Positions 1-64,000 of a stretch of DNA of 64,000 nt are shown here, one piece after another. The notes beneath the pieces are model-generated. The model saw only the letters and a program-made list of their open reading frames with translations. It did not search any database and was not told where the DNA came from. Positions within the stretch are counted from its first letter, which is position 1. Each line of letters begins with the position of its first letter. Made by a program: the position numbers and the translations under genes. The stretch lies in contig CANJII010000009.1 in assembly GCA_947474435.1 (NCBI GenBank), positions 1 to 64,000 of the forward strand, in the 5' to 3' direction. The stretch comes from Chitinophagaceae bacterium (lineage in GTDB: Bacteria; Bacteroidota; Bacteroidia; Chitinophagales; UBA10324).

Positions 1-145
1 GCATGAAGCGATATCGCTCAAGGTATTTAATGATTGTGGTTCGTGATACTCCGGTCCGTTCACTGATTTTTCTTGTGCCCGTTTTGTAGAAGAACATCTT
101 TAGTATTTGTCGTAGTTTGCTCATATCGATGTTGTTGTTTGCCAT
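1..145 (-). CDS. istA: IS21-family transposase IstA, N-terminal fragment
   Basis: Reading leftward from ATG at 145, the 48 visible codons begin MANNNIDMSKLRQ and run on to a helix-turn-helix with the text KISERTGVSRTTIIKYLERY. This is the N-terminal DNA-binding helix-turn-helix typical of IstA, which precedes the DDE integrase core. The reading frame is open to the window edge, so the gene is probably intact beyond it and should be followed by the ATPase helper istB. It belongs to the IS element whose end lies at about 316. Confidence 0.8.
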   Translation of the reverse strand, partial: MANNNIDMSKLRQILKMFFYKTGTRKISERTGVSRTTIIKYLERYRFM

Positions 146-232
146 AATTTATTTCGATTATCAGTATTTAAAACACCAATTACAAAATGAAATTATAGTC
201 TGCAAACAGCAGAGCATTTACCTAAATCGGGG

Positions 233-304
233 GGTACAGTTTGCCGCGGAATTAGTGGTTTACATTAGCGCGGAAAAAGTGGTACACTTTGCGCGGAATC
301 TCCA
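233..304. repeat. Three 24-nt terminal repeats of the IS21-like element
   Basis: Three head-to-tail units begin at 233, 257 and 281. Each starts GGT, has a core close to ACAnTTTGCGCGGAA, and the first two end in AGT. Such arrays are transposase-binding sites in IS21-like elements (family knowledge). Here they lie between istA and the predicted tip. Confidence 0.7.
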
Positions 305-359
305 GCTGGCTGCACAAATCGGAATTATGACTCTTATATCCTTAATGAAATAGTCTTAT

Positions 360-383
360 GCCAGCGAAAATTGTTTCACTGGC
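360..383. terminator. Possible hairpin downstream of the small-gene operon
   Basis: GCCAGCGAAA and TTTCACTGGC form a 10-bp stem with one mismatch around a 4-nt loop. It lies 57 bp past the stop of the last minus-strand gene (440). No clear U-tract follows on either strand, so termination is only a guess. Confidence 0.25.
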
Positions 384-439
384 TGTTATTGTTAACCATA
401 GGTACAGAATGGAATAATATTTTGAAATTGATAAGGTTA

Positions 440-769
440 CTAGCCGTTTTCCTTACCTGTTGTGTCGTTTATATTATTAGTAAACAGGTTTGTAAGATTG
501 AAAATCATTACGCGCTGGTCTGCAAGTTCATCCGTTATAGTTGATATGCTTTCATCATGCAGATTCTGGGTATGAACAATAATGTTTTGCATTTGCGATT
601 TTTGTATTTGTCTGAGAATTGAAATGGTTACAAGTGCTCCAACAATAACGATGGTACCTGTTATCACGACCGATTGCCAATCAAGCTGTCCCGGAGGAGG
701 TGGCGCACCGATATTTTGGGTTCCAAATAATTCGTCGATGTTACTGGTTCTAAATTTTGCATTTGTCAT
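440..769 (-). CDS. Small single-pass membrane protein of unknown function (integrated element)
   Basis: The product is 109 aa and I do not recognise its family. A proline-rich segment (GAPPPPGQ, residues about 21-28) is followed by one strong membrane helix (about 33-52, VVITGTIVIVGALVTISIL). A polar C-terminal half with helical character follows. The start codon overlaps the stop of the upstream zinc-finger-like gene by 4 nt (ATGA), so the two are probably translationally coupled. It is the last gene of a minus-strand row that begins at the recombinase. Confidence 0.55.
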   Translation of the reverse strand: MTNAKFRTSNIDELFGTQNIGAPPPPGQLDWQSVVITGTIVIVGALVTISILRQIQKSQMQNIIVHTQNLHDESISTITDELADQRVMIFNLTNLFTNNINDTTGKENG

Positions 770-1197
770 TGGCTTTCTTTTTTATGTATGATGAAATGTT
801 CTTTACTTGTTGGGTGGATTTCTATTCCAAATTCGTAATACCACTTTACCTGTTGTCCGGTTTGGGTATTTGTTTGTTGCTCGACAGATAAACTCAAATC
901 AATTTCCTCGTGTTTGAAGATTAACAGAGGTACCACGCAGTAATTGTTAGAAACATATTTGGTGTAAAGCCTGCCGAGTATAGAATCATAAATCCGAAGT
1001 TGTTTTTCAGGAAGAAATTTTGTTCGATTCTTTTCCCGACGGATGTCATTGTTGGCTTCTACACCACAAGGCGGACAGCACCAAACCTGGCGCGCGTCAT
1101 GTGGTATGAAGAATTTGCCATGTCCGCATTTTAGGTTTTTACAAACCTGTTGCGGATAGTTTCTTTGGGATCTGAAGATGTAAGTGCATGTAGCCAT
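766..1197 (-). CDS. Unknown protein with an N-terminal Cys-rich (zinc-ribbon-like) motif
   Basis: The product is 143 aa with no family I can name. Residues about 19-44 carry CKNLKC, then WCCPPCG, spaced like a treble-clef or zinc-ribbon knuckle (Cx4C and CxxC). This arrangement also occurs in CGNR-type zinc fingers, but the match is only in cysteine spacing and a following basic helix. The rest is mixed alpha/beta with no motif. It overlaps the next gene by 4 nt and sits 24 bp after the small membrane gene at 1222-1419. The conserved cysteines suggest nucleic-acid or metal binding (inference). Confidence 0.55.
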   Translation of the reverse strand: MATCTYIFRSQRNYPQQVCKNLKCGHGKFFIPHDARQVWCCPPCGVEANNDIRREKNRTKFLPEKQLRIYDSILGRLYTKYVSNNYCVVPLLIFKHEEIDLSLSVEQQTNTQTGQQVKWYYEFGIEIHPTSKEHFIIHKKESQ

Positions 1198-1221
1198 GAA
1201 TTTGTGATTTAACTGTTACAC

Positions 1222-1419
1222 TTACATCAGAATCGCCCGATTCATGTTTTTATACTGATAGATAGTGCCCGCAGCAATTCTGAATACAATACCTGCCAGG
1301 TATAGAACTGTCAGTGCTCCGGCTACAATCAGAATAACTTTAATGACCGGATCTTTTGAAAGATTTAAAATGGTTTCTTTGATAACGCTTTCATTTTGTG
1401 TGTTGGTTGTGTTTTCCAT
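1222..1419 (-). CDS. 65-aa single-pass membrane protein, unknown
   Basis: A polar N-terminal 25 residues (MENTTNTQNESVIKE) precede one membrane helix at about 28-50 (VIKVILIVAGALTVLYLAGIVF). A short basic tail follows. It has no recognisable family. It lies between the helix-turn-helix gene and the zinc-finger-like gene, all in one direction with gaps of about 20 bp, so it is likely part of the same transcript. Confidence 0.5.
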   Translation of the reverse strand: MENTTNTQNESVIKETILNLSKDPVIKVILIVAGALTVLYLAGIVFRIAAGTIYQYKNMNRAILM

Positions 1420-1438
1420 GATTTTTGTTTTTTAATTT

Positions 1439-1759
1439 TTATGATTTTTTAAAACTGTGTTGATTGTGTTTTTGCTCCAGAGATTTTTCAATTTCGCTTC
1501 TCTTATAAAATGATCGCCCCCCCTTATAATGACGCTTGATTTCACCTGCGTTGACCCAGTTATGTATGGTCTTCTTGGTGACCTTGAAATATTCTGCAAC
1601 GGCATCGATCTTTAAAAGCTCTTCGGCTATAGTAGCAGCCACTGGCTTTTTATTACCTTCAAACAGTGACAATTTCCTATCGATAACCTTATCGAGCAGT
1701 AATTCAAATTCCTCAGTGGAAAGTTGAAAAATGAATTTTTTTTCGGATGGATATTCCAT
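1439..1759 (-). CDS. Helix-turn-helix protein, excisionase-like
   Basis: The product is 106 aa from the ATG at 1759; an in-frame ATG at 1798 would add 13 residues. The C-terminal half contains an excisionase/MerR-type winged helix: KIDAVAEYFKVTKKTIHNW for the helix-turn-helix, then the wing GGRSFYKRSEIEKSL. Small proteins of this kind next to a tyrosine recombinase usually direct excision or regulate the element (family knowledge). A set of inverted ATGTC half-sites lies just upstream (1813-1854) and could be its operator. Confidence 0.7.
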   Translation of the reverse strand: MEYPSEKKFIFQLSTEEFELLLDKVIDRKLSLFEGNKKPVAATIAEELLKIDAVAEYFKVTKKTIHNWVNAGEIKRHYKGGRSFYKRSEIEKSLEQKHNQHSFKKS

Positions 1760-1812
1760 TCCACAAAAATCTGTGCTCTTATTATTTCTCAGAAGCAAAA
1801 AGTGATAAAAAC

Positions 1813-1854
1813 ATGTCTGTCATGTCTTATTCAGGACATAAAAAGACAAGACAT
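1813..1854. promoter_or_regulatory. Candidate operator of inverted ATGTC half-sites
   Basis: Four pentamers are arranged as ATGTC (1813), ATGTC (1822), GACAT (1835) and GACAT (1850). This gives two facing pairs in the 57-bp gap upstream of the helix-turn-helix gene. The symmetric layout suits a dimeric regulator. No binding data are available. Confidence 0.35.
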
Positions 1855-1855
1855 A

Positions 1856-2683
1856 CTACATATTAGTACATAAGGCGATAAATTCCATATGAAATTTCGT
1901 GTGAGGCTTAAGTCTTCTGTTTTGCTTTTTCTCCTGAAAATCCTGTAAGATAGATTCAGCTGATGCTTCATATTTCGTTTTGTTTTTTTCAAAATGAAAG
2001 GAAGAATGAATGGCTTCTGCTATATCTTTTTTCAACCAACTTATCTTACGATAATAGTGAAGTAAATAAAAAAGAGTAGTGAGTATATTTTTATTTTCTT
2101 TCCAGGTAATTAATCCTGAAATTTTTCCGGTTTTTAAAAAGTTACTAAATGACTCTTTAAAAAAGTCGTCAATGAACTTATTATCAAAAACTACTTTAAT
2201 AATATTTTGAATTAGTACTTCATCAGAAATTAAGATATCAGGCTTTGGTTCAATGCCAGGCGTCGGGGCAGATTTTGCATTATCAATTTTCTTAGGAGCA
2301 TTATTGACATAAATTTCATGCTTCAGTCTTTCGCTATAAAATTTTTTCTGCTTGATGATAAATTCATCCATAACTACCTGGTAGGATTCAGCAGTAAGTG
2401 TTTCCTTCTTTATTCTCGCGCTGGTTATTAAATCCAAAAACTTCTTTTCTTCATTAAAAAGGAAATCAATTTTTGCATTCGTATTTTCAATTTGATTAAG
2501 TTTTAAATTCAGATCATTTACTGTTTTATCTCTCAATTCAATATGGGCTTGCCTGTTTTTAACAGCCATGCCTGTAAATTCCCACATAGCACGATTCACA
2601 TCTTTAATCCATATTTTAGTATTTGCATGCTGATCTTCATCCAAATTGAAATTAGTTTTAGATGACTCGTTTTGGTTTTCCAT
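1856..2683 (-). CDS. Unknown protein beside the recombinase, weakly RteC-like at its C-terminus
   Basis: The product is 275 aa and soluble, with a probable coiled-coil stretch at about 45-120 rich in K, E, N and L. The C-terminal 100 residues read SGLITWKENKNILTTLFYLLHYY and continue to an EAIHSSFHF segment. This layout (a short IxW strand, a helix, then an I..SF helix) recalls the C-terminus of RteC-type excision regulators of Bacteroides conjugative transposons. The resemblance is by eye only. The gene starts 10 bp after the recombinase stop, which argues for cotranscription and a role in the element's mobility or control. Confidence 0.6.
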   Translation of the reverse strand: MENQNESSKTNFNLDEDQHANTKIWIKDVNRAMWEFTGMAVKNRQAHIELRDKTVNDLNLKLNQIENTNAKIDFLFNEEKKFLDLITSARIKKETLTAESYQVVMDEFIIKQKKFYSERLKHEIYVNNAPKKIDNAKSAPTPGIEPKPDILISDEVLIQNIIKVVFDNKFIDDFFKESFSNFLKTGKISGLITWKENKNILTTLFYLLHYYRKISWLKKDIAEAIHSSFHFEKNKTKYEASAESILQDFQEKKQNRRLKPHTKFHMEFIALCTNM

Positions 2684-2693
2684 ATTGAATGAA

Positions 2694-4025
2694 TTATTTG
2701 AAATAAGGATGCTTCGAAAGTTTATTGGCGGTTTCTTCTTTTGTCAGACGAATGTACTTCATGAAACTGCTTTCCTTTTTATGCCCCGATATTTTCATGA
2801 TGTCTATGGGTTGTATATCTGCCAGGTACATGTTGGTGATTCCGCTGCGGCGGGCCGTATGCGTTTTGATCAGTTCATATTTAGGAACCGTCTCCCGCAA
2901 TTTTTTTCCGCCCTTTATTTTTTCAATTTCCACTAGTTCAGTGAGACCCACTTTTTTTGCAATCAGTTTTATTGATTCATTTAATTTTCCTTCCGCAACA
3001 GCAGGAGGAGCGTAGTTGTATTTTTTCAACAGCTTTTCCAATTCGGTGTTGATGGGAATCATCACCTGCTCACCGGTTTTTTTCTGTATGATTTTTATGA
3101 CTCTTGTTCCCGATGATGTTTTGGTAATGTTGACCGGTTTGATGTCATTGTAATCAGAAACACGCTGTGCTAAGTGACAGCCGATTAAAAAAATATCCCT
3201 GTGCAAATCCCATTCAGGGTTATCTGAGCAATCATAATTTTGAAGTGCCTCCAACTCGTTCTGGTGTAAATAAATACTTTCAGTATTAATCTGTGTCACT
3301 TTGAATGCACTTTTCATGAAATCTCTTGTCTGGTGCAATCCTTCTTCATCGGCACTGCGCATGATTTTTTTTAATCTCGCTATATGCTTCCCGATCGTAT
3401 TGGGTGAATAATCTTTTATTGTCAGATACCGGACGAATGCAAAATAAAAATCCATCGTGATGTCATCGAAATTTAATGAGACATTTTTTTCTTGCTGGTA
3501 TAAATCAAACTGAGCTTTGAATGTTTTGTAATTCTTAATGGAGCCGTGCATAAACACTTTTCCACCAGCAGTGAGCCGTTCGGATTTTTCCAGTTGCGCA
3601 ATATAATTTTTGATGTAGGCATTCAGGTCAACAGGTGTTACTGTTTCTGTTACTGTTTCTGTAACCAGTTGGTTTTTCTGCAGTTTATTATCCAGTTCTG
3701 TTTTAAAATCAGCGGCATTCAGCAACAGGTGATTGATTTGAAAATGGTTGATGACCTGATCAGCTGCAACCTGAATGGCATTTATAGCAGAATCGATTCG
3801 CTTCAGTGTTCTCACTTCCTCCTTACTTAAACCTTTCAGAAGGACAGCGTCTTTTACCGGACGACCAGCTACGGGATCAAAATATATCGGAGCAATTTTT
3901 TCTCCTGTTCCGTAGACCAACCGTCCTTCCTTTCCAAAACATTTATGAAAAATGATCAGGCGGATTGATGAAGGCTTGGTTGCTTCTGAAGAAGATTTTA
4001 ACCGGAAAGAAAATTTTAAATCCAT
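2694..4025 (-). CDS. Tyrosine recombinase / integrase
   Basis: The product is 443 aa, the usual size of Bacteroidota element integrases. An N-terminal arm-binding region (about 1-115) precedes a SAM-like core-binding domain (about 130-235) and a catalytic domain (about 250-435). The catalytic set is visible: R288 in CHLAQRVSDY, H389 and R392 in KTHTARRSG, H415 in ISGHK and Y424 in FMKYIRLT. The protein cuts and rejoins DNA at attachment sites through a covalent 3'-phosphotyrosine. It is the first gene of the leftward row and sits at the right border of the element, the usual place next to an att site. All catalytic residues are present, so it is probably functional. Confidence 0.93.
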   Translation of the reverse strand: MDLKFSFRLKSSSEATKPSSIRLIIFHKCFGKEGRLVYGTGEKIAPIYFDPVAGRPVKDAVLLKGLSKEEVRTLKRIDSAINAIQVAADQVINHFQINHLLLNAADFKTELDNKLQKNQLVTETVTETVTPVDLNAYIKNYIAQLEKSERLTAGGKVFMHGSIKNYKTFKAQFDLYQQEKNVSLNFDDITMDFYFAFVRYLTIKDYSPNTIGKHIARLKKIMRSADEEGLHQTRDFMKSAFKVTQINTESIYLHQNELEALQNYDCSDNPEWDLHRDIFLIGCHLAQRVSDYNDIKPVNITKTSSGTRVIKIIQKKTGEQVMIPINTELEKLLKKYNYAPPAVAEGKLNESIKLIAKKVGLTELVEIEKIKGGKKLRETVPKYELIKTHTARRSGITNMYLADIQPIDIMKISGHKKESSFMKYIRLTKEETANKLSKHPYFK

Positions 4026-4074
4026 GCTAAAAGGGGTTAGTTGATGAGGTCAAATTTATAGAAAAAATGACAAT

Positions 4075-4096
4075 ATGGGTGCGGTATGGGTGCGGT
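4075..4096. repeat. Perfect 11-bp tandem repeat upstream of the integrase
   Basis: ATGGGTGCGGT occurs twice head to tail, about 50-70 bp upstream of the integrase start. The G-rich repeat stands out in AT-rich surroundings. It could be an arm-type integrase site or a regulator site. Confidence 0.45.
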
Positions 4097-4210
4097 ATTT
4101 TATTCACATAGTGTTTTATAGTTATATGTTGTTTCAAAATTATTCATTATATAATGCTGAATATCAACTAATAGTGTGAAACTGAATGTAACTGACTAAA
4201 ACCGGATAAA

Positions 4211-4287
4211 GTGATTTAAAGGTTCGCTTCCGACCTCTGGTAAAATCCTCAAAACCTCCGATAATTTCTTCGGGGGTTTTGTTTTTT
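4211..4287 (+). terminator. Rho-independent terminator behind a tRNA-3'-end-like stretch (possible element border)
   Basis: At 4251-4287 an 11-bp stem (AAAACCTCCGA with TCGGGGGTTTT, one G-U pair) with an 8-nt loop is followed by a T6 run. Just before it, at 4221-4242, the text GGTTCGCTTCCGACCTCTGG looks like a T-arm and acceptor 3' strand. The matching 5' strands are absent and T-loop position 58 is C, not A. This is what a duplicated tRNA 3' end plus native terminator would look like at the attR of an element. That part is inference. The rest of the 4026-4355 gap shows nothing else apart from the tandem repeat at 4075-4096. Confidence 0.5.
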
Positions 4288-4355
4288 ATATTGGAAGGAA
4301 ATTATTATATGAAAATTCAACTCTCATTGTATGGAAAACAAACAGGATGAAATAA

Positions 4356-4811
4356 TCAGGGCAAAACTGTTATCGGCGGAGTAGTTAAAATAGTACTGTA
4401 ATGATTTGCACGATCGCGAATCTGAATTTCGAATACAGCACTTTCAGAAGTAGAAGAATTATTTTGAAGAATGGTATTGTTCAACACAACGGGAAGATTT
4501 CCTTTTATAGAAATAGTTGTATTCAACGGACTGAGTGGTTGCAAGTGAAATGCAATGGTGAGTGGAAATCTTTTATCAGTAATAAAAACTGACATTGAAT
4601 CAGCATCGGAAAAACCTAAATCACCATCGCCATCGGTATATGAAATTGTAAATACAATTGAATCCTGTAATGCGTGAACAGTAGTTGGAGTTACACTTAC
4701 TAATTCAATAACAGGAGTGGTGCTCGCCTTCGGAATCGGATCGTTGCTTTTATCTTTTTTGCAGGAAGAAAAAATTAGTAATAAAATAAATAGCAACCGT
4801 CCTGACTTCAT
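4356..4811 (-). CDS. Small secreted lipoprotein, unknown function
   Basis: The product is 151 aa from the ATG at 4811. A longer frame extends to 4892, but the residues it adds would precede a typical signal peptide, so the internal start is preferred. The signal peptide MKSGRLLFILLLIFSSCKK puts the lipidated cysteine at position 17. The mature part resembles one Ig-like or cadherin-like beta-sandwich (text TISYTDGDGDLGFSDADS near its start). It is the last gene of the minus-strand lipoprotein cluster that begins at 8861. A binding or scaffold role at the cell surface is inference. Confidence 0.65.
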   Translation of the reverse strand: MKSGRLLFILLLIFSSCKKDKSNDPIPKASTTPVIELVSVTPTTVHALQDSIVFTISYTDGDGDLGFSDADSMSVFITDKRFPLTIAFHLQPLSPLNTTISIKGNLPVVLNNTILQNNSSTSESAVFEIQIRDRANHYSTILTTPPITVLP

Positions 4812-4819
4812 CGGGATAA

Positions 4820-4842
4820 ACTCTGGCGCAGAGGCGCAAAGA
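4820..4842. repeat. 8-nt-period degenerate repeat (GCGCAGAG/GCGCAAAG type)
   Basis: Two octamers, GCGCAGAG and GCGCAAAG, run head to tail just upstream of the lipoprotein start. Related octamers occur at 27406-27468, 31505-31545 and 52723-52746. Confidence 0.4.
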
Positions 4843-4929
4843 ATTTTCTTTAACAAATAAATTATTTTTTCAATTTTCATTTTCAAAAACATTAAGTAAA
4901 AAACTCTTTCAAAATCATTAAATTGTATT

Positions 4930-4964
4930 TACAAATAACATATAACATTAAACAAATAACTTTT
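4930..4964. repeat. 7-nt-period degenerate array, AACnnnn type, first copy
   Basis: Successive heptamers TACAAAT, AACATAT, AACATTA, AACAAAT and AACTTTT run in phase just past the 3' end of the cytochrome-like gene. The region 4925-4963 is repeated with a few mismatches at 52785-52823, almost 48 kb away. Confidence 0.55.
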
Positions 4965-4966
4965 TA

Positions 4967-5914
4967 CTATTGAACTTTGAATGAACAAAACAATTGAAAA
5001 TAAATTGGTGCTGTGCCTGATGGAATTTCTGTAGGTGATGTATGTTGCCCATCCTGAACATATGCGCGTATGTAAACAATGTCACCAATATTCCACTGCC
5101 CTGTATTAATAGTGTAATGCAAAAAGTATGGAGCAGGCCCCCATCCCCATCCGGGCGCATAAAACGGATTGATTTCAACAGTCATTGGAAGAGGAGGCGC
5201 ATTTGCAAAATCATTTGGGTTGGTACTGAATTTAATTTTGTTGTAAGTGAAGAATGGAGGAAGCGTTATATCATCATACAATCCCATCCATATTTCAACA
5301 TCAGAATTTGCAGGAGCATAAAACGGAAAGTACGATGCTGCTCCTCTGATAGAATCAATCCGCTGATTACCGCTGTTCGGCAAGTAAGCAACCAAACCAA
5401 AAAATGCAGGTTCGGTATTCGCCTGATTCATTTCATTACCGAAAATATCTTTTGCACCGGAGTTAATCCAATTGGTAATCATTTTAATTTGTGATTTCGG
5501 AAGTGTATCGTACAACGGCATTCGGCCCAATACCGCATCATCAGTTGTAATCCGTTCGTGCAACCAGCTCAATGTTGTATCATCCGGCACCACGCGATAA
5601 GTAAAAGTTGAATCAACATTATTTTTTTTAACCGGAGCAAACACCAAGGTGTAATATGAACTCTGTACGGTTCTGAAATCGGGTTCAAAATTTCCATCAT
5701 GACAACCGGGTACCGCACACTTCACGCTGATAATGTATTTATGAATTCCAAGAAATGAATTGGAATCAATTGGAACATCCGGAATTCCGGTGTTATCGTA
5801 ATTAATAGTATCGTACGGATTTTCTCCAATGGTTCCCTGCAATGTGGTAATAGTTTTCTTGCAAGAAAAAATTATTACAACACAACCAATAAGAACCAGA
5901 ATTTTTTTAATCAT
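4967..5914 (-). CDS. Lipoprotein with a cytochrome-c-like heme motif
   Basis: The product is 315 aa. The signal peptide ends in a lipobox with the lipidated cysteine at position 18 (IFSCKK). Residues 66-72 read CAVPGCH, a CX4CH variant of the heme c site like that of Planctomycete-type PSCyt1 domains. A later RMPLYDTLPKSQIKMITNWI segment gives the methionine (about 132) and the final W-I helix usual in class I cytochrome c. The C-terminal half (about 165-315) is a separate beta-rich domain I cannot assign. It follows the Tat-exported phosphatase-fold gene with a 76-bp gap. Electron transfer is possible but unproven, and the extra residue between the cysteines leaves heme attachment uncertain. 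Confidence 0.7.
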   Translation of the reverse strand: MIKKILVLIGCVVIIFSCKKTITTLQGTIGENPYDTINYDNTGIPDVPIDSNSFLGIHKYIISVKCAVPGCHDGNFEPDFRTVQSSYYTLVFAPVKKNNVDSTFTYRVVPDDTTLSWLHERITTDDAVLGRMPLYDTLPKSQIKMITNWINSGAKDIFGNEMNQANTEPAFFGLVAYLPNSGNQRIDSIRGAASYFPFYAPANSDVEIWMGLYDDITLPPFFTYNKIKFSTNPNDFANAPPLPMTVEINPFYAPGWGWGPAPYFLHYTINTGQWNIGDIVYIRAYVQDGQHTSPTEIPSGTAPIYFQLFCSFKVQ

Positions 5915-5990
5915 ATTCTTTTCTTTCTGTTTTCAATTTAATTTTTTAAAAAATATTTATTGAACAAAATTTTTTATTAAAAATTTTCTT

Positions 5991-7322
5991 CTAAACAAAT
6001 GCCTGTGTCAAAACCTGCCCCGGCAGCATACCGGCAGGAATCTGATCTTTAAATCCAAGTATGTGAGCAATGGTGGGAACAATGTCTATTGTTTGACCAA
6101 CCGGATTTCCGGCGCTACCTAAAACTAAATTCTGATTCACTTTAGCAGCTGGGCCAACCACCAACGCAAATACACGGCGCGAATTTGCATCTGATGTGTG
6201 ATCAAAAGCGCGCAAGCCATTTGCATCATAAACATTATTCGGTAAATCATTCCGGCCATGATCGGGCATGCAAATCATAATCGTATCATCATGCAAAACC
6301 GGATCACTTTGAATTTTATCCCACAACCATCCAACACCATAATCTGCTTTGTGCATGAGTTTTATATAGCCGGTAAAATCAGAATGACAGGTATCTAAAT
6401 TAAAAGTATTGATGACTGTTAATTCAGGATGAAAATTTTTCAAAACTTCCCATGCATATTGAATATTGATTAAGTCGCCGGTCATTTCATAGGTAGGCAC
6501 ACCATTGGGTAATGGAAATTCAACAGTTCCGTTTTGTGTTCTGTTCAATACATCTTTCATGAACGCATGAATGGTTTCTCTGTCGGTAGAATTATTTATT
6601 ATACCCGGAAGATCAGAGGCAGATTTATCAAAGTTGCTGTCGAAGAAATTTTTAATGGTATTCATTCTTCCAACATCATCGGGTTGAAGTGTGAGTCCGT
6701 TGTTTAAATAATCCAAACCAATTTGTCCGAAAGTTGAATAAGGTCTGAAATAATTTGCGCCATACATTGGACCGTACATTCCGTGCTTGCTGTAATTCAG
6801 TGCCGGATAGGGGCCTAAGCCCTCACTCATCCACCATGCATTGATTGCACTTTTTGCAGGATCATTGTGTCGGCGATAATATTCGAACACTGTAGGAAAA
6901 TCAGGATTGATGGCGAGGTTGGTTCCTACATCTGTATAATTTCCGGTAATTGCAGCTGTGTGTCCGTTGTAATGCCCTGTTGGACCTTGTGCATATTCCA
7001 ACTCTTTAAAAAATGTTCCTTGCGATGCTAATGATGAACTCTGAATCGGATTCCATGGTGTGTAAAGTAAATTGCTGCCAGGTGCTGCACCTGTAAACAT
7101 ATTTTGCATCACATTTCCTGCATTCGCCCCCTGATATGATAAGTAAGCCTGCTCAACAGATTCCTGATGTCGAACTCCACCTGCAAACAATACCAACACC
7201 ACATGATTTACTACCCTGTCACCGGCAGCAGCAAACAATCTTCCGCTTGGTAAAATGTAGGGAGCGAAAAATGTTCCGGCTGTTGCTATGCCTGCTTTTT
7301 TTATAAATGATCTTCGTTTCAT
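5991..7322 (-). CDS. Tat-exported alkaline-phosphatase/sulfatase-fold protein (DUF1501-like)
   Basis: The product is 443 aa. The N-terminus MKRRSFIKKAGIATAGTFFA is a twin-arginine signal, so the protein is exported folded, possibly with metals bound. The body has features of the alkaline-phosphatase superfamily: FNLDTCHSDFTGY (D310, H313), MICMPDHGRN (D354, H355), a DH pair at 374-375, and the closing strand TIDIVPTIAHILGF. The first strand reads VVLVLFAGGVRHQESVE. Its glycine pair recalls DUF1501, but an Asp metal ligand is not obvious there, so the active site may be altered. Neighbouring lipoproteins resemble parts of Planctomycete DUF1549/DUF1501/cytochrome modules. The substrate is unknown. 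Confidence 0.75.
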   Translation of the reverse strand: MKRRSFIKKAGIATAGTFFAPYILPSGRLFAAAGDRVVNHVVLVLFAGGVRHQESVEQAYLSYQGANAGNVMQNMFTGAAPGSNLLYTPWNPIQSSSLASQGTFFKELEYAQGPTGHYNGHTAAITGNYTDVGTNLAINPDFPTVFEYYRRHNDPAKSAINAWWMSEGLGPYPALNYSKHGMYGPMYGANYFRPYSTFGQIGLDYLNNGLTLQPDDVGRMNTIKNFFDSNFDKSASDLPGIINNSTDRETIHAFMKDVLNRTQNGTVEFPLPNGVPTYEMTGDLINIQYAWEVLKNFHPELTVINTFNLDTCHSDFTGYIKLMHKADYGVGWLWDKIQSDPVLHDDTIMICMPDHGRNDLPNNVYDANGLRAFDHTSDANSRRVFALVVGPAAKVNQNLVLGSAGNPVGQTIDIVPTIAHILGFKDQIPAGMLPGQVLTQAFV

Positions 7323-7338
7323 TTTATTTTATTTTTTT

Positions 7339-7375
7339 AACCTCATCCCTAACCCCTCTCTCAAGGAGAGGGGAA
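7339..7375. repeat. CCCCTCTC palindromic repeat, intergenic copy
   Basis: After a leader CCTCATCCCTAA comes CCCCTCTC, then TCAAG, then GAGAGGGG (an 8-bp stem). It lies in the gap between two cluster genes. Related copies are at 34590-34624 (inside the DNA polymerase gene) and 32831-32865 (inside the M28 gene). Confidence 0.6.
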
Positions 7376-7390
7376 AGAGATAAAATATTT

Positions 7391-7897
7391 TTAGTAAAAC
7401 ATGTATTCGTTAGAAAGTGCGAATGCCGCATACACAATTTCAGGAGTGATGTTGCTATCGTTCTGAATCAGGTTTTTCAAATAAATTTTTTCGTACTCGG
7501 TTGGGTTGCGTAAATAAAACCGTTGATAGGCTGAAGTGATAAAAGTATTTAAGTCAGCGTTCATTTGTGTTTGTGTTGGAATAGAAATTCCCGGAAGCGT
7601 GAGTAAACGCTCCAAAATCATTTGGTTGGCTAAACCCTTATCTCCAATACTCAGAATGGCTTCACCAATATTATTCAAATCAGAACCCGGAATATTCTGA
7701 TTGAACAAATCAGAAAATAAAATGCTGATGTATTGCAAACTGCTCTTCTGTTTATTTTTTTCAGCGTTGCTGGTGTAAAGAGTAACCGGTGTTACTTCAT
7801 AATACACATTGTCGTAAACATTTTGTTTCAGCACTTCTTTCTTACACGAAGAAAAAATGGTGGCTGAAAAAAAGACAAGAAGAAAAATATTTTTCAT
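7391..7897 (-). CDS. Lipoprotein with a C-terminal RNPTEYE helix, unknown
   Basis: The product is 168 aa. The signal peptide MKNIFLLVFFSATIFSSCKK has its lipobox cysteine at 18. The C-terminal part reads FYLRNPTEYEKIYLKNLI and ends LSNEYMFY. The neighbour at 7953-8861 has the same pattern: YLLRNPTSGEMGLETQAL, ending SKDEYAGF. The two genes are probably related, this one keeping only the end module. The pattern resembles the DUF1549/DUF1553 or DUF4214 type of 'R.PT..E' helical module. It lies between that neighbour and the Tat phosphatase-fold gene, with gaps under 70 bp. Confidence 0.65.
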   Translation of the reverse strand: MKNIFLLVFFSATIFSSCKKEVLKQNVYDNVYYEVTPVTLYTSNAEKNKQKSSLQYISILFSDLFNQNIPGSDLNNIGEAILSIGDKGLANQMILERLLTLPGISIPTQTQMNADLNTFITSAYQRFYLRNPTEYEKIYLKNLIQNDSNITPEIVYAAFALSNEYMFY

Positions 7898-7921
7898 TTT
7901 TTAATTTACTTTTTAAGTGAC

Positions 7922-7956
7922 TATTCACAATTGACCATTCACAATTCACCAATTAA
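7922..7956. repeat. 7-nt-period degenerate array, ATTCAC type
   Basis: Heptamers TATTCAC, AATTGAC, CATTCAC, AATTCAC and CAATTAA run in phase and reach the stop codon of the gene at 7953-8861. Confidence 0.5.
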
Positions 7957-8861
7957 AATCCTGCATACTCATCCTTGCTCACTAAATTTTTAATCATTGT
8001 TTTCCAATCAAGCGACACATTCAATGCTTGTGTTTCCAATCCCATTTCACCACTCGTTGGGTTTCGTAATAAATACTGCCGATAACATTTTCTTATAAAC
8101 CCTTCAGTAAATTCAGGTGAGTTCACCATAATCAATTCGTAATCTCCCTTGCTCGTTCCGCTTTGGTCAAACAAGGTTGTGGATGCACCATCAACCATCG
8201 AACCTGCATATTGTAATTCAGATGTTGTTGGAGCGCGTAAATACAAATCATCGAAACTTCCTTTCACAAAATTTTCAGTTCCCATATTCACCTGATCATA
8301 AAAATAATTATCAATGAACACACGATAAAATTCGCGGAGTGTGATTGTGTTGTTCATTAAATCAGACGCACAGGAATTTAATTTGTTGAACCGAAGCAGT
8401 TCGGCATAATAATATGGTAAGTTTTGTGTGAGCCCGTTTATAGAATCATAATAAATGAAATAATAATATTGAGTGATTTCGTCATTGATATCAACTGTAT
8501 CAATCCCGTTGGTCATATCGGCGCTTGTTAAATCAAACAGGCGATTATAAAAATCACTGTTGCCCAATAATTCATCAGCAATTATTCCTCTTGAAGAAAC
8601 ACTCAGGTTATTTATTTTTAAGAATGTAAATTGATCATTCAGTTCTTGTGATGAAGGTTGACGGCCAATCAAATCAACATACAATTTATTGATGTATAAT
8701 TTTATTTGTAATTCAGAAATGCCATTGTAGGGCGGTGGATTATTTCCGGTGATTGTGGTGTCAATATGATTGTCAATCAGCAACGGATCTTTCTTACACG
8801 AAGAAAAAAAGATGGCTGAACTTAAGGCGATAATGAAAGTGAGATAAAGTATCCGATGCAT
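7953..8861 (-). CDS. Lipoprotein with DUF1549-like repeat modules
   Basis: The product is 302 aa. The signal peptide ends FFSSCKK with the cysteine at 22. Near the N-terminus LYVDLIGRQPSSQELN matches by eye the start of DUF1549 ('LDLIGR.PT..E'). A middle copy reads DDLYLRAPTTSELQYA, and a third near the C-terminus reads YRQYLLRNPTSGEMGLE. So three 'hydrophobic-R-P-T/S-xx-E' helical modules run along the protein. It is the first gene of the minus-strand cluster. In Planctomycetes, DUF1549 proteins accompany cytochrome and DUF1501 proteins, and this cluster has counterparts of each. The biochemical role is not known for either group. Confidence 0.68.
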   Translation of the reverse strand: MHRILYLTFIIALSSAIFFSSCKKDPLLIDNHIDTTITGNNPPPYNGISELQIKLYINKLYVDLIGRQPSSQELNDQFTFLKINNLSVSSRGIIADELLGNSDFYNRLFDLTSADMTNGIDTVDINDEITQYYYFIYYDSINGLTQNLPYYYAELLRFNKLNSCASDLMNNTITLREFYRVFIDNYFYDQVNMGTENFVKGSFDDLYLRAPTTSELQYAGSMVDGASTTLFDQSGTSKGDYELIMVNSPEFTEGFIRKCYRQYLLRNPTSGEMGLETQALNVSLDWKTMIKNLVSKDEYAGF

Positions 8862-8928
8862 GAAGGTCCTTGAGACGATGGTGAAAGAAGAAAGTTTAAA
8901 AAATTAAAACGAAAATTATTTGAACCTA

Positions 8929-9363
8929 TTATTCTGATTGTTCAGGATTTAAAAAAGTGATTTCAGTTTGTTGAAGGTTTGTTGATTCATCAGTAACAAC
9001 AATTTTATTGTTATCTGTTCCTGCACTATCCAATTGAAATTTCATTTGATTGAGAAACGATTTTACATTTTCCAGTGAGTGAATAATTTTCATTCGCTCC
9101 TGCAGTTCATCACGGTTTTCACGCAACTTTATTTTTGCTCCTTCAATGGTGTAACCTCTCTCTTTAATCAGTTCTTTAATGATGCGGATATTTCCAATGT
9201 CTTTTTTAGTGAAGAAGCGATCGCCCTTCGCATTCTTCTTTGGCATCAGAATGTCGAATTCATTTTCCCAGTACCGCACATTCGATACATTCAAATCAAA
9301 CATGGCGGCTACTTCGCCAATGCTGTAATAAATTTTTTCGGGTTGTTTTTCTTCGTCCAACAT
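8929..9363 (-). CDS. MerR-family transcriptional regulator
   Basis: The product is 144 aa. The N-terminal winged helix reads YYSIGEVAAMFDLNVSNVRYWENEF, then the wing KNAKGDRFFTKKDIGNIRII. The second helix pair contains GYTIEGAKIKL. A coiled-coil dimerisation helix (about 85-115) follows. The short C-terminus has no cysteine effector site, so this is not a classical metal or redox sensor. This form is common in Bacteroidota as a single regulator; its target is not evident from the neighbours. Confidence 0.85.
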   Translation of the reverse strand: MLDEEKQPEKIYYSIGEVAAMFDLNVSNVRYWENEFDILMPKKNAKGDRFFTKKDIGNIRIIKELIKERGYTIEGAKIKLRENRDELQERMKIIHSLENVKSFLNQMKFQLDSAGTDNNKIVVTDESTNLQQTEITFLNPEQSE

Positions 9364-9491
9364 GGTGAAAAAATAAAGCAGTTATTCGGATTAGCAAATT
9401 GTTTTTAATGAAAGGAATAAACATTAATAACATTATTGAACAGTTAATAAAAAGATAGAATAGCGGCTATATAAAAAGCCTAATTCTGTAT

Positions 9492-10106
9492 TTACTGCCA
9501 TGTAGCAGTACAACTATTGGTTACACTTGTAGTAGTATTCGTTATTGAATATGAAATCAAAATTTGATTATTTGATAAAGTGCCGTTTCCGGAAATAGTA
9601 TATACAATGGATCCGGAGGTTTGAGATTGTGATGGAATTGTAATTGTATTTCCGGTAATTGTTGCATTAACTGTTGCAAACTCATTCCAGAAATTTGCAA
9701 TGTTAACTGATTGGATGGTTGAACCATTGGAAATAATTACAGAAAAATTAGCGTTTCCGGCAACTGAACAACTCTGGTTAACACTCCATGTGTCAATAAA
9801 TTTTGCGCGTGTTTCGGTTTCACAATTCACACCTTCGTATCCAACTGTACAACTGCAAGTACCATCAACACAGGCGCCACCATTCTGACAAACAACATTT
9901 AAACAGGGGTCGGCATTGCCAACCGGTGTGGTACAAATGTCGCCTTCCCATCCTGATGCACACACGCAGGTTCCATTATCACAAGTGCCTCCATTCCAGC
10001 AAATGAAATTTTCACATGCATCTTTTTTACAGGAGGAATAAAAAAGTTGAATAGCTACAGCAACTAATAAAAGAAATGCGGCGCCAGTGATTGATATTTT
10101 TTTCAA
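9492..10106 (-). CDS. Lipoprotein with two EGF-like modules
   Basis: The product is 204 aa. The signal peptide ends LFYSSCKK (cysteine 26). Residues about 31-58 and 68-95 each carry six cysteines in EGF-like order: CWNGGTC with CVCASGWEGDIC, and CQNGGACVDGTC with CTVGYEGVNC. Each probably forms three disulphides. The remaining 100 residues are a Ser/Thr/Asn-rich beta domain ending SCTATWQ, with two cysteines that could pair. EGF-like tandems are common in animals and occur sporadically in Bacteroidota surface proteins. A binding role is inference. The gene stands alone between the MerR and PBP1A genes. Confidence 0.75.
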   Translation of the reverse strand: MKKISITGAAFLLLVAVAIQLFYSSCKKDACENFICWNGGTCDNGTCVCASGWEGDICTTPVGNADPCLNVVCQNGGACVDGTCSCTVGYEGVNCETETRAKFIDTWSVNQSCSVAGNANFSVIISNGSTIQSVNIANFWNEFATVNATITGNTITIPSQSQTSGSIVYTISGNGTLSNNQILISYSITNTTTSVTNSCTATWQ

Positions 10107-10216
10107 AATGAAATTTAGGTTTATGCGGTTAAGATTTATTAAATCAAAAATAATTTTTTTGCTGACAAAATTCTTTCAATTAAAAATCGGTTAATCAAAT
10201 TATGATAAGCAATAAA

Positions 10217-12430
10217 TTAATTATACTGTTCACCGAAAATCACATGCTTTTTATCTTCGCCATGTTGTTTGTATTTATCGCAATCAGTTTCAATTCCTAT
10301 TCCTGTGGCGGGTGCTTCAAATGTTGCATCGGGCGAAATTCCTAATGTTTTATCAGCATAAACACTTCGTAAAAAATAACCCCAAACAGGTAAAGCCATA
10401 CTTGCACCCTGGCCATAAAAAATAGAACGGAACCGAATAATACGATCATCGCCACCAACCCAAACACCGCCTGTAAGTTGCGGTGTAATAGACATGAACC
10501 ATCCATCAGTATTGTTTTGCGTGGTTCCGGTTTTTCCGCCTACTGCTCCTGTAATTCCGTACTTCCCTCTTAACCGCTGACCGGTTCCGGCATTTACCAC
10601 ATTCTCTAACATCCGTACCATTACATAAGCCACACCTTCATTAATAACTTCAGTTTTTTTTGTGGTGAATTCCTGCAATACATTACCACGGCTATCACAA
10701 ATCCGCTGGAGGTAGTACGGTTTATTATAGACTCCCTTGTTGGTAAAAGTGCTGTAGGCACCAACCATTTCAAAAACAGAAATATCAGGTACACCCAGAC
10801 ACAATGATGGATACGGATCCATTTTACTTTCAATGCCCATACGATGCGCCATATCAATCATCGGTTGCGGACCAATTTGTTTCATCAGATATGCGCTTAT
10901 GCAATTTACCGACATTGCAAGACCTTTATATAAAGTATAAATGCCTCCATACTTATTATCAGAATTATCGGGACTCCAGTTATTGAAATTTTCGAAAACC
11001 ACTTTCACATTCGGAACTTCAAAACAAGGACTATAGCCGTTTTCAATTGCTGTGGTATATAGAATTGGTTTTATGGTTGACCCAACTTGCCGTTTTGCAT
11101 GAATGTTTACATGGTCGTATTTAAAGTAATGGTGATTTATTCCGCCAACCCATGAAACAATTTCGCCGGTATGCGGATTGTTAACCATAAATCCGGTATG
11201 TAAAAAATACTTGTAATATTTTATTGAATCGAAAGGAGTCATCACTGTATCCACATCGCCGCGATAGGAAAATACAGTCATTGCCTGCGGTATGTGAAAT
11301 GATTTTACAATGCTGTCAACAGAAATTTTTTGCTGCCTCATTCGAATGTAACGCTCGCATTGCTTCATTGCATCGTTAATAAATTTATCATCCTTTCCCC
11401 ATGGTGATGAACCTTTGTAACTCTGATAAAATTGTTTTTGCAAATCAGCCATGTGTTTTTGTACTGCAGCTTCGGCATATACCTGCATTTTATAATTGAT
11501 GGTGGTGAATACTTTCAAACCATCTTTATACAGATTATAATTTTCGCCATTTGATTTTTTATTTTCCTTGCACCACTTTAATAAATCCTGTCGCAAATGT
11601 TCACGGAAATAAGTTGCAACTCCTTCATTGTGATCAGGACTCTGATAATTTAATTTGATGGGATATTTTTTGGCGGAATCCAACTGAGCTTTCGAAATAA
11701 AATGATATTTCTCCATCTGATCAAGCACAGTATTACGGCGTTCCATTGATCGTTTTGGATTGCGGCGCGGGTTATAAATAGTATTTCCTTTTAACATGCC
11801 CACTAACACCGCTGCTTCGTCTACATTTAAAGAATCAGGATCTTTACTGAAGTAAGTTCGCGAAGCAGATTTTATTCCGAACGAATTATCACTGAAGGCT
11901 ACTGTATTAAAATAAAGATTGATTATTTCTTCCTTGGTGTATCGTCGTTCGAGTTTCACAGCAATAATCCACTCTTGTAATTTCTGAGTCATTCGCTTCC
12001 ACGGATTTTTTTCGCGGGAAGAAAAAAGATTCAAGGCAAGTTGCTGTGAAATGGTAGAAGCACCTCGCTTATCTCCAAGCAAAGTTGAAACAATGCCACC
12101 TACCGTTCCCCAATAATCAATACCACTGTGATCATAGAAACGAATATCTTCTGTAGCAATTAATGCATTTTTCAGCGAAGCAGGGATTTCTTCAAAGGAT
12201 GATTCGCTTCTGTTTTGAAAATAATATTTCCCTATTAAAACCCCGTCAGCGCTGTAAACTTCAGTGGCCAGCGAACTTTTCGGATTCTCCAATTCTTCAA
12301 AAGTGGGCATATCACCAAATAAACCGAAAGCGGTGAGGGTGATAAGAAGTATAATAGAAAACAATAATCCGCCTGTTACAAACCAAAAGACACGAATATA
12401 TTTTCCGTACGAATTTTTCTTCTTGCTCAT
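10217..12430 (-). CDS. mrcA: Penicillin-binding protein 1A (bifunctional transglycosylase/transpeptidase)
   Basis: The product is 737 aa, normal for Bacteroidota class A PBPs. A cytoplasmic tail and one membrane helix (about 11-37) precede the GT51 transglycosylase domain: catalytic E94 in ATEDIRFYDHSGID, then RGASTISQQLALNLF. The transpeptidase domain has STIK (451-454, nucleophile Ser451), SVN (507-509) and KTGT (633-636). It polymerises lipid II glycan strands and cross-links the stem peptides in the periplasm. It lies about 100 bp downstream of the porW/sprE gene on the same strand. A TACATTTG box (12436-12443 on the other strand) sits so close to the start that it would give a nearly leaderless mRNA. 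Confidence 0.95.
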   Translation of the reverse strand: MSKKKNSYGKYIRVFWFVTGGLLFSIILLITLTAFGLFGDMPTFEELENPKSSLATEVYSADGVLIGKYYFQNRSESSFEEIPASLKNALIATEDIRFYDHSGIDYWGTVGGIVSTLLGDKRGASTISQQLALNLFSSREKNPWKRMTQKLQEWIIAVKLERRYTKEEIINLYFNTVAFSDNSFGIKSASRTYFSKDPDSLNVDEAAVLVGMLKGNTIYNPRRNPKRSMERRNTVLDQMEKYHFISKAQLDSAKKYPIKLNYQSPDHNEGVATYFREHLRQDLLKWCKENKKSNGENYNLYKDGLKVFTTINYKMQVYAEAAVQKHMADLQKQFYQSYKGSSPWGKDDKFINDAMKQCERYIRMRQQKISVDSIVKSFHIPQAMTVFSYRGDVDTVMTPFDSIKYYKYFLHTGFMVNNPHTGEIVSWVGGINHHYFKYDHVNIHAKRQVGSTIKPILYTTAIENGYSPCFEVPNVKVVFENFNNWSPDNSDNKYGGIYTLYKGLAMSVNCISAYLMKQIGPQPMIDMAHRMGIESKMDPYPSLCLGVPDISVFEMVGAYSTFTNKGVYNKPYYLQRICDSRGNVLQEFTTKKTEVINEGVAYVMVRMLENVVNAGTGQRLRGKYGITGAVGGKTGTTQNNTDGWFMSITPQLTGGVWVGGDDRIIRFRSIFYGQGASMALPVWGYFLRSVYADKTLGISPDATFEAPATGIGIETDCDKYKQHGEDKKHVIFGEQYN

Positions 12431-12501
12431 GAATTCAAATGTAAAATGTATTTCATCATCAAATAATTATGTTTCGAAAAACTAAACATGACAGCAACTG
12501 C

Positions 12502-12522
12502 CACCTTGAGTTTGCCGAAGTG
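12502..12522. repeat. CACTTCGnCAAnCTC-type short repeat, copy 1
   Basis: On the minus strand the text is CACTTCGGCAAACTCAAGGTG. A related CACTTCGACAAGCTCTGTG lies at 50193-50211. Both copies are intergenic. Confidence 0.4.
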
Positions 12523-12534
12523 TCAAATCAAAAT

Positions 12535-15213
12535 TTACGGGTTATAATTCGCATCGAAAAACTGCATATAATCAGTCAGGTTTTTATTCTTGAAAAATGT
12601 TGCGAAATTTTTATCGTCAATTACGAAGAAATAAAAATCTGTTGTTTCAATCCAGTCATAAAATGTCTGACTTGATGCGTCGGCATAAAAATTCATTGCA
12701 TCGTCCATATTTTTCATTTGCTTAACTAATATCATTTGCTGTTTTTTATCCAGCATCATAGTTGAAACTTTATAATTGGACAATGAATAATTCTTGGATA
12801 CAAAATTCTGCAATGAATCAACCGTTGCTTTTATCTCGGGATCATCGTCGGTAAACAGAATAACAAAAAAGTGTGCATTGGTTTTATGAACCGTATAAGA
12901 TGAAGCACTGCTTTGGAAAGTGGAATCTTTTGGAAGTTTACTATTCTTATCATTCTTGTCGCCGCCTTTTGGCTTGTCAATATTGCCAAGAAGTTGTTTT
13001 GCTTTTTCCACTTCTTCTCCTGCTACATATTTTTTAATAATATTTTTTAAAGCAGTTTTAAAAGTATCAACAGGTAGGGTTTGTGCAATGGCAAATGATT
13101 CCAGTAAATCAAATTTTGCGGCAATCGGATTTGGTTTAAATAATGTATCGGCAGCAGTTGTTTTAACAATTACATCAGCATATTTCTGTTGTTCATAAAG
13201 TGCAAATGCTGATTGATAATAAAACTCCACTTGCTTATCGCCGGTTTTTTTCTCTTCTAAATAAGCAGGGTTGTTTAACAATTTCGCATACTCTGAGTTT
13301 GGATAATTCTTGAGCACCTGTTGTTTGTAATTTTCTGTTTGATTTGAAAGATTTTTATTGCTGTACAATATATACAAGGCATAAAATGTTGCAGCACGCA
13401 AATCATATTCAGTATAGCGGGTTAATAAATCTTCATAAGTTTTTATTGCATAATCGTAATCTTTTAATCCTTCTTTATAAATTCCTCCGATAGAATATAA
13501 AGCGTTTTGAATTTTTACATCAGAAGCTTTTTTCTCTTCAGGTTTAAAGGGCAATCCCTTTTTTAAATCTTCGCGCGTTAGTTTACTTCCGCTGAAAGAA
13601 TTTGAATTTCCATCGGGTTTAGTATTCTGCAGGGCAGAGTTTTCTTCAGAGTTTGTTTTATTATTTCGGCGCCAGTTGTCTTCATTCACTCTGTTTCCCC
13701 ATTTCTTTTTAAAATCATTAAAGCCGGAGCCCTTGGTGGCACTGTTATAAAAATACCATCCGTTTTTTGTATCAGTGTTTTCTTCAACCTTCTTGGCATC
13801 CGAAGAAACAAGGGTATTGCTCTGCAGTGAATCCAGTTTTTGTTGTTTTTCAAATTTATCAATAATGGCATCGAGCACTTTGTTCAATTCCTTTTCAGGA
13901 AGGGCAGCTAATTTTTGCAAACTATCTTCCCTTGAAACTATGTTGATTTGAAAAACCAGGTTGTCGAGAATTTTTTTCTTGGCATTTATATCATCATACT
14001 TCTCAAAAAGTTTGGTCATAAAAACTGCAGTGCTGTCATAAAAACCGGCTGCATTTACATATTTTTTTTCTGAGAAATCCAGCTCAGCCAATTTTAAAAA
14101 AGAAAGTGCTTTTTGATTGGTGTTGCTCGTACTTGATTCAATGGATTGGTTTAATGATTTTACTGCAAGTGGTTTGTTGTTTTCTTTCAGATAAACTTCA
14201 GCCATGGTGTAATAAATCTGATCACGGAATTCTTCGTACTTATCATCACGAGCTAATTTCTCCAAAAGTGCCAGTACTTCTGTAGCCGAAGTTTTTCCGT
14301 TGCCTGAAAATGATTTTGCAATGTTGATGTTTGCATAAAACTCCATTTTATATTCGGGTTTCATTGCAATCACTTTCTTGAACGACTCAATTGCTTTATC
14401 TGAATTATTGGTTAACTGATAAAGCTGGGAGAGAATATAAGTGTAACGGATTTTATCATTTTTCTTTTTGGTGAGCACTATGGCTTGCTTCAGGGGTGCA
14501 ATGGCATCTGCATATCTGTCCTGCTTTAAAAAATTTTGCGTGCTGATTAAAGTGAATTCATCGCGCAGATCAAAAGGGAAAGTGTGATCGGTTGCCAGCA
14601 TCTTGATAATGCTTTGCGCTTCATTGTATTTTTTCAGGGCAATATATGATTTCAATAGCCAAAGCAATGCTTCATTTCGTACAGGCCGATGTTGCAATGT
14701 AAAACCTTCACCGCTCTTTAACCATGGAATGGTTACATCACCTTCTTTAATTTTTCTTCCGCCGGTTATTTTATTCTTTTTCCCGCTTTCTTTAAATGTG
14801 GCAACTATGTATTGAAATGTTGAAAGCGCATCTTCATAATTCTGTTTGTAGAAATAGGATTCACCAATTAAAAGGTGGCAATCATCCACCCACTTGCTTT
14901 TCGGATGCAGTTGTGTTACTACTGATAATTTAATTATCACCGAATCCAGATCGCCTTTTGAACCAGTACCTGCTTCTTCATCGGTAAACAACGGAAGCAG
15001 TTTGGTATAATCATCCTGCAATGAAGATGTCATACTTTCTTTCACGCGATTCAACTTCAGTTTGCCATAGTAATATCCGTTGTAGCGCGCAGTGGTGTTA
15101 TGATAAAATCCACCAAGTAACGATAATTTGCCGCCCTTTTTTCCACCTGAACAGGCAGCTAAAAAAAGAATAACTGCCAGTAATATTGATGCGCTTATTT
15201 TTTTGTTCTTCAA
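12535..15213 (-). CDS. porW: PorW/SprE-like T9SS lipoprotein with TPR repeats
   Basis: The product is 892 aa, close to SprE (gliding) and PorW (gingipain secretion) in length. The signal peptide ends FLAACSGG with lipid cysteine 21. Just after it, GGFYHNTTARYNGYYYGKLKL matches the 'HN.TARYNGYF' start of that family. TPR-type helical repeats fill about 95-420 and 590-720, with a charged, Asn/Lys-rich linker between them. The C-terminal 130 residues form the globular domain usual in the family (HKTNAHFFVILFTDDD). In relatives it is an outer-membrane lipoprotein needed for T9SS export, matching the seven T9SS cargo genes in this window. A family-type promoter lies at 15279-15312. Confidence 0.83.
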   Translation of the reverse strand: MKNKKISASILLAVILFLAACSGGKKGGKLSLLGGFYHNTTARYNGYYYGKLKLNRVKESMTSSLQDDYTKLLPLFTDEEAGTGSKGDLDSVIIKLSVVTQLHPKSKWVDDCHLLIGESYFYKQNYEDALSTFQYIVATFKESGKKNKITGGRKIKEGDVTIPWLKSGEGFTLQHRPVRNEALLWLLKSYIALKKYNEAQSIIKMLATDHTFPFDLRDEFTLISTQNFLKQDRYADAIAPLKQAIVLTKKKNDKIRYTYILSQLYQLTNNSDKAIESFKKVIAMKPEYKMEFYANINIAKSFSGNGKTSATEVLALLEKLARDDKYEEFRDQIYYTMAEVYLKENNKPLAVKSLNQSIESSTSNTNQKALSFLKLAELDFSEKKYVNAAGFYDSTAVFMTKLFEKYDDINAKKKILDNLVFQINIVSREDSLQKLAALPEKELNKVLDAIIDKFEKQQKLDSLQSNTLVSSDAKKVEENTDTKNGWYFYNSATKGSGFNDFKKKWGNRVNEDNWRRNNKTNSEENSALQNTKPDGNSNSFSGSKLTREDLKKGLPFKPEEKKASDVKIQNALYSIGGIYKEGLKDYDYAIKTYEDLLTRYTEYDLRAATFYALYILYSNKNLSNQTENYKQQVLKNYPNSEYAKLLNNPAYLEEKKTGDKQVEFYYQSAFALYEQQKYADVIVKTTAADTLFKPNPIAAKFDLLESFAIAQTLPVDTFKTALKNIIKKYVAGEEVEKAKQLLGNIDKPKGGDKNDKNSKLPKDSTFQSSASSYTVHKTNAHFFVILFTDDDPEIKATVDSLQNFVSKNYSLSNYKVSTMMLDKKQQMILVKQMKNMDDAMNFYADASSQTFYDWIETTDFYFFVIDDKNFATFFKNKNLTDYMQFFDANYNP

Positions 15214-15278
15214 ATGCTACCTGATTTTTCCGTGCGGGTTAAACGATTAACTTTTTAAAAAAGTACTGACTCCGCAAA

Positions 15279-15312
15279 CAAATATATAAAGTCAGGCTAA
15301 TGCACCCACAAA
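15279..15312 (-). promoter_or_regulatory. Bacteroidota-type promoter for porW/sprE
   Basis: On the minus strand TTTG (15312-15309) and TATATTTG (15286-15279) are separated by 22 nt. This is near the -33/-7 consensus (TTTG, about 19-21 nt, TAnnTTTG) known for the Bacteroidota housekeeping sigma factor. It lies about 65 bp before the start codon. The remainder of the 15214-15546 gap holds only the terminator below. Confidence 0.4.
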
Positions 15313-15490
15313 AAAATCTAACAGTGGGGTGTTAAGATGATAATTGAAAGAAGCAGTATTTATCTGATCATTAAATTTATATTCATTGATGTTGCAATAT
15401 ATTTTCTCATTCAAGTTAAAACATTTTTTACGGCTGAGAATTTTAACCGTACAATTTGATTTGCAAATGTTTTAGAGATTGAAATATTTG

Positions 15491-15529
15491 AAAAATAAAA
15501 TCCCTGAAGAAAATTTTCTTCAGGGATTT
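15491..15529 (-). terminator. Strong terminator after the M4 protease gene
   Basis: A perfect 16-bp inverted repeat (AAATCCCTGAAGAAAA / TTTTCTTCAGGGATTT, 15498-15529) starts 18 bp past the protease stop. On the minus strand it is followed by TATTTTT. It is palindromic enough to act in both directions. Confidence 0.8.
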
Positions 15530-15546
15530 TTATTTTATTTTATAAA

Positions 15547-18500
15547 TTACTCCTTCGCAACTTTCACCAATTGTGAAACAGAATTGGAAGTGAATTGCAC
15601 CAGATAAATTCCTTGAGCATATTCAGTCAAATCAAGATTCAAATTATTTTCTCCTTTTGCAAACGAAATGTTTTGTGATTGAAGAATGCGACCACTGATG
15701 TCGGTCAATTGAATCAAACCATTTCCATCTGTTGAAGCAGAAATTGAAACATGAACAAAACCATCTGTTGGATTTGGATAAACAATCATTGCAGTAGCAT
15801 TAAACAAATTGTTTTCTTCTTCCTTGCAATTCATAGTAATTGCAAGTGATTTATTGCTTCCGGTTCCGCAACTGTTGGTTGCTTTCGCATACAAGAATCC
15901 TGCGCTGCTTCCGTAATTTACCGTAACACTTGTTGAAGCAGTTGTTAAAATATTTGCAACAGAAGTTGTGACTCCATCAGAAACATGCGCGCCTGTTGGT
16001 GCAGTCCATGTATAAGTTGTTGCTGTTGGAACTGCTCCAATCGAGTAGGGAACTCCAAACTGATTCGAACAAACTGTGTTCGCCCCGGTAATTGTTCCCG
16101 GAGTTGCAGGAGTTTTTCTCACTGTTACACTTCTTGCAACACTATTTCCGCATGCATTCGATGCAATAACAGAAACAGTTCCTGATGCAACACTATTGAT
16201 GAAATTAACAGTGATGATATTGGTTCCTTGTCCGCTTAAAATTATTGCACCAGATGGAACAGTCCATGTATAAGTTAATCCGGCCACATTCGGAACTGAA
16301 TACTGTACATTGGTTTGTCCGCACAAACCATAAGTTGCGCCTGTCATCGTTCCGGGAGTAGATGGAACAGAAGCAATACTTAAAGCGCGATATGGTCCGG
16401 CGCCGCAAGCATTATTTGCATTCACATAAATACTTCCTGAAGCAAATGCATTATCAAAATTTATTGTCACTGCATTTGTTCCTTGTCCAACCGGAATTGT
16501 CATGTTGCTGCTTCCAATCCAGTTGTAAGTCATTCCAGAAACAAGTGTAACACTGTAATCATGCGTAGTGTTTGCACACACGCCTGCTGATAGTCCGACA
16601 ATTGCTGATGGAGTTGTTGGCGTATTTAAACTGATGGTTAATGTGCGCGGCACACTGTTGCCACAACTGTTATTCTTCAGAACAGAAATTACTCCTGATG
16701 CAGTGAAATTATTATTGTAAGAAACATTGATGGTTCTTGTTCCTTGTCCGCTTGTGATAACAGCACCGGTTGGAGCAGTCCAGTTGTATGTAACACCGGC
16801 AACGAGTGTAACAGTATAGGTGCGTAAATCGCCCGGACAAACTTTGGCTGCACCTCCGGTTACAGTAATAGTTGATGGTTGAGTCGGCAAAGTGCAGTTA
16901 GTAACTGTTGTTTGTTGTGTTGATGAATTCGAACAACCATTTAAATCCGTATAGAAATAAGAAATAGAATACGGGCCGCCAGCTCCAGCCACAGCCGGAG
17001 AAAAAGTATTTCCTGAAATCCCAACTCCGCTGAATGTTCCACCAACCGGTAAGCCAGTAAGTGTAACAGGTGAAGCAGAAACACTGTAAGTAATTCCTAA
17101 TCCATTGAACGAAATAGCCGGTAAAGGATTTACTGTTACAGCAATATGATTTGAAGTGGTGCTTCCGCATGAATTAGAAGTTGTAACAAAATAGTCTCCT
17201 GAAATTGTTGCAAGCAAAGTAGCTGTGCTTCCACCACCAACACTCCATGTTCCAACTGTTGAATTACCACTGAGTAAAACATTTCCACCTGAACAAAAAG
17301 TGGTAGCACCACCCGAAGAAATTACTGATGCACTTGGCAATGTGTTAACTGTTACAGCAATGTGATTGGATGAAGTACTTCCGCACGAATTTGAATTCGT
17401 TACAAAATAATCTCCTGAAGTTGTTGCAAGAAGTGTTGTTGTGTTTGCGCCTCCGACACTCCATATTCCGCTTGTTGAATTACCGCTGAGTAAAACACTT
17501 CCACCCGAACAAAATGTGGTTGAACCACCGGCAGAAATCACCGAAGCGGCTGGCAAAGGATTAACTGTAACAGTTGTCGGAACTGAAGATGTAATGCATC
17601 CAACTCCGGTAGAAACAGTAACAGCATAATTTCCGGAAGCAGAAACTAAAATGGATTGTGTGGTTGCTGCGGTGCTCCACAAGTAAGCATTAGCGACACT
17701 TGAAGAGAGCGTTACACTTCCACCCTGACAAAATGTTGTTGCACCGCTTGGTGTAATGATTGGAGCAACAGCATTTATAATTGAAAGTGAAATTTGATTC
17801 GAGGTTACAGGGCCGCAGTTTGGATTCGGAGTTTGAATGGAACGGAAACTTATGCTCCAACTATTCAATGTTCCGAGATTGGTAGGTCTGATATCAACGA
17901 TATGTAATTTCCAATTTCCATTTGGATTAATTGCTCCATATCCTATTCCTGTGAAACTTGTTTTGGTCATTGTGTTCGCTCCACAAATTGCGAAAGTTGA
18001 AGGCATTGCTCTGAAAGTTCCGGTATATGGTGCTCCTGTATTCAGCGGAAGTTGATTGAATGCTGCATCAGAAAAAGCTGTGTTTGTATAATTCGCGCCG
18101 CTTGTTCCGCCATTCATGTATGCGAGTCCGAGTTTATCACCATTGGGTGCTTCCAACCAGATTATTAAATCACTGTCGTGCGGATGAGTGATATTCAGCA
18201 TCACAGAAATTCCGGAAGAGCTTATGGATGCAGGAAGTCCGCTAACTGCAATTGCATCATTCACACCTGTACAAGTATAATTCGGAATAGGAATAGCACC
18301 TGCATTGCTGAACATGGAAGCTGGAATTGTTGTGCCCGAAATTGTTGCCGTATAATTTCCGGAAACTGCAGCGGAGTAAGTTGCATTTGTTGCCCCTGCT
18401 ATTGCCACTCCGTTTTTATTCCATTGTATTTGGTATCCAGAACTTGAAGTTGAACTCAACAGAATGCTGTTTCCGTTACAACTTGATGTTGTTGAAGAAC

Positions 18501-20463
18501 TGATAGTGACCTGGGGATTATATGCTGTTAAATAAATACTACTTGAAGTATAAGCTATACTGCAATAATTTGTTGTTACGGTGTAAAAAGCAGAAGTAGT
18601 TGCTGCATAAGAAGAATTTGTTGCGCCTGCAATTGCCACATTATTTTTATTCCATTGATAGTTTGCAGCAGGGCTTGCATTAATTTGTTGCGATGAACCA
18701 CTGCAAAAACCTGTAATACCTCCAGTAGAAATAGTAGGAGCAGAGCCTGTTACTAAGTCACCAACACCAACTGCATACCACGCAGCAGCAGTTGCAATTG
18801 CTTCAAGTGAACACACACCGTATAAATCTTCTGCAGATTTGATTGCATAAAATCGTGCATCAGCATATTGTGCAGAAGGAAAAAGATAAACGGTCAATGT
18901 GCGATAAGCAATCGCAGCAGCTTTCGTCATTCCGATTCCTGAAACAGTGTAAGCAGAACCTATGTCGTTCGTACCACTTCCTCCTTGCGTCAGTAAGTAA
19001 TACCAGTAATTTAATACGCCATCGTTTGCATGAGCACCTCCTGCATCACCTTGTCCGTAGTACCAGTAATTTCCCCGATAGGTATCGGGTTGAGTATACT
19101 GATTCGGATTACTCATATTTCGAAACGGAGTTCCTACATCTTCAGCCATTGTCCAATCAGCCTGTCCTGGTGTTGCATAAAATTCTACCGTGGTTCCGAA
19201 TATGTCGCTGAAGCCTTCATGCAGAGCACCACCTTCATATTTATAAATAATATTTGCTGTATGTTCAGTTAGCCCATGTGTTATTTCGTGAGCAACAATA
19301 TCCATTGCTGTTAAAGGATTATAACCCACTCCACCGTCACCATAATTCATACGACTTCCATCCCAGAATGCATTTATGTTATTGTTGTAACCAAAGCCAA
19401 CTAAATTTGCATGTACATATCCAAGCAATTTCAATCCTGCATTATCAAGGCTGTTTCTACCATATGTATTGAAATAATAATCATAAGTTTTCTCGGCACC
19501 AAAATGTGCGTCCGTTGCATATTGGTCTTTAGCAGCATTCACATTATTCCAGCTATTATCATCATCTGTGAAATCAGTTGCAGCAGCATATGATGTATCA
19601 AGATTCATGTTGTAAGTTTCAATTCCCAATCCGCGACCGGTTTCGCGAAGGATATAAAATATTCCAAACTGATTAGATGTGGTAATAGTTTGTGTTCCAC
19701 TGTAACCGGTAATGGCTGTACCTGGAGTATCTATTTCAAAAATTCTTGTTTCTGAATCGAGAACTTCTCCTGTAACAGCATCCACAAAAACATAATTTCT
19801 TGAAACAGGTTGCTGCGCATAAATATCAAAACGATAAGCCAACCGGTATTCTCCATTGGAAGATTTGGCAAATAGTAATTCTGCTTTCGGATAAAAGGTT
19901 GCATTCACATCGCCTTGTTCTTTTTTAATGAAAGCTTCTTCACCAGGGATTTCCCATTTGTAGGACTTTGCTCCGGTGAATTTTTTTGCATTGCTTAACG
20001 CAACTTCCGGTGTAACAGTCGGGATAGTTCCTCCTGAAATTTTTGAAATCATTTCGCCATTGAAACTTGCCACTGCATTATTCTGAACATGCACCAGAAT
20101 CATGGTGCGGTTCACCGGAATTCCTTTATAAGTTTGAATGTAACGGTAGTGTGTGAAACCAATCGCATCACGGTCGGAGTTGATTAACTGAATTTCGAAA
20201 TCAACCGACAAGTCCAGATTTGTTTGCAACCACTTTTCAAAATTGGTGAACGATGGTCGCTCGTTCTCATTAAAACTTACATAAGTGGGAGTGCCTGTTA
20301 CAGCACTCAACTGAATTTCTTTTGCACCCTTCAATGCAATTTTTCCGTTGCCATTGTTTTGCGTTTGCGCCATTCCGTTCCACGAAAAGAAAAGCACGAG
20401 CATAAAAAAGCCAAGAGAAAAAACGGAGCTGCTGAAAGTTGATTTGTAAAAAATTGTTTTCAT
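15547..20463 (-). CDS. Secreted M4 (thermolysin-type) metalloprotease with P-domain, Ig-like repeats and T9SS tail
   Basis: The product is 1638 aa. A signal peptide (1-33) precedes the FTP/PepSY propeptide (about 45-235). The M4 catalytic domain (about 250-570) has zinc site HEITH (392-396), third ligand E416 in HEGFSD and catalytic H478 in GGAHANDG. Two Ig-like segments are followed by a proprotein-convertase P-type domain near 730-880 (text NITHPHDSDLIIWLEAPNGDK). Repeated Ig/PKD-like modules fill the rest. The last 75 residues (VYPNPTDGFVHVSI... LVKVAKE) are a type A T9SS sorting domain, so the enzyme should pass the outer membrane and be anchored or released. Two adjacent 72-aa repeats are nearly identical. 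The nearest regulators are the LytTR pair just upstream. Confidence 0.93.
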   Translation of the reverse strand: MKTIFYKSTFSSSVFSLGFFMLVLFFSWNGMAQTQNNGNGKIALKGAKEIQLSAVTGTPTYVSFNENERPSFTNFEKWLQTNLDLSVDFEIQLINSDRDAIGFTHYRYIQTYKGIPVNRTMILVHVQNNAVASFNGEMISKISGGTIPTVTPEVALSNAKKFTGAKSYKWEIPGEEAFIKKEQGDVNATFYPKAELLFAKSSNGEYRLAYRFDIYAQQPVSRNYVFVDAVTGEVLDSETRIFEIDTPGTAITGYSGTQTITTSNQFGIFYILRETGRGLGIETYNMNLDTSYAAATDFTDDDNSWNNVNAAKDQYATDAHFGAEKTYDYYFNTYGRNSLDNAGLKLLGYVHANLVGFGYNNNINAFWDGSRMNYGDGGVGYNPLTAMDIVAHEITHGLTEHTANIIYKYEGGALHEGFSDIFGTTVEFYATPGQADWTMAEDVGTPFRNMSNPNQYTQPDTYRGNYWYYGQGDAGGAHANDGVLNYWYYLLTQGGSGTNDIGSAYTVSGIGMTKAAAIAYRTLTVYLFPSAQYADARFYAIKSAEDLYGVCSLEAIATAAAWYAVGVGDLVTGSAPTISTGGITGFCSGSSQQINASPAANYQWNKNNVAIAGATNSSYAATTSAFYTVTTNYCSIAYTSSSIYLTAYNPQVTISSSTTSSCNGNSILLSSTSSSGYQIQWNKNGVAIAGATNATYSAAVSGNYTATISGTTIPASMFSNAGAIPIPNYTCTGVNDAIAVSGLPASISSSGISVMLNITHPHDSDLIIWLEAPNGDKLGLAYMNGGTSGANYTNTAFSDAAFNQLPLNTGAPYTGTFRAMPSTFAICGANTMTKTSFTGIGYGAINPNGNWKLHIVDIRPTNLGTLNSWSISFRSIQTPNPNCGPVTSNQISLSIINAVAPIITPSGATTFCQGGSVTLSSSVANAYLWSTAATTQSILVSASGNYAVTVSTGVGCITSSVPTTVTVNPLPAASVISAGGSTTFCSGGSVLLSGNSTSGIWSVGGANTTTLLATTSGDYFVTNSNSCGSTSSNHIAVTVNTLPSASVISSGGATTFCSGGNVLLSGNSTVGTWSVGGGSTATLLATISGDYFVTTSNSCGSTTSNHIAVTVNPLPAISFNGLGITYSVSASPVTLTGLPVGGTFSGVGISGNTFSPAVAGAGGPYSISYFYTDLNGCSNSSTQQTTVTNCTLPTQPSTITVTGGAAKVCPGDLRTYTVTLVAGVTYNWTAPTGAVITSGQGTRTINVSYNNNFTASGVISVLKNNSCGNSVPRTLTISLNTPTTPSAIVGLSAGVCANTTHDYSVTLVSGMTYNWIGSSNMTIPVGQGTNAVTINFDNAFASGSIYVNANNACGAGPYRALSIASVPSTPGTMTGATYGLCGQTNVQYSVPNVAGLTYTWTVPSGAIILSGQGTNIITVNFINSVASGTVSVIASNACGNSVARSVTVRKTPATPGTITGANTVCSNQFGVPYSIGAVPTATTYTWTAPTGAHVSDGVTTSVANILTTASTSVTVNYGSSAGFLYAKATNSCGTGSNKSLAITMNCKEEENNLFNATAMIVYPNPTDGFVHVSISASTDGNGLIQLTDISGRILQSQNISFAKGENNLNLDLTEYAQGIYLVQFTSNSVSQLVKVAKE

Positions 20464-20591
20464 GTGTTTGGATTTAATGAGTGAACGATTTTAATTTTTA
20501 TTCTTAATACTCAAATCTCACTCACGAAGATTCAAATTCTATTATGAGATTGACAAGTGGTTGGAAGGAATGTATAAGTGGGAGCAACTGC

Positions 20592-21335
20592 TCACACATT
20601 TCTGAATCTTTTCAAAAATTCTTCCTTCCTTCTTTTGGCAACATCAACCTCTTCACCGTTATTCATGATGACCGCTCCGCCTTCGCCACGAATATATTTT
20701 TTCACCTCGCTTAAATTGATGAGCGATGAATGATGCACTCGCAAAAAATTGTGCTCCGATAAAAGCTCTTCGTACTCGCCGAGGTTTTTTGAAGTCATAA
20801 TTGTTTCGCCCGATTTCAGAAAAAACTTGGTGTACTGTCTTTCTGCCTTACAATAAATAATATCAGCAACGGACACAAAGGAAATTCCTTCCAATGAAGG
20901 CAGCGCAATTTGAAACTGATTGGGATTGCTTCCCATGTTTTGCAACAGCGTTTCGAATTTTTTATTGGATTGGTGATTGCTGTTTTTTTCTGCCACACGA
21001 CCAACAGCGGTTTTCAATTCTTCCACATCAATCGGCTTCAGCAAATAATCAAGCGCACAAAACTTGATTGCCTTTAGCGCATATTTTTCGTAAGCAGTGG
21101 TGAAAATGATTTCGAAATTTATTTTTTCGAATTGCTTCAGCAAATCGAACCCGGTTTCTTTCTGCATTTCAATATCGAGGAACACCACATCGGGCGAAAG
21201 TTTTTTTACCAGTGAAAATCCATCAGCAACATTGGATGCGGTACCAGCTAATTTTATTTCGGGACAGTAGTCATGCAATAAATTGCTGAGCAGTAGGGCG
21301 CTTTGTTTTTCGTCTTCTATAATAATTGCTTTCAT
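20592..21335 (-). CDS. LytTR-family response regulator
   Basis: The product is 247 aa. The receiver domain (about 1-118) has the acidic pair IIEDE, phospho-acceptor D54 in VVFLDIEMQ, and the conserved T and K (TTAYEKYALKAI, LKPID). The LytTR DNA-binding domain (about 145-245) is typical: CKAERQYTKFFLKSGE, then FLRVHHSSLINLSEVKKY. It starts 6 bp after the sensor kinase stop, so the two form one operon and a cognate pair. LytTR proteins bind promoter repeats of about 9 bp. The nearest downstream gene is the T9SS protease, a plausible but unproven target. Confidence 0.93.
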   Translation of the reverse strand: MKAIIIEDEKQSALLLSNLLHDYCPEIKLAGTASNVADGFSLVKKLSPDVVFLDIEMQKETGFDLLKQFEKINFEIIFTTAYEKYALKAIKFCALDYLLKPIDVEELKTAVGRVAEKNSNHQSNKKFETLLQNMGSNPNQFQIALPSLEGISFVSVADIIYCKAERQYTKFFLKSGETIMTSKNLGEYEELLSEHNFLRVHHSSLINLSEVKKYIRGEGGAVIMNNGEEVDVAKRRKEEFLKRFRNV

Positions 21336-21341
21336 AAATTA

Positions 21342-24300
21342 TCAGTCGTCAATTTCTATTTCAATAATCACTTTGGTTCCGGTTGCATTTTGGTTTTCAT
21401 CTTTCAAATCATGAACAGTTATGATTGCTTTTTTATTTATCACCTGTTCCAGCATTTGCATTCGTTCTTCAGTCACCTTCATGCCGAGCGATTCGTGGCG
21501 CACAAATTTTTTATTCTTAATTATTGCTGCGGCTTCCCTGCCGATTCCATTGTCTTCAATGGTGCAGATGAGTTTATTGTTGTTGCGATTTAGCGTTAAT
21601 TCCAAATGACCATTCAATTCTTGATTCAACAAACCATGCACCACTGCATTTTCAATATAGGGTTGCAGCAGCATGGTTGGAATTTCAATTGCATCGGGAT
21701 TTACATTAGTGTCAATGGTAAAGTGAAAAGAAAATTTATTTGAAAACCGGAGCGCCTCTAATTGCAAATAAAATTCGAGCATGTTCAGTTCATCGGAAAG
21801 TTTGATTTCATTCTTATCGGCATTTTGTAAAACCAGGCGAATGAGTTTTGAAAAGCGCGAGAGATACTTCAAAGCTTCTTCTTTTTCCGATGCAGAAATA
21901 AATTGCTGAATGGAATTGAGAGAGTTGAAAATAAAGTGCGGATTCATTTGTGCGCGCAAAGCAGTGAGGCGCGCTTCGGCAATTTTTTTATTTATCTCGC
22001 TTGCTTTTTCTGCATCGAGTTTGATTTTCCGGATGCGCAAAAAATAAATCAAACTGATGAGCGAGAGCAATGCGATAATAGAAATAATACGAAACCAATT
22101 TGTTTTCCAGAAGGGTGGAATGATGACAATGGAAATTCGTGTTCCGGTTTTGTTCCAGACACCATCGTTATTCGAAGCAATGATGTGCAAGGTATATTTT
22201 CCGGGAGGAACATTGGTGTATGAAGCAAAATGGTTTGTTCCGTTGTAAATCATTTTTTCATCGAATCCTTCTAACTGATATGCATATTGATTTTTTTCGG
22301 GATGGTCGAAACTCATAGCGCCCATTTCGAACGAGAAAAAATTCTGGTAGTAGTTCAATTTAATTTCAGTTGCTGATTTTGAATTTGCAAAACGGAAATC
22401 TTTATCAAAAATTTTAAACCTTGTTAGTTGTACCGGAGGAATAAAACTGTTGTAAGAAATATTTTCAGGTTTAAACAAATTGAAGCCATTCAATCCACCG
22501 AAAAACAACTCGCCAGAAGATAGCTTGAGTGCTGCCTGTGGGTTGAATGAATTACTCTGTAAACCATCTGACGAATTAAAACCTGTAATTGATTCTACCT
22601 GATTGTTATTGTCAAGAACTGCTAAAAACAAACCGTTTGCAGTTGCGAACCATATATTATGATTTTCTGAAATGGCAATGGATAATAATTCTGCAACATC
22701 AATAATGCTGTCTGTTAAAACGCGGTTTATTTTATTGGTTTGAACATCAAAATAAAAAAGTCCATTGCTCGAAGCAATCCATGTATTTCCATTTGCATCG
22801 TTGGTAAATTGAAATGCCTTTCGTGCATTAAAATTATTTAGTCCTAAATCAGTTAAAATTATTTTAAAAGAATCATCTACCAAATAGATTCCTGCCCGAC
22901 TGGTGGATAACCAAATGTTATGATTGGATGATTCATAAATTGAAGTATAATACTCAGGTATTAACTTTTGAATTTCTGTATTATTATATCTATGATCAAT
23001 GGTGTTTTTATCAATATTTAATCGGCAAATTCCACCACTTGTTCCTGCCCAAATGGTGCCATTTGATTTTATAAATACTTCATACACTTCATTACTTGGT
23101 ATTGAGTTGCTATCTGATTGCTGATGATAATAATGGGTCCAGTTATTTGTTTTTGTATTGAAATAGTTCAGGCCTTTTTCTGTTGCAATCCATAAATTAT
23201 CAATAGCGTCCTTAGCAAGCGCATAGATGTGATTATGTGATAAGGAATTTTCGTTTTTTTCGTCATGTTTCATTATTTCAAACGAATTATTTTTTCTATT
23301 GAAAAAAATCAAACCATTCTTACTACCAATCCATAAATTATTCTGGCTGTCTTCGCATACAGCAGTAATATCTTTTTCAGAAAGCGAATTGACTTTGCCG
23401 GGTTGAGTAATGTACCTTTTAAATTTTGAAGGAATTGGACTAATTCGGTCAACACCTCGACTCTCGGTGCCAATCCAGACCATTTGCGATTGGTCTTCAA
23501 AAACTGAAAGTGTTTTATTATCGGCTAAACTTTCTGAATCAAACTGGTCATTCAGATATTTGAACCATTCATTTGTAGATGGATTGAAAACAACTACTCC
23601 ATCGTAATAGGTAGTTATCCATATTTTTCCTTTAGAATCACAAAATATTTTAGAGATGCTTCGTGCAGGGAAATTATTATAGGAATTTGCACTTGAAAAT
23701 TTTACCAATTGATTCTTCTGTATATCAAACACGCATAATCCTGAATCATCAACAGCCAACCATAGTTTGCCTTCTTTATCAAAAGCCAACGATGATATGG
23801 TATTACCTAAAAGCGAATTCGATTTTATTTTATCTTGCAAGAAAGGAGTAAACTCATGATTAGAAATAGAAAATTTATAAAACCCGTTTAATGTTGCTAT
23901 CCATAAATTCCCTTTGTTATCAGGGACAATTTCAATTATTCTGTTGTATGAATAAACATCATGTATGCTCCCGGTTGTGTCATGTAAATATTTTGTAAAA
24001 TTTTCTTTTGATTCGTTAAGCGCAAATAATCCTTGACGAGTGCCTACCCAAATTTGTCCATGCTCATCTTGAGCAACAGCTGTTACATCATTATTTCCTA
24101 AACTATTAGGTTCGTTTTTTTTATAATAATAATGTTTGAATTTTTCTTTCACTGGGTCACACACCATCAAACCATTTCCACCAAACCACAAACGATTTGA
24201 TTTATCGCGGAACGAACAGGAGATATAATGAAACGGAATCGACGAACTATCTGAATCGCTTTGCCTGAAAATCTTTGTGGAGTATCCGTTAAATTTATTC

Positions 24301-24491
24301 AATCCATCAGGAGTACCTATCCAGATAAAACCCTGCGCATCCTGTGTAATACAGTGTACCATATTATCTGATAAGCCATTTTCAATTGAAAGATGCTGAA
24401 AAGATGAATTTGTTTGTGCATTTGCATTGAAACAATGCAACAGCAGAAGCAAGAGGATGTTCTTTATATGCTGCAAGTGCGAATTCATCAA
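21342..24491 (-). CDS. Sensor histidine kinase with two beta-propellers and Y_Y_Y domain (LytS-type kinase core)
   Basis: The product is 1049 aa. A signal peptide (1-25) precedes roughly 13-14 'W.GT..GL' propeller blades (about 30-700, for example GFIWIGTPDGLNKFNG). The Y_Y_Y domain (about 710-790) is followed by one membrane helix (about 800-822) and the kinase core. The kinase is of the LytS type, with the phospho-histidine in MNPHFIFNSLNSIQQF near residue 850 and an ATP-binding N-box and G-box (PYIENAVVHG, DNGIGREAA). This resembles Bacteroidota hybrid sensors, but here the receiver is a separate LytTR protein. The periplasmic ligand is unknown; relatives often sense glycans. No substrate-use genes lie beside it. 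Confidence 0.92.
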   Translation of the reverse strand: MMNSHLQHIKNILLLLLLHCFNANAQTNSSFQHLSIENGLSDNMVHCITQDAQGFIWIGTPDGLNKFNGYSTKIFRQSDSDSSSIPFHYISCSFRDKSNRLWFGGNGLMVCDPVKEKFKHYYYKKNEPNSLGNNDVTAVAQDEHGQIWVGTRQGLFALNESKENFTKYLHDTTGSIHDVYSYNRIIEIVPDNKGNLWIATLNGFYKFSISNHEFTPFLQDKIKSNSLLGNTISSLAFDKEGKLWLAVDDSGLCVFDIQKNQLVKFSSANSYNNFPARSISKIFCDSKGKIWITTYYDGVVVFNPSTNEWFKYLNDQFDSESLADNKTLSVFEDQSQMVWIGTESRGVDRISPIPSKFKRYITQPGKVNSLSEKDITAVCEDSQNNLWIGSKNGLIFFNRKNNSFEIMKHDEKNENSLSHNHIYALAKDAIDNLWIATEKGLNYFNTKTNNWTHYYHQQSDSNSIPSNEVYEVFIKSNGTIWAGTSGGICRLNIDKNTIDHRYNNTEIQKLIPEYYTSIYESSNHNIWLSTSRAGIYLVDDSFKIILTDLGLNNFNARKAFQFTNDANGNTWIASSNGLFYFDVQTNKINRVLTDSIIDVAELLSIAISENHNIWFATANGLFLAVLDNNNQVESITGFNSSDGLQSNSFNPQAALKLSSGELFFGGLNGFNLFKPENISYNSFIPPVQLTRFKIFDKDFRFANSKSATEIKLNYYQNFFSFEMGAMSFDHPEKNQYAYQLEGFDEKMIYNGTNHFASYTNVPPGKYTLHIIASNNDGVWNKTGTRISIVIIPPFWKTNWFRIISIIALLSLISLIYFLRIRKIKLDAEKASEINKKIAEARLTALRAQMNPHFIFNSLNSIQQFISASEKEEALKYLSRFSKLIRLVLQNADKNEIKLSDELNMLEFYLQLEALRFSNKFSFHFTIDTNVNPDAIEIPTMLLQPYIENAVVHGLLNQELNGHLELTLNRNNNKLICTIEDNGIGREAAAIIKNKKFVRHESLGMKVTEERMQMLEQVINKKAIITVHDLKDENQNATGTKVIIEIEIDD

Positions 24492-24797
24492 TTAAGTTTT
24501 TCAGTAGTGCGGGTTGAAATTATCACAAATAAGAAAACACTTACGCAACAAGAATAAAATTCAACAAATGAATTGACCGGCGGGAGGAATAAATTTACAG
24601 GTGGGATAAAATGGTTCCATTCAAAAATTTTAACGACTGTTTTTTGATGATTGAATTTGTAACTCAATTATTGAATTCTGGGTGATTATTTTTTCATATT
24701 CAAATAATATCTATTTTTTCCGGCAAGAATTTTACGGTTACAATTATTATAAAAGTAAATTGTGCCGGTAAAGAATAAAACAGCGAGCGGCAGGCAG

Positions 24798-25697
24798 ATG
24801 GAAGAACACAAGAGTCCCGCACAACGGGTGTTAAAGCAGTTAACGAATAAGTACCGGCTGGTGGTCATGAACGACGAAACCTTTGAAGAGGTTTCGTCTT
24901 TTCGGTTGTCGCGCGTGAACATTTATATTTTGCTAAGTACCATCATTGTAATCATCGTCACCTTCATCACATCAGCCATTGTTTTCACTCCGCTGAAAGA
25001 ATACATTCCAGGGTATGCAAGCACCAGCAACAAACGCGAACTCATAAGTCTGCGCATGAAAACCGACAGCATGGAAATGGCAGTGAAAGCACATGACCTG
25101 TATGTGGCTAATCTTGAAAACATAATTAACAACGGACAGCCGATTGAAAAAATTGATACAGCAGTTATTGATGCAAGCACAGTTCATCAGTTTGACAGCA
25201 TCGATTTAAAAAAGATTTCTCCAATGGAATCGAAGATGCGCGATAATGTGGAGAACGAAAGCAGTTTTATGCTCAACCTCGATTTGGCGAAAGACCAGAT
25301 TGGAAAAAAATTCAGTTCCATTGCGGAGTTCCATTTCTTTCAACCTGTGAAAGGATATGTTACTGCTCCATTCGCACCCAAGGAAGACCATTACGGAGTT
25401 GATATTGTTGCTCCGGAAAATGAAGCTATCAAAGCCACATTGGATGGAGTGGTTGTGCTTTCAAGCTGGACTACCGAAACCGGTTATGTAATTGCCATTC
25501 AACACTCAAACAATTTAATATCTTTGTACAAGCATAATTCAGTATTGCTGAAAAAAGAAGGTGCTTATGTAAAAGCCGGTGATGTGATTGCGATAATCGG
25601 AAACAGCGGCGAGCAAACTTCTGGTCCGCATCTGCATTTTGAATTGTGGTACAAAGGGTTGCCATTGAACCCGCAGGATTACATAGTGTTCAATTAA
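24798..25697 (+). CDS. M23 (LytM-type) peptidoglycan endopeptidase, membrane-anchored
   Basis: The product is 299 aa from the ATG at 24798; a GTG at 24762 would add 12 residues. After a short cytoplasmic part containing YRLVVMNDETFEE there is one membrane helix (about 40-66). An alpha-helical periplasmic linker follows, then the M23 domain (about 180-299). Zinc ligands are H198 and D202 (EDHYGVDIV) and H280 in GPHLHFEL, with H278 as catalytic partner. It cuts peptide cross-links in the cell wall. The next gene, 13 bp later, encodes a bactofilin. Such pairs control local wall growth and cell shape in several bacteria (family knowledge). Confidence 0.9.
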   Translation: MEEHKSPAQRVLKQLTNKYRLVVMNDETFEEVSSFRLSRVNIYILLSTIIVIIVTFITSAIVFTPLKEYIPGYASTSNKRELISLRMKTDSMEMAVKAHDLYVANLENIINNGQPIEKIDTAVIDASTVHQFDSIDLKKISPMESKMRDNVENESSFMLNLDLAKDQIGKKFSSIAEFHFFQPVKGYVTAPFAPKEDHYGVDIVAPENEAIKATLDGVVVLSSWTTETGYVIAIQHSNNLISLYKHNSVLLKKEGAYVKAGDVIAIIGNSGEQTSGPHLHFELWYKGLPLNPQDYIVFN

Positions 25698-25710
25698 AAA
25701 ACTCAAGACC

Positions 25711-26157
25711 ATGTTTAACAAACAAACTCCAGACAACAATCAGATGAAAGTTCAACAAACTAATTCATCATCACCAAATTCAAATGCTGTAAACATCATC
25801 GGGCAAGGCACTTCCATACAGGGAGAAATTGTGTGCGACGGCGATATTCGCATTGATGGAATGGTGAAGGGCACTGTTACTTCAAAAGCGAAAATTGTAA
25901 TCGGAGTTACCGGTTCGGTTGATGGCGATATTATTTGCGACAATGCCGACATCAGCGGAAAAATTTTCGGAACAGTGGAAGTGGATGAATTACTTTTTTT
26001 AAAATCATCAGCTTACATTGAAGGAAACATTACCACCGGAAAATTTGTAGTTGAAACAGGAGCTAAATTTAACGGCAGTTGCCGCATGGGTGTGAAAGAA
26101 ATAAAGCCAGGTGAAAAACGAGATACCCAACAAGAACTCAGAAAAGAAGCAGTCTGA
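25711..26157 (+). CDS. Bactofilin (polymer-forming cytoskeletal protein)
   Basis: The product is 148 aa. A disordered N-terminus (1-27) precedes the right-handed beta-helix DUF583 core (about 28-125) with regular hydrophobic rungs: GQGTSIQGEIVCDGDIRIDG, then GSVDGDIICDNADISGKI and SSAYIEGNITTGK. A basic, disordered C-terminus follows. Bactofilins polymerise into filaments without a nucleotide. Its position directly after a membrane M23 peptidase suggests that it positions that enzyme. The last 47 nt are overlapped by the AtpZ gene in another frame, so the bactofilin tail and the AtpZ start share DNA. Confidence 0.92.
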   Translation: MFNKQTPDNNQMKVQQTNSSSPNSNAVNIIGQGTSIQGEIVCDGDIRIDGMVKGTVTSKAKIVIGVTGSVDGDIICDNADISGKIFGTVEVDELLFLKSSAYIEGNITTGKFVVETGAKFNGSCRMGVKEIKPGEKRDTQQELRKEAV

Positions 26158-26347
26158 TGCTTCTACCTACGCAAAGTATTCGAGCGTGGGTTTTCAATTG
26201 ATTGCCGCTGTGATGATTGGTTTTGCAGCAGGATATTTTACCGATAGTTTTTTTCATTTACAATTACCAATATTTAAAACACTGTTTTCATTCGGAGGTG
26301 TTTTGTTAGGTTTGTACATTGTTATAAAAGAAGTTTCTAAACCTTGA
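26111..26347 (+). CDS. AtpZ/AtpI-family small membrane protein
   Basis: The product is 78 aa with a GTG start inside the bactofilin gene. A polar N-terminus precedes two membrane helices, YSSVGFQLIAAVMIGFAAGYFTD and LFSFGGVLLGLYIVIK, the form of AtpZ (F-type ATP synthase assembly or Mg/Ca channel accessory). No ATP synthase subunit genes follow in this window. Members normally sit just before atpB. The 47-nt overlap with bactofilin implies coupled translation. No ATG exists until the middle of the first helix, so the GTG start is the best choice. Confidence 0.78.
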   Translation: MKNEIPNKNSEKKQSDASTYAKYSSVGFQLIAAVMIGFAAGYFTDSFFHLQLPIFKTLFSFGGVLLGLYIVIKEVSKP

Positions 26348-26745
26348 ACTCATTAAAATCTTATTGGAGAAAATACTTTGTAGTCACTTTTATGCTAGCA
26401 CTATTTTGTGTGACTCTTTCGCGATTGGAAAGAATGCAGCCGTTTGAAAATTTTACTTATTCAATTTTTATTTTTTATGCAGTGCTCAGTCCGTTATTAT
26501 TCTGGTGGGCATCGAAAGGAATTTTGAGTAACAACAATTATAAATTTATAACCGCTATTACCGGAAGCATGACAGTTAAACTTTTATTGAGTCTGGTATT
26601 TGTGGTGGTCTATGCTTTTTTATTTAAACCCGGGAAGCCCTATTTCATCATTCCGTTTTTTGTTGACTATAGTTGTTATACCATTTTAGAAGTTGTTGAA
26701 ATGATGAAGCTCACAAAAATCGCGAACCGGAAATCGGAGAAATGA
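26344..26745 (+). CDS. Four-helix membrane protein, AtpI-like position
   Basis: The product is 133 aa with about four membrane helices (near 10-25, 37-55, 70-92 and 98-118). Its place right after atpZ is that of the unnamed AtpI-like protein ahead of atpB in many Bacteroidota ATP synthase operons. The sequence itself carries no motif I can cite. The predicted start is TTG overlapping the previous stop (TTGA). An ATG at 26392 would remove half of the first helix and is less likely. The following gene overlaps it by 4 nt. Confidence 0.6.
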   Translation: MNSLKSYWRKYFVVTFMLALFCVTLSRLERMQPFENFTYSIFIFYAVLSPLLFWWASKGILSNNNYKFITAITGSMTVKLLLSLVFVVVYAFLFKPGKPYFIIPFFVDYSCYTILEVVEMMKLTKIANRKSEK

Positions 26746-27362
26746 ATTCAGAAGCAAAACATAAAATTGCTGTAGTTCTGCATCCGTTCGTTCCACTAAA
26801 ATCATTACCGCTGCTTGTTCAATGGATTGATGAATACAAAATAAAAGTCATCATCACACCAAACAGAAAAACCGTGATGGGCGATTATCGCTCACCCGAT
26901 TATTCAAGAGGGCATGTGATAACGGTGAACGGAACTTTAAATCCATTTGCATTCACCATCACTTTTGTTCATGAAGTTGCGCACTTAATAGTATGGCTGA
27001 AACACAGAGGTAAAGTTTTATCGCATGGCGTGGAATGGAAAATTGATTTTAAAGAATTAATGAAGCCAATACTGGAGCAGGAAATATTTCCGGAAGATAT
27101 TTCAACGGCATTGGAAAAATATTTGAAGAATCCTGCAGCAAGTTCGTGTTATGATATTGCATTAACAAAAACTTTAGCGCGGTACAACAAAAAGCAAACA
27201 CTGCACCTCGAAGATATTGTTGAAGGAAGCGAATTCATTGCACATGATGGAAGAACTTATCAGAAAGGAAAAAAATTACGCAAGCGCTATATGTGTGTGA
27301 ATGTTTCAACCAAATCTGTATATTTATTTTCTCCCGTTGCAGAAATAAAAATTGTTAAATAA
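26742..27362 (+). CDS. SprT-like zinc-dependent protein
   Basis: The product is 206 aa. The SprT-type site is HEVAH (77-81), with a third histidine at 95 in SHGVEW. N-terminal residues MGDYRSPDYSRGHVITVNG match the beta-strands that precede it in the family. The C-terminus ends with a small beta module (YQKGKKLRKRYMCVN) and lacks the second zinc ribbon of true SprT. It is the last gene of the plus-strand operon (ATGA overlap with the preceding gene). Related eukaryotic Spartan proteins cut DNA-protein cross-links. The bacterial role is not settled. Confidence 0.85.
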   Translation: MNSEAKHKIAVVLHPFVPLKSLPLLVQWIDEYKIKVIITPNRKTVMGDYRSPDYSRGHVITVNGTLNPFAFTITFVHEVAHLIVWLKHRGKVLSHGVEWKIDFKELMKPILEQEIFPEDISTALEKYLKNPAASSCYDIALTKTLARYNKKQTLHLEDIVEGSEFIAHDGRTYQKGKKLRKRYMCVNVSTKSVYLFSPVAEIKIVK

Positions 27363-27399
27363 TTTTTTCAGGATATTGATAGATGCTTTTTTTCAAGGT

Positions 27400-27468
27400 A
27401 AAAAATCGCACGGAGACACAGAGTTTAAATACAATGTATTTCTCCGTGTACTCTGTGTCTCCGTGCGA
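27400..27468 (-). terminator. Long hairpin terminator built from octamer repeats
   Basis: Perfect 18-bp arms at 27406-27423 and 27451-27468 (TCGCACGGAGACACAGAG and its complement) flank 27 nt that hold a smaller 6-bp hairpin. On the minus strand a T6 run follows, so it suits the T9SS gene ending at 27486. The arms are made of CACGGAGA/CACAGAG octamers related to 52723-52746. Confidence 0.65.
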
Positions 27469-27485
27469 AACTGTTGTTGAAAACT

Positions 27486-30400
27486 CTACTTACTGATGTT
27501 CAGTTTTTTTGTAATCACTCCATCTTCAGTTTTCAATGCAACGAAATAAATTCCGGAAGAAATATTTTCCAATTCGTAATTGAAATTATTCGCACCGTTT
27601 TTCAATTCAATTGTTCCGTTCATAATTTCCTGACCTAAAATATTGGTGATTCTGATTTCACCATTTCCATCAGCAACTGAATTAATAGTTAACATAAACC
27701 TGCCATCATTCGGGTTTGGAAAAATGTTTAATTCATAACCTGAAATAGCCGTTGTAACATCTTCTAACCGCAATGTAGTTGTAAATGTTTGAATGGTGGT
27801 CCAACCTGAATTTACTGAGCCGGTTGCGTTGCAATCACTGCGCATTCTGATTTCGTAAGTTGAGTTGCTCTGTAAACCGGTCAATGTTTTAAAAGCTGTC
27901 GGTGCTGTGATTAATGAAGTGGTCCAGGTTGTAACTCCTTGCTTGCGATATTGCAATCTGTATTTCAATGCACAGGTGTTTCCGGTCCAGTTAGCAGTTG
28001 TTGATGTTTGCGTGATGTTTGTGAAATTAATTGTTGCAGGTTTCAAACAATTGCAAAGTGTGGTAAATGATTGAATGGTTGAATATGCTGATGCAATGGA
28101 ACCATTTGCATTGCAATCAGAGCGCACCTGATATTCATAAACAGTAAGTGGTAAAAGATTGGTTAAGTTTTTTGTAACGGTTGGTGCAGTGGTTGTAATG
28201 GTACTCCAGGTTGCAGTTCCCTGAATACGAATGTGAATTCGATATTTTACAGCACAACTGTTTCCGGTCCATGAGATTGTTGCTTTTGTTCCGGTGATGT
28301 TTGATGAAGATACATTGGTTGGAACATCACAAGTGGAAGTAAGTATTGTAATTGTATAATTACCTATGCAACCGTTAGCATCTGTAACAGTAGCTGAATA
28401 GGTTCCTGGGATTGCCTGAATTGATGCAGTTATCTCACCTGTATTCCACAAATAAACATATGGTGCACTTCCGCCACTAGCAAGCACATTCAAAGTAGTA
28501 TTGCCTGATGCACAAACAGAACTACCGGATGAAGAAGTAATGGTTACTACAGGAGCAGTAGTGATAGAAAAATCTGACCCGTTATCAGAACCGATCACTA
28601 TTGGGTTTGAACTTACAACTCTCATTCTGTAAGCAACCCCATCAACAACGGTAAATGGAATTGTTGCTGTTACATTTCCGCTGTTTGCAGTAGAAACTAA
28701 TGAACCAATTGTATCCGGTGAAGAAAAACTTCCGCTTGCATCACTCAGTTGTACAGTATAAATATTTCCTGCGTTGAAAGTTCCTGCTGAGGTAAATGGA
28801 ACTGATACGACTGTGCCTTTGCAATATGAAGCTGAGGTAAGTGCTCCGGTCGAAATTGTATTTGCCGCAACTCTTCCGAATGTAAATGCATTGAAAGTGG
28901 AAGATACATTCGAAGTGATTGTTCCTGATGTTGCATTTCCTGTTGAAGCAAATTTTCCTGCGTTGGTCCATGATGAACCACTCCAGCTTGCAACTCTTAA
29001 ACCTAAAGTATCAGCAAACCCACTCGCTGCAGCCCAATATAATTTCACTTTTGCATCAGCCGGAGTTGCGCCGCTTCTTGTCAGTAAAACATGTTCAAGA
29101 TTACTGACTGAAACTATCGGAGCAGTAACAGAACTTGTATTTGAAAAAGATGATGCTAAATATTGCCCGGTCCAGGTTGTTGAACTTGATGTTGAAGGAA
29201 TCACTTCAAAACTTCTGAAGTTAGTTCCATTGCCCGTAGGAAAAATGAATGCAGTTGTAGAGGAAGTTGTTTTAACCATTGGGCCATTTACGAAACTGCT
29301 TGCACTTGAACTTGCATGGTTGCCTGTTGAACTCAAAACTAATTTAGCTGCTGCTGTTGTATTTAATTTTCCATTGGTAAATACCACAATTGCATTTGTG
29401 TTAATATCGGTTACACAATTTATTCCGGCAGTATTATTCAAAGTTAAATTACCCCAGTTGGTTGATGTGCCGCCGATATTTTGTGCTGTTGCTCCATTGA
29501 AAATTATTCCACCGGTACCACCAACACCACTGTTTAACACTACATTCTTTTTCGCATTAATGCTGAAAGAACTTAACGATAAAGTAGAAGAGGCGCTTAA
29601 AGAATCGTTCACCGTAATTGTTCCCGATAATGTTTTTGTTCCGGCCTCAGTAATAAATAATTTATTGTAAGTACGAACAGTAATTGTTTGTGCAGTGGCA
29701 GATGCATATTGAATTTTTCCTGAATTATTTATGGCAGTTAAATCCCAGTTAAAATCAGCAGTACGGTTTTTAATGGCAACATTACTTGCGGCTTCGGTCA
29801 GCAAACCATTTCCAAGTGTTGAGTTCAAAGTTTTTATTGTTCCATTGTATCCGAATAAAAGAAGCGGACCAGCTGTAGAAATAAAACCTGATGAATCTGT
29901 TTCAGTTTCAGAACCTGCAATTTCTCCATTGCTGTCAACGATAATCATTCCGTTTACTTTCAAAGTATCATTTGAATGAATGGCCATAGAACTTCCGCTC
30001 ACAATTTCTCGAACACCATTAACTACCCAATCAGCGGCTGATTCTGAAATAAGTGCAACTATAGGATCACCAATCAACGGATTAGAATTTTGTATCGGAG
30101 CATCAAAAACATTGAACGGAACATTCCATGTTTTAGGTGATGCTTCTGTTCCGCCATTTAATGTAATTACCGGATGGGTTCCCAATGAATCGAACAATCC
30201 GAAGAAAAAAGATTTGATAAAAATATCCTGCGATGTAAGCGGAATATCAATGGTATAGCTTTTTGAATATTGTATGTAAACATTTCCTGAAAAATTTATT
30301 TGAGGTCGCTTAGGATCAGTTCCGGTGTAAAGTCTTGTGTTTCCAACAAAGCCCAGCAAGTCAGGAATATTTACATCACCATTGAAATTGCAAATGGTTT

Positions 30401-31280
30401 TATTGTTCGCACCGCCATCAGAATTTGGTCCGAGCATGGCAAATGCGATTGATGAATTTGCCTGACTCATATTCGGCGATTGAAATACACCATTAATATT
30501 TAGTGTTTCTCCCGCGTTGGCAGCATCATTCATTATAACAGCGGTGTTTACATTTATGGTTACCGATCCGCTTGCAATATCAATTGATGATGACATGGTG
30601 GAAGTTGCAGACCCCATGCGCAAATGACCAACAGTATGAGTAAGCGTGCTGTTGTTTTGCCCGTTTAAAATCATTAACCCTCTTGAGATTATTAACGAAT
30701 CAACTACTGTAAATGAGGTTAAAACTTTTGTTGTGTTTGTGATAGTGCTTGAAAAAGAACCGCCACCATAAGTAATTGAAAAAGTTCCACCCGTATTGTT
30801 GAGTTTTAATTTGTTGAATGTGGTTGTCCCGGTTCCGTTTATTGTTTGAGCTACTGCTCCACCTAAAACTACATTGCAGGCATTCGTGCCATTCAACATA
30901 TTGAAAGTTCCGTTGTTGACAAATGCAACTCCATTATAATTCAGGGTATTTGTTGTGGCTGTACCCGGCGTTGCACAATTAAAAATACCTCCCGCATTTA
31001 TTGTTAATGTCCCGGTTATCGTGAAAGATCTTCCTGTTCCGGTGGCATCAAAACTTAAAGTTCCGTTTACAATAACATTTACAATGCTTGGTGGATTTAC
31101 ATTGATAGAAACTACATGACCTGCACTGATAGTTACATTATCATTTGCAAGTGGAACAGCACCTCCCCACACCGCAGTATTGTTCCAGTTTCCTGAAGCA
31201 ACTGTTACTTTATTAGCAGCATAAAGAGAGAAGTTTGCGATGAGCAAAAAGACTGTAAGTAAAAAACTAATTGGTCTCAT
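27486..31280 (-). CDS. T9SS-secreted surface protein with G8-like start, beta-rich repeats, two FN3 domains
   Basis: The product is 1264 aa. After the signal peptide (1-21) the text SGNWNNTAVWGGAVPLANDNVTIS is the start of a beta-helix/G8-like region. Hundreds of T/S/N-rich residues follow with repeated TLNNTGG/LNLNN-like strands (about 50-720). A SprB-like 'C.G..T..V...GG..PY.Y.W..G' module lies near 985-1060. Two fibronectin type III domains follow (about 1070-1155 and 1158-1180 onward; WTGNSCAVKYRIHIR and WTGNTCALKYRLQYR). The last 75 residues (LNIFPNPNDGRFML... KKLNISK) are a type A T9SS sorting domain. It is probably an adhesin or matrix protein; no catalytic site is seen. Confidence 0.88.
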   Translation of the reverse strand: MRPISFLLTVFLLIANFSLYAANKVTVASGNWNNTAVWGGAVPLANDNVTISAGHVVSINVNPPSIVNVIVNGTLSFDATGTGRSFTITGTLTINAGGIFNCATPGTATTNTLNYNGVAFVNNGTFNMLNGTNACNVVLGGAVAQTINGTGTTTFNKLKLNNTGGTFSITYGGGSFSSTITNTTKVLTSFTVVDSLIISRGLMILNGQNNSTLTHTVGHLRMGSATSTMSSSIDIASGSVTINVNTAVIMNDAANAGETLNINGVFQSPNMSQANSSIAFAMLGPNSDGGANNKTICNFNGDVNIPDLLGFVGNTRLYTGTDPKRPQINFSGNVYIQYSKSYTIDIPLTSQDIFIKSFFFGLFDSLGTHPVITLNGGTEASPKTWNVPFNVFDAPIQNSNPLIGDPIVALISESAADWVVNGVREIVSGSSMAIHSNDTLKVNGMIIVDSNGEIAGSETETDSSGFISTAGPLLLFGYNGTIKTLNSTLGNGLLTEAASNVAIKNRTADFNWDLTAINNSGKIQYASATAQTITVRTYNKLFITEAGTKTLSGTITVNDSLSASSTLSLSSFSINAKKNVVLNSGVGGTGGIIFNGATAQNIGGTSTNWGNLTLNNTAGINCVTDINTNAIVVFTNGKLNTTAAAKLVLSSTGNHASSSASSFVNGPMVKTTSSTTAFIFPTGNGTNFRSFEVIPSTSSSTTWTGQYLASSFSNTSSVTAPIVSVSNLEHVLLTRSGATPADAKVKLYWAAASGFADTLGLRVASWSGSSWTNAGKFASTGNATSGTITSNVSSTFNAFTFGRVAANTISTGALTSASYCKGTVVSVPFTSAGTFNAGNIYTVQLSDASGSFSSPDTIGSLVSTANSGNVTATIPFTVVDGVAYRMRVVSSNPIVIGSDNGSDFSITTAPVVTITSSSGSSVCASGNTTLNVLASGGSAPYVYLWNTGEITASIQAIPGTYSATVTDANGCIGNYTITILTSTCDVPTNVSSSNITGTKATISWTGNSCAVKYRIHIRIQGTATWSTITTTAPTVTKNLTNLLPLTVYEYQVRSDCNANGSIASAYSTIQSFTTLCNCLKPATINFTNITQTSTTANWTGNTCALKYRLQYRKQGVTTWTTSLITAPTAFKTLTGLQSNSTYEIRMRSDCNATGSVNSGWTTIQTFTTTLRLEDVTTAISGYELNIFPNPNDGRFMLTINSVADGNGEIRITNILGQEIMNGTIELKNGANNFNYELENISSGIYFVALKTEDGVITKKLNISK

Positions 31281-31454
31281 GATTTTTAATTTTGGTTTGT
31301 GCGAGCAAGATAGAAATTTAGTTTACTCGGCAAATTATTTTTTTTGTTTCAGAAGCGTTTCATTCAATTTATTTTGAAAAACTCCCTATCAATTTTTCCA
31401 TCGGAATAAATTATTTTGATGAAAATATTTCAACCGGAGAAAATTCAGAGAAGT

Positions 31455-31504
31455 AAAAAAAGAAAATACATAGAAAATAATTACTGATGCTCTCTGTATT
31501 TTCT
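31455..31504 (-). terminator. Hairpin terminator after the M28 peptidase gene
   Basis: Arms AGAAAATACA (31461-31470) and TGTATTTTCT (31495-31504) form a 10-bp stem, followed on the minus strand by T6. The adjacent 31505-31545 has CTCCGTG/CTCCGCG octamers and a TCCGTGCGAAATTGTTG stretch. That stretch is nearly the same as the one beside the terminator at 27460-27480. Confidence 0.5.
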
Positions 31505-31556
31505 CCGTGATTTTTTTTCTCCGCGAACTCCGTGCGAAATTGTTGAAGAAAAAATT

Positions 31557-32945
31557 CTACTGACAACTATCAATAAATAACTTCAATAATTTTTCTAAGT
31601 CGTTGAACTTGGTGAGCAGAAGGGTTTCCGCACGATCATAGACATCGTGATAAGCACTGATGCCGCCGAGCGTGTAAATAAAAAAACATTGAACTCCTTT
31701 TTCTGAAAAAGGATAATGATCACTGTTCGCTGCTTTGCCTCGTGGCTGAACACTTTTCAGTAAATGAAATTCGTCGTTGAGTTTTACAAGACGGTCAAAA
31801 TCACTTTTATATTCTGTTGCGTTCACCACTTTAATTCCTTCTTCTCCTGTTCCCATAATATCCATGTTGATGAGGAAACGGATTTTATTTAAACTGATGG
31901 TTGGATATTTAACAAAAAACTGTGAACCAATCAAGCCAACTTCTTCGCCACCGAAAGCAATAAAAACCATAGTATATTCCGGTCGGTGATTTATGTTGGA
32001 ATAATATCTTGCTAATGAAAGCAACATTGAAATACCACTTGCATTATCATTTGCTCCTGGGAAGTAAGTTTCATTTCCCAATCCACCAAGATGATCGTAG
32101 TGCGCAGTGAGCACAATCATAGAATCGGGTTTGCGTGTGCCCTGAATATATCCGACCACATTCTGCGATTGCACTTTTACTAATTTGTTTTGAATATCAA
32201 GTGTAACAGTTTGAGCATTTGCATTGAAAGCGCTTTTTAAAATAATCAGGTGCATCCATGTTTTTACTTCCATGGACATATCCATTGTCAACTTATTGCT
32301 GTTGAGTTCAATGAAACCAGCAGCACCAAAACAACTTTTTTCTTCAACAGTTTTTAAAAGAGATTTTAATCCGCCGCCAACTTTTGTGCTGTCGTCAATC
32401 ACTAAAATTGTTTTTGAATCAGCAATTGCATATTGCCAACTCCCATCTGCATTTTGGGTTGCAATGGATTCAAATTTTACTAATTTGAATTTTCCTTTTT
32501 TACCCTTGCTTTCTGCTGAAACGATGTAGTCTTTTCCGGTTGTTAAAATTTTATCATCAAGTTTCACAATCATGTTTTCCGGAAAAGTATTTACATCCAT
32601 CATAAATGATTGAAAATATCCGCCACGGTTTGCTGTGATTCCATATTGATAAAAACGATCAGCAATGTATGCGGCAGCTTTTGTGTCGCCATCGTTTACA
32701 TATCCTCTTCCAAAAAAATAAGAAGAGGTAAGGGTGTCAATTATTTTTTTTGCATAGGCACTGTCTTGTGCATTGCAAGTGTTGGGGAAAGCACTTACAA
32801 CTGTGAATGAAAAAAAAAGCAATGCTAAAGCTTCACCCTTAATCCCTCTTCTAAGGTGTGAGAAACGGTCGCGAAAATTTTTGCAACCATGAAAAAAATT
32901 AAAGATAAATTTCAAAATAGAAATTTTATTGACTGCAAACTGCAA
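31557..32945 (-). CDS. M28-family zinc aminopeptidase, secreted; unusual N-terminus
   Basis: The open frame codes 462 aa. The hydrophobic segment ALALLFFSFTVVSAFPNTCNA (about 39-59) is a signal peptide core, so the mature enzyme starts near 60. Dinuclear zinc residues of M28 are visible: H282 (LTAHYDHLGG), D300 (GANDNASG) and E334/E335 (GGEEVGLIGS). The PA-like insert lies before them. No ATG or GTG precedes the signal peptide in this frame, only a TTG at 32945. That TTG lies inside a heptamer array, and the segment SHLRRGIKGEA is encoded by a CCCCTCT-family repeat. The true start is therefore uncertain. It may have been displaced by the repeat, or a frameshift may lie in the A9 run at 32810-32818. 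Confidence 0.85.
   Translation of the reverse strand: MQFAVNKISILKFIFNFFHGCKNFRDRFSHLRRGIKGEALALLFFSFTVVSAFPNTCNAQDSAYAKKIIDTLTSSYFFGRGYVNDGDTKAAAYIADRFYQYGITANRGGYFQSFMMDVNTFPENMIVKLDDKILTTGKDYIVSAESKGKKGKFKLVKFESIATQNADGSWQYAIADSKTILVIDDSTKVGGGLKSLLKTVEEKSCFGAAGFIELNSNKLTMDMSMEVKTWMHLIILKSAFNANAQTVTLDIQNKLVKVQSQNVVGYIQGTRKPDSMIVLTAHYDHLGGLGNETYFPGANDNASGISMLLSLARYYSNINHRPEYTMVFIAFGGEEVGLIGSQFFVKYPTISLNKIRFLINMDIMGTGEEGIKVVNATEYKSDFDRLVKLNDEFHLLKSVQPRGKAANSDHYPFSEKGVQCFFIYTLGGISAYHDVYDRAETLLLTKFNDLEKLLKLFIDSCQ
32831..32865. repeat. CCCCTCTCC-family repeat, diverged copy in the M28 signal-peptide region
   Basis: The text CTTCACCCTTAATCCCTCTT, then CTAAGGTGTGAGAAA, aligns without gaps to the copy at 34590-34624, with changes at about 8 positions. 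It encodes SHLRRGIKGEA of the M28 frame. Confidence 0.5.
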
Positions 32946-32986
32946 ACTGTTAACTGCCTACTGCTTACTGCTTGCTGTCAACTGAA
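32931..32986. repeat. 7-nt-period degenerate array, AACTGCN type
   Basis: Eight heptamers run in phase: GACTGCA, AACTGCA, AACTGTT, AACTGCC, TACTGCT, TACTGCT, TGCTGTC, AACTGAA. The array spans the gap between the purS and M28 genes. It supplies the last residues of PurS (QLTASSKQ) and the TTG start of the M28 frame. Confidence 0.7.
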
Positions 32987-33218
32987 ATTCATAATATTCC
33001 ATCACCTGATTCGACAATAATTTTTTGCAGGCAGTTTCTACTTTCTCGTTCGCAAGTTTTTCTGTATCTGCTTCTATCTGAATGGTGATGTGCTTGCCAA
33101 TGCGAACATCTTTCGCTTCGTTTATTCCGAGGTTTTTTAATCCTGATACAACTGCCTTGCCTTGCGGATCGAGCAATTCTTTGAGTGGCATTACATTAAT
33201 TTCTGCTGTGTAAATCAT
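32958..33218 (-). CDS. purS: PurS subunit of phosphoribosylformylglycinamidine synthase
   Basis: The product is 86 aa. The motifs EINVMPLKELLDPQGKAV and NEAKDVRIGKHITIQIE are typical of the small PurS subunit. PurS bridges PurL and PurQ in the fourth step of de novo purine synthesis (FGAR to FGAM, ATP and glutamine dependent). purL and purQ are not in this window. The last eight residues come from a degenerate heptamer array and go beyond the usual family end (MEYYEF), so the stop codon has probably shifted. A second heptamer array lies just upstream of the start. Confidence 0.9.
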   Translation of the reverse strand: MIYTAEINVMPLKELLDPQGKAVVSGLKNLGINEAKDVRIGKHITIQIEADTEKLANEKVETACKKLLSNQVMEYYEFQLTASSKQ

Positions 33219-33225
33219 CTTTTTT

Positions 33226-33288
33226 GGTTACGGGTTTCGAGTTTATGGTTTAGGGTTTTTGTTTCGAATTTCGTGTTTTTGGTTTGGT
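33226..33288. repeat. 7-nt-period degenerate array, GGTTTCG type
   Basis: Nine heptamers run in phase: GGTTACG, GGTTTCG, AGTTTAT, GGTTTAG, GGTTTTT, GTTTCGA, ATTTCGT, GTTTTTG, GTTTGGT. They fill the space between the purS start and the pssA stop. Confidence 0.65.
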
Positions 33289-33289
33289 G

Positions 33290-34072
33290 TTATTCTGGCT
33301 TTTCGAGGAATGAATTGATGATGGAAAGAAGAATGTACGCGATAATAGCGAGCGCTAATCCGGTCCAGTGCATGAAAAAAATCAGGAGCAACGATAGTAA
33401 AATAAAAATTACCCGCAACTCATTTCCTCTCCAGCCAAGTGATTTTACTTTCAATGAAAACATTTTCAGTTCAGAAACCATCAGCCACGAAAACAAAATA
33501 GTAATGCCGTATAAAATCCATTTGTTGATTAACAGATTTCCTAACCCATACTCATTACCAATGTATATTAGTGGAAGTGTGGCAATGAAAATGGCATTTG
33601 CAGGAGATGGTAACCCTATAAAACTTTCGTGCTGTCTTTCGTCAATATTAAATTTTGCCAATCGCCAGCAGGCCGCACATGCAATTAATAAGGCAGGAAG
33701 AAGAAATAATTTGCTTGTGTAAAGGGCACCGCTCTCTAAAAAGTAAGCCCGTTCCAACAGCTGATAAATGATTATTGCAGGCAGTACTCCGAAGGTCACC
33801 ATATCAGCCAATGAGTCCAATTGTTTTCCGATTGCTGATTTTGCGTTCAGCGCGCGGGCAACAAAGCCATCAAAAAAATCAATCACTGCAGCAATCAAAA
33901 TACAAAAGCCACTCGTGAATAACCGATTGCTAATTTCGAAAGTCTGATAAATTCCGTGCTGACCTTTTGTTAAAATAAAATATCGTTCATCGAAAGCATA
34001 CAGTATTCCTATACAACCTAAAGTCAGGTTGAGGAGTGTTAGCATGTTCGGAATTTGTTTGATGAGTTTCAT
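33290..34072 (-). CDS. pssA: CDP-diacylglycerol--serine O-phosphatidyltransferase
   Basis: The product is 260 aa from the ATG at 34072 (MKLIKQIPNMLTLLNL). An upstream ATG at 34093 would add 7 residues and gives a less typical start. The CDP-alcohol phosphotransferase motif is complete: DFFDGFVARALNA, then G, then QLDSLADMVTFG (pattern DxxDGxxARx8Gx3Dx3D). About six to eight membrane helices are present. The enzyme makes phosphatidylserine, the precursor of phosphatidylethanolamine, in the inner membrane. The first helices (LLNLTLGCIGILYAF) match other Bacteroidota PssA proteins. Confidence 0.9.
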   Translation of the reverse strand: MKLIKQIPNMLTLLNLTLGCIGILYAFDERYFILTKGQHGIYQTFEISNRLFTSGFCILIAAVIDFFDGFVARALNAKSAIGKQLDSLADMVTFGVLPAIIIYQLLERAYFLESGALYTSKLFLLPALLIACAACWRLAKFNIDERQHESFIGLPSPANAIFIATLPLIYIGNEYGLGNLLINKWILYGITILFSWLMVSELKMFSLKVKSLGWRGNELRVIFILLSLLLIFFMHWTGLALAIIAYILLSIINSFLEKPE

Positions 34073-34259
34073 CAGAAAATAATTGTGTTGCAAACCTAAT
34101 GCAGTATTTATTTTTTTATGAAAAACATGTACTCAAACAAATTGCAATTATTCTTCATCCTTATTTCAATCAATTATTTTGAACTGTTTTATTCTGTATG
34201 TTCTTTAGGTGTTAAGAGTTTTTTTATTTAAAAATATTTTTCCCATTCAGAACATTTTT

Positions 34260-37200
34260 TCAAGCCACCAACATATCTCGCGCATCAGGTTGCTTCATCA
34301 AATCTTCTCTCGTAATAAAATCAAGTTTATGCATGGCTGTAACTTCGAGACTGTAAAAACCAAATTCTTCCGCCACTCTTCCTGTGATTCTGTAGCAACC
34401 TCGCCCGCGAAACGGAAACAGTTTTGTTTCATTGGGAAAATGTGTGGTGTCGAAAAAAAATCCATTGCGGTCGAGCCAGGTACCGAAACGCATTTCATCG
34501 CCACGCTTTGTTCGGGTGTACTTGGTAGTTACGAGGTAGCCAATCATCACCACAATTTTTCCATTGTGATTTTTTAAGTCGTGTGCAAGCCTCACCCCTA
34601 ACCCCTCTCCTAAGGAGAGGGGAACTGCCGCTACATCTGAATTAATATTTGAGGGAACTGTGTCGAAGCCCTTCAACAAATCAAAAGGTGAGCACAATGG
34701 AAAACCGAGCAACTCAATTTCGTCGAGTGCATCATCCAATTGATGATGTGATAGAATTGGTAAAGTAAAATTGGTTGGAGGCATTGCAAAAAGTTCGGGA
34801 TGCGGTGTGGTGTGTTTTTCATTTCCGAGTACTGTATGAATATCCCATAGCAATTGTTTTTTGCTGCGACCGGTGAAACGAAATGCACCGATGCGCACGA
34901 GTATGCGCAACTGGTCGATCGTGCAATTCACACGATTACAAAAATCTTCGAGACCGAGAAATGCGCCATGCAATTTTTGTTCAGCTTCTATTCGCTGCGA
35001 AGTAGTTGCTTCCATTTCGGCCAGGTGAATGAAGCCAAGAAAAATATCATCGCCGGTAATTGTTGTTAAATGATTGCTCCGGTTAATGTCGGGTGCATGA
35101 ATGTTGGCGCCGCTCATGCGCGCTTCGTGTACATAAAATTCAGTGTGATAAAATCCACCGAAATTATTTATCACGCCCACCATAAATTCTTTCGGGTAAT
35201 AAGTTTTCAAAAACAAACTCTGGTAACTCTCCACCGCATACGATGCTGAGTGCCCTTTTGAAAAAGCATAACCGGCAAAGCTTTCAATCTGCCGCCACAC
35301 TTCTGCTGTAATTTTTCGTTCGTAACCCTTTGCATCACAGTTGGCAAAAAAATTTTCTTTCACTTTATCAAACTCTTCGCGCCCGCGAAATTTCCCCGAC
35401 ATGCCGCGCCGCAGCATATCGGCTTCGGTGAGTGTGAGTCCCGCAAAGTAGTGCGCCACTTTTATCACATCTTCCTGATACACCATGATGCCATAAGTTT
35501 CGGCCATCAGCTCCTGCATGAACGGATGAATGTAAGTGCGCTGCGAAGCATCGCGATGGCGAACAATGTATTCGCGCATCATTCCCGAACTGGCAACACC
35601 GGGACGAATGATGGAACTTGCCGCAACGAGTGAGAGGTAATTATCAACTTCTAATTTTTTCAGCAGCATGCGCATCGCAGGGCTCTCAATGTAAAAGCAA
35701 CCCATGCATCGCGCATCACGCAGGTTGGCTTTCATGTTTTCGTCCTGCTTAAATTTTTTTATATCATGAATATCAATTTCAATGTTGCGGTTTTGTTTTA
35801 CAATTTCCACTGTGTCCTTTATGTGTCCGAGTCCGCGTTGTGAGAGAATATCGAATTTATAAAGTCCAACATCTTCCGCTTCAATCATGCTGAACTGCGA
35901 AACCGGAAAACCTTTTGGCGGATTGCTGAGTGCCGTATAATAAGTGAGTGGTTTTTCTGAAATTAAAATTCCTCCTGCGTGAATGCCAAGGTGCGCAGGG
36001 AAACCATACAAGCGCTCGACATAACGATAAATTAATTTCCCTGTTTCGTGCGATGGTTCGCTTCGTTTGAAATTATCGGCGAGCGAATCAATTTCATTTT
36101 TCGGTAAGCCGAAAACTTTTCCCAACTCACGAATAACCGCGTTGGCTTTAAACTCGCTGTAAGTGGCGAGCATGCTGGCGCAATAATTTTTTCCGTACTT
36201 GTTCAGAATAAATGCAATCACCTCATCACGATCCTTCCAGCTGAAATCCAAATCGAAATCGGGCGGACTGGTGCGCGATGGATTAATGAACCGCTCGAAA
36301 TACAAATCCAGATCAATGGGGTCAACATCAGTGATGCGCAACAGGTAAGCCACCATGCTGTTAGCGCCGCTGCCGCGACCGATGTAAAAAAATTTTTTCT
36401 GCTGTGCGAACGATACAATGTCGTGATTGATGAGAAAGTACGAAGCGAAACTTCCTTCGTGTATCATGCGCAGTTCCTTTTCCAGTCGCTCTATAATTTT
36501 TTCATCCACCGTTTCATACCGATACTTCAATGCATCGTAACTGAGTTTGCGCAACTGCTGCATATCACTTTCCACACTTCCGGTAAACTGTTTTTTGTTC
36601 TTGCTTATTCCGAAATCAAAATCAATGCTGCACTGCGCCAATAATTTATTTGTATTATCAATGAGAAAAGGAAGCAGCGCAAAATTTTTTAGCGCTTCCG
36701 ATTCTGTCATCATCACTTCGGTTTCATCAGCAGTTTCAGTTTTAGATAATTTGCTGAGCAAAGTATTGTTGGCAACAGCACGCAGCAACCGGTGAATGTT
36801 AAAATCAATTTTTGTGCTGACGGTTACAGTACACAGCGCCACTAATTTTTCCGGTTGATTTTTCAGTTTGGGAAAAAGCAGTTTGTTAATGTCGGCAGGG
36901 CGAATGCCGATGAATTCATTTTCGTTAAGTGTTGGTGGTTGTTTTCCGAAAGGATAAATGATAAATACATTTTCGAAAGCAGGTGCTTGTGCCGGAATCG
37001 GTTCTTCAGTTTGTAAATGATGCGTGAGTAATTCATTCAGTTCGCGAAAGCCTTCGTTGTTTTTTGCAATGCCGATGAATTGTTGTTGTGCGCCGTTGCG
37101 AAAATCAATGCCAACTACCGTAGAAACACTGTACTTCGGTGCAAGCCGTACAAAGTCGAGCACGCCGGATGTGTTGTTGATATCGGTGAGCGCAATGCGG

Positions 37201-37292
37201 GGGATGCTGTTTTTTTTCGCCTCACCGAGCAATCGCTCTATGCTGAGTGCGCCGTATTTTAAACTGAAGTAGCTGTGGCAATTGAGGAACAT
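34260..37292 (-). CDS. dnaE: DNA polymerase III alpha subunit, short second-type DnaE
   Basis: The product is 1010 aa from the ATG at 37292; the frame runs 13 codons further, but MFLNCHSYFSLKYGALS is the usual start. An N-terminal PHP domain (about 1-230) is followed by the polymerase core with catalytic acids in PPDFDLDFSWKDRDEV (about residue 350). The fingers follow (FSKGHSASYAVESYQSLFLK), then an OB-fold near the C-terminus. The length, below the replicative 1150-1250 aa, suggests the accessory or mutagenic type found in Bacteroidota. The PHP motif TDHGN is replaced by TDINN, so PHP exonuclease activity is doubtful. A palindromic repeat at 34590-34624 adds about 12 extra in-frame residues (VPLSLGEGLGVRLA) before the OB-fold. 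A lone TATATTTG box lies at 37310-37317. Confidence 0.88.
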   Translation of the reverse strand: MFLNCHSYFSLKYGALSIERLLGEAKKNSIPRIALTDINNTSGVLDFVRLAPKYSVSTVVGIDFRNGAQQQFIGIAKNNEGFRELNELLTHHLQTEEPIPAQAPAFENVFIIYPFGKQPPTLNENEFIGIRPADINKLLFPKLKNQPEKLVALCTVTVSTKIDFNIHRLLRAVANNTLLSKLSKTETADETEVMMTESEALKNFALLPFLIDNTNKLLAQCSIDFDFGISKNKKQFTGSVESDMQQLRKLSYDALKYRYETVDEKIIERLEKELRMIHEGSFASYFLINHDIVSFAQQKKFFYIGRGSGANSMVAYLLRITDVDPIDLDLYFERFINPSRTSPPDFDLDFSWKDRDEVIAFILNKYGKNYCASMLATYSEFKANAVIRELGKVFGLPKNEIDSLADNFKRSEPSHETGKLIYRYVERLYGFPAHLGIHAGGILISEKPLTYYTALSNPPKGFPVSQFSMIEAEDVGLYKFDILSQRGLGHIKDTVEIVKQNRNIEIDIHDIKKFKQDENMKANLRDARCMGCFYIESPAMRMLLKKLEVDNYLSLVAASSIIRPGVASSGMMREYIVRHRDASQRTYIHPFMQELMAETYGIMVYQEDVIKVAHYFAGLTLTEADMLRRGMSGKFRGREEFDKVKENFFANCDAKGYERKITAEVWRQIESFAGYAFSKGHSASYAVESYQSLFLKTYYPKEFMVGVINNFGGFYHTEFYVHEARMSGANIHAPDINRSNHLTTITGDDIFLGFIHLAEMEATTSQRIEAEQKLHGAFLGLEDFCNRVNCTIDQLRILVRIGAFRFTGRSKKQLLWDIHTVLGNEKHTTPHPELFAMPPTNFTLPILSHHQLDDALDEIELLGFPLCSPFDLLKGFDTVPSNINSDVAAVPLSLGEGLGVRLAHDLKNHNGKIVVMIGYLVTTKYTRTKRGDEMRFGTWLDRNGFFFDTTHFPNETKLFPFRGRGCYRITGRVAEEFGFYSLEVTAMHKLDFITREDLMKQPDARDMLVA
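34590..34624. repeat. CCCCTCTCC palindromic repeat inside the dnaE-like gene
   Basis: CCTCACCCCTAA is followed by CCCCTCTCC, TAA and GGAGAGGGG, a perfect 9-bp stem with a 3-nt loop. It shares 30 or so positions with the intergenic copy at 7339-7375. It is read through in frame by the polymerase gene. Confidence 0.75.
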
Positions 37293-37503
37293 AATGATTG
37301 TAATAAAGACAAATATAAACTTGCAATACAATCATTTTTAAAAATTAGAACCCCGAAATCGTTAGTCATTAGTTGCCGACAGAAAAACAAGAAAGAGAAT
37401 ATGGAGGTTGACTTCCGTAAGGAAGAATGGTTTTTTTGATTTTTGATTGAGTAATAATATTTTTAATCAGTGGGTTATTTTATTTTCAACTGCCACATAA
37501 TGC

Positions 37504-37533
37504 TTGCTATAAATTTTTGTATAATTATATTTG
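37504..37533 (+). promoter_or_regulatory. Bacteroidota-type promoter for the T9SS gene at 37554
   Basis: TTG (37504-37506), 19 nt, then TATATTTG (37526-37533) fits the -33/-7 consensus. Transcription would start near 37540, so the ATG at 37554 rather than the upstream frame start is the real start. Confidence 0.55.
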
Positions 37534-37553
37534 ACAACAATAAAAAATTTACT

Positions 37554-40500
37554 ATGAGAAAAATTCTTACTCTGCTTTTTGTATTAACAACAATGTTCCA
37601 TTTCAATTCTAAAGGTTCTCATATAATGGGGATGGATATTTCTTATAAATGTTTAGGAAATAATACTTACCATATTACACTTTCGTTTTACAGAGACTGC
37701 AGTGGAATTACACTCGGAACCTCTCTGTCAGTTAACTATGAATCACCAAGCGGTTGTGGAGCAGCGGGTACGGCTACTCTAAATCTGATCCCAAACAGCC
37801 CCGATGAAGTTACTCCGTTATGTCAATCGCAACTTGCACAAAGTTCTTGCAACGGGGGAGCATTACCGGGAGTTCAACGATATATTTTTGAAGGAGATAT
37901 AACTTTTCCTTCAGCCTGCAATGATTGGGTGGTCTATTATGAAGATTGCTGTCGGAATGCTGCGATAACAAACATTGCCGGTGCTTCAACATTTGGTATT
38001 CGTGTAGAAGCATTTATTGATAATACCAATGGACTTTGCAATAACTCACCTGTGTTTACAACTTTGCCAACACCTTATATCTGTGCCAACCAACCCTATA
38101 ATTATAATCATGGGGCCTTTGATATTGATGGCGATTCACTTGTTTATACTTTAATTGATCCGATGGATTGGTTAGGTGGTGCACCAATTCCATATTCTGC
38201 TCCATTCAGTTCAATTTATCCTCTTTCTACAAACTCAGGCACAGTATCTTTTGACCCTGCAACCGGACAAATGTCATTTACACCTAATGCAACTCAGATA
38301 ACAGTTGTTGCAGTTAGGGTTGATGAATACAGAAACGGAGTTTTAGTTGGTTCGGTTACCAGAGACATCCAATTGGTTGTCTTAAATTGTAATAATCAGG
38401 TTTCTGTAATAAGTGCGCCTACCAATGTTACCGGAGGTTATCCAACAGGACCAACATCATTTGAAGTTTGCCCAGGGCAACCTCTTTCGTTTCAATTTAC
38501 CAATACAGATCCTGATGCAGGACAAATTCTTTCTATTTTTTCAAATCTTTCAAGTGTAATTCCAGCCGCTACTTTAACGAATGTTGGAACAAACCCGGTT
38601 ACTTCAAGTTTCTACTGGCAACCTTCAGGTTCTGATACAGGATTTCATTCGTTCACTCTTACAGTTCAGGATGATGCATGCCCGATTATGGGTCAACAGG
38701 TTTATTCATTTCAGATATATGTTTTGGCAGGAACATCTGCCGGTCCTGATATAACAATTTGCGGCAACATGACTGCGCAGTTACAAGCAACCGGCGGAAC
38801 ATCTTTTACATGGACTCCTGCTGCCGGACTTAACAACGCAAATATTTCAAATCCAATTGCTACTCCTGCTCAAACCACTACTTATGTTGTGAGCAGTAAT
38901 CTTACTGGCGGATGCAGTAATGTTGATAGCATGATTGTTTTTGTTGTTCCTGATTTCACTTTTACTGTTTCACCAACATTAGATACTATTTGTTTAAATC
39001 AACAATCGCAATTAGGCATTGTTGGTAGTAATGGTGGTGCGCCTTATACTTATTCATGGACACCTGTTGCTACTTTACTTGGAGCAAATACATCAACACC
39101 TTCAGCTTCACCTGCCGTTACTACTACTTATAATGTTTCAATAACCAGCAATGGAGGATGTACAAAAACCAGCAGTGCAGTAGTGTTTGTTGCAGGAATA
39201 GCTCCACCTTTAAATTTAGTAGCTTCTCCGCAAACCATTTGCGTTGGACAAACTTCTCAACTTGATATTAATGCCACCGGAGGAGGAAACTATTGTACGC
39301 CAACTTATAATTCTCTTTGCTCTTCAAACGATTACATTGAAAATTTTTCTTTTAATTCTTTAACAAATAATTTATCGGGTTGTAATGGAAACGCTAACAA
39401 CTTTATTTATTATGCAGGTGCGCCAACCACAACTGTAATGCTTGGAAGTTCTTATCCGATTTCAATGCAGGCAGGTGCTTCATGGGGGCAAGGTTTCGGA
39501 GTATGGATCGATTACAATCAGAATGGTTCATATGCAGATGCAGGAGAATTTGTTTATACAAGTGGTTCTTCCGGTACAAATGTGTTCAATGGAAATGTAT
39601 TAATTCCGGTTACTGCAATTCCTGGCTGGACCCGTTTAAGAGTTCTTTGTCGTTATGCTACTGTTCCTGCTGCAACTGATTTTTGCGGGACCAATTTTGC
39701 ATTTGGCGAATGTGAAGATTATGATATTTATATTGATGGTGGAAACTTAACTTACTTATGGTCGCCTGCTGCTTCTTTAAGTGATCCTACAATTAAAAAC
39801 CCAATTGCTTCTCCGTTACAAACTACTACTTACACCTTAACAGTAACCAGCGGAGGATTTTGTTCAAACACCGATACTGTGATCGTAAATGTTATTACCA
39901 ATTACCAATGTAATGCAGGTAACGATACATCTATTTGTCTTGGTGGTTCTGCTCAACTGAATGGTACAAATGCTGTTACCTATTCATGGACCTCAATACC
40001 CGCAGGATTTGTAAGTGCTGTTTCAAATCCAATTGTTTCGCCGGTTGTTACAACCTCATATGTTTTATATGGATTGAATGCATCCGGTTGCGGTGATTAT
40101 GATACCGTAGTTGTAACATTTAATCCATTACCCGGATTCAGTGCCGGAACCGATCAAACAATGTGTTGGTATGATTCTGTATACATGGCACCCTCTGGTT
40201 CATGGGTTTCTTATGCATGGCTACCAGCCACAACATTAAGCGATCCAACCCTTGCATCTCCAATGGCTAATCCCGTAACCACAACAACTTACACACTTAC
40301 AGTAATCGATAATAACGGTTGTGCAGGTTTTGATTCCATCATAGTTTTTGTACTGCAACCATTAAATCTTATAACATCGCCTGATACAATTACTTGTTCG
40401 GGTGTAGGAGTGAATGTCAGCGTTGATCAGGGTATTACATTTTTATGGGAACCATCACCGAGTGCATCAAATCCAACTGCGCAAAACACTATGGTAACTC

Positions 40501-41099
40501 CTTATTCTCCAACTACCTATACCATAACTGTTTCTGATACTTTCGGATGTTTCACTTCTGATTCAATTGCAATAGATATTTATACATTACCAACTATTAC
40601 TGCCGGAACCGATGTTGAAATCATTCCTGGCGAATCAATAACATTGCAGGCCTGGATGTCGGGTGGTTTATCATACCTCTGGCAACCTGCTGATGGTGAT
40701 GGAAGTACATCTGCTTCCTATACTGTATCACCTGTTATAACAACTACCTATACTGTTTTAGGAACAAGCGTTAACGGTTGCACCAATTCCGATGAAATAG
40801 TAGTAATTCTATTATCACCGTGCCAATCGTTAATGATGCCTAATGTTTTCTCACCAAACCATGATGGAAAAAATGATGTATTGCAACCTTACATTGTTGG
40901 AATTGAAGTGGTAACCCGTTTTGAAGTTTATGATCGTTGGGGCGAAAGAGTATTCTTTGATGATGATGCAAAAAAAGGATGGGATGGAAAGAATAACAAC
41001 AATGATGATTGTCAGATAGGCGTTTACATTTATAATATTGTAACCATGTGTGAAGGGCACTCGAGAGTTTATAAAGGAAATGTGACTTTGATAAAATAA
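37554..41099 (+). CDS. T9SS-secreted protein with GEVED domain and gliding-type (type B) C-terminus
   Basis: The product is 1181 aa. The signal peptide is MRKILTLLFVLTTMFHFNSKG. The N-terminal 350 residues contain disulphide-rich text (YRDCSGITLG, EDCCRNAA) seen in Bacteroidota proteins with 'gliding motility-associated' C-termini. A GEVED domain (about 600-710) has the text FGVWIDYNQNGSYADAGEF. Seven PKD-like modules of about 75 residues repeat the pattern 'Y.W.P...L....NPIA.P..TTTYT'. The C-terminus MMPNVFSPNHDGKNDVLQP to YKGNVTLIK is a type B T9SS domain (CHU_C). It has no catalytic site and is probably a surface or matrix protein. A terminator follows directly. Confidence 0.88.
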   Translation: MRKILTLLFVLTTMFHFNSKGSHIMGMDISYKCLGNNTYHITLSFYRDCSGITLGTSLSVNYESPSGCGAAGTATLNLIPNSPDEVTPLCQSQLAQSSCNGGALPGVQRYIFEGDITFPSACNDWVVYYEDCCRNAAITNIAGASTFGIRVEAFIDNTNGLCNNSPVFTTLPTPYICANQPYNYNHGAFDIDGDSLVYTLIDPMDWLGGAPIPYSAPFSSIYPLSTNSGTVSFDPATGQMSFTPNATQITVVAVRVDEYRNGVLVGSVTRDIQLVVLNCNNQVSVISAPTNVTGGYPTGPTSFEVCPGQPLSFQFTNTDPDAGQILSIFSNLSSVIPAATLTNVGTNPVTSSFYWQPSGSDTGFHSFTLTVQDDACPIMGQQVYSFQIYVLAGTSAGPDITICGNMTAQLQATGGTSFTWTPAAGLNNANISNPIATPAQTTTYVVSSNLTGGCSNVDSMIVFVVPDFTFTVSPTLDTICLNQQSQLGIVGSNGGAPYTYSWTPVATLLGANTSTPSASPAVTTTYNVSITSNGGCTKTSSAVVFVAGIAPPLNLVASPQTICVGQTSQLDINATGGGNYCTPTYNSLCSSNDYIENFSFNSLTNNLSGCNGNANNFIYYAGAPTTTVMLGSSYPISMQAGASWGQGFGVWIDYNQNGSYADAGEFVYTSGSSGTNVFNGNVLIPVTAIPGWTRLRVLCRYATVPAATDFCGTNFAFGECEDYDIYIDGGNLTYLWSPAASLSDPTIKNPIASPLQTTTYTLTVTSGGFCSNTDTVIVNVITNYQCNAGNDTSICLGGSAQLNGTNAVTYSWTSIPAGFVSAVSNPIVSPVVTTSYVLYGLNASGCGDYDTVVVTFNPLPGFSAGTDQTMCWYDSVYMAPSGSWVSYAWLPATTLSDPTLASPMANPVTTTTYTLTVIDNNGCAGFDSIIVFVLQPLNLITSPDTITCSGVGVNVSVDQGITFLWEPSPSASNPTAQNTMVTPYSPTTYTITVSDTFGCFTSDSIAIDIYTLPTITAGTDVEIIPGESITLQAWMSGGLSYLWQPADGDGSTSASYTVSPVITTTYTVLGTSVNGCTNSDEIVVILLSPCQSLMMPNVFSPNHDGKNDVLQPYIVGIEVVTRFEVYDRWGERVFFDDDAKKGWDGKNNNNDDCQIGVYIYNIVTMCEGHSRVYKGNVTLIK

Positions 41100-41111
41100 A
41101 ATTCAAATAAT

Positions 41112-41158
41112 AAAATGAAGAGCCCCGGTAAATTTTTTATCGGGGCTCTTCATTTTAA
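41112..41158 (+). terminator. Strong terminator after the T9SS type B gene
   Basis: Arms AAAATGAAGAGCCCCG and CGGGGCTCTTCATTTT form a 16-bp stem around an AT-rich loop, followed by AATAAG. The flanking A and T runs suit transcripts in both directions. Confidence 0.8.
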
Positions 41159-41254
41159 TAAGTGTTGTCCTGAAAAAAGTTGACTCAAAAAAAGTCAACA
41201 ATTTTGTGAGCGCAGTTTCAATTCATGCGGAATACGGACCGAGACTAAAAAAAA

Positions 41255-41580
41255 TTATTGAGTAATTTTCTTTTCTCTCAGATATAAATAAAGAGGAAAT
41301 GTTCCTGCTAATCCAAACAACATTGTGAGCAACCAGATTTTCAGGTGTTTTTTAATCCGGTTTTCTTTGCGTCCTGATAACTCCATAAAAAGAAAATAAA
41401 AACAGCAAAAAGTAAATCAACAATAAACGCGGTTGAAATTCTGTTGCCGAACATTCCATTCAATGTTGCAGTTGGGTCGAGCCATAGCAACCTGTTTCCA
41501 GTGGCAACTGATTCGTTAAAAACAAAAATATTCGGGGCAATAAATCCGGAAATGGCAAGTAACAGATAAATATTTTTCAT
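41255..41580 (-). pseudogene. DUF2834 membrane protein gene with a frameshift at an A6 run
   Basis: The 79-codon frame from 41580 begins MKNIYLLLAISGFIAPNIF and reads IWLDPTATLNGMF-like DUF2834 text through three membrane helices. It then stops at 41341 right after KKTGLKNT. The missing end is in the -1 frame: HLKIWLLTMLFGLAGTFPLY to REKKITQ, stop at 41255. Together they give the usual length of about 108 aa. The change occurs at AAAAAAC (minus strand, 41353-41347), so either one A is missing or the ribosome slips there. Functional if recoded, otherwise broken. Confidence 0.75.
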
Positions 41581-41609
41581 GTGTTAGTTATTGAAACGAA
41601 AATAAAGAT

Positions 41610-42062
41610 TCAACCTTCAAATTGTTCGGCTAACCTTTTCACTACAATTTTATCAATGGAAAAAGTTAAGTGCTTTTCTGTTTGTTCATTCAGTTTTATC
41701 CATCTGAACGAAAGCATCTCACCATCCTTCTCAATAAAATCAAAAGGTTTGGTGCTGATAGAAACTTTAAAATCAGAAATAGTTTTTACCATATAATAAA
41801 TGCTGATGAGTTGTTGGTTTGGATGGAAACCTGATTGCTGAAAAAAATCGGTGGTATAAAAGTGTTCAGTCACTTCTATTTCCTGACCAAGTTCTTCCAT
41901 CCATTCGCGCTTCAATCCATCAATTAATCCTTCGCCCAATTCCAATCCTCCACCCGGAAATTTTGTGAACTGCATTCCGAATTCAAATTCATCAGCCACC
42001 AATACTTCCTGTTTTTCATTCACCAATAAACCATAAACACGAATGTTAAATTTTTCCATCAC
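41610..42062 (-). CDS. NUDIX hydrolase
   Basis: The product is 150 aa. The complete Nudix box is visible: GGLELGEGLIDGLKREWMEE, then LGQE (pattern Gx5Ex7REUxEExGU). The domain fills the protein and no extra domain is present. It hydrolyses a nucleoside diphosphate linked to another group with Mg ions. The substrate cannot be told from the sequence. It is transcribed leftward and stands alone, with its stop 30 bp from the start of the frameshifted DUF2834 gene. Confidence 0.9.
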   Translation of the reverse strand: MMEKFNIRVYGLLVNEKQEVLVADEFEFGMQFTKFPGGGLELGEGLIDGLKREWMEELGQEIEVTEHFYTTDFFQQSGFHPNQQLISIYYMVKTISDFKVSISTKPFDFIEKDGEMLSFRWIKLNEQTEKHLTFSIDKIVVKRLAEQFEG

Positions 42063-42217
42063 AAACTATTATTAAAAATTTAGCAGCAAAGATGTCTGCC
42101 CCGAATCGCTTTTTCATTTCCTGATTCAAATTTTCTATTGATTAACAAGAAGAGTTATAAAAGTATATTTTTGAACCGATTGTAAAACAAACTTTTCACT
42201 AAAAGCATAATTTATCC

Positions 42218-45200
42218 ATGGTAAAATTGAAATTAATTTTAAGCTCACTCGCAATTTTTATTTTTAGTTTTAGTGTAAAAGCACAAGTAGTAATCAACGA
42301 AGGAAGCAACCGGAATTTTTCAACCATTAATGATGAAGACGGCGAATATGCTGATTGGATTGAAATTTATAATGCCGGAACGGATACTGTTGATTTATAT
42401 AATTATTCGTTATCAGATGATGTAACGCTGCCAGCCATGTGGACTTTTCCGCATGTGAATCTTTTAGCAGGTGAATTCAAAACAGTTTTTTGCAGCGGTA
42501 AAAACCGTAAACCAATTTCCGGTTTTATTAATGTTACTAACACCGGAACATTTTCTCCTGTTATTGGATGGAACACACACACCTTCGCAACTCCGTTTTA
42601 CTGGGATGGAATTTCAAATATTTTAGTAAACACCTGTTCATACAGTTCAACAGGATACATAACCAATTCCGTTTTTAATCAAACAACAACTTCGTTTCCT
42701 TCAACTGTATTCGCGTTTCAGGATGGAAGTGCGGCCTCTTGTTTTTCAGCTTTTGGAACACCGGTAAGCTTACGGCCAAATATGAAATTGAATGGTGTAA
42801 CAATTGGAAGCGGAGTGGTAAATAATTCTCCGTATGATTATCCTGCGCCTTATGGCAACTGGTACTGGGGAGCAAAAAATCAAATGCTCATTCTTGCAAG
42901 TGAACTCATTGCTTCTGGTTTATCAGCAGGAAATATTACCTCACTCGCATTTGATGTAGCAAGTACCGATGCTGTTACTTATGATTATATCGACATCAAT
43001 TTAAAATTGGTTTCAAGCAATTCTGTTTCTTCATCTTTCGTAGCTGTTGATCCGAATAACAATCAACATACAAATTTTAAAATATCAGGTGCAGGTGATG
43101 AAACAATTTCCCTCTATTCACCATCGCAGGTTATGCAAAATAGTTTATTGGTGAATTGCATTAACCTGGATAACAGCATTGGTTATTTTCATGATGCATC
43201 AACCACCATTGCTTTGTTTGAAACAGCTACACCATCTGCTACCAATAATTTATCAGTTCCGTATTCCGGTTATTTATCGGCACCTGTTTTTTCGTTAAGC
43301 TCCGGATTTTTTTCAACTGCACAATCAGTAACTATTACCAACCCCAATATTTTACCATCAACAATTTATTATACTTTAAATGGTGATGATCCCACTGACT
43401 CTGCAATTTTATATACCGGCAATCCGATTTTTATTTCTTATGCATGTGTGTTAAAAGCGCGTGCATTTGCATCAGGCACATTGGCAAGCCCTATTACAGT
43501 TTCTTCTTATTTTCTGGGGGTGAATCATGAAACACCCATATTGTCAGTGGTAACCGATCATACTAATTTATATGGCGCCACCGGCATATTTGATAATTGG
43601 TGGACCGATTGGCAAAAGCCTGCTTATGTTGAATATTTTGATTCCACTCATCAACTTATTTTCTCGCAACCATCAGGTATGCAGATTGACGGAGGGGCAG
43701 GAGGCAGTCGTTCAAATCCTCAACATTCTTTTCGTGTTGAATTGGCGAACGATGTTTTAGGTGGCAGCGCCATTAATTATAAAGTTATTCCGAACAGACC
43801 ACTGCGAACCAAGTACAGTAATTTTTATTTACGAAATGGCAGCAATCAATATTTAACACTTCCTTATAAAGACGCTTGTCAGGTAAATGCAATGTGTGGC
43901 GAAACCAATAATTATTTTTCGGCATGGCGACCGGTTTCTGTTTATGTCAATGGAAGTTACTATGGTTTATATGAGTTGCGCGAAAAATTTGATGCCGAAT
44001 ATTTTAAAACATTGGAAAATGCAACATCCGATTCAACCGATATTTTATCAATGAGTTACTGGTATGGTAGTGTTCTTCGGGCTTTGCAGGGTTCGGTTGA
44101 TTCATTTATCAGTTCATATGTTTCTTACTACAACCTGAACACAGCAGATACCGGTTTCTGGAACAAGGCCGATCAGTTTATTGATATGAAGTACTATGCA
44201 GATTACATTATCGGGCAATCTTGGATGGGTAATGTTGACTGGCCCGGAAATAATATTAAGTTATATCGTTCTGACAAAACAGATTATCGGTGGCGTTTTT
44301 GTCTCATTGATCAGGAATTGGCAATGGGACCGAATAGCTGGACTGATTGCAATTTCGATCACATCAATTACATGTTAACTCAGGACCCAAACAACCCATT
44401 TATCAATATCTGGTTGAAGGGAATACAAAACAATAAATTCAGAGATTATTTTATCAATCGTTTTGCCGATGTAATGAACACTGCATACAAATTCGATAAA
44501 ATTGAAGCAATAGAAAATAACATGTTCAACCAAACTGTTCTTGAAATGCAGAATGAATATGCACGCTGGGGCGACCCGAATAATATTCCAGGGCAGATGA
44601 GTAATTTTTATAACAATCACCTTGTTTTTTTAGATCAGCTTTCGCAACGCACAACTGTTGTGCGCAATAATATTCAGACTGATGCTGTACTGACGCAACA
44701 GGTAGATTTAACATTGGATGTGTTTCCATCCGGTGCAGGAAAAATTCACATCAGCACAATTGAACCCGATACTTACCCATGGGAAGGAATTTATTTTGAT
44801 GGACTGCCAGTGAAAATTGAAGCCATTGCAAATCCGGGGTTTCATTTCATTCATTGGGGAAACAACAGTTTACTTACGGATGTGCTGAACCCTGTTTTTA
44901 ACGACACACTTGAAACCAATCTGGTTGACTTCACTGCTTTCTTTGATGTGAATGTTTCTGCTCCGTTAATTTCCGATGTTCAAACCGATTTTTCATTGTA
45001 TCCGAATCCTGCAAAAAATAATTTGTATTTGTATAACAATTCGGGCAACAGCTATTCCTGCGCAATGTTTCAAATAATTGATTTGAATGGAAGAATTATG
45101 GAAGAAGGAAATATTTCGTACACTGCTAATGAAACTGCCATTGATATTAAATCACTTTCATCATCAGCATACCTGTTTCGCATTTTAAATGCTGATGGAA

Positions 45201-45238
45201 TTATTAATCAATTCAGGTTTGTGAAAATTGCTGATTAA
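42218..45238 (+). CDS. T9SS-secreted CotH-kinase-type protein with lamin-tail domain
   Basis: The product is 1006 aa. After the signal peptide (1-22) a lamin-tail (LTD) domain (about 24-95) carries DGEYADWIEIYNAGTDTVDL. A beta-rich stretch follows, then a chitobiase-type C-terminal module (about 380-435, TIYYTLNGDDPTD). The CotH domain (about 440-800) has YVNGSYYGLYELREKFDAEYF and RWRFCLIDQELAMG. Near the end a 'GGxG' beta module (DVFPSGAGKIHIS) precedes a type A T9SS sorting domain (SLYPNPAKNNLYLY to FRFVKIAD). CotH proteins of spore formers are atypical protein kinases. Activity here is inferred from the fold only. Confidence 0.85.
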   Translation: MVKLKLILSSLAIFIFSFSVKAQVVINEGSNRNFSTINDEDGEYADWIEIYNAGTDTVDLYNYSLSDDVTLPAMWTFPHVNLLAGEFKTVFCSGKNRKPISGFINVTNTGTFSPVIGWNTHTFATPFYWDGISNILVNTCSYSSTGYITNSVFNQTTTSFPSTVFAFQDGSAASCFSAFGTPVSLRPNMKLNGVTIGSGVVNNSPYDYPAPYGNWYWGAKNQMLILASELIASGLSAGNITSLAFDVASTDAVTYDYIDINLKLVSSNSVSSSFVAVDPNNNQHTNFKISGAGDETISLYSPSQVMQNSLLVNCINLDNSIGYFHDASTTIALFETATPSATNNLSVPYSGYLSAPVFSLSSGFFSTAQSVTITNPNILPSTIYYTLNGDDPTDSAILYTGNPIFISYACVLKARAFASGTLASPITVSSYFLGVNHETPILSVVTDHTNLYGATGIFDNWWTDWQKPAYVEYFDSTHQLIFSQPSGMQIDGGAGGSRSNPQHSFRVELANDVLGGSAINYKVIPNRPLRTKYSNFYLRNGSNQYLTLPYKDACQVNAMCGETNNYFSAWRPVSVYVNGSYYGLYELREKFDAEYFKTLENATSDSTDILSMSYWYGSVLRALQGSVDSFISSYVSYYNLNTADTGFWNKADQFIDMKYYADYIIGQSWMGNVDWPGNNIKLYRSDKTDYRWRFCLIDQELAMGPNSWTDCNFDHINYMLTQDPNNPFINIWLKGIQNNKFRDYFINRFADVMNTAYKFDKIEAIENNMFNQTVLEMQNEYARWGDPNNIPGQMSNFYNNHLVFLDQLSQRTTVVRNNIQTDAVLTQQVDLTLDVFPSGAGKIHISTIEPDTYPWEGIYFDGLPVKIEAIANPGFHFIHWGNNSLLTDVLNPVFNDTLETNLVDFTAFFDVNVSAPLISDVQTDFSLYPNPAKNNLYLYNNSGNSYSCAMFQIIDLNGRIMEEGNISYTANETAIDIKSLSSSAYLFRILNADGIINQFRFVKIAD

Positions 45239-45543
45239 CGAAAAAGAAAAAATCATTCGCTAAATTGGAAATCGACATTACTTCTATCTACCATTAATCA
45301 CTACTGATATTAAGGAAATCGTATTTTCTTAATTATTAAATCAAATGAGGCTGAATAAATTTGAACTGTAAAAAAAGACTTATCTCCATGTTTTGCAGTG
45401 AAAACATTTAAACTGAAGTTTTGATTGAAAATTCAAAGGGATTAATGGATTTGAAAACTGTTTTTTTTCAAAAAAAAATTCGATCCGTAATATTATGGAA
45501 TAATTATTTCAGTCGTTTCTAAATGAGTAGTTAGATTCGTGCA
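45239..45543. other. AT-rich intergenic gap (305 bp)
   Basis: I see no gene. A weak 9-bp hairpin (TTAAGGAAA / TTTTCTTAA, 45310-45332, one G-T pair) could end the CotH transcript. A T8-C-A9 palindrome lies near 45470. A partial -7-like TAGATTCG sits just before the next start. Confidence 0.3.
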
Positions 45544-48375
45544 ATGAAAAATGAAGTGCATTTTACAGTTAAATTTTTAAAAAAGCAGGAATCGTTAACA
45601 GCATTTTTTATTTTTATTTTTTTCAATATTATTTCAGTAGAATCTTATTCTCAATGCATCATCCTTCCTAATGCGATACAAGGCATTTCATATACTTATA
45701 TACAGAGCGGAGGAACCAATGCTTCCGGTGTTGCTTATAATCCTAACTTAAATATTTACTACGCATGCATTGCCGGAAATCCAGGTTTCCCCTATGAAAC
45801 ATTTGATGCAACTGGAATTTCGCTTTTTCAAACCAACACCGGGTTTGATTTCAGAGGTTTGTGGTGGAATCCGAATACCAACCAAGTGGAAGGAACAGGC
45901 TATTCTAATTTCGGTTTATGGACTTCTGATTTAGATGGAATCGGAAATGCTTTGAATTCGGGATCGCTTATTTATCCCGGACAAAATCAACCCGATGCAC
46001 AATCGTGCGGAGACTATGACTGTGAAGCAGATGAAATGATTTTTTACTTCAATGGTTCTATTTCAAGATATGCAAGATCAAACGGCGGATTTCTTGGTTC
46101 ATATCCTTTAACCGGAATGCCTGTTCCGGTAGGAAATATTAATTGGACAAGTGTGATTTATACAGGTTGTTTAGGTAATGAAATTGGTATTGAAGATTGG
46201 GCAGCAAAAAGTATTTTGTTGTTTAATAAAGCAAACGGAGCCTACAGCGGAACTTCATACTTACCTGCGACCGCTGCAACAAACAATGGTTTTCGTTTTT
46301 CGTATGCGAATAATCTTGCATGGTTGTATGATGTTGGAACACGAACATGGACAAGCTATTCAATTTTTTCAGGTATACCGAATGGCGGAAGTGGGACAGT
46401 TAATCTTGGAAATGATACTACTATTTGCAATGGAAATACTTTGTTGCTTGATGCCGGAAATGCAGGAGCCAATTATTTGTGGCAGGATGGTTCAACCAAT
46501 CAAACTTTTAATGTAACTCAAACCGGAACATACATTGTTGCAGTTTCTAATGGGGGCTGTTTTGTTGCTCATGATACAATTATCGTAAATGTAATAGGCA
46601 GTGGAGGTTCATCATTCAGTTTAGGAAATGATACAACCATTTGTATAGGAGCAAACATGATATTAGATGCAACAAACGCAGGAGCTACTTATGTTTGGCA
46701 AGATGGTTCAACGAACGCTACTTTCAATACCTCAGTAACCGGATTATATTTTGTTACAATCAATGTAAGCGGTTGCACAGCCTCTGATTCCATCAATGTA
46801 AATTTTGCAACTCTTAGTACCATTAATCTTGGAAACGATACTGCAGTTTGTCTGGGACAATCTGTATTGTTAGATGTAACTACCACTGGAGCAAGTTACC
46901 TGTGGCAGGATAATTCATCGAATGCTACTTTCAATGTATTGAATGCCGGAACATATTCAGTTACCATAACAATCGGAAACTGTTCTCCAATCAGTGATAA
47001 CATAATCATCACTTACAATTCACTTCCATCTGTTGCGCTTGGAAATGATACAACTTTATGTGCAGGCCAAACTGTTCTGTTGAATGCCACACTTGCCGGT
47101 GCAACATACAATTGGCAAAATGCAAGTGTCAACTCAACTTTCAATGTGTTGAATGCAGGAAATTATGCAGTGACAGTAACAGATGGAAATGGTTGTTCGA
47201 ATACTGATAACATTAATGTCACTTATAATAATCCCCCAATAGTAAGTCTTGGAAACGATTCGGTTTTGTGCTCAGGTCAAACATACTTACTTAATGTAAA
47301 TACAGCAGGAGCTACTTATTTGTGGCAGGATGCTTCAACTAATTTATCATTTACAGTTTCATCAGTTGGAACATACTGGGTTGAAGTGACAGTCGGGCCG
47401 TGTTCAAATTCTGATACCCTAAATATTAATTATGTAAATCCACCAACAGTTAATATCGGAAACGATACTACACTTTGTCCGGGGCAAACAATATTGTTGA
47501 ATGCTGCTACAGCAAATTCAACTTATGCATGGCAAAACAATTCTGTCAACGCAACTTTCACAGTTGCTACGGCCGGAATTTACTGGGTAGATGTAACTGC
47601 AGGTTCATGTGCTGCAGTTAGAGATAGCATTATTGTGAGCTATATTAATGCTTCAAGTGTTAATCTTGGAAACGATACATCACTTTGTCCGGGGCAATCA
47701 ATTTTGTTAAATGCAACACAACCCGGTGCTTCCTATTTATGGCAGGATGGTTCAATTGATTCAATTTATATTGTAACCACTTCAGGAAATTATCATGTAA
47801 ATGTCACCATCAGTATATGTAATGCGGCTGATACTGTTTCTGTTATTTATTACCCACTTCCATTTGTAAATCTTGGAGTTGATACAATAAAGTGCCCCGA
47901 TGATGTCTTGGTTTTAAATGCACAGAATTCTGCTTCAACTTACTTGTGGCATAACAGTTCTTTTAATTCCGGATATCAATATACAACCCCTTCAATTTCA
48001 ATTACCGATTCTGCAACCTACTGGGTTGATGTAACAAATGTTTGCGCAACTGCAATTGACACCATTCATGTTGGATTTAAAATTTGTGACTGCAATATTT
48101 TTGTTCCAACTGCTTTCACCCCGAACGGCGATGAAATGAATGATGTATTCCAACCAAAATTTGTTTGCGATTTTATCAGTTATGATTTCAGAATTTTTAA
48201 TCGGTGGGGTGAATTAATTTATTCTACTACTGATAAAACTGCAGGATGGGATGGAACTTATCACGGACTGAAAGAAAACACAGGAGTATTTGTTTGGGTT
48301 TTAATTTATAAATATTACGATGGTGATGTTGGTACTGAAGGGCAATTGAAAGGTGATGTGACTTTGTTGAAATAA
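45544..48375 (+). CDS. T9SS-secreted protein with eight LGNDT-type Ig-like repeats and type B C-terminus
   Basis: The product is 943 aa. A long signal region (1-37, ending SVESYSQ) precedes an unassigned N-terminal domain of about 240 residues (YNPNLNIYYACIAGNPGFPY). Eight Ig-like repeats of about 70 aa follow (about 290-860). Each starts '(L/I)G(N/V)D(T/S)..C.G' and contains 'Y.WQD.S.N.TF.V'. Examples are LGNDTTICNGNTLLL, LGNDTAVCLGQSVLLD and IGNDTTLCPGQTILLN. The C-terminus IFVPTAFTPNGDEMNDVFQP to GDVTLLK is a type B T9SS domain. The cysteine pair in each repeat probably forms an internal disulphide. It has no catalytic site and is probably a surface fibre or adhesin. It follows the CotH gene on the same strand. 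Confidence 0.87.
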   Translation: MKNEVHFTVKFLKKQESLTAFFIFIFFNIISVESYSQCIILPNAIQGISYTYIQSGGTNASGVAYNPNLNIYYACIAGNPGFPYETFDATGISLFQTNTGFDFRGLWWNPNTNQVEGTGYSNFGLWTSDLDGIGNALNSGSLIYPGQNQPDAQSCGDYDCEADEMIFYFNGSISRYARSNGGFLGSYPLTGMPVPVGNINWTSVIYTGCLGNEIGIEDWAAKSILLFNKANGAYSGTSYLPATAATNNGFRFSYANNLAWLYDVGTRTWTSYSIFSGIPNGGSGTVNLGNDTTICNGNTLLLDAGNAGANYLWQDGSTNQTFNVTQTGTYIVAVSNGGCFVAHDTIIVNVIGSGGSSFSLGNDTTICIGANMILDATNAGATYVWQDGSTNATFNTSVTGLYFVTINVSGCTASDSINVNFATLSTINLGNDTAVCLGQSVLLDVTTTGASYLWQDNSSNATFNVLNAGTYSVTITIGNCSPISDNIIITYNSLPSVALGNDTTLCAGQTVLLNATLAGATYNWQNASVNSTFNVLNAGNYAVTVTDGNGCSNTDNINVTYNNPPIVSLGNDSVLCSGQTYLLNVNTAGATYLWQDASTNLSFTVSSVGTYWVEVTVGPCSNSDTLNINYVNPPTVNIGNDTTLCPGQTILLNAATANSTYAWQNNSVNATFTVATAGIYWVDVTAGSCAAVRDSIIVSYINASSVNLGNDTSLCPGQSILLNATQPGASYLWQDGSIDSIYIVTTSGNYHVNVTISICNAADTVSVIYYPLPFVNLGVDTIKCPDDVLVLNAQNSASTYLWHNSSFNSGYQYTTPSISITDSATYWVDVTNVCATAIDTIHVGFKICDCNIFVPTAFTPNGDEMNDVFQPKFVCDFISYDFRIFNRWGELIYSTTDKTAGWDGTYHGLKENTGVFVWVLIYKYYDGDVGTEGQLKGDVTLLK

Positions 48376-48439
48376 TTCATATTAAACTTTAATTCAATAA
48401 ATCAGTCGGATTGTTTTTCATTCACAAAAAATAATTTTC

Positions 48440-49702
48440 ATGATTAGAAAATACTTCTGTGTGCTGTTGATTTTTATTTCGTCAACTTCTTTTTCACAAC
48501 TGAGTCCTTCAATTACTTCATGGATTATTAATACAAATGGGGCAACAGGTTTTGACACCATACCTACAAATGTTCAGTTGGTTCAATATTCAACAATGAG
48601 CGTTTATATAACAACTGATGATATTGCTTCATGGATTCCGTTTGGTTTTGATTGGCCGAATAATCCTTGGTTTCCAGAGGCAATGGGATATACTTTCAGA
48701 ATCAGATTAACACCAACGCAAAACATGGGCACACTAAAAACTCCACCTTATGGTCACATCGGTCTCTGGAAAAATGGTGTTTCTATTTACAATCCGCTCG
48801 ATGCAAAAAGTTATAACAACGATACTACCTGGTTTCAAAATGCTTTTTACTGGGAACATTTGTTAGGAGAAACAATGGACCCTTGTCTCGGTCATCCGAA
48901 TCAGTCGCACGAATACCACACGCATGTGAGTCCTGTTTGTTTATATGATGAAACAGACAGTACGCATCACTCACCGCTGATTGGTTTTGCGTTTGATGGT
49001 TATCCCATTTATGGTGCTAATTCATTTTCCAATACAAATGGAACAGGGGCAATTAAAAGAATGCGCAGCAGTTTTCAATTAAGAAATATTACTGACAGAA
49101 CTGTATTACCTGATGGAACAATACTTCAACCGAATTTTTACGGACCAACTTTAGACAGTGTGCCGTTGGGTGGATACGCGCAGGATTATGAATTCATTTC
49201 CGGCTCCGGTGATTTGGATATTCATAACGGACGGTACTGTGTTACTCCTGAATATCCTGCGGGAACTTATGCATACTTCGTTACAATTGATGCGAATCAT
49301 ATTCCTGTTTATCCGTATGTGATTGGTACAAGTTATTACGGAACTGTTATTCCAACTGATGGAAATATGGGACCCAACTCCGGTCATGTTGTAATCAGTG
49401 AATCGGTTACTACTTATGTTGACCCAAATGCTTTTGTATCTGCTACGGATGAAGAATTATCAATGGAAGTTTATCCGAATCCAACTTCTGATGAGTTGAA
49501 TTTTATTTTATCATCTTCCATTCCGAATGAAATTGCTTATGGAGAAATTTATAATCTCCGGGGAGAAATTATTCAAAGCGATGAAGTGCAGATCAATCGT
49601 ATTTATACTTTCAATACTCAGCCTTTGGCTGATGGAGTTTATTTTTTAAAAATTGTAACGGGTAAAAAAATTATTGTTACAAAGTTTATGGTGGTGAGGT
49701 AA
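48440..49702 (+). CDS. T9SS-secreted YHYH-domain protein
   Basis: The product is 420 aa. The signal peptide is MIRKYFCVLLIFISSTSFSQ. The YHYH region lies at about 95-300: HLLGETMDPCLGHPNQ, then HEYHTHVSPVCLYDE, DSTHHSPLIGFAFDGYPIYG and GRYCVTPEYPAGTYAYF. Its histidine-rich text suits a metal site (inference). Two or three conserved cysteines are present. The last 70 residues (MEVYPNPTSDELNF to VTKFMVVR) are a type A T9SS sorting domain. YHYH proteins are widespread but have no proven function. It follows the LGNDT-repeat protein with a 64-bp gap. Confidence 0.85.
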   Translation: MIRKYFCVLLIFISSTSFSQLSPSITSWIINTNGATGFDTIPTNVQLVQYSTMSVYITTDDIASWIPFGFDWPNNPWFPEAMGYTFRIRLTPTQNMGTLKTPPYGHIGLWKNGVSIYNPLDAKSYNNDTTWFQNAFYWEHLLGETMDPCLGHPNQSHEYHTHVSPVCLYDETDSTHHSPLIGFAFDGYPIYGANSFSNTNGTGAIKRMRSSFQLRNITDRTVLPDGTILQPNFYGPTLDSVPLGGYAQDYEFISGSGDLDIHNGRYCVTPEYPAGTYAYFVTIDANHIPVYPYVIGTSYYGTVIPTDGNMGPNSGHVVISESVTTYVDPNAFVSATDEELSMEVYPNPTSDELNFILSSSIPNEIAYGEIYNLRGEIIQSDEVQINRIYTFNTQPLADGVYFLKIVTGKKIIVTKFMVVR

Positions 49703-49831
49703 ATTGTTTTCTGAAATTTATTTTATGGGATTTATTTATTTAGATAATTTACGATTCAGTTCCAGCATCTTCATGAAATGAGTCACAGCACATTTAAGAG
49801 TAGAGTTACTTTTTAAATTTAAACATTACAA

Positions 49832-50043
49832 AATCCCGAAGGGATGATATGATTGTAACTACACAAACAAAATAAAACATTAACCCGAAGGGGTAACACA
49901 ATATCATCAATCAGTTTTACTTTTTTATGAATGCATCCATTCTGTAATCAGTACATTGATTTATTTTCTACTTCAGTATCACCCTTTCAGGGTTCTGTAC
50001 TTGCTCCACTATTTTTTTACAACCATATCATCCCTTCAGGATT
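49832..50043. repeat. Nested inverted repeat of CCCGAAGGG-type units in a 660-bp gene-free gap
   Basis: Outer arms of 25 nt (49832-49856 and 50019-50043) match with 2 mismatches (AATCCCGAAGGGATGATATG type). Inner arms (TTAACCCGAAGGGGTAACAC at 49880 and its diverged complement at 49976-49994) sit inside. Each unit is also a small hairpin (for example ATCCC-GAA-GGGAT). The 49703-50363 gap has no convincing gene; it also holds a short REP-like motif (50193-50211) and the parA promoter. Confidence 0.7.
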
Positions 50044-50192
50044 TTTTCAATAGAGAAATAATTTGTGATAATGAATTGATGCGTAAGCCGTAAGAAGTAT
50101 TGAACTGAAAATCCTTTTTGTGTAATCACAAAAAGATTTCAAGGGAAAGCCTGACAGCATTTTTTGTATTCCAAAACTGGTGACTTGCCAAA

Positions 50193-50211
50193 CACTTCGA
50201 CAAGCTCTGTG
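50193..50211. repeat. CACTTCGACAAGCTC-type short repeat, copy 2
   Basis: CACTTCGACAAGCTCTGTG is partly self-complementary at its ends and related to the motif at 12502-12522. Confidence 0.45.
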
Positions 50212-50292
50212 CTGCACAAATAATATTTTATTTTTCATTTTATTTTTTTTTGCGTTGTGTATAATTTGTGAATAAAAAGAATTTATACACCG

Positions 50293-50321
50293 TTGCACGG
50301 CATGCATTCCACATATCTTTG
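50293..50321 (+). promoter_or_regulatory. Promoter of the parA-parB-dapB-lepB operon
   Basis: TTG (50293-50295), 18 nt, then TATCTTTG (50314-50321) fits the Bacteroidota consensus. Transcription would start near 50328, about 36 nt before the parA ATG. Confidence 0.55.
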
Positions 50322-50363
50322 ACCGAGATTGAAAACACAAATAAAATTTTCAATTTTTTCTGA

Positions 50364-51179
50364 ATGAGAAAAGTAATCTGTATTGCAAATCAAAAAGGCG
50401 GAGTAGGAAAAACTACTACTGCAATTAATCTCGCCGCAAGTTTGGCGGTGCTTGAATACAAAACTTTGTTGATTGATGCCGACCCGCAAGCTAATTCAAC
50501 TTCAGGTTTGGGAACAGATCCGAAAAAAGTGAAGAAGAGTATTTATGAATGCCTGATTGGTGAAGCGAAAATTAAAGATTGCATAATAGAAACCGACACT
50601 CCTAATTTATACATACTGCCATCGCATCTGGATTTGGTAGGAGCTGAAATTGAACTCATCAATCATCCCGACCGCGAAAAAATTATGAAGGGCGTACTGG
50701 ATGAAATCAGAAAAGAATATCGTTTCATCATCATTGACTGTTCACCTTCGCTTGGTTTGATTACCGTGAATGCACTGAGTGCCGCTGATTCAGTTTTGAT
50801 TCCGGTACAGTGCGAATTTTTTGCTTTGGAAGGATTGGGAAAATTATTGAACACGATTAAAATTGTTCAGAACCGTTTGAATCCGGTGTTGAATATTGAA
50901 GGAATTTTATTGACCATGTACGACCAGCGTTTGAACTTGTGCAATGAAATTGTTGAGCAAGTGCAAATGCATTTTCAGGAATTGGTTTTCGAAACCATTA
51001 TTCACCGCAACACTAAATTAGGTGAAGCACCGAGTGTTGGAAAATCTGTTGTGATGTATGATGCTGACAGTAAGGGCGCAGTGAATTACCTGAACCTTGC
51101 AAGAGAGATTCTGCAAAAAAATGATTTGACAAAAATTAAAACGAAGGATAAAATATTAGACCTCGAACCAAATGAGTAA
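50364..51179 (+). CDS. parA: ParA/Soj chromosome-partitioning ATPase
   Basis: The product is 271 aa, typical of chromosomal ParA. The deviant Walker A motif is KGGVGKTTT (residues 10-18), followed by LLIDADPQANSTSG and Walker B IIIDCSPSLG. It binds DNA non-specifically as an ATP dimer and moves ParB-parS complexes to position origins. The start overlaps nothing upstream, and a clear promoter lies at 50293-50321. It overlaps parB by 8 nt. I saw no canonical 16-bp parS palindrome (GTTTCACGTGAAAC core) in the window. Confidence 0.95.
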   Translation: MRKVICIANQKGGVGKTTTAINLAASLAVLEYKTLLIDADPQANSTSGLGTDPKKVKKSIYECLIGEAKIKDCIIETDTPNLYILPSHLDLVGAEIELINHPDREKIMKGVLDEIRKEYRFIIIDCSPSLGLITVNALSAADSVLIPVQCEFFALEGLGKLLNTIKIVQNRLNPVLNIEGILLTMYDQRLNLCNEIVEQVQMHFQELVFETIIHRNTKLGEAPSVGKSVVMYDADSKGAVNYLNLAREILQKNDLTKIKTKDKILDLEPNE

Positions 51180-52074
51180 GGGCAAGGAAGCATTGGGCAA
51201 GGGCATTCGCGCCTTGCTTGATGACATTGATTTATCACTTCAAGCACCAAAAGGTCAAACTGAAAAATCGGCGATTCCGCAAGGGCAAAGTTTTGTATTG
51301 CCGTTAGAAGGAATTGAAGTAAATCCGTTTCAACCGCGTGTTGATTTCGACCAGCAAAAATTAACTGAACTGGCTGACAGCATTCGAATTCATGGAGTGA
51401 TTCAGCCGATTACTGTTCGCAAAATTTCAGGAAATAAATATCAGTTGATTGCAGGCGAGCGCCGCTTGAAGGCATCGCACATGGCGGGCATAAAAGAGAT
51501 ACCAGCTTTTGTTCGCATTGCCAACGACCAGGAAATGCTGGAGATGGCATTGATAGAAAATACGCATCGCGAAGATTTAAATAGCATTGAAGTTGCCATA
51601 AATTACAAGCGATTGATTGATGAGTGTGATTTGAAACAGGAAGAATTAGCAGAGCGCGTTGGGAAGGACAGAACAACTGTCACGAATTATTTGCGCTTGC
51701 TGAAATTGCCTCCGGATATTCAGGTGGCCATAAAAAATAAATCGATCAGCATGGCGCATGCGCGTGCGCTTATTACAATTGAAAATCCCTTGGTGCAATT
51801 GCACATTTTTAAAGAAGCAGTTAAAAGCGGAATGAGTGTTCGGCAGGTGGAACAAATGGTTCGTGAAAATGCAGTACCGAATAAAAAGAAAACTGCTGCT
51901 GCAAAAGAACCAGCGCTACCTTATGAATACAAGCGCATTCAGGAAAAACTGCAATCGCATTTAGGCACTCGTGTGAATTTGAAAAGACTTCGCGGTGGAA
52001 AAGGTGAAATCAGTATTTCATATTTCAGTGATGAAGATCTGGAGCGCATAACAGAAATCATTGAAGGTCGTTAA
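51172..52074 (+). CDS. parB: ParB/Spo0J chromosome-partitioning protein
   Basis: The product is 300 aa. The N-terminal CTPase/clamp domain has EVNPFQPRVDFD, GVIQPITVRK and GERRLKASHMAG. The ParB motif and helix-turn-helix follow (EELAERVGKDRTTVTNYLRLLKLP, then SMAHARALI). The C-terminal dimerisation domain ends ITEIIEGR. It binds parS and spreads as a CTP-dependent clamp. It is co-transcribed with parA and followed 9 bp later by the DUF5683 gene. Confidence 0.95.
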   Translation: MSKGKEALGKGIRALLDDIDLSLQAPKGQTEKSAIPQGQSFVLPLEGIEVNPFQPRVDFDQQKLTELADSIRIHGVIQPITVRKISGNKYQLIAGERRLKASHMAGIKEIPAFVRIANDQEMLEMALIENTHREDLNSIEVAINYKRLIDECDLKQEELAERVGKDRTTVTNYLRLLKLPPDIQVAIKNKSISMAHARALITIENPLVQLHIFKEAVKSGMSVRQVEQMVRENAVPNKKKTAAAKEPALPYEYKRIQEKLQSHLGTRVNLKRLRGGKGEISISYFSDEDLERITEIIEGR

Positions 52075-52083
52075 TAATTCAGA

Positions 52084-52707
52084 ATGAATTTTCTGAAAAA
52101 AATTTTTCTACTCTTATTTATTTTTAGCAGTGCAAATTGTTTCGCCCAAAAAGACTCCACCTCGAATAAAAGTGTGAATGATACCAGTGCGATAAAACCG
52201 TTTCATTTAATTCCGAAAGAACACTCGCCACGATTTGCCGGAATATTATCGGCTGTTGTTCCGGGTACAGGACAAGCATACAATAAAAAATACTGGAAGA
52301 TGCCGATTGTTTATGCATCGGCTGCAACAGCGGGATATTTTATTTATCGTAACTACACGATTTATAAAAATTTTAAAGACGCTTACATTTTAGCTGCTGA
52401 TTTAGACACAACAAATGATATTATTTCCTTTCTGGTTTGGAATCCGATTAAGAAAGAAATTTTTTACCCGGAACTTTACGACCAACCACGCAAAGCGGAT
52501 ATTCAGGATATTTTCAGAAAGTATTTAGATTATAGCATTGTTGCAGGAGTGGCAGTTTATGGTTTGAATATTATTGACGCTGTGGTTGATGCGCATTTGT
52601 ACGATTTCAATATCAGCGACGATTTGAGTATGAATATTCATCCAACTATTTTCAATATGAACAATTACAAAACAGTTTCAGGTTTAACTTTTCAATTGCG
52701 TTTTTGA
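52084..52707 (+). CDS. DUF5683-domain membrane protein
   Basis: The product is 207 aa. After the signal peptide (1-21, FSSANCFAQ) the text SPRFAGILSAVVPGTGQAYNKKYWKMPIVYA is the DUF5683 hallmark, with a Gly-rich loop and a membrane helix. A second helix lies near 155-175. The gene always follows parB and precedes dapB in many Bacteroidota, so it is part of a conserved operon, but its role is unknown. The 3' side carries the octamer repeat and a heptamer array. Confidence 0.85.
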   Translation: MNFLKKIFLLLFIFSSANCFAQKDSTSNKSVNDTSAIKPFHLIPKEHSPRFAGILSAVVPGTGQAYNKKYWKMPIVYASAATAGYFIYRNYTIYKNFKDAYILAADLDTTNDIISFLVWNPIKKEIFYPELYDQPRKADIQDIFRKYLDYSIVAGVAVYGLNIIDAVVDAHLYDFNISDDLSMNIHPTIFNMNNYKTVSGLTFQLRF

Positions 52708-52722
52708 ATGAATATATTTTGC

Positions 52723-52746
52723 CACAAAGACACAAAGGCACCAAGA
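52723..52746. repeat. 8-nt-period degenerate repeat CACAAAGA/CACAAAGG/CACCAAGA
   Basis: Three octamers in phase lie between the DUF5683 gene and dapB. They belong to the family with CACGGAGA (27406) and GCGCAAAG (4820). Confidence 0.6.
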
Positions 52747-52789
52747 TTAGCTTCCATAAAAATCCTATTTCCGATAATGAAAAAGTATT

Positions 52790-52824
52790 TACTAATAACT
52801 TATAACAATTAACAAATAACTTTC
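52790..52824. repeat. 7-nt-period degenerate array, AACnnnn type, second copy
   Basis: Heptamers TACTAAT, AACTTAT, AACAATT, AACAAAT and AACTTTC run in phase up to 5 bp before the dapB start. The region 52785-52823 matches 4925-4963 with a few changes. Confidence 0.6.
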
Positions 52825-52828
52825 CCCA

Positions 52829-53581
52829 ATGAAAATTGCATTGATAGGATACGGTAAAATGGGAATAATGATTGACTCAATCATTAAGGAAAATGGAATG
52901 CATGAAATTGTTTTCACAGCAACTTCAAAAAATATTAATGAACTAACTCCAAAGAATTTTGCAAGTAGCGATGCAGTAATTGATTTCTCTGTTCCATCGG
53001 CTGTTATTGAAAATGCTAAAAATGTTTTAGCTGCCGGCAAGCCGCTCATCATCGGAACAACTGGTTGGTACGAACACATGGATGAATTGAAAAAATTGTG
53101 TACCCAACAAAACGGCTGCATTGTTTACGGAAGCAATTTCAGCACAGGAGTGAATTTGTTTTTTATGTTGAATGATTTTTTATCGAAGCTGATGAAGACA
53201 CAGAAAAAATATCATGTATTTATTGAAGAAACACATCATACACAAAAAAGAGATTCGCCAAGCGGAACAGCCATCACAATTGCAAACAGTATTCTGGAAA
53301 ACAGAAAATGGTTGAAAGAGTGGACTAATTCAACAGAGCTGACTGATGAAGATGCAGATGAAACCAAGTTGGCAATTATTTCGAACCGTGTTGGTGATGC
53401 TATTGGTGAACATGTAGTGACTTATTATTCTGAAAACGATTCTATACAAATTGCTCACGAAGCATTTGACCGCAAAGGTTTTGCTGAAGGTTCCATCGTT
53501 GCGGCTGAATGGGCTTTGAACAAAAAAGGATTTTATTCTTTCAGAGATGTGGTGAAAGAAATGCTTGTGAATGCTGAATGA
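52829..53581 (+). CDS. dapB: 4-hydroxy-tetrahydrodipicolinate reductase
   Basis: The product is 250 aa. The N-terminal Rossmann start is MKIALIGYGKMGIMIDSII. The catalytic and substrate segment is EETHHTQKRDSPSGTA, with the conserved His and Lys. SNFSTGVNLFFMLND is the hinge. It reduces HTPA to tetrahydrodipicolinate with NAD(P)H on the way to diaminopimelate and lysine, linking it to cell wall synthesis. It is the fourth gene of the parA operon; the start is preceded by the AACnnnn array. Confidence 0.95.
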   Translation: MKIALIGYGKMGIMIDSIIKENGMHEIVFTATSKNINELTPKNFASSDAVIDFSVPSAVIENAKNVLAAGKPLIIGTTGWYEHMDELKKLCTQQNGCIVYGSNFSTGVNLFFMLNDFLSKLMKTQKKYHVFIEETHHTQKRDSPSGTAITIANSILENRKWLKEWTNSTELTDEDADETKLAIISNRVGDAIGEHVVTYYSENDSIQIAHEAFDRKGFAEGSIVAAEWALNKKGFYSFRDVVKEMLVNAE

Positions 53582-53729
53582 TAACACGGACAATAACCTG
53601 TTAATTGGGGAAATCAGAAAATAGAAATCTGACTTGCTGATATAATTTTACTTTCGCATACAATAAAAAAGACAAATCAGCATTATATCGTCCGTTGTAA
53701 ATAAACTTTTAAATAGTAAAAATTAAAAC

Positions 53730-54827
53730 ATGAATTGGAAATTCTGGAGAAGAAGTACTACCCGAAAATCAAAATCAAGAGAATGGATTGAAGCACTGGT
53801 GTTTGCTGTTATTGCTGCAACCATCATTCGTACATTCGCCATTGAAGCTTATACCATCCCAACCCCGTCAATGGAAAAATCACTGCTTGTTGGTGATTTT
53901 TTATTCGTGAGTAAAATGCATTATGGGGCACGCACTCCAATGACAGTGTTGAGTTTTCCATTTGCGCATAACACCATGCCATTGTTCGGAGGTAAATCAT
54001 ATCTGGAATGGATTGAGTTGGGTTATCATCGTTTGCCAGGATTCAGTCACATAAAAAATAATGATGTGGTGGTATTCAATTATCCGATGGAAGATTTTCG
54101 TCCGGTTGACAAGCGTGAGAATTATATCAAACGCTGCATTGCCATTCCAGGTGATACCTTAAAAATTATAAATGCAGAAGTTTATATCAATGGAAAAAAG
54201 AATTGGAAAGCACCAAACCGGCAGGAAGATTATTTAGTTTATACTGATGGAAGTGCAATCAATGAAAAAGTTTTAAATGAATTACACATTGATGAAGGCG
54301 GACCAACCAACTCAACGGGCACCTATAATTTTCATTTGACTGATGCAGGAGTTGAGGCATTAAAGAAATTACCGAATGTAAAAAAAATAGAACCGCTCGT
54401 TTTGCAGGAAGGCTTCAATCCGGAAACATTATTTCCCGGCGATCCAAAGCATTATCCTTTTAACTTAGATAATTACGGACCCATTGTTCTTCCGAAGAAA
54501 GGAGTTACAGTTACTATTACTCCTGAAAACATTGCCCTTTATACTCGTGTCATTACTGTTTACGAAGGACACAAACTGGAAATGCGCGGCGATAAATTTG
54601 TAATTGATGGCAAAGAATCTTCCACTTATACTTTCGGAATGGACTACTACTGGATGATGGGTGACAACCGACACAACAGTGCCGACTCACGGTTCTGGGG
54701 TTTTGTTCCAGAAGATCACATAGTAGGAAAAGCATGGTTCATCTGGATGAGTTGGGATAAAGACGGAAGTTTCTTCAGCAAGATTCGTTGGGGAAGAATT
54801 TTTAATGGTATACACGGAGGAGAATAA
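53730..54827 (+). CDS. lepB: Signal peptidase I
   Basis: The product is 365 aa, longer than the E. coli enzyme because of an insert of about 90 residues typical of Bacteroidota. After a basic N-terminus there is one membrane helix (about 20-38). Catalytic Ser47 is in TIPTPSMEKSLL and Lys134 in ENYIKRCIAIPGD. The C-terminal box D/E text is YWMMGDNRHNSADSRFWG. It removes signal peptides from exported proteins in the inner membrane. Many Sec-type cargo proteins in this window are probable substrates. A terminator follows at 54860-54896. Confidence 0.95.
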   Translation: MNWKFWRRSTTRKSKSREWIEALVFAVIAATIIRTFAIEAYTIPTPSMEKSLLVGDFLFVSKMHYGARTPMTVLSFPFAHNTMPLFGGKSYLEWIELGYHRLPGFSHIKNNDVVVFNYPMEDFRPVDKRENYIKRCIAIPGDTLKIINAEVYINGKKNWKAPNRQEDYLVYTDGSAINEKVLNELHIDEGGPTNSTGTYNFHLTDAGVEALKKLPNVKKIEPLVLQEGFNPETLFPGDPKHYPFNLDNYGPIVLPKKGVTVTITPENIALYTRVITVYEGHKLEMRGDKFVIDGKESSTYTFGMDYYWMMGDNRHNSADSRFWGFVPEDHIVGKAWFIWMSWDKDGSFFSKIRWGRIFNGIHGGE

Positions 54828-54859
54828 TTTATTTCAATCATAAAAAATAAATTTCAATA

Positions 54860-54896
54860 AAAAATCCGCTTCGGTTTATTCGAAGCGGATTTTTTA
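54860..54896. terminator. Bidirectional terminator between lepB and the split T9SS gene
   Basis: AAAAATCCGCTTCG / CGAAGCGGATTTTT form a 14-bp stem with a 7-nt loop and flanking A and T runs. It lies 33 bp after the lepB stop and serves the converging gene at 54923 as well. Confidence 0.85.
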
Positions 54897-54922
54897 TTTT
54901 CTGAATTTCGATTTGACAAAAG

Positions 54923-55759
54923 TTATTCTTTCAATAATTTGAATACTTTTTTATTCAATTCTCCGATTTGTAAAAAATAAATTCCCGATGGAATCATATT
55001 AACTTCAACAGTTGTCAGCTCGCTGATGATTGTTCCCGAAATTATTTTTTTACCTGTGATGTCAGAAATAATGTACTTCTTCCCATCACAACTACTTTGT
55101 GTTTTAATATTAATTATTCCCTGAGAAGGATTAGGATAAATTTCAAATCCATTTACTGAAATTGTTTCATCAATAGCCGCAGCAAATCCAGTAGTGAATT
55201 TCCAGGTGTTGCTCCACTGTCCGAAGTTTATTCCGTCTGATGCACGCACATGCCAGTAATATTCTGTTAATGGCAACAAACTATTTATTGAATAAGATGA
55301 AGTTGTTGAATTAAAAGTTTGTGGTGAATTGGTAAATGTTTGATTCAAATCAATTTCAATTTCATAAGCAGAAGCGCCTACTGCATCAGACCAATCATAA
55401 TTTACAGCCGAAGTACTTTGGTTGGTGGCATTATTTGCCGGAAGAAATAAATTGAAATTCTCCAATGTGTTAGTTGTAAAACCCCACGCTGCAGTTTGCT
55501 GCCCCCAATTGGTTCCGTCGGTTGCTCTAACACGCCAGAAATATTGCGTATTTGAAATAAGATTGGTTAAAGTTTTTGTAGATGAAACAGTATTGTATAG
55601 TTGTGGTGTTCCTGTGAATGTTGAAGTGGTGTCAATTTCCATTTCGTAACCAGTTGCGCCAAAAGCATCGGCCCAGTTAAAAACCAGATTGGAATAATTT
55701 TGATTGACTGCTGCATTTGCTGGCGACTGCAATTGGAAATTATTTAAGTCAGGTTGCAC
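54923..55759 (-). CDS. C-terminal part of the split T9SS protein (FN3-like and sorting domain)
   Basis: The product is 278 aa from the first ATG after the internal TGA. It has two FN3-like modules (FNWADAFGATGYEMEID and YDWSDAVGASAYEIEID) and a type A sorting domain (FEIYPNPSQGIINI). It has no signal peptide, so translation on its own would not yield a secreted protein. This supports it being part of a formerly single gene. Confidence 0.55.
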   Translation of the reverse strand: MQPDLNNFQLQSPANAAVNQNYSNLVFNWADAFGATGYEMEIDTTSTFTGTPQLYNTVSSTKTLTNLISNTQYFWRVRATDGTNWGQQTAAWGFTTNTLENFNLFLPANNATNQSTSAVNYDWSDAVGASAYEIEIDLNQTFTNSPQTFNSTTSSYSINSLLPLTEYYWHVRASDGINFGQWSNTWKFTTGFAAAIDETISVNGFEIYPNPSQGIINIKTQSSCDGKKYIISDITGKKIISGTIISELTTVEVNMIPSGIYFLQIGELNKKVFKLLKE

Positions 55760-55846
55760 ATCACCTAAATATCTTGCAATTGCAAAATCATTTCCGGTGT
55801 ATCCAACTGCAATAATTTTATTATCTGTTTGAATGGCAATATCAAA

Positions 55847-57040
55847 TCATTCATTCATTGCATTTGCTCCGAATGTAGTTGTGGTTTTTCCGTCTGAGTC
55901 AAAAGAATTATCATTTGATCCGCCTGGTGAAACTCTTGTGATTGCAAAACTTCTTGCAGTTGAACTTCCTGCCGAACCACCCGAAACAAATTTTCCATTT
56001 ATGTCTTCAGCTAATCCATAAGCAATGTCTTCAGACAAAGCACCAAAATCAGTGGAGTTGGAAACGCTGCCCGATGTTCCATCGGAGTTCAATTCAAATA
56101 AAGTGAAATCAGTATATATACTATTAATGGCACCTCCTCCAACTCCAATAAAGTTATTATTAGGTTTAAGTAACATGGAATAACCATTATCACTTCCATT
56201 GAAACTTCCGTTGTAGGTATTCACCCCATCAGTTGAAAAAGTATTATCCATTGAACCATCGCTGTTAATTCTGCATGCCCAATAATCATCATCGTAAGCA
56301 AGCGTTGGGAAATCCCTCCATCCAATTGCAGAAATTTTTCCATTCGATTGCACAATCAAATCTTCCAATGAAAAAAGATATTGATAATCGAGTGCTGTAA
56401 TCCAGAGCAAACGAATTCCGGTTGTGTTAAAAGTAGAATCAATAGTTCCGTTGCTTAAGTAGCGGGCAACAACAGGTTTTGCATGCGTGGTATTTATTTG
56501 TGTTGAACCGCCAACAATAATTTTTCCGGATAATGAATGAATTTTCACAACACGAATTTCATCTGACTGCGAATTATCGAAATCTGTAATTACAATTCCA
56601 TTGGTGCCGAATGTGCTGTCAGGAGTTCCATCAATTTTATACCGAACGATGGCAGCATTCTTATCACTTCCATTATTAGTGTAACCTGCCAATACAATTT
56701 TACCATCCGGCTGAATGGAAATACTATTCGCCACATCATCACTTCCCAACTGAATATCTGTAGTTGTAATTCCTGAATTACCGAAAGTATTATCGAGCGA
56801 GCCATCGCTATTGTATCGAACACAAACAAAATCTTTTCCTGTAACTGAGCTGCTTGAGTTTCCGGCAACTAAAATTTTACCATCTGTTTGTATAACCACT
56901 CCATTTGCCTTATCAGATCCATTTGTAATGGAGGTTATTACTTTGCCTCCTGTTCCAAATGTTGGATCTAAACTTCCGGCAGGTTGTGTGTATGCTTTAA
57001 TTGAAAGAAAAAAAATTGAAATCGTAAATATTTTTTTCAT
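55847..57040 (-). CDS. N-terminal part of the split T9SS protein (delta-60 repeats)
   Basis: The product is 397 aa. Signal peptide MKKIFTISIFFLSIKAYTQP is followed by repeats of about 50-60 aa such as SLDPTFGTGGKVI, then VVIQTDGKILVAG. It ends GANAMNE at the TGA. No sorting domain is left, so this part would stay in the periplasm. Confidence 0.6.
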   Translation of the reverse strand: MKKIFTISIFFLSIKAYTQPAGSLDPTFGTGGKVITSITNGSDKANGVVIQTDGKILVAGNSSSSVTGKDFVCVRYNSDGSLDNTFGNSGITTTDIQLGSDDVANSISIQPDGKIVLAGYTNNGSDKNAAIVRYKIDGTPDSTFGTNGIVITDFDNSQSDEIRVVKIHSLSGKIIVGGSTQINTTHAKPVVARYLSNGTIDSTFNTTGIRLLWITALDYQYLFSLEDLIVQSNGKISAIGWRDFPTLAYDDDYWACRINSDGSMDNTFSTDGVNTYNGSFNGSDNGYSMLLKPNNNFIGVGGGAINSIYTDFTLFELNSDGTSGSVSNSTDFGALSEDIAYGLAEDINGKFVSGGSAGSSTARSFAITRVSPGGSNDNSFDSDGKTTTTFGANAMNE

Positions 57041-57288
57041 GCTGAATTTTTAAGTGCGATAAAAATAATCGTGATTTTCATACACAAAAAAAGAGAAGCA
57101 ATCATTCTTCTCGTCCATGTTTGTCAATTCGGTTCTAGTATTCATGAACAGAATATGAATGGTTGGGTGTGCAACTAAAATTATTTTTTTAGTCAAAAAT
57201 CATCGTTATGAATAAAATTGTGCACCCAATAAACTCAATGTGACAACAGTGTTTTTTCATTCCCATAAAATTTTATCAATGAAAAAAT

Positions 57289-57296
57289 TATTTTTG
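57289..57296 (+). promoter_or_regulatory. TATTTTTG -7-like box just before lpxD
   Basis: TATTTTTG followed by CCGC ends 4 nt before the ATG. A similar TATTTTCGCCGC lies at 62678-62689 before the glutamine synthetase gene. If used, lpxD would be leaderless. I found no well-spaced -33 element. Confidence 0.35.
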
Positions 57297-57300
57297 CCGC

Positions 57301-58353
57301 ATGAATTTTACAGCAGGCGAATTATCCCATTGGCTAAATGGTCGCCTTGAAGGAAATCCCGAAACAATAATCACTCATCCATCAGGTATTGAAGATGCGA
57401 ATGAAGGGGCTGTAACATTCATTGCCAATCCGAAATACATGGAGCATGCAGCCATAACCAAGGCATCAGTATTGTTGCTTTCTGAGTCTGTTGCGGTTGG
57501 TAAAACAAATGTGCAATCCATCATCCGCGTGGCTGAACCATACATTGCTTTCGCACGAGTGATGCAGAAGTTCAGTACAGCACTCGCTGATAAAACAGGA
57601 ATAGAACAACCAAGTTATATTTCTCCAACAGCTAAAATCGGCAACGATGTTTACATAGGTGCGTTCGCACACATTGGAGATAATGCGATTATAGAAGACG
57701 GAGTAAAAATTTTTCCGAACACAACCATTGGTGATAGAAGCGAAATAAAAAAAGGAACCATTATATATTCAGGAGTAAAAATATATGCTGATACAAAAAT
57801 CGGTGAGCGATGCATTGTTCATTCAGGAGTGGTGATTGGTAGTGATGGTTTCGGGCACGCGCCGTTGCCCGATGGTTCATATATTAAAATTCCGCAGTTG
57901 GGAAATGTAATGATTGAAGATGATGTGGAGATAGGTTCCAACTCAACCATAGATAGAGCTACAATGGGCAACACTATCATTCATCGCGGAGTGAAGATTG
58001 ATAACCTCGTGCAGATTGCACACAATGTGGAGATAGGCGAGCACACAGTCATAGCTGCACAAACGGGAATTTCAGGTTCCACCAAAATCGGAAAAAAATG
58101 TTTGATAGGCGGGCAGGTTGGTTTTGTGGGACATATTATTATTGCCGACGGAACACGAATTAACGCGCAGAGTGGAGTATCAAAAAGCATTACAGAACCC
58201 GGCAAAGCATTCACCGGTTCACCTGCTTTTAATTATACTGAATCATTGCGTTCGCAAGTTGTGTTTCGTCACTTACCTTCGCTGCGCTTAAAAATAGAAC
58301 AGCTCGAAAAAGAATTGGAAAATTTAAAGAAGAGCAGGTTAGCAGAAAAATGA
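57301..58353 (+). CDS. lpxD: UDP-3-O-(3-hydroxyacyl)glucosamine N-acyltransferase
   Basis: The product is 350 aa. The N-terminal uridine-binding domain (1-100) is followed by a left-handed beta-helix of hexapeptide repeats (about 105-320). The catalytic histidine is in VQIAHNVEIGEHTVIAAQTG. The short C-terminal helix (LRLKIEQLEKELENLKK) forms the trimer coiled coil. It adds the second 3-hydroxyacyl chain in lipid A synthesis in the cytoplasm. It overlaps the next gene by 4 nt. Confidence 0.95.
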   Translation: MNFTAGELSHWLNGRLEGNPETIITHPSGIEDANEGAVTFIANPKYMEHAAITKASVLLLSESVAVGKTNVQSIIRVAEPYIAFARVMQKFSTALADKTGIEQPSYISPTAKIGNDVYIGAFAHIGDNAIIEDGVKIFPNTTIGDRSEIKKGTIIYSGVKIYADTKIGERCIVHSGVVIGSDGFGHAPLPDGSYIKIPQLGNVMIEDDVEIGSNSTIDRATMGNTIIHRGVKIDNLVQIAHNVEIGEHTVIAAQTGISGSTKIGKKCLIGGQVGFVGHIIIADGTRINAQSGVSKSITEPGKAFTGSPAFNYTESLRSQVVFRHLPSLRLKIEQLEKELENLKKSRLAEK

Positions 58354-59750
58354 TAATCAGGCAGCGCACCATTAGTAAACCGGTTTCTCTTTCCGGTAAA
58401 GGATTGCACACCGGCATGCCTGCAACTATCACATTTAAGCAAGCTCCACCAAATCACGGATTTGTTTTTAAGCGGGTGGATTTGCCCGGCGATAACACCA
58501 TTAAGGCTGATGTTGATTTTGTAGTTGATACTTCGCGCGGAACCACTATTGAAAGCAAGGGAGTAAAAGTTCATACCATAGAACATGTACTTGCCGCATT
58601 GGTTGGAGCTGAATTAGATAATGTATTGATTGAAATTAACGGACCTGAAGTTCCCATTATGGATGGAAGTTCTTCCGCTTTTATTGATGCGTTTTACGAA
58701 TCAGGAATTATTGAACAGGAAGCAATTCGTCATTACATAAAACTTTCGGGAGATATTTCGCATTACGATGCGGAAAAAAATGTGCACATGAAAGCATCGC
58801 CTGCCGATAATTTTAAAGTGAATGTTACTATTGATTATGATTCCAATGTTTTAGGAAAACAGGAAGCGAGCTTAGGAAATATTTCAGAATTCAATAAGGA
58901 AATTGGACAAGCAAGAACTTTTTGTTTTCTTCACGAAATAGAAGGGCTGGTAAAAAAGAATTTAATTAAGGGCGGTGATCTTGAAAATGCAATTGTGGTA
59001 GTGGAACAAAAACCGGATGCAGAAACACTGGCCAAACTGAATAAATTGTTTGACCGTGTGGATGTGAAAGTGAACAACGAAGGTTATTTAAACAATACTG
59101 AATTACGATACGATAATGAACCCGCACGGCATAAGTTGTTAGATGTAGTTGGCGACCTCGCACTCATTGGTTCTCCGGTGAGAGCGCACATTACAGGTTC
59201 GCGTCCAGGTCATTCAACAAATGTTGCTTTTGCAAAAAAAATAAAGTCAATGATTAAAGAAATGAAAAACGGAAAAATGGCTCCATTCTATGACCCTAAC
59301 ACTCCGCCCGTTTACGACATCAGACAGATTGAAAGGATTTTACCTCACAAGTATCCTTTTTTATTGGTTGATAAAATTATAGAAATCACCGATCACAGCG
59401 TGGTGGGAGTGAAGAATGTAACCTTCAATGAAAATTTTTTCATGGGACATTTCCCGGGGAACCCTGTAATGCCGGGTGTATTGCAAATTGAAGCAATGGC
59501 GCAAACCGGAGGTTTATTAGTAATGAGCACACTCGAAGATCCTGAACATTGGGATACTTACTTTTTAAAAATTGACAATGCCCGTTTCAAAAACAAAGTG
59601 ATTCCCGGTGATACATTGATAATGAAACTGGAATTGCTTTCGCCCATTCGCAGAGGCATTTGCGAAATGCACGGAAAAATTTATGTCGGAAATAAAATTG
59701 TTACTGAGGCTGACCTTGTTGCGCAAATAGTTCGCAAGCAACCGATCTGA
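58350..59750 (+). CDS. lpxC/fabZ: Bifunctional LpxC deacetylase / FabZ dehydratase
   Basis: The product is 466 aa, a fusion. LpxC occupies about 1-305: zinc site text HTIEHVLAALVGAELD, substrate loop GQARTFCFLHEIEGL, and HKLLDVVGDLALIG with the third ligand. FabZ occupies about 315-466: LPHKYPFLLVDKIIEI with the active His, and MGHFPGNPVMPGVLQIEA with the active Glu. LpxC removes the acetyl group in the first committed step of lipid A. FabZ dehydrates 3-hydroxyacyl-ACP, the acyl source for LpxA and LpxD. The fusion is usual in Bacteroidota and links fatty acid use to lipid A supply. Confidence 0.95.
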   Translation: MIIRQRTISKPVSLSGKGLHTGMPATITFKQAPPNHGFVFKRVDLPGDNTIKADVDFVVDTSRGTTIESKGVKVHTIEHVLAALVGAELDNVLIEINGPEVPIMDGSSSAFIDAFYESGIIEQEAIRHYIKLSGDISHYDAEKNVHMKASPADNFKVNVTIDYDSNVLGKQEASLGNISEFNKEIGQARTFCFLHEIEGLVKKNLIKGGDLENAIVVVEQKPDAETLAKLNKLFDRVDVKVNNEGYLNNTELRYDNEPARHKLLDVVGDLALIGSPVRAHITGSRPGHSTNVAFAKKIKSMIKEMKNGKMAPFYDPNTPPVYDIRQIERILPHKYPFLLVDKIIEITDHSVVGVKNVTFNENFFMGHFPGNPVMPGVLQIEAMAQTGGLLVMSTLEDPEHWDTYFLKIDNARFKNKVIPGDTLIMKLELLSPIRRGICEMHGKIYVGNKIVTEADLVAQIVRKQPI

Positions 59751-59819
59751 AGTGCAACTAAATTGATAACAACCAAGTCTGTCAACCAAAATCTAAATCC
59801 CGAAAAGCGAAAACCAACC

Positions 59820-60620
59820 ATGATATCGAACCTCGCTTCAGTTCACCCAAAAGCTAAGATTGGAAACAATGTAACGATAGAGCCATTTGCTTTCGTGGCT
59901 GCCAATGTTGAGATAGGGGAAGGAACATGGATTGGTCCGAATTCAACTATTATGGATGGAGCGCGCATTGGAAAAAATTGCAAAATATTTCCAGGTGCGG
60001 TTATCAGTGGTGAACCACAGGATTTAAAATTTGAAGGAGAAGAAACTTTAACCATCATTGGAGATAATACCATCATTCGCGAATGTGTAACGGTGAATCG
60101 CGGAACCAAGTGGAGTTATAAAACTGAAATCGGAAACAATTGTTTGCTCATGGCTTACTCGCATGTGGCACATGATTGTGTTATTGGAAACAATGTTGTG
60201 CTTGCAAACAATGTGAATCTTGCAGGTCATATTATCATTGAAGATTTCGTAAACATCGGAGGAGTTTCTGCTGTACAGCAATTTTTAAAAATAGGAGCGC
60301 AATCATTTATCACCGGTGGAAGTTTGGTGCGAAAAGATGTTCCGCCATTTATTAAAGCTGCGCGTGAACCACTTTCTTATGCAGGAGTAAATTCGGTTGG
60401 ATTAAAACGAAGAGGATACAGCGCCGAATCAATTGCAGAGATTCATAATATTTATCGAATCATATTTATTGAACACGATAATGTAACAAAAGCACTTGAA
60501 GTCTTAGAAGAAAAATTCCAATCGTCACCTGAGCGTGATGCTATTTTAAAATTTATCCGCAGTTCGGAAAAAGGAATTATCAAGGGTTATGATTCCATTG
60601 TAAATGAAGATAACTCTTAA
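59820..60620 (+). CDS. lpxA: UDP-N-acetylglucosamine acyltransferase
   Basis: The product is 266 aa from the ATG at 59820. A TTG at 59763 gives an extra 19 residues that do not fit the family start (MISNLASVHPKAKIGNNV). Hexapeptide beta-helix repeats run to about residue 185. The catalytic His is in LMAYSHVAHDCVIGN. The C-terminal helical domain follows (ESIAEIHNIYRIIF). It transfers 3-hydroxyacyl from ACP to UDP-GlcNAc, the first lipid A step. It overlaps the ABC ATPase gene by 17 nt. Confidence 0.95.
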   Translation: MISNLASVHPKAKIGNNVTIEPFAFVAANVEIGEGTWIGPNSTIMDGARIGKNCKIFPGAVISGEPQDLKFEGEETLTIIGDNTIIRECVTVNRGTKWSYKTEIGNNCLLMAYSHVAHDCVIGNNVVLANNVNLAGHIIIEDFVNIGGVSAVQQFLKIGAQSFITGGSLVRKDVPPFIKAAREPLSYAGVNSVGLKRRGYSAESIAEIHNIYRIIFIEHDNVTKALEVLEEKFQSSPERDAILKFIRSSEKGIIKGYDSIVNEDNS

Positions 60621-61221
60621 TACAGCCGGCAAGCGATATAATTATGAGTGGATATTCCGGAATCTGAATTCCACTTTTCAATCCGATAAATCATACGCCA
60701 TACTTGGACCAAACGGCAGTGGTAAATCAACCATGCTGCAGGTTATTGCCGGAAACATTGTTCCATCAACAGGTGAAATTTTTTATTTCGAAAATGAAAA
60801 TAAAATTGAACCTGAAAATTTTTATCAGCACATAAGTATCGCCGCACCATATCTTGAGCTTCCAGAAGAAATGACTCTGGAAGAACTGCTTCATTTCCAT
60901 TCAGGATTTAAAAAATTCCACCAGAATCTTTCTATTCAGAATATTATTCAGTTAAGTGGTTTTGAAAAATCTTCATCTCGACAAATAAAACATTACTCAT
61001 CCGGAATGAAGCAGCGGGCAAAACTGATGCTGGCAATATTTTCAGAAACACCTGTGTTGTTGTTAGATGAACCAACCACTAATCTGGATGAACAAGGAGT
61101 ACAGTGGTGGAAAAATTTAATGAATCAATATGCGAAAAACAGATTGGTGATTATTGCATCCAACATTGAACGCGAATACGAAGCCTGCGATGAAAAAATA
61201 GTAATCGCCGATTACAAGTAA
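60604..61221 (+). CDS. ABC transporter ATP-binding protein (single domain)
   Basis: The product is 205 aa. Walker A is GPNGSGKSTML, the signature is YSSGMKQRAKLML, and Walker B is VLLLDEPTTNLDEQ. It lacks a fused membrane domain, and no permease gene follows; the next gene is a polytopic protein of another type. The position after lpxA suggests a role with envelope lipids or in cell envelope biogenesis (inference). The 17-nt overlap with lpxA argues for coupled translation. Confidence 0.88.
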   Translation: MKITLNTAGKRYNYEWIFRNLNSTFQSDKSYAILGPNGSGKSTMLQVIAGNIVPSTGEIFYFENENKIEPENFYQHISIAAPYLELPEEMTLEELLHFHSGFKKFHQNLSIQNIIQLSGFEKSSSRQIKHYSSGMKQRAKLMLAIFSETPVLLLDEPTTNLDEQGVQWWKNLMNQYAKNRLVIIASNIEREYEACDEKIVIADYK

Positions 61222-61272
61222 CTGAACGAATCAATATTTTATAAGCACAATACTTTTTACATCTTTGACACA

Positions 61273-62529
61273 ATGCAGTGGTTACTCGTATTTTTTTATT
61301 CGGCTATTATTTGCTGGGCCATCAGCAAAATGAAATTCTTTAAAGAATCAGGAATAAAATTTCACTGGTGGATTGCCATCTTTCTGTTCAAAGTTTTAGT
61401 TGGAATTTTATATGGCTACATACACAGCCTTAGTTATGGAGGAGGTGATACCTTTTATGGTTTTAAACAAGGAATCAGAATATACAACCAATTACACAAT
61501 CATGGATGGATTATTTATTCGAAACTGGTATTTCTTCCATGTCATTTTCCGCCATATGCAGGTATCGAAAAATTTGCAACCAATAACTCGCTGCCATATG
61601 GCGATGAAAGTTACTATTTGATAGTACGGTTACACGCAATTACTGCACTTGTATCCGGAGGTTTTTATAATGTACATGTGGTGTTTTATAATATTCTGTC
61701 CTTTGCCGGAGTAGTTTTTCTTTATTCTGCATTTAAGAATGAGTTGAAAGAAAAAAGTTTTTTAATAATTGTTGCGTTGATTTTAATTCCATCGGTTGTT
61801 TTCTGGACATCAGGAATTCATAAAGATGGGTTGGCGTTATTGGGAATCGGGTTGCTGTTTTATTCAATCAAAAAGCCAAATCAATTATCAATTGGAAAAT
61901 TTACACTCGGCATTATTGGTGTTTTGTTATTGTACATTGTTCGTTCCTATATTTTATTTATTCTCATTCCCTTGGTGTTGGTTTACCTGATTTTTAAAAA
62001 GCAAGAGAAAAAATTAATGCTGTTTTATTTTTCAGGCTTTGCAGCATTCACTTTAGTGGTGTTGATTCTGAGTTCGTTTACCATCATTTCTCCATTCAGT
62101 AGAATTGCCTGGTGGCAACATGCTTTTAAAGCGCTTCCAGCAACTGAAAACACACTTTCACTTCCGGATTTGCAACCCAATTTAATTTCATTTCTTAAAG
62201 TAATACCACATTCAATTAATCATTCTTTCTTTCAACCATTGCCATGGACTGCAATAAATAATTATCAGCTATGTGTTGGATTACAGGATTTTATTTTGAT
62301 CCTATTGCTTTTTCTTTTTTTTGGTTATTCTATTTTAAATCGAAAAGTTATTCCTCATCTATTTTATTTATCAATCGGTTATACCATTTCACTTTATATT
62401 TTATTGGGAATTATTGTTCCGAACCTCGGAGCTTTATCTCGCTACAAAAGTACCGGCACTTTCTTTCTCGGTTTGGCAATTATCAGTTTAATTCCCATTG
62501 AACCAATTAAGAAATTTTTTAAACATTAG
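61273..62529 (+). CDS. Polytopic inner-membrane protein, unknown (about 10 helices)
   Basis: The product is 418 aa. Alternating hydrophobic stretches give about ten membrane helices. A non-membrane loop near residues 55-120 carries GGGDTFYGFKQGIRIY, and a later loop carries SGIHKDGLALLG. Short polar motifs between helices are common in GT-C glycosyltransferases and in surface-polysaccharide polymerases. No motif here is decisive, so I leave the function open. It follows the ABC ATPase by about 50 bp. Confidence 0.6.
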   Translation: MQWLLVFFYSAIICWAISKMKFFKESGIKFHWWIAIFLFKVLVGILYGYIHSLSYGGGDTFYGFKQGIRIYNQLHNHGWIIYSKLVFLPCHFPPYAGIEKFATNNSLPYGDESYYLIVRLHAITALVSGGFYNVHVVFYNILSFAGVVFLYSAFKNELKEKSFLIIVALILIPSVVFWTSGIHKDGLALLGIGLLFYSIKKPNQLSIGKFTLGIIGVLLLYIVRSYILFILIPLVLVYLIFKKQEKKLMLFYFSGFAAFTLVVLILSSFTIISPFSRIAWWQHAFKALPATENTLSLPDLQPNLISFLKVIPHSINHSFFQPLPWTAINNYQLCVGLQDFILILLLFLFFGYSILNRKVIPHLFYLSIGYTISLYILLGIIVPNLGALSRYKSTGTFFLGLAIISLIPIEPIKKFFKH

Positions 62530-62707
62530 TTTTAAAACTATATGTTTTAATTTTATGAATTTCAAAAAAAATATTATAATCTGTAAATAAAGTTTGGTAA
62601 TTATCTAAAAATTTAATTAAAACTGTAATAAAACTATAAAATAGTTGTAAAATATTTCGGTTTATTAAAATGGATATTATTTTCGCCGCATCAAAAAAAC
62701 CACATCC

Positions 62708-64000
62708 ATGACCAACACTCGCTTTCAGGCTTTAAGCAAGGTTGCCGATAATCAGGTAACCGAAATTGAAGCCCCTGGAAATAAAATTTCCGACTTCTAT
62801 GCAATCAATGTATTTACTGACGACATAATGAAAAGCTATTTGTCAAAAGATGCTTTTGACATTGTGATGCTTGCTATAAAATCAGGAAACAAGATTGACC
62901 GCGCCACCGCCGAACAGGTTGCAACCGGAATGAAATCGTGGGCAATGAGTCGTGGAGTTACACATTACACACACTGGTTTCAACCATTAACCGGCGCAAC
63001 TGCCGAAAAGCACGATGCTTTTTTTCAGCAAACAGCAACCGGAAAAGGAATGGAAATATTTGATGGCAATGCTTTGGTGCAGCAAGAACCTGATGCCTCT
63101 AGTTTCCCGAGTGGGGGTTTGCGGGTAACATTTGAAGCAAGAGGATATTCAGCATGGGATCCAAGCAGTCCTGCTTTTATTATGGATACTGGCAACAGCA
63201 AAACACTTTGCATTCCAACCATATTTGTTTCGTACAATGGCGAGGCACTTGATTACAAAGCTCCATTATTAAAATCGCTACAAGCTTTAGAAACCGCAGC
63301 TGTTGAAGTGTGTCATTACTTCGATAAAAATATTACGAGAGTAACTCCAACACTCGGATGGGAACAGGAATATTTTTTGGTGGATGAAGCATTGTATGAA
63401 GCTCGACCTGATTTAGTGGCTTCTGGCAGAACATTATTCGGTCACAGTTCGGCCAAAGGTCAGCAGTTAGATGACCATTATTTCGGTTCCATACCTGAGC
63501 GTGTTCAGGCATACATGGTGGATTATGAAAACGAATGTTACAAACTCGGTATTCCATTAAAGACCCGTCACAATGAGGTTGCTCCTTCGCAATTTGAATG
63601 TGCTCCGTTTTTTGAAGAAGTAAATATTGCCATTGATCACAATCAGTTGCTCATGGATTTGATGGACAGAGTTGCACGCCGGCATAAGTTGCGTGTGCTG
63701 TTGCACGAAAAACCATTTGCAGGAGTGAACGGTTCAGGTAAGCACAACAACTGGAGCATGGCAACCGATACCGGAAAAAATTTATTGAGTCCGGGCCGCA
63801 CACCAAAAACAAATTTCATGTTCCTCACTTTTTTTGTTAATACAATTAAAGCAGTTGAAGAACATGCTGATTTATTGCGCGCTGCAATTGCAAGCGCAGC
63901 AAATGATTTCAGACTTGGGGCTAACGAAGCACCTCCTGCAATCATCAGTGTTTTTATAGGAAGTTATTTAACCGAAGTGTTGAATGAAGTAGAAAAGAGA
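62708..64000 (+). CDS. glnN: Glutamine synthetase type III (partial, continues past window end)
   Basis: The first 431 codons of a long enzyme (type III subunits are about 700-730 aa) are visible, open to the last base. Key text: [19 protein letters not shown], then [15 protein letters not shown] (metal-binding Glu residues), [16 protein letters not shown], and [17 protein letters not shown] for the ATP and glutamate site. It condenses ammonia and glutamate with ATP. A TATTTTCG box lies upstream at 62678-62685, so it probably starts its own transcript. Confidence 0.95.

Follow-up and report, generated by a model that had tools for sequence, protein, structure and literature searches.

PSCyt1 and DUF1501 are protein families linked in Planctomycetes. 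A PSCyt1-DUF1549(PSCyt2)-DUF1553(PSD1) fusion accompanied by DUF1501 occurs in Planctomycetes, Verrucomicrobia and some Bacteroidota, and a second arrangement, DUF1800 paired with DUF1501, occurs in Bacteroidota and Proteobacteria. Some pairs of the second kind lie near chitin synthases (PMC5122149). DUF1501 proteins are widespread in the order Chitinophagales and in many other bacteria and have no established function. The papers found on DUF1501, DUF1800, DUF1549, DUF4214 and PSCyt give genomic context only, and in them no DUF1501, DUF1800 or PSCyt system has an experimental function that could be carried over to relatives. Here we describe an overlooked relative of these widespread, functionally unsolved systems, a compact five-gene version in which the haem domain, putative scaffold modules and predicted enzyme are separate soluble or lipidated proteins, tractable for expression and contact testing.

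The locus lies in a stretch of 64,000 nucleotides (the window) from an aquatic member of the Bacteroidota and consists of five adjacent minus-strand genes, A-B-C-D-E, between positions 8861 and 4356 (Table 1). An earlier note had described five close genes for four lipoproteins and one Tat-exported protein, and all five open reading frames were confirmed, encoding the lipoproteins A, B, D (with a CX4CH site) and E and the Tat-signal protein C. The complete set, co-oriented and tightly packed, was found at 58 loci, all in a single order (Chitinophagales) and spread over about 17 of its families, with median gaps from A through E of -14, 17, 8 and -4 bases; the gene order is kept far outside the genus. 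Pairwise distances of the five proteins were correlated (0.73-0.87). In a single family (f16) the operon is split, with D and E unlinked from A-B-C; there D is retained elsewhere in the genome in 6 of 6 genomes, and E adjoins it in three. We conclude that A-B-C-D-E is almost certainly one conserved operon. No glycan-active gene was found as its constant neighbour. Conservation of purC as a neighbour is confined to the genus, and in the window genome this gene lies apart from the operon. A phage-defence reading was rejected, as PADLOC gave no match.

Table 1. Features of the A-B-C-D-E locus, in window coordinates.
Feature	Position	Strand	Remarks
Gene A	7953..8861	-	302-aa lipoprotein; three helical linker-type modules, residues about 50-116, 175-223 and 238-302
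NYFYDQVNMGTENF motif of A	8268..8309	-	residues 185-198; most conserved stretch of A; loop between two helices
Gene B	7391..7897	-	168-aa lipoprotein; one linker-type module
Gene C	5991..7322	-	443-aa Tat-signal protein; alkaline phosphatase superfamily, remote DUF1501 relative
Twin-arginine motif RRSFIKK of C	7296..7316	-	residues 3-9; twin Arg in 65/73 homologues as called
GGVRHQES of C	7158..7181	-	superfamily Asp after strand 1 absent; E54 invariant
His117 of C	6972..6974	-	at Ser/Thr nucleophile position; invariant, 73/73
D310-x-x-H313 of C	6384..6395	-	putative metal ligands; 73/73
DHGRN/EHGRN of C	6249..6263	-	residues 354-358; corresponds to DUF1501 EFGR and to DHG of other superfamily members
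D374-H375 of C	6198..6203	-	corresponds to DUF1501 DHH/DHG; 73/73
Gene D	4967..5914	-	315-aa lipoprotein; N-terminal PSCyt1-like mono-haem cytochrome c domain, C-terminal beta-rich-looking domain
CAVPGCH haem-attachment motif (CX4CH) of D	5699..5719	-	residues 66-72; 66/66 D sequences
Met132-Pro133 of D	5516..5521	-	candidate sixth haem ligand; 66/66
Gene E	4356..4892	-	lipoprotein; DGDGDLG motif, Ig-like appearance; lipobox C44 (listed start)

The CAVPGCH site and WI-helix end that had been seen by eye both belong to D (lipobox cysteine C18), the WI at residues 149-150; C66, C71, H72, M132, P133, W149 and I150 are shared by all 66 D sequences. The D profile matched PSCyt1 (hhalign E 2.6e-12, probability 97.6), with the terminal WI-x-x-GA invariant or nearly so, in agreement with the suspected relationship. 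The Pfam cut-off for PSCyt1 (PF07635) was not reached: the window D gave no match, and 2 of 20 relatives matched with a best E of 0.032. A different CX4CH protein encoded in the window genome does pass this cut-off. These comparisons point to D as a PSCyt1-type mono-haem c lipoprotein, probably with His/Met ligation, and judging from its sequence we consider it likely that the haem is held through CX4CH. The host genome encodes two Cytochrom_C_asm proteins of CcmF/CcmC size; ResB-type haem maturation was rejected, as these are present instead and ResB is absent from the genome.

A phosphatase/sulfatase fold had been proposed for C, and Foldseek assigned its structure model (pLDDT 85) to the alkaline phosphatase superfamily, with a best E of 3.1e-8. 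For the profile comparison, 19 DUF1800-linked DUF1501 sequences were collected; C matched the pooled DUF1501 profile (hhalign E 8.6e-10, probability 96.5) in an alignment that spans 163 columns in the half with the active site, so the proposed kinship with DUF1501 held as well. The DUF1501 signature residues are in register in C, namely a His nine residues ahead of TG, D-x(1,2)-H, E-x-G-R and DH, and the DUF1501 proteins that we inspected likewise have a His nine residues ahead of [T/S]G. The predicted active site lacks the Asp typical of the superfamily and has His117 in place of the Ser/Thr nucleophile; D310, H313, E/D354, H355 and D374-H375 are kept. The Pfam cut-off for DUF1501 (PF07394) was not reached by C (1 of 22 members matched, E 0.069), and no protein of the window genome matched PF07394, against which a canonical DUF1501 control scored 509 bits. 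Taken together, profiles and model identify C as a predicted DUF1501-type protein with an alkaline-phosphatase fold and a remodelled active site. An invariant His in place of the nucleophile also speaks against regarding DUF1501 proteins as ordinary phosphatases or sulfatases.

The "R-P/T-xx-E" modules that the earlier note had picked out in A and B are present and are not due to chance, as they detect each other by profile: the repeats within A matched one another (hhalign E 6.9e-7), and the A and B profiles matched with E 2.7e-11. The motifs are LIGRQPSSQEL (64-74), RAPTTSEL (209-216) and RNPTSGEM (266-273) in A and RNPTEYEK (130-137) in B. The lipobox cysteines are C22 in A and C18 in B, and C22, N192, M193, N197, E215, R266 and E272 are invariant in 70 A sequences. 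DUF4214 was matched by 18 of 23 A members (best 8.2e-7) and 16 of 22 B members (best 2.3e-6), and the PBS linker by A/B members with a best E of 1.6e-7; the window's own A and B scored under the Pfam cut-offs for both. Among solved structures, the sequence of A also matched phycobilisome linkers (E 3.4e-8), and the fold of its model (pLDDT 92) matched such linkers in Foldseek with probabilities of about 1.00 and poor E-values (best 0.068). A and B are better filed as DUF4214 (PF13946)/phycobilisome-linker (PF00427) modules, being homologous to these in sequence and fold, but they are bacterial lipoproteins that lack a phycobiliprotein context, and A has an N-M-[GN]-[ST]-x-N-F motif.

The earlier likening of A and B to DUF1549/DUF1553 was not supported at the Pfam level. 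Neither protein reached a Pfam threshold for these families (E 0.13 for the window A and 0.076 for B; best A relatives 3.5e-4 and 0.0023 against DUF1549 and DUF1553), and the profile match of A was weak (hhalign E 0.0012 and 0.015, respectively), although its best score exceeded those of 40 of 40 column-shuffled templates. Residues of about 230-300 of A matched DUF1800 with E 3.8e-5, over 73 aligned columns only; full-length DUF1800 (PF08811) was not matched by A, and the window genome has no PF08811 match. The DUF1800 link is the stronger of the two, and calling A a DUF1549 protein is not justified.

Compared with the PSCyt fusion system, the locus shares a PSCyt1-type haem domain and a Tat-signal DUF1501-type protein in one operon, and module 1 of A weakly resembles DUF1549 and module 3 the DUF1553 C-terminus, in equal order. 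It differs in placing the haem domain and helical modules on separate lipoproteins, in lacking above-threshold DUF1549/DUF1553 and in having one CX4CH rather than several CXXCH sites. With the DUF1800-DUF1501 pair it shares the DUF1501-type partner and the DUF1800-like segment of A, but A is a short lipoprotein that lacks most of DUF1800, and the operon adds a haem lipoprotein. The locus is very probably a divergent DUF1501 system. The idea of a PSCyt1/DUF1549/DUF1501 variant in a Bacteroidota survives for D and C at the level of profiles and for the conserved gene order, whereas no window protein reached the Pfam threshold for PSCyt1, DUF1549, DUF1553 or DUF1501, and a Bacteroidota host is not what makes the operon special, because the canonical PSCyt1-DUF1549-DUF1553 and DUF1501 pair also occurs in this phylum (11 of 148 genomes).

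We give about even chances to the explanation as a whole, that the operon encodes an envelope complex and is a divergent version of both DUF1501 systems. At the outer membrane, A and B would serve as scaffolds that join C to D, a role for which the odds seem balanced. The sequence signals observed that bear on such a location are lipobox and Tat motifs only. C may bind one or two metal ions and act on a surface or periplasmic polymer containing phosphate, sulfate or glycosyl groups, and D might move electrons to or from this reaction; such redox-coupled action on a surface polymer is doubtful. Where a further gene, F, is present, the machinery may serve, or be displayed with, its T9SS-secreted product.

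F (about 1160 aa, with CUB, PKD and a CHU_C T9SS sorting domain) was found at 28 loci, in a supported clade of 32, and in most of them directly follows E, often with a 4-base overlap. Together with the surface-lipoprotein features of D and E, this placement would fit an operon that prepares, anchors or displays a T9SS-secreted surface protein, with A, B, D and E as outer-membrane platform and F as client, or distant cargo in genomes that lack F. We regard this as unlikely, as all 42 C sequences in the clade to which the window belongs come without F, which therefore cannot be the core function, and CHU_C proteins also adjoin unrelated genes in these genomes. Respiration or electron transfer, in which D would deliver electrons at the outer surface, extracellular acceptors being one example of a destination, with purely structural parts for C and the linker proteins, would account for the invariant haem motif and for the single PDB match of D by sequence, a weak one to the iron oxidoreductase FoxE (E 0.0083); redox roles have also been discussed for PSCyt genes (PMC5615132, PMC2754498). 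However, D would carry only one haem, no quinone-partner or multihaem protein is conserved within the operon, and C is the best-conserved protein and keeps its putative metal ligands, which suggests catalysis, making this reading quite improbable. Very improbable is an ordinary phosphatase or sulfatase operon with unrelated lipoproteins and a coincidental Planctomycete likeness: the single-sequence Pfam matches of C are indeed Sulfatase, Phosphodiest and Metalloenzyme and hardly DUF1501, but C has neither a Ser/Thr/Cys nucleophile nor the first Asp, and the C and D profiles match families that occur together.

Returning to the envelope complex, we tentatively consider the operon the third architectural form of a single ancient envelope machine. 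In each form a phycobilisome-linker-like helical scaffold (DUF1549-DUF1553, DUF1800 or A plus B) would serve a His-remodelled DUF1501 enzyme, a haem c subunit being optional, and the A-B-C-D-E form possibly replaced the canonical DUF1501 system in parts of Chitinophagales. DUF1501 proteins were found in 334 of 398 genomes sampled from the order; ordinary DUF1501 was missing from 38 of 78 genomes with C (ABCDE-bearing) versus 26 of 320 without it, a statistic confounded by ancestry because the absence is concentrated in whole families. In family f18, it was missing from only 2 of the 16 genomes with C.

A tandem origin of D and E was rejected, the match between their profiles being mainly signal peptide. 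The true start of E is probably at 4811 (4356-4811, about 151 aa), the listed one being 27 aa too early, because its homologues begin at the second Met.

In the fetched neighbourhoods, 58 loci carried the full, co-oriented A-B-C-D-E set, with median internal gaps of -14, 17, 8 and -4 bases; the gene order is thus kept in related genomes, as the earlier note's reading of a gene cluster called for, and the flanking genes vary between loci. Since C was used to pick the loci, they give no rate at which A, B, D or E occurs on its own. The pairwise distances obtained with each of the five proteins correlate with one another (0.73-0.87). The operon is a real, conserved variant of an unsolved system, and one that is apparently undescribed so far. 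Its genes in the window genome (3.5 Mb, 99.9% complete) are listed below; E probably has its true start at 4811, and every motif that the earlier note had quoted was found in the sequence.

Features of the A-E operon and its surroundings (window coordinates, C9:1-64000, unless a locus or contig is named)
Feature	Location	Strand	Remark
A	8861-7953	minus	lipobox cysteine
B	7897-7391	minus	lipobox cysteine
C	7322-5991	minus	twin-arginine signal
D	5914-4967	minus	lipobox cysteine
E	4892-4356	minus	lipobox cysteine
F, sixth operon gene	L058-L064, L132, L150-L171		one clade only; CUB, PKD, CHU_C
Tyrosine integrase	2694-4025		beside E
Excisionase-like helix-turn-helix protein	1439-1798		beside E
Genes adjoining E	440-4025		includes small ORFs at the contig end
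Terminator-like hairpin	4250-4281	plus	12 pairs, T run
MerR-family regulator	8929-9363		ends 67 bases upstream of A
Lipoprotein-like ORF	9492-10106		TTG start
Second CX4CH PSCyt1 protein	L068 5270-6736		window genome
purC	C1:38833-39888		window genome

Protein A was present in 11 of the 16 genomes of the family, and the C profile matched in 78 of 398 genomes of the order (44/165 genera). Across the phylum, the A profile matched in only 2 of 296 sampled genomes, the window genome and one genome of the same class, outside the order, with the full A-B-C-D-E-F set. A scan of GTDB species genomes yielded 381 relatives of C, and almost all of the 80 listed came from metagenome genomes titled Bacteroidota or its lower groups; near relatives of the window genome are also metagenome genomes, with titles of Chitinophagaceae, Chitinophagales, Saprospiraceae or simply Bacteroidetes. 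In one family, f16, D-E does not adjoin A-B-C; D lies elsewhere in 6/6 genomes tested, with E beside it in three. That both halves were kept after being separated speaks for a common function.

In the C tree, 32 sequences form a clade with full support, and 28 of these have F downstream; window C falls on the F-less side, and several genomes contain both operon types. F (about 1160 aa) carries a type IX sorting domain of the CHU_C type.

Window C alone fell below every Pfam cut-off; its relatives match Sulfatase, Phosphodiest and Metalloenzyme, and its AlphaFold2 model (pLDDT 85) matches the alkaline phosphatase superfamily. C gave two collinear profile matches to PSCyt-linked DUF1501 proteins (E 1.2e-4 and 1.5e-4; observed score reached by 0/40 column-shuffled templates) and matched the pooled DUF1501 profile at E 8.6e-10. 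Judging from the aligned residues, C shares the active site of DUF1501: it lacks the Asp expected after strand 1, His117 occupies the nucleophile position in 73/73 sequences (the inspected DUF1501 proteins likewise carry His, at TG-9), both D310 and H313 are retained, and E/D354-H-G-R and D374-H375 correspond to EFGR and DHH/DHG of DUF1501. The assignment of these positions to superfamily metal ligands is putative and draws on general features of the superfamily rather than on a superposition. The remodelled site, with Asp missing and His117 at the nucleophile position, therefore makes a conventional Ser/Thr/formylglycine mechanism unlikely.

The N-terminal half of D aligned with the PSCyt1 segment of canonical proteins (E 2.6e-12). 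The earlier note's likening of the cluster to the Planctomycete PSCyt1/DUF1549/DUF1553/DUF1501 module stands at the profile level for C and D. The haem-attachment motif CX4CH, Met132-Pro133 and Trp149-Ile150 show no variation across 66 D sequences, and D likely binds haem. The window genome encodes two cytochrome c assembly proteins and no ResB. Its second CX4CH PSCyt1 protein is fused to a lactonase-like beta-propeller.

For A and B, the same assignment was not established. They contain mutually related helical modules, three in A and one in B, and in sequence searches they resembled DUF4214 and the linker domain of phycobilisomes. For the A model (pLDDT 92), Foldseek probability agrees with the linker assignment; the E-values are weak, as expected for short helical repeats. 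A resembles DUF1800 (E 3.8e-5 over 73 columns), DUF1549 (E 0.0012) and DUF1553 (E 0.015) only partially, and is not filed under DUF1549. In the shuffling controls, 0/40 templates scored as high as the real comparison, both for DUF1800 and for the best match to the DUF1549/DUF1553 protein.

The analysis shows the operon, the predicted fold and remodelled site of C, the haem motif and the linker modules. The mechanism is inferred: the A-E products would assemble at the outer membrane, C would perform metal-dependent chemistry, D would transfer electrons and the substrate may be a surface polymer.

PSCyt2 occurred in 11/148 Bacteroidota genomes, with a DUF1501-type gene adjoining in nearly all loci read, and DUF1800, usually beside a DUF1501-type gene, in 47/118; PSCyt2, DUF1800 and DUF1501 all lacked a match in the window genome. 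Among the 398 genomes of the order, DUF1501 was absent from 38 of 78 with C compared with 26 of 320 without C (Fisher p 4e-15, a test that ignores ancestry). That ABCDE replaces canonical DUF1501 is a fair hypothesis rather than a result. The literature offers contexts only: DUF1800/DUF1501 occur in chitin synthase operons (PMC5122149), and PSCyt genes have carbohydrate-binding domains and sulfatase neighbours (PMC5615132). Several DUF1800-adjoining DUF1501 proteins (L192-L203) have C-terminal extensions like sorting domains, which suggests secretion of some DUF1501 enzymes in their own right.

The genes adjoining E resemble part of a mobile element, and a strong hairpin separates the integrase from E. 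In five congeners purC directly follows E; here it lies on another contig, indicating that insertion or rearrangement split the neighbourhood. The MerR regulator, retained in congeners whose contig reaches that far, could be a genus-level regulator or a mere neighbour. The lipoprotein-like ORF has two EGF-like domains (Pfam EGF_2, E 2e-8), which are unusual in a bacterium.
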